DNA of 7,292 bases from a bacterium (GTDB lineage Bacteria; CSSED10-310; JAJRTK01): positions 1 through 7,292 of the forward strand of contig JAJRTK010000361.1 in NCBI GenBank assembly GCA_024278345.1. The letters run 5' to 3'. Below are positions 1-7,292 of this stretch, one piece after another. A model generated the notes under the pieces. It made no database searches. It worked only from the letters and a program-made list of their open reading frames with translations, and had not been told where the DNA came from. A program made the translations under genes and the position numbers. Within the stretch, counting starts at the first letter, position 1; every line of letters begins with the position of its first letter.

Positions 1-82
1 ACAATTCCAGGACTGTGGAACTGCAAGCGCCAACGCCTCGCTATCGCTCGGCGGGTCACGCCGTGCGTTACCCGAAGGTCGT

Positions 83-101
83 CCGGGGCCTCCGGCCCCG
101 G
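83..101. repeat. GC hairpin 1
   Basis: Perfect inverted repeat with 8-bp arms CCGGGGCC and GGCCCCGG and a TCC loop. No T-run follows, so an intrinsic terminator is not supported. It may be an intergenic palindromic element or an RNA-stabilising structure. Confidence 0.6.
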
Positions 102-129
102 TCCCCGGCAGTGCTTTGCCCTGCACCCA

Positions 130-149
130 CCAGGGAGCTCGCTCCCTGG
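130..149. repeat. GC hairpin 2
   Basis: Perfect inverted repeat with 9-bp arms CCAGGGAGC and GCTCCCTGG and a 2-base gap. The downstream sequence (ACCCACATTC) has no T-tract. It belongs to the same cluster of palindromes as hairpin 1, but the arms differ in sequence. Confidence 0.6.
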
Positions 150-243
150 ACCCACATTCATGTACGACGCGTTGCGTCTTGGTTTTGGCGGGTGTCCCGG
201 CTTACGTTGATACCCTTAAGTGGATACCCCGCCAGAATCGTGG

Positions 244-265
244 AGGCCGGTTCTCAAACCGGCCT
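244..265. repeat. GC hairpin 3
   Basis: Perfect inverted repeat with 9-bp arms AGGCCGGTT and AACCGGCCT around a CTCA loop. It has some look of a tRNA T-arm (GGTTCTCAAACC), but no acceptor or anticodon arms can be built around it, so it is not called a tRNA. Confidence 0.6.
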
Positions 266-293
266 GTGGGCGGTCGTCCGGGAATTGTAGCGT

Positions 294-311
294 GCAGGCC
301 TTCGGGCCTGC
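294..311. repeat. GC hairpin 4 with TTCG loop
   Basis: Perfect inverted repeat with 7-bp arms GCAGGCC and GGCCTGC closed by TTCG, the very stable UUCG tetraloop class in RNA. It is the last of the four hairpins and lies about 320 bases before the acr3 start. There is no T-run, so terminator function is uncertain. Confidence 0.6.
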
Positions 312-620
312 GCCCGCCGGGGAAAAGGTCCCGGGAAACGGATTTTACCCGATTCATCTCCATGAGTGTTACGTGGATACGAAAGTTTTCGCCAGTTCTT
401 CGAAGCCCGATGAAATGGGGGTTGAGCCGAGGTTTTGGCAAAGATATGGACGAGCTGAGGGAGTAGGAGTTTTACAGGCTCCGATGGGGCCCCCGAGAGC
501 CCCCGTGTTTCGGTGGTTCTCCGCTTTCGGGGCAACCGATGGAAAGAGGGGCGAAAATGGCGAGGAGCGGCGGTCGGATGGACGCCGATGTGAGCGGAAC
601 GCAGCACAACAGGGCCGTAC

Positions 621-626
621 AGGGAG
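621..626 (+). promoter_or_regulatory. Ribosome binding site of acr3
   Basis: AGGGAG lies 7 bases before the ATG at 634. It decides the start: the reading frame stays open far upstream, but only from this ATG does the protein have the length and N-terminus expected for Acr3. Confidence 0.7.
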
Positions 627-633
627 AAAAGCT

Positions 634-1704
634 ATGACTGTCAACTCCGGGGACGTTTCTCTGCGCCTCTCCTTCCTGGATCGCTTTCTCACGCTCTGGA
701 TCTTCTTGGCCATGGGAGTTGGCATCCTAGCTGGCTACTTGTTTCCCGGTATCGAGTCCTTCCTTGACAAACTTAGCGTGGGCACGACATCCATTCCCAT
801 CGCCATGGGCCTGATCCTGATGATGTACCCGCCGCTGGCCAAGGTCAGGTACGAAGAATTGATGCCAGTGTTCCGAGACGTCAAAGTGTTGAGCCTGTCC
901 CTCGTGCAAAACTGGATCGTGGGCCCCATGTTGATGTTCGGGCTTGCGGTGATCTTCCTCCGGTCGCGGCCCGAGTATATGGTGGGACTCATCCTCATCG
1001 GCCTGGCACGATGCATTGCCATGGTCATCGTGTGGAACGACCTGGCTAAGGGTGACGCTGAATACTGCGCGGGCCTCGTCGCCGTGAATTCGATGTTCCA
1101 AGTGCTCTTTTTCTCGATCTACGCCTATCTGTTCATGACGGTGCTGCCCACCTGGTTTGGTCTTGAAGGAATCGCCGTCAACATCACCATGGGCAAGATC
1201 GCCAAGAGCGTTTTCATTTACCTGGGCATACCGTTTCTTGCGGGGTTCGTCACGCGCGTCATCCTGATAAGGCTCAGGGGCAAGGAATGGTACCATGTTG
1301 AATTCATCCCGAAGATCAGCCCCATCACGCTCATCGCCCTGCTCTTCACCATCGTGGTCATGTTTTCTCTGAAGGGCGCGAACATCGTGGAATTGCCGCT
1401 GGACGTGGTGCGCATTGCCATTCCGCTGTTACTCTATTTTCTCATCATGTTTTTCGTATCGTTCCTCATGAGCTGGAAGGTAGGCGCCACCTATGGCCAG
1501 TCGGCGGCCCTGTCGTTCACTGCGGCGTCGAACAACTTTGAGCTCGCCATCGCCGTGGCCGTGGCCACCTTCGGCATCCATCACGGGGCGGCCTTCGCCG
1601 CGGTCATCGGCCCCCTCATCGAGGTGCCCGTGCTCATTGCCCTGGTCAACGTGGCCCTCTGGATCGAGCGAAGATATTTTGGGGCAGAGCGGGCCGCCCC
1701 GTAA
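634..1704 (+). CDS. acr3: Arsenite efflux permease, Acr3 family
   Basis: Integral inner-membrane transporter that exports arsenite, using the proton motive force in characterised relatives, and so confers arsenic resistance. The 356-residue product has the usual Acr3 length and is hydrophobic throughout, consistent with the family's ten membrane helices. The family signature is visible: Cys127 in the segment [13 protein letters not shown], and Glu303 in [15 protein letters not shown]. These correspond to the conserved Cys and Glu shown to be needed for transport in studied Acr3 proteins. The motif [18 protein letters not shown] is also typical. The ATG at 634 was chosen for its AGGGAG site; the 138 codons open upstream in frame look noncoding. 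The gene stands alone: no arsR, arsC or arsM is in the window, and it converges on the PFOR gene with 24 bp between the stops. Some relatives may carry antimonite too, which cannot be judged here. Confidence 0.93.
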
Positions 1705-1728
1705 CAGACGGCCCTCTCTAGATTGCGG

Positions 1729-4700
1729 TCATGGAAGGAGAGTCGCCACCGGCGCGTCGGAACCTTCCTTCTCCAGCTTCACGGCAAGGGCCATGAGCTC
1801 CGCGGTCCTGGACATGAAGAGCTCCCTGGACAGGGCGCCGGATTCCAGTTCCCGGAGCAAGCGGAACTGAGCGGCGCGGTCGATATTCCCGAGGCCGGCC
1901 TTGCTCTGTAGCATCCGCCAGTTCTTCCTTCGCTCGACGCAAAAGAGGACCATGTGACGGCTGATACCCACGGGGTGGAGTTGCCCATCGTCCCCCAGGA
2001 CGCGGGTCCATGAGCCGTCGGCGGGGATGAAAGAGCGATGACTGGGATCGGTATACCGCCGCCGCACCACATCGTTTTGGGTGATCCGGGGGAGCAGATC
2101 CTCCAGGGAGGGAAGGCGTTCCCGCCCATGGGCGTCGATCTTCTGGAAGTGCCGGCGGAAACGGGCCTCTGTCCGCGCCCAGTGAACGACGGTGTAGCTG
2201 TACCGCTCTCTGGTGGCCTTGACGGTCACCTGATGCCAATCCCGGTTCAGACTGGGATTGCCCTTCAGAGAAAGGCATTCGCCATAAGTCTCGCCCTTCT
2301 GGGCGTCGAAGACGAACTCCGGCATTCCCCGGGCATCCCGGATCCGCTGCGCCTGGATGGTGGCGTGGTCATCCGGCACTCCGTGCTCGGGCTGACAGGT
2401 TGTGAAAGCCTGGATGAAGGCTGTCCCCCGATAGGCAAGACCATCCAAGAGAGCGCGGAAGAGGCTCGCGGAGTTGGCCATGGATACCTGGGCGACGAAG
2501 GGACTTCCATGGCCACTTATCAGGGCCAAAGCCACCTCCTTCTTCTCCGTGAGCTTCCCCTGAGTCGCCGCGCCAAACTGGTTCATGTCGAACCCGCCTG
2601 GCATCACCGAGCTGTCGGAGTTCTGACCGCCCGTATTGGAATAGACCTGGGTGTCGAGTAAAAGCATCTGGAGGTTCGGGCGATTCTGGAGTGTCGCCTT
2701 GGAGACGTTCTGGAAGCCGATATCCCCAAAAGCCCCATCACCTCCGATAGCCCACACCTTGGGAAGCTCCTGCACTTCCCGATCCGTCATGAGAGCATCG
2801 GTGAAGTGGGTGAGATCCCAGTAGTCCCGGTCCGTCAGCCTCTTCACGTCCACCAGCGCCTTTCCCAGTCGCTCCGGAATGACGGATCGCCTGGCGTGAT
2901 CCACAATGAAGCCCTCAGCCATGAGCCAACCGATGGTGGCGCCGTCCTGGAATAGAGAGTTGATCCAGGGGTAGGGATGGGGGTTGTTGGGATGGGTAGA
3001 GCCATAAACCGTGTTGCAGCCCGTGCTCGCCGTCATGCCCATCACCGACATTCCGTTCCAACGACCGCCCTCCGTCGTCTGTAGATGACGGTGATTGTAG
3101 GCGTCGACGCGGAGCACCTGAACCAGCGAGCCCACAAGCTCGGCGTCCCCCTTCTGGAGATGCTGAGCCATGACCTCCTCTGTATCGGCATCATCGACCC
3201 CGCCGTGCCCCAGGATCGTGTGGAGCATCGTCTTCCTCCACAACTTCCAAGCGCCCTCGTCCTCCTTCCGCAATCGCTCCAAGAGACCCACGCCCTCGGA
3301 CTCCAAGCGGTCCGCCAGCTTTTCCAGCCTGGCAGATCGCTCGTGGTAGAGCGGACGCATGAATGCCTCGGTGATGGTGGCCACAGCCCGAAGAATCGTC
3401 TTCTCCCCACACCCGGCGCAGGCCCCGTCACCAGAAAGCAAGGCCTGATAATTGCTCTGCACCATCAAATGGTACTGGAGCACCGCGGCCCGAGACTCCA
3501 AGGGATTCGAGGGGTCGTATTTGCCCAAGAACTTCCCCGGAGTATCCGGAAGTAGGTTCAAGAACTCCACGGCACTCTGGTGATCGGCGTTGATCTGCTC
3601 CGTTTCTTCCACCATGACCAGCGCGTCTTTGTCGCCGCACTCGGTGGCGCACTCGCCGCATCCCTTGCAAAGATCGCTGACGAAGATGGAAAAGATCCCG
3701 CCGGCTCCGGGGTTCTTCTTCTCGGCGCTCTTGAAGATCTGGGTCGTCTTCCCATAGGCCGCCGGCAACCGCTCCACCACGGGCCGAATCTGGCCCAGCG
3801 CCTCACGAAGAGCCGACTCATCCCCATAAGCAAGAGAGTCTCTTGTCAGCGCGTCAATCTCCGCCATGAGCAGCTTCGGGAATGGCTCGTGGGCCTCGCC
3901 CCGCTTCTTCCCCACCTCCTGGCGCATCCTTTCCCGAACGGACGCCTCCAGTTTGCCCACATCTTGGAGAAACCGCGCCCTCACTGGCTGCGAGCTGACA
4001 TAGTACCGGAAGATCGTCGATAGGATTGTGGACAGATCCTGAGCCGTGTTGGGGAGCGCCGTGTCAGGGCAAGAAGTGATGCAGTCCATGCACTGGGTGC
4101 AGTTCTCCGCCACGAAAAGGGGGACCTGCCGCCTGGCGCCATACTTGCTTACCGTCTTTCCCGTCGCCGCGGCCATGACGCCAGTTGCGGCCCGGGGGGT
4201 TGCCGGCGTGTGATAGCCCAGACCAGACCGGAACTCCCGGTCATAGTCCGACAGCGAAAAAAGAGGAACCAGCGGTCGAGGCTCCAGACCTTCCGATGAC
4301 GAGATCGAAACGCTGCTGGGATGGCAGTGGCCTTGCCCTCCAAAAGGTCGAGGCTCCAGACCTTCCGATGACGAGATCGAAACATCTTCCAAGGGGATGA
4401 AGATTTCCCCTCGCATGGAAGAGCGATCGGGAGCATCCACGGGACCGTAGTCCACGGATCTCACCTGGCCGAACCCCTCCCGCATCACCGTCATGTTCGA
4501 CTCCACCACAGCGGAACCGAAGCGGCCAAACTTGTGGTCGTACTGGTGCCGCACCGTGGCCAAAAACTCTTCCTTGGGAATGTTGTAGTCCTGCAAGAAG
4601 GAAGAAACCCGGAAAAACGCTCCCAAGAAGGCGTTCCCCTGCATCCGGTATTGGAGATCCTCCCGCTCCGTCGCCGCCTGGGCAATGGCAAACCCGTTCA

Positions 4701-6552
4701 AGACGAAGAGCCGGATCCCCTTGTGGATGATCTCCTGGCGGTATTTCAAGGGAATCCGCGTCCAAACCGCCCGGTCATCCGTCTCCGAGGATTCCCAGAC
4801 GAAAGCGCCTCCCTTCTTCAGACCCACCAAGGGATTGGTGTGGGTGAAGATCTTCGGGTCACAGCAGAGTACGACATCCACGTGCTGGAGATCGCAGTTC
4901 ACCCGGATCTTCTCGTCGGCCATCACAAGGAAATAGTTCGTCGGGGCGCCCTTCTTTTCCGACCCATATTTCGGGTTGGCGCTAATGTGGAGAACCGACT
5001 CTCCCGGCTTCGCCTCCGGGTGATCCCTCCGAGTAACATAATTGCCCATCGCCCCCAACACGCCGCCCAGGTTCTTCCCGGTGGTGATCATCCCCCAGCC
5101 GCCGATGGAATGAAGGCGCACGGCAATGGCGCGGTCCGGCAACAGGCTAGGCCGATCTTCCGAACAGACCGCGTAAGGATGATCGATCCCCACGTAGAAA
5201 AAACTCGCTCCGTCGGCGGCGCGCTTCCCGTCCTGCCGCCCTTGTCGGCCCGTGACAAACTCCCAGGCTCCCAGAATCCCCTCCGGCCGGAAATCCCGCG
5301 ATCCAAGCCCATACACTCCGTGGAAAATCCGCGGCAACCGATCTTGCTCCAGGCTCGGCAATTCGGGGTAGGCCAGCGTCCTCGAATTCTCCAGCGCCTT
5401 GGCAAGCGCCGTCCGGATGTCCCGCGTCATGGGACCCTCCCCCGAAAGCTGATCGTCGATCCGCTCCAAGACAGCCACGTTCGTCTTCCCAGCCAACGCC
5501 TCAATGATGGCTGCCTCCGGGAATGGCCGCAGCACGTTGAGATGGATCACCCCAACTTCCTCGCCGGTCCTGGCCCGTATGAAATCGATGGCCGCTTCAA
5601 TGTTCTCCGCCGCGGAGCCCATACAGACGAATACCGTGTCGGCTCCTTGGCAGTTGTACTGGGAAATCAAGCCGTACCGACGGCCCGTCAAACGAGCAAA
5701 CTCCTCGTACGACTCCTCCAGGAACCCAAGGATCGGCTCCACAAAGTTGTTCCGCCGAGCAGCCACACCCTGCATGTAGTGTTCCTGGTTCTGAACCGAC
5801 CCCAAAAGCGCCGGAGCCTGCAAATCGAAACAGACGGGAACACGCCGCCGCCGGGGCCCGAAAATCGCCCGCTGACCCTCCGTGGGACAGTCGATCATCT
5901 CCTCCGGACGACCCAAAAACTCCCGGATCAAACCCGATTCCGGCCGAAGAAAAGTCCGCTCCAGGTGCGACGTCAAAAACCCATCCTGAGCATTCATCCC
6001 CGGAGTCAAGCTCTTTTCCGTCACCCGACGCAAGATCAATGCCTGATCCGACGCCTGCTGCGCATCCTTGGAATAAAGAACGATCCAACCCGTGTCCAAA
6101 GCCAAATAGACATCGTCATGACCGCAATGCACGTTCAGAGCATGGCGCGTCAGTGCCCGAGCCGCCACCTCCAGAACCATAGTGGACAACTTTCCCGGAG
6201 CATGGTGGTACTGCTCGATTCCGTAGGCAATCCCCTGACCCGACGTGAAGTTCACCACCCGCTTGCCAAGCAGAGAATAGGCAATGGCCCCCCCCTGCGC
6301 CGCATGCTCGCCTTCCGTCTCGATGGCAACCTTGGCGTTTCCGAACGCATTCAGCTCTCCCCGGGCGAACGAAAGCTGGAAATGTTCCCCCTGCTCCGTC
6401 GAAGGCGTGATGGGATAGAAGATCCCCGCATCCGCGATGCGAGCCTCAGTGTAGTAGGCCACCAGCTCATTACCGGTGGTCGTGATGGGAATTCCAGTGT
6501 ACTTGGGACTCTTCGCTCCAGCCTCTTTCACGCTGGGGGAAATAGCGGTCAT
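1729..6552 (-). CDS. nifJ: Long single-chain pyruvate:ferredoxin oxidoreductase-like protein (NifJ/PFOR family)
   Basis: Likely a cytoplasmic enzyme that oxidatively decarboxylates pyruvate or another 2-oxoacid with CoA, reducing ferredoxin or flavodoxin. Domain order follows NifJ (1607 residues, ATG start): N-terminal pyrimidine-binding domain with YPITPST at 46-52; domain II with GSAAENIEAAIDF and LRPFP at 312-345; gamma-like domain with IGGWGMITTGKNLGG near 483-497; two 4Fe-4S motifs, Cys818/821/824/828 and Cys962/965/968/972; C-terminal TPP domain with GDGAFGDIGF and DTQVYSNTGGQ near 1271-1309. The four proximal-cluster cysteines are present at 1045, 1048, 1179 and 1386. Classic enzymes have about 1170-1200 residues. 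The extra length lies between the two ferredoxin motifs, between Cys1048 and Cys1179, in a C-terminal tail after about 1400, and in a CRISPR-like in-frame insertion near 724-760. Substrate preference cannot be read from sequence. The gene is apparently monocistronic here. Confidence 0.9.
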   Translation of the reverse strand: MTAISPSVKEAGAKSPKYTGIPITTTGNELVAYYTEARIADAGIFYPITPSTEQGEHFQLSFARGELNAFGNAKVAIETEGEHAAQGGAIAYSLLGKRVVNFTSGQGIAYGIEQYHHAPGKLSTMVLEVAARALTRHALNVHCGHDDVYLALDTGWIVLYSKDAQQASDQALILRRVTEKSLTPGMNAQDGFLTSHLERTFLRPESGLIREFLGRPEEMIDCPTEGQRAIFGPRRRRVPVCFDLQAPALLGSVQNQEHYMQGVAARRNNFVEPILGFLEESYEEFARLTGRRYGLISQYNCQGADTVFVCMGSAAENIEAAIDFIRARTGEEVGVIHLNVLRPFPEAAIIEALAGKTNVAVLERIDDQLSGEGPMTRDIRTALAKALENSRTLAYPELPSLEQDRLPRIFHGVYGLGSRDFRPEGILGAWEFVTGRQGRQDGKRAADGASFFYVGIDHPYAVCSEDRPSLLPDRAIAVRLHSIGGWGMITTGKNLGGVLGAMGNYVTRRDHPEAKPGESVLHISANPKYGSEKKGAPTNYFLVMADEKIRVNCDLQHVDVVLCCDPKIFTHTNPLVGLKKGGAFVWESSETDDRAVWTRIPLKYRQEIIHKGIRLFVLNGFAIAQAATEREDLQYRMQGNAFLGAFFRVSSFLQDYNIPKEEFLATVRHQYDHKFGRFGSAVVESNMTVMREGFGQVRSVDYGPVDAPDRSSMRGEIFIPLEDVSISSSEGLEPRPFGGQGHCHPSSVSISSSEGLEPRPLVPLFSLSDYDREFRSGLGYHTPATPRAATGVMAAATGKTVSKYGARRQVPLFVAENCTQCMDCITSCPDTALPNTAQDLSTILSTIFRYYVSSQPVRARFLQDVGKLEASVRERMRQEVGKKRGEAHEPFPKLLMAEIDALTRDSLAYGDESALREALGQIRPVVERLPAAYGKTTQIFKSAEKKNPGAGGIFSIFVSDLCKGCGECATECGDKDALVMVEETEQINADHQSAVEFLNLLPDTPGKFLGKYDPSNPLESRAAVLQYHLMVQSNYQALLSGDGACAGCGEKTILRAVATITEAFMRPLYHERSARLEKLADRLESEGVGLLERLRKEDEGAWKLWRKTMLHTILGHGGVDDADTEEVMAQHLQKGDAELVGSLVQVLRVDAYNHRHLQTTEGGRWNGMSVMGMTASTGCNTVYGSTHPNNPHPYPWINSLFQDGATIGWLMAEGFIVDHARRSVIPERLGKALVDVKRLTDRDYWDLTHFTDALMTDREVQELPKVWAIGGDGAFGDIGFQNVSKATLQNRPNLQMLLLDTQVYSNTGGQNSDSSVMPGGFDMNQFGAATQGKLTEKKEVALALISGHGSPFVAQVSMANSASLFRALLDGLAYRGTAFIQAFTTCQPEHGVPDDHATIQAQRIRDARGMPEFVFDAQKGETYGECLSLKGNPSLNRDWHQVTVKATRERYSYTVVHWARTEARFRRHFQKIDAHGRERLPSLEDLLPRITQNDVVRRRYTDPSHRSFIPADGSWTRVLGDDGQLHPVGISRHMVLFCVERRKNWRMLQSKAGLGNIDRAAQFRLLRELESGALSRELFMSRTAELMALAVKLEKEGSDAPVATLLP
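4274..4311 (-). repeat. 38-bp direct repeat, second copy in the coding direction
   Basis: Identical over all 38 bases to the copy at 4346-4383. It encodes residues 748-760 in the same frame as the first copy, then continues into PLVPLFSLSDYD of the PFOR chain. Confidence 0.85.
4346..4383 (-). repeat. 38-bp direct repeat, first copy in the coding direction
   Basis: Begins GTTTCGATCTCG on the minus strand and ends CTCGACC. It encodes residues 724-736 of the PFOR protein. A short imperfect hairpin (TTCGAT pairing with ATCGGAA, one bulge) lies in its first half. Confidence 0.85.
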
Positions 6553-6946
6553 GGGCGATCCTTCCAGGTTGACGCAAGTTGCCGTTTCGAACAGGCGCAC
6601 GATTGCAGCCCGTACCAAGGCACTTTTCTAACACACTCCCCGACCTCTGGCCAGCACACAGCCTAGTTTGGCAACGAAAATAAAAGGCAAAGCTCACAAG
6701 CCCACCACCCACGGCAAAGCCGCCCGCCATTCGAGCCAAACAGCACGAAGAACCACCAAAAAACTGGGTATCCGCGCAAAGAGGGTTATCGGCAATCGTA
6801 GAGGGCGGAATGGTGGGGGAAGGAGAGGGATGGTCGATGGGAAGCCAAGCCCAAAAGGGCGGTGAAAAGGCGGAAAAACAGCGAAAGCGACCCTTTGCCA
6901 AGGAAATATCGAGATGGCCTTCTGGGGCGCTGTTCTGCCCCGACAT
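6553..6946. other. Noncoding region upstream of the PFOR gene
   Basis: Apart from the ribosome binding site I see no gene or clear regulatory site. In the minus-strand direction there is an AT-richer patch at about 6668-6695, the most likely place for a promoter, but no acceptable -35/-10 pair can be assigned. A lysine- and arginine-rich 65-codon plus-strand frame (6668-6865) starts at TTG without a ribosome binding site and is not credible as a gene. Confidence 0.5.
6559..6565 (-). promoter_or_regulatory. Ribosome binding site of the PFOR gene
   Basis: On the minus strand GGAAGGA lies 6 bases before the ATG whose first base is 6552. It favours this start over the TTG at 6618, which would add 22 residues unlike any PFOR N-terminus. 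Confidence 0.7.
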
Positions 6947-6986
6947 CAGCGGCACAAGACTGTGGCATGCGGGCCGCCCGGCCCGC
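6947..6986 (+). repeat. 40-bp direct repeat, copy 1
   Basis: Matches 7160-7199 at 39 of 40 positions, with the single difference at 6976 (G) versus 7189 (T). It begins CAGCGGCACAAGACTGTGG and runs into the palindrome at 6965-6990. The copies start 213 bases apart. Confidence 0.85.
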
Positions 6987-6990
6987 ATGC
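6965..6990. repeat. Perfect 11-bp-stem palindrome
   Basis: Arms GCATGCGGGCC and GGCCCGCATGC enclose a GCCC loop. The element forms the second half of the 40-bp direct repeat and looks like a REP-type intergenic palindromic element. There is no T-run after it. Confidence 0.75.
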
Positions 6991-7021
6991 ACCATCCCGC
7001 CCCAAAACCCAATACCGCGGC
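6985..7021 (+). repeat. 37-bp imperfect direct repeat, copy 1
   Basis: Begins GCATGCACCATCCCGCCC and matches 7130-7166 at 33 of 37 positions. It is interleaved with the 40-bp repeat family, so the block is a mosaic of related units. Confidence 0.7.
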
Positions 7022-7049
7022 TCCTTCCACGCCCCCGGCAGCGCGCGCG

Positions 7050-7064
7050 GGCCGGGAGACCCGC
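7050..7064 (+). repeat. 15-bp repeat in inverted orientation, copy 1
   Basis: GGCCGGGAGACCCGC is repeated exactly at 7112-7126. Its reverse complement closely resembles the core of the palindromes at 6965-6990 and 7182-7199, so it appears to be a diverged inverted member of the same family. Confidence 0.6.
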
Positions 7065-7111
7065 ACGCCACGGTCCCTTTCCCCAAGCTTCTTCACGCCC
7101 ACAGCAGCGCA

Positions 7112-7126
7112 GGCCGGGAGACCCGC
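7112..7126 (+). repeat. 15-bp repeat in inverted orientation, copy 2
   Basis: Exact copy of 7050-7064, 62 bases downstream, also followed by an ACGC-containing stretch. Confidence 0.6.
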
Positions 7127-7129
7127 CAC

Positions 7130-7166
7130 GCATGCACCATCCCGCCCAAAAAACCAATCCAGCGGC
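7130..7166 (+). repeat. 37-bp imperfect direct repeat, copy 2
   Basis: Partner of 6985-7021 at a distance of 145 bases. It leads directly into the second 40-bp repeat. Confidence 0.7.
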
Positions 7167-7199
7167 ACAAGACTGTGGCATGCGGGCCTCCCGGCCCGC
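7160..7199 (+). repeat. 40-bp direct repeat, copy 2
   Basis: Partner of 6947-6986. Its palindromic end has arms GCGGGCC and GGCCCGC with a TCCC loop (7182-7199) and stops only 6 bases before the first CRISPR repeat. Confidence 0.85.
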
Positions 7200-7205
7200 G
7201 GAGTC

Positions 7206-7292
7206 GTTTCAATCCCCTCACCATCGGGGATGGTCTGCAGACTGGTTTATGCAGACCCAGTCCATCTGCTCAGGTTCGGGCGGTTTCAATCC
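7206..7292 (-). CRISPR. Edge of a CRISPR array, cut by the window end
   Basis: A probable 37-bp repeat (7206-7242) starts GTTTCAATCC and ends TGCAGAC. A 40-bp spacer (7243-7282) follows, then GTTTCAATCC again at 7283-7292, where the window ends. The repeat has an internal inverted repeat, ATCCCC (7212-7217) with GGGGAT (7226-7231). Repeats that start GTTTCAAT are usually transcribed from the other strand, giving crRNAs with the common ATTGAAAC 5' handle. On that basis transcription runs right to left and this is the leader-distal end. Only 10 bases of the second repeat are visible, so repeat length is inferred from the 77-base period. Type cannot be assigned without cas genes; the handle is common in type I and III systems. 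Confidence 0.75.

Follow-up and report, generated by a model that had tools for sequence, protein, structure and literature searches.

The window analysed here, 7,292 bp long, is an entire contig (C291) from the genome of an uncultivated bacterium, assembled into 550 contigs totalling 6.06 Mb at 88% completeness. On its minus strand lies a gene for a single-chain pyruvate:ferredoxin (flavodoxin) oxidoreductase (PFOR), whose frame runs uninterrupted from an ATG at 6552-6550 to a stop at 1729. An earlier note on this DNA had called the gene intact, and this is confirmed by the 1,607-codon frame and by the Pfam domains POR_N, PFOR_II, POR, Fe-S (Fer4) and TPP_enzyme_C, found in that order. Adjoining the PFOR gene, at 637-1704, is a gene of the sodium/bile acid symporter family (SBF), which we take to be arsenite-efflux-like. 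Several GC-rich repeats, both direct and inverted, occupy 6947-7200, between the PFOR start and a CRISPR array at the contig end. The features discussed below are as follows.

1729-6552, minus strand: intact single-chain PFOR gene of 1,607 codons (open frame, Pfam domains, 80 orthologues)
4254-4262, plus strand: GCGAAAAAA, native PFOR coding sequence and a possible leader-like context, found again within the final 20 nt of the leader that precedes the host array on contig C71
4275-4311, plus strand: first 37-bp copy of the duplicated target, oriented as a CRISPR repeat (GTC...GATCGAAAC); position 4274 adds one identical base
4312-4346, minus strand: spacer of 35 nt (34 nt under the 38-bp reading), with its source in a gene for a class III adenylate/guanylate cyclase (match to contig C271)
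4347-4383, plus strand: second 37-bp copy of the duplicated target, without differences from the first (direct-repeat search)
7206-7292, minus strand: true CRISPR array of the host, truncated where the contig ends, with the repeat found on C71 (repeat 7206-7242, 40-nt spacer 7243-7282, partial repeat 7283-7292)

A repeat-spacer-repeat unit inside the PFOR gene

Within the open PFOR frame, two direct repeats of 38 bp with 100% identity (4274-4311 and 4346-4383, 72 bp from start to start) enclose 34 unique bases, exactly as the earlier note had described them. A perfect repeat of this length within 7.3 kb excludes chance. The bases between the copies are unlike either flank, hence the unit is not a tandem repeat.

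Such arrangements are confined to few places. Across seven sequences of the same genome, perfect repeats of at least 25 nt at a spacing of 48-100 nt occurred only in true CRISPR arrays and at the PFOR locus, and in 0.98 Mb around the orthologues they were found only within obvious short-period tandem arrays. The pattern GATYGAAAC-N50-80-GATYGAAAC, searched in the whole 6.06-Mb assembly, matched only the arrays on C71, on C280 and at the window end, together with the PFOR locus; its reversed control gave zero matches over the same assembly. The 38-mer itself had nothing beyond chance-like single matches elsewhere in the assembly (at most 3 mismatches over 19 nt), no convincing match in phages or plasmids and no exact match in viral contigs. 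No hairpin was found within it (z -0.17), and no Rfam CRISPR-DR family matched the repeat at E up to 5; the true C71 array likewise matches Rfam weakly.

We compared the gene with 80 PFOR orthologues at 56-63% identity, mostly from Acidobacteriota with some from Planctomycetota, Bacteroidota and others. The duplicated peptide or the insert was present in 0 of the 80, nor was it present in one further orthologue from a whole-genome search. The segment lies in the linker that connects the POR domain with the Fe-S region, and neither the duplicated part nor the middle is conserved among the orthologues. At 55 aa the linker is longer here than in any orthologue (29-54 aa), and subtracting 24 codons leaves 31 aa, to be compared with 29-34 in the five closest orthologues. 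The earlier note had expected close relatives to lack exactly these 24 codons; in line with this, the 80 more distant sequences are without the segment, and the shortened linker fits the family. Subtracting the full 110 bp of repeat-spacer-repeat would instead disrupt the frame and shorten the linker to about 18 aa, less than the orthologue minimum of 29. One copy is therefore most likely native, with 72 bp added, as judged from these alignments. A close relative with an empty site, carrying a single VSISSSEGLEPRP-like copy, was not found among the collections searched, since at 56-63% identity the linkers are unrelated in sequence and show no conservation; genome searches found no genomes closer than the same phylum.

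The insert comes from a cyclase gene

The middle of the unit has a recognisable origin in the same genome. Positions 4312-4337 match bases 1-26 of contig C271 at 25 of 26 nt (E 6.8e-5), where the contig encodes GKATAIPAAERRWVTVLFSDIKAFT, with which the catalytic domain of a class III cyclase begins. This cyclase matches Pfam Guanylate_cyc with an E of 2e-4, just under the curated cut-off, and has paralogues elsewhere in the genome. The sole mismatch falls on a third position (ACT/ACG) and is synonymous in the cyclase frame, giving threonine both ways. At one side the match stops exactly at a repeat boundary, and at the other it reaches the end of C271. Read on the minus strand from 4346 down to 4312 (35 bases), the insert gives LLEGKATAIPA in the cyclase frame, continuing the cyclase beyond the C271 end, and FGGQGHCHPSS in the PFOR frame. 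A cyclase from the same phylum (G003:C152) has LLAGKVPDLPASERRWVTVFFSDL (LLAGKVPDLPA) at the corresponding place, and on this comparison those bases of the insert that lie past the end of C271 resemble cyclase as well. Upstream of the C271 start, the cyclase source should accordingly be expected to read CTTTTGGAG followed by GGCAAGG.

These readings also refine the structure. The earlier note had divided the added 72 bp into 38 + 34; the total, a stop-free net gain of 24 codons, stands, but it divides best into 37 bp of duplicated target and 35 nt of spacer, because the G at 4346 fits a cyclase leucine codon. The 38th identical base is then most simply read as a chance identity of one base. 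Either way an insert of spacer length (35 or 34 nt) is flanked by a duplication of repeat length (37 bp, or 38 bp of identity). The 34-bp segment, which the earlier note had proposed to check for conserved family residues, holds none and is DNA from another gene of the same genome. The transfer is, on sequence grounds, from cyclase to PFOR, because in the cyclase the sequence forms a normal linker, and in PFOR it sits in a non-conserved one. No PAM was recognised in the 5' flank of the source, which reads GCTCG on the spacer strand, and the spacer had no match in viral contigs.

The source gene is itself interrupted: on C271 (1-255) the cyclase is cut after about 140 bp by a dispersed element, and the sequence at 139-255 is found again on C17 (94%) and, over shorter stretches, on C219 and C88.

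Host CRISPR-Cas systems and likeness to their repeats

A Cas1-Cas2 origin presupposes CRISPR machinery in the host, and both arrays and Cas1 genes are present, as the hypothesis predicts, along with Cas2. The earlier note had missed the genuine array at 7206-7292 of the window, which shares its 37-bp repeat, GTCTGCAGACCATCCCCGATGGTGAGGGGATTGAAAC, with the array on C71. There are four copies of this repeat on C71 and one degenerate, solitary copy on C377 (C377:5324). The C71 contig also carries a Csm3/Cas7-like gene, and the array is type III-associated. Four contigs of the genome encode Cas1: C377 with a III-B set (Cas10, Cmr3, Cmr4 and Cmr6) and a primase-polymerase, C296 with a I-C set that includes both Cas1 and Cas2, C280 with a I-B Cas7, and C243 with a Cas1e. 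The three multi-repeat arrays (C71, C280 and C296) have 37-bp repeats throughout, with spacers of 38-41 nt on C71, 37 nt on C280 (I-B) and 33-34 nt on C296 (I-C). At 35 nt, the insert in the PFOR gene is outside all three ranges and points to no single system.

The earlier note had also supposed a repeat-like target in the gene. The duplicated 37-mer does resemble the host C71 repeat, with 21 of 37 positions identical in an ungapped comparison in exact register. The same level was reached at 96 of 1.95 million positions in other genomes (4.9e-5) and at about 18 of 219,000 positions in the genome's own DNA (about 8e-5); these backgrounds are per position and strand, and become about 1e-3 after 12 comparisons. 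Some hundreds of sites genome-wide would equal it, so that the likeness is modest, and gapped comparisons gave weaker support than the ungapped in-register one. The 37-mer starts with GTC and ends with GATCGAAAC, comparable to the GTC...GATTGAAAC of the C71 and C280 repeats, and a G|GTC junction is common to the PFOR site and the C71 array. The possible leader-like context was noticed post hoc: a 9-mer shared with the 40-nt C71 leader occurs upstream of 0.36% of positions. In sum of likenesses, the PFOR unit shares with the arrays on C71 and at the window end the 37-bp repeat length, the GTC start, the GATTGAAAC-like end and the G|GTC junction, but its repeat is only 21/37 identical to theirs, and those arrays have multiple repeats, 38-41-nt spacers and a leader of their own.

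Probable off-target integration and its alternatives

A duplication of repeat length around a fragment of spacer length is the product that Cas1-Cas2 leaves. The PFOR unit most probably arose when one of the Cas1-Cas2 complexes of the host integrated a spacer off target, in a single natural event. A prespacer of about 35 nt would have come from the chromosomal cyclase gene, either in this strain or in one closely related to it, and would have been joined to both ends of a 37-bp stretch in the PFOR interdomain linker that resembles the host CRISPR repeat and has the repeat-like end GATCGAAAC. Gap filling would then have duplicated the 37 bp, turning a single-copy precursor with one GTCGAGGCTCCAGACCTTCCGATGACGAGATCGAAAC into repeat-spacer-repeat, and the 24 stop-free codons, placed in a linker of variable length, would have kept the enzyme in frame. 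What links the event to this host is that the duplication has the host repeat length, the GTC and GATCGAAAC ends, 21/37 identity and the G|GTC junction. The neo-CRISPR reading of the earlier note thus gains support from an insert originating elsewhere in the genome, a host Cas1, an in-register repeat likeness and orthologues without the segment. We infer that Cas1-Cas2 was the agent, that one copy is native and that the enzyme works. The event would be recent, because both copies are still identical.

A Cas-independent route could yield the same product, a duplication plus a captured chromosomal fragment, if two staggered nicks, some 37 bp from each other, had been mended by end joining or template switching, with fill-in of the overhangs and capture of a short cyclase fragment. 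No Cas enzyme was caught acting at this locus, which speaks for such repair; but it gives no reason for a duplication exactly as long as the host repeat (37 bp), for an in-register likeness to that repeat or for an insert of spacer length, and we regard it as unlikely. Several arrays are present in the genome and the 3' end of the 38-mer is CRISPR-like, as would be expected had a ready-made 110-bp CRISPR fragment with another repeat type been inserted by recombination or a mobile element. That would, however, add a length that is not a multiple of three and leave a residual linker of about 18 aa against a minimum of 29 among the 80 orthologues, and the repeat has no other copy in the assembled genome, phages, plasmids or viral contigs; this origin seems very improbable.

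An equally slim chance goes to explanations unrelated to CRISPR: the variable linker may simply have grown through duplication followed by divergence, or the unit may be an artefact of assembly. Linkers do range from 29 to 54 aa among orthologues, but here the copies are identical, and hence recent, while the middle is cyclase sequence rather than diverged flank. All evidence on the PFOR locus comes from one assembly; an assembler path producing the unit is unlikely, since on the cyclase contig the shared 26 nt adjoin different sequence and the 38-mer is absent. Both of these explanations are largely refuted.

With two repeats, one spacer and native coding sequence on both sides, the unit falls short of a functional array. 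Its strand is antisense to PFOR and it has no leader beyond native coding sequence, and such an opposite-strand, leaderless, one-spacer mini-array is probably inert. A structure prediction of the linker and its neighbours gave very low confidence for residues 242-367 of the modelled fragment, the stretch that contains the insert. This is compatible with a flexible linker or loop, an interpretation limited by the fact that the same stretch includes the Fe-S region. The insert is most likely a recent, tolerated scar, as far as its sequence can tell. A more far-reaching possibility is that off-target integration acts as a natural source of new protein sequence, the lineage stably keeping the 24-residue insert, the enzyme using or tolerating it, and host Cas proteins still recognising the antisense mini-array, for example as a target of further integrations; we consider this quite improbable.

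Relation to known systems

Off-target spacer integration has been documented in vitro and in overexpression strains. To our knowledge, there are few natural cases in which the source, the target duplication and the host repeat are all identified. Nivala, Shipman and Church (2018, Nat Microbiol 3:310) reportedly described off-target integration creating 'neo-CRISPR' loci and proposed natural cases in Yersinia pestis and Sulfolobus islandicus. Like those loci, the PFOR unit has one spacer and a repeat-length target duplication that resembles the native repeat and lies outside arrays; unlike them, it stands in frame in a long metabolic gene of an uncultivated bacterium, and its spacer can be assigned to a chromosomal gene within that genome. 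Passages in PMC9456107 and PMC11788318 cite Nivala et al. 2018 for non-canonical integration in vivo. In vitro, Streptococcus thermophilus Cas1-Cas2 uses off-target sites resembling leader-repeat junctions, with a ruler setting the second cut (PMC6895254), but that system is type II-A, with plasmid targets and off-target products that are likely half-site. Ectopic spacer acquisition in the type II-A systems of S. thermophilus and S. pyogenes (PMC7999890) is alike in that Cas1-Cas2 integrates away from the leader end, sometimes guided by leader-like sequence, but differs in that the events are confined to an existing array.

Natural off-target integrations have reportedly been described before; the PFOR case stands out because it lies in frame within a coding sequence and because its source can be traced. 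An in-frame scar in a central metabolic gene would mean that CRISPR adaptation can mutate the chromosome of its own host and leave a readable trace. Its signature, a repeat-length duplication at a repeat-like site around a spacer-length fragment of the same genome, is searchable and could give the frequency of such events across genomes.

Further observations on the host systems

Cas1 of I-B, I-C, I-E and III-associated kinds in one genome makes an unusually rich CRISPR-Cas set, spread over C243, C280, C296, C377 and C71. On C377, the primase-polymerase (L048, 2917-4962; PADLOC PrimPol, Pfam AEP-TOTE) stands beside Cas1 and the III-B effector set. A reverse-transcriptase-Cas1, which could have supplied a transcript-derived spacer, was considered and rejected: the long frame on C377 consists of Cas1 and an out-of-frame reading of PrimPol upstream, and no RT domain was found in it. 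The last C71 spacer (L033, 7781-7819) and the second C296 spacer (L049, 9255-9288) have 25 nt in common, AAATTCCGGCGGGCGAAAGCCCGAT. Because of this common stretch, whose 21-nt core has no other occurrence in the assembly, the type III-associated and type I-C systems seem both to have taken a spacer from one and the same foreign element.
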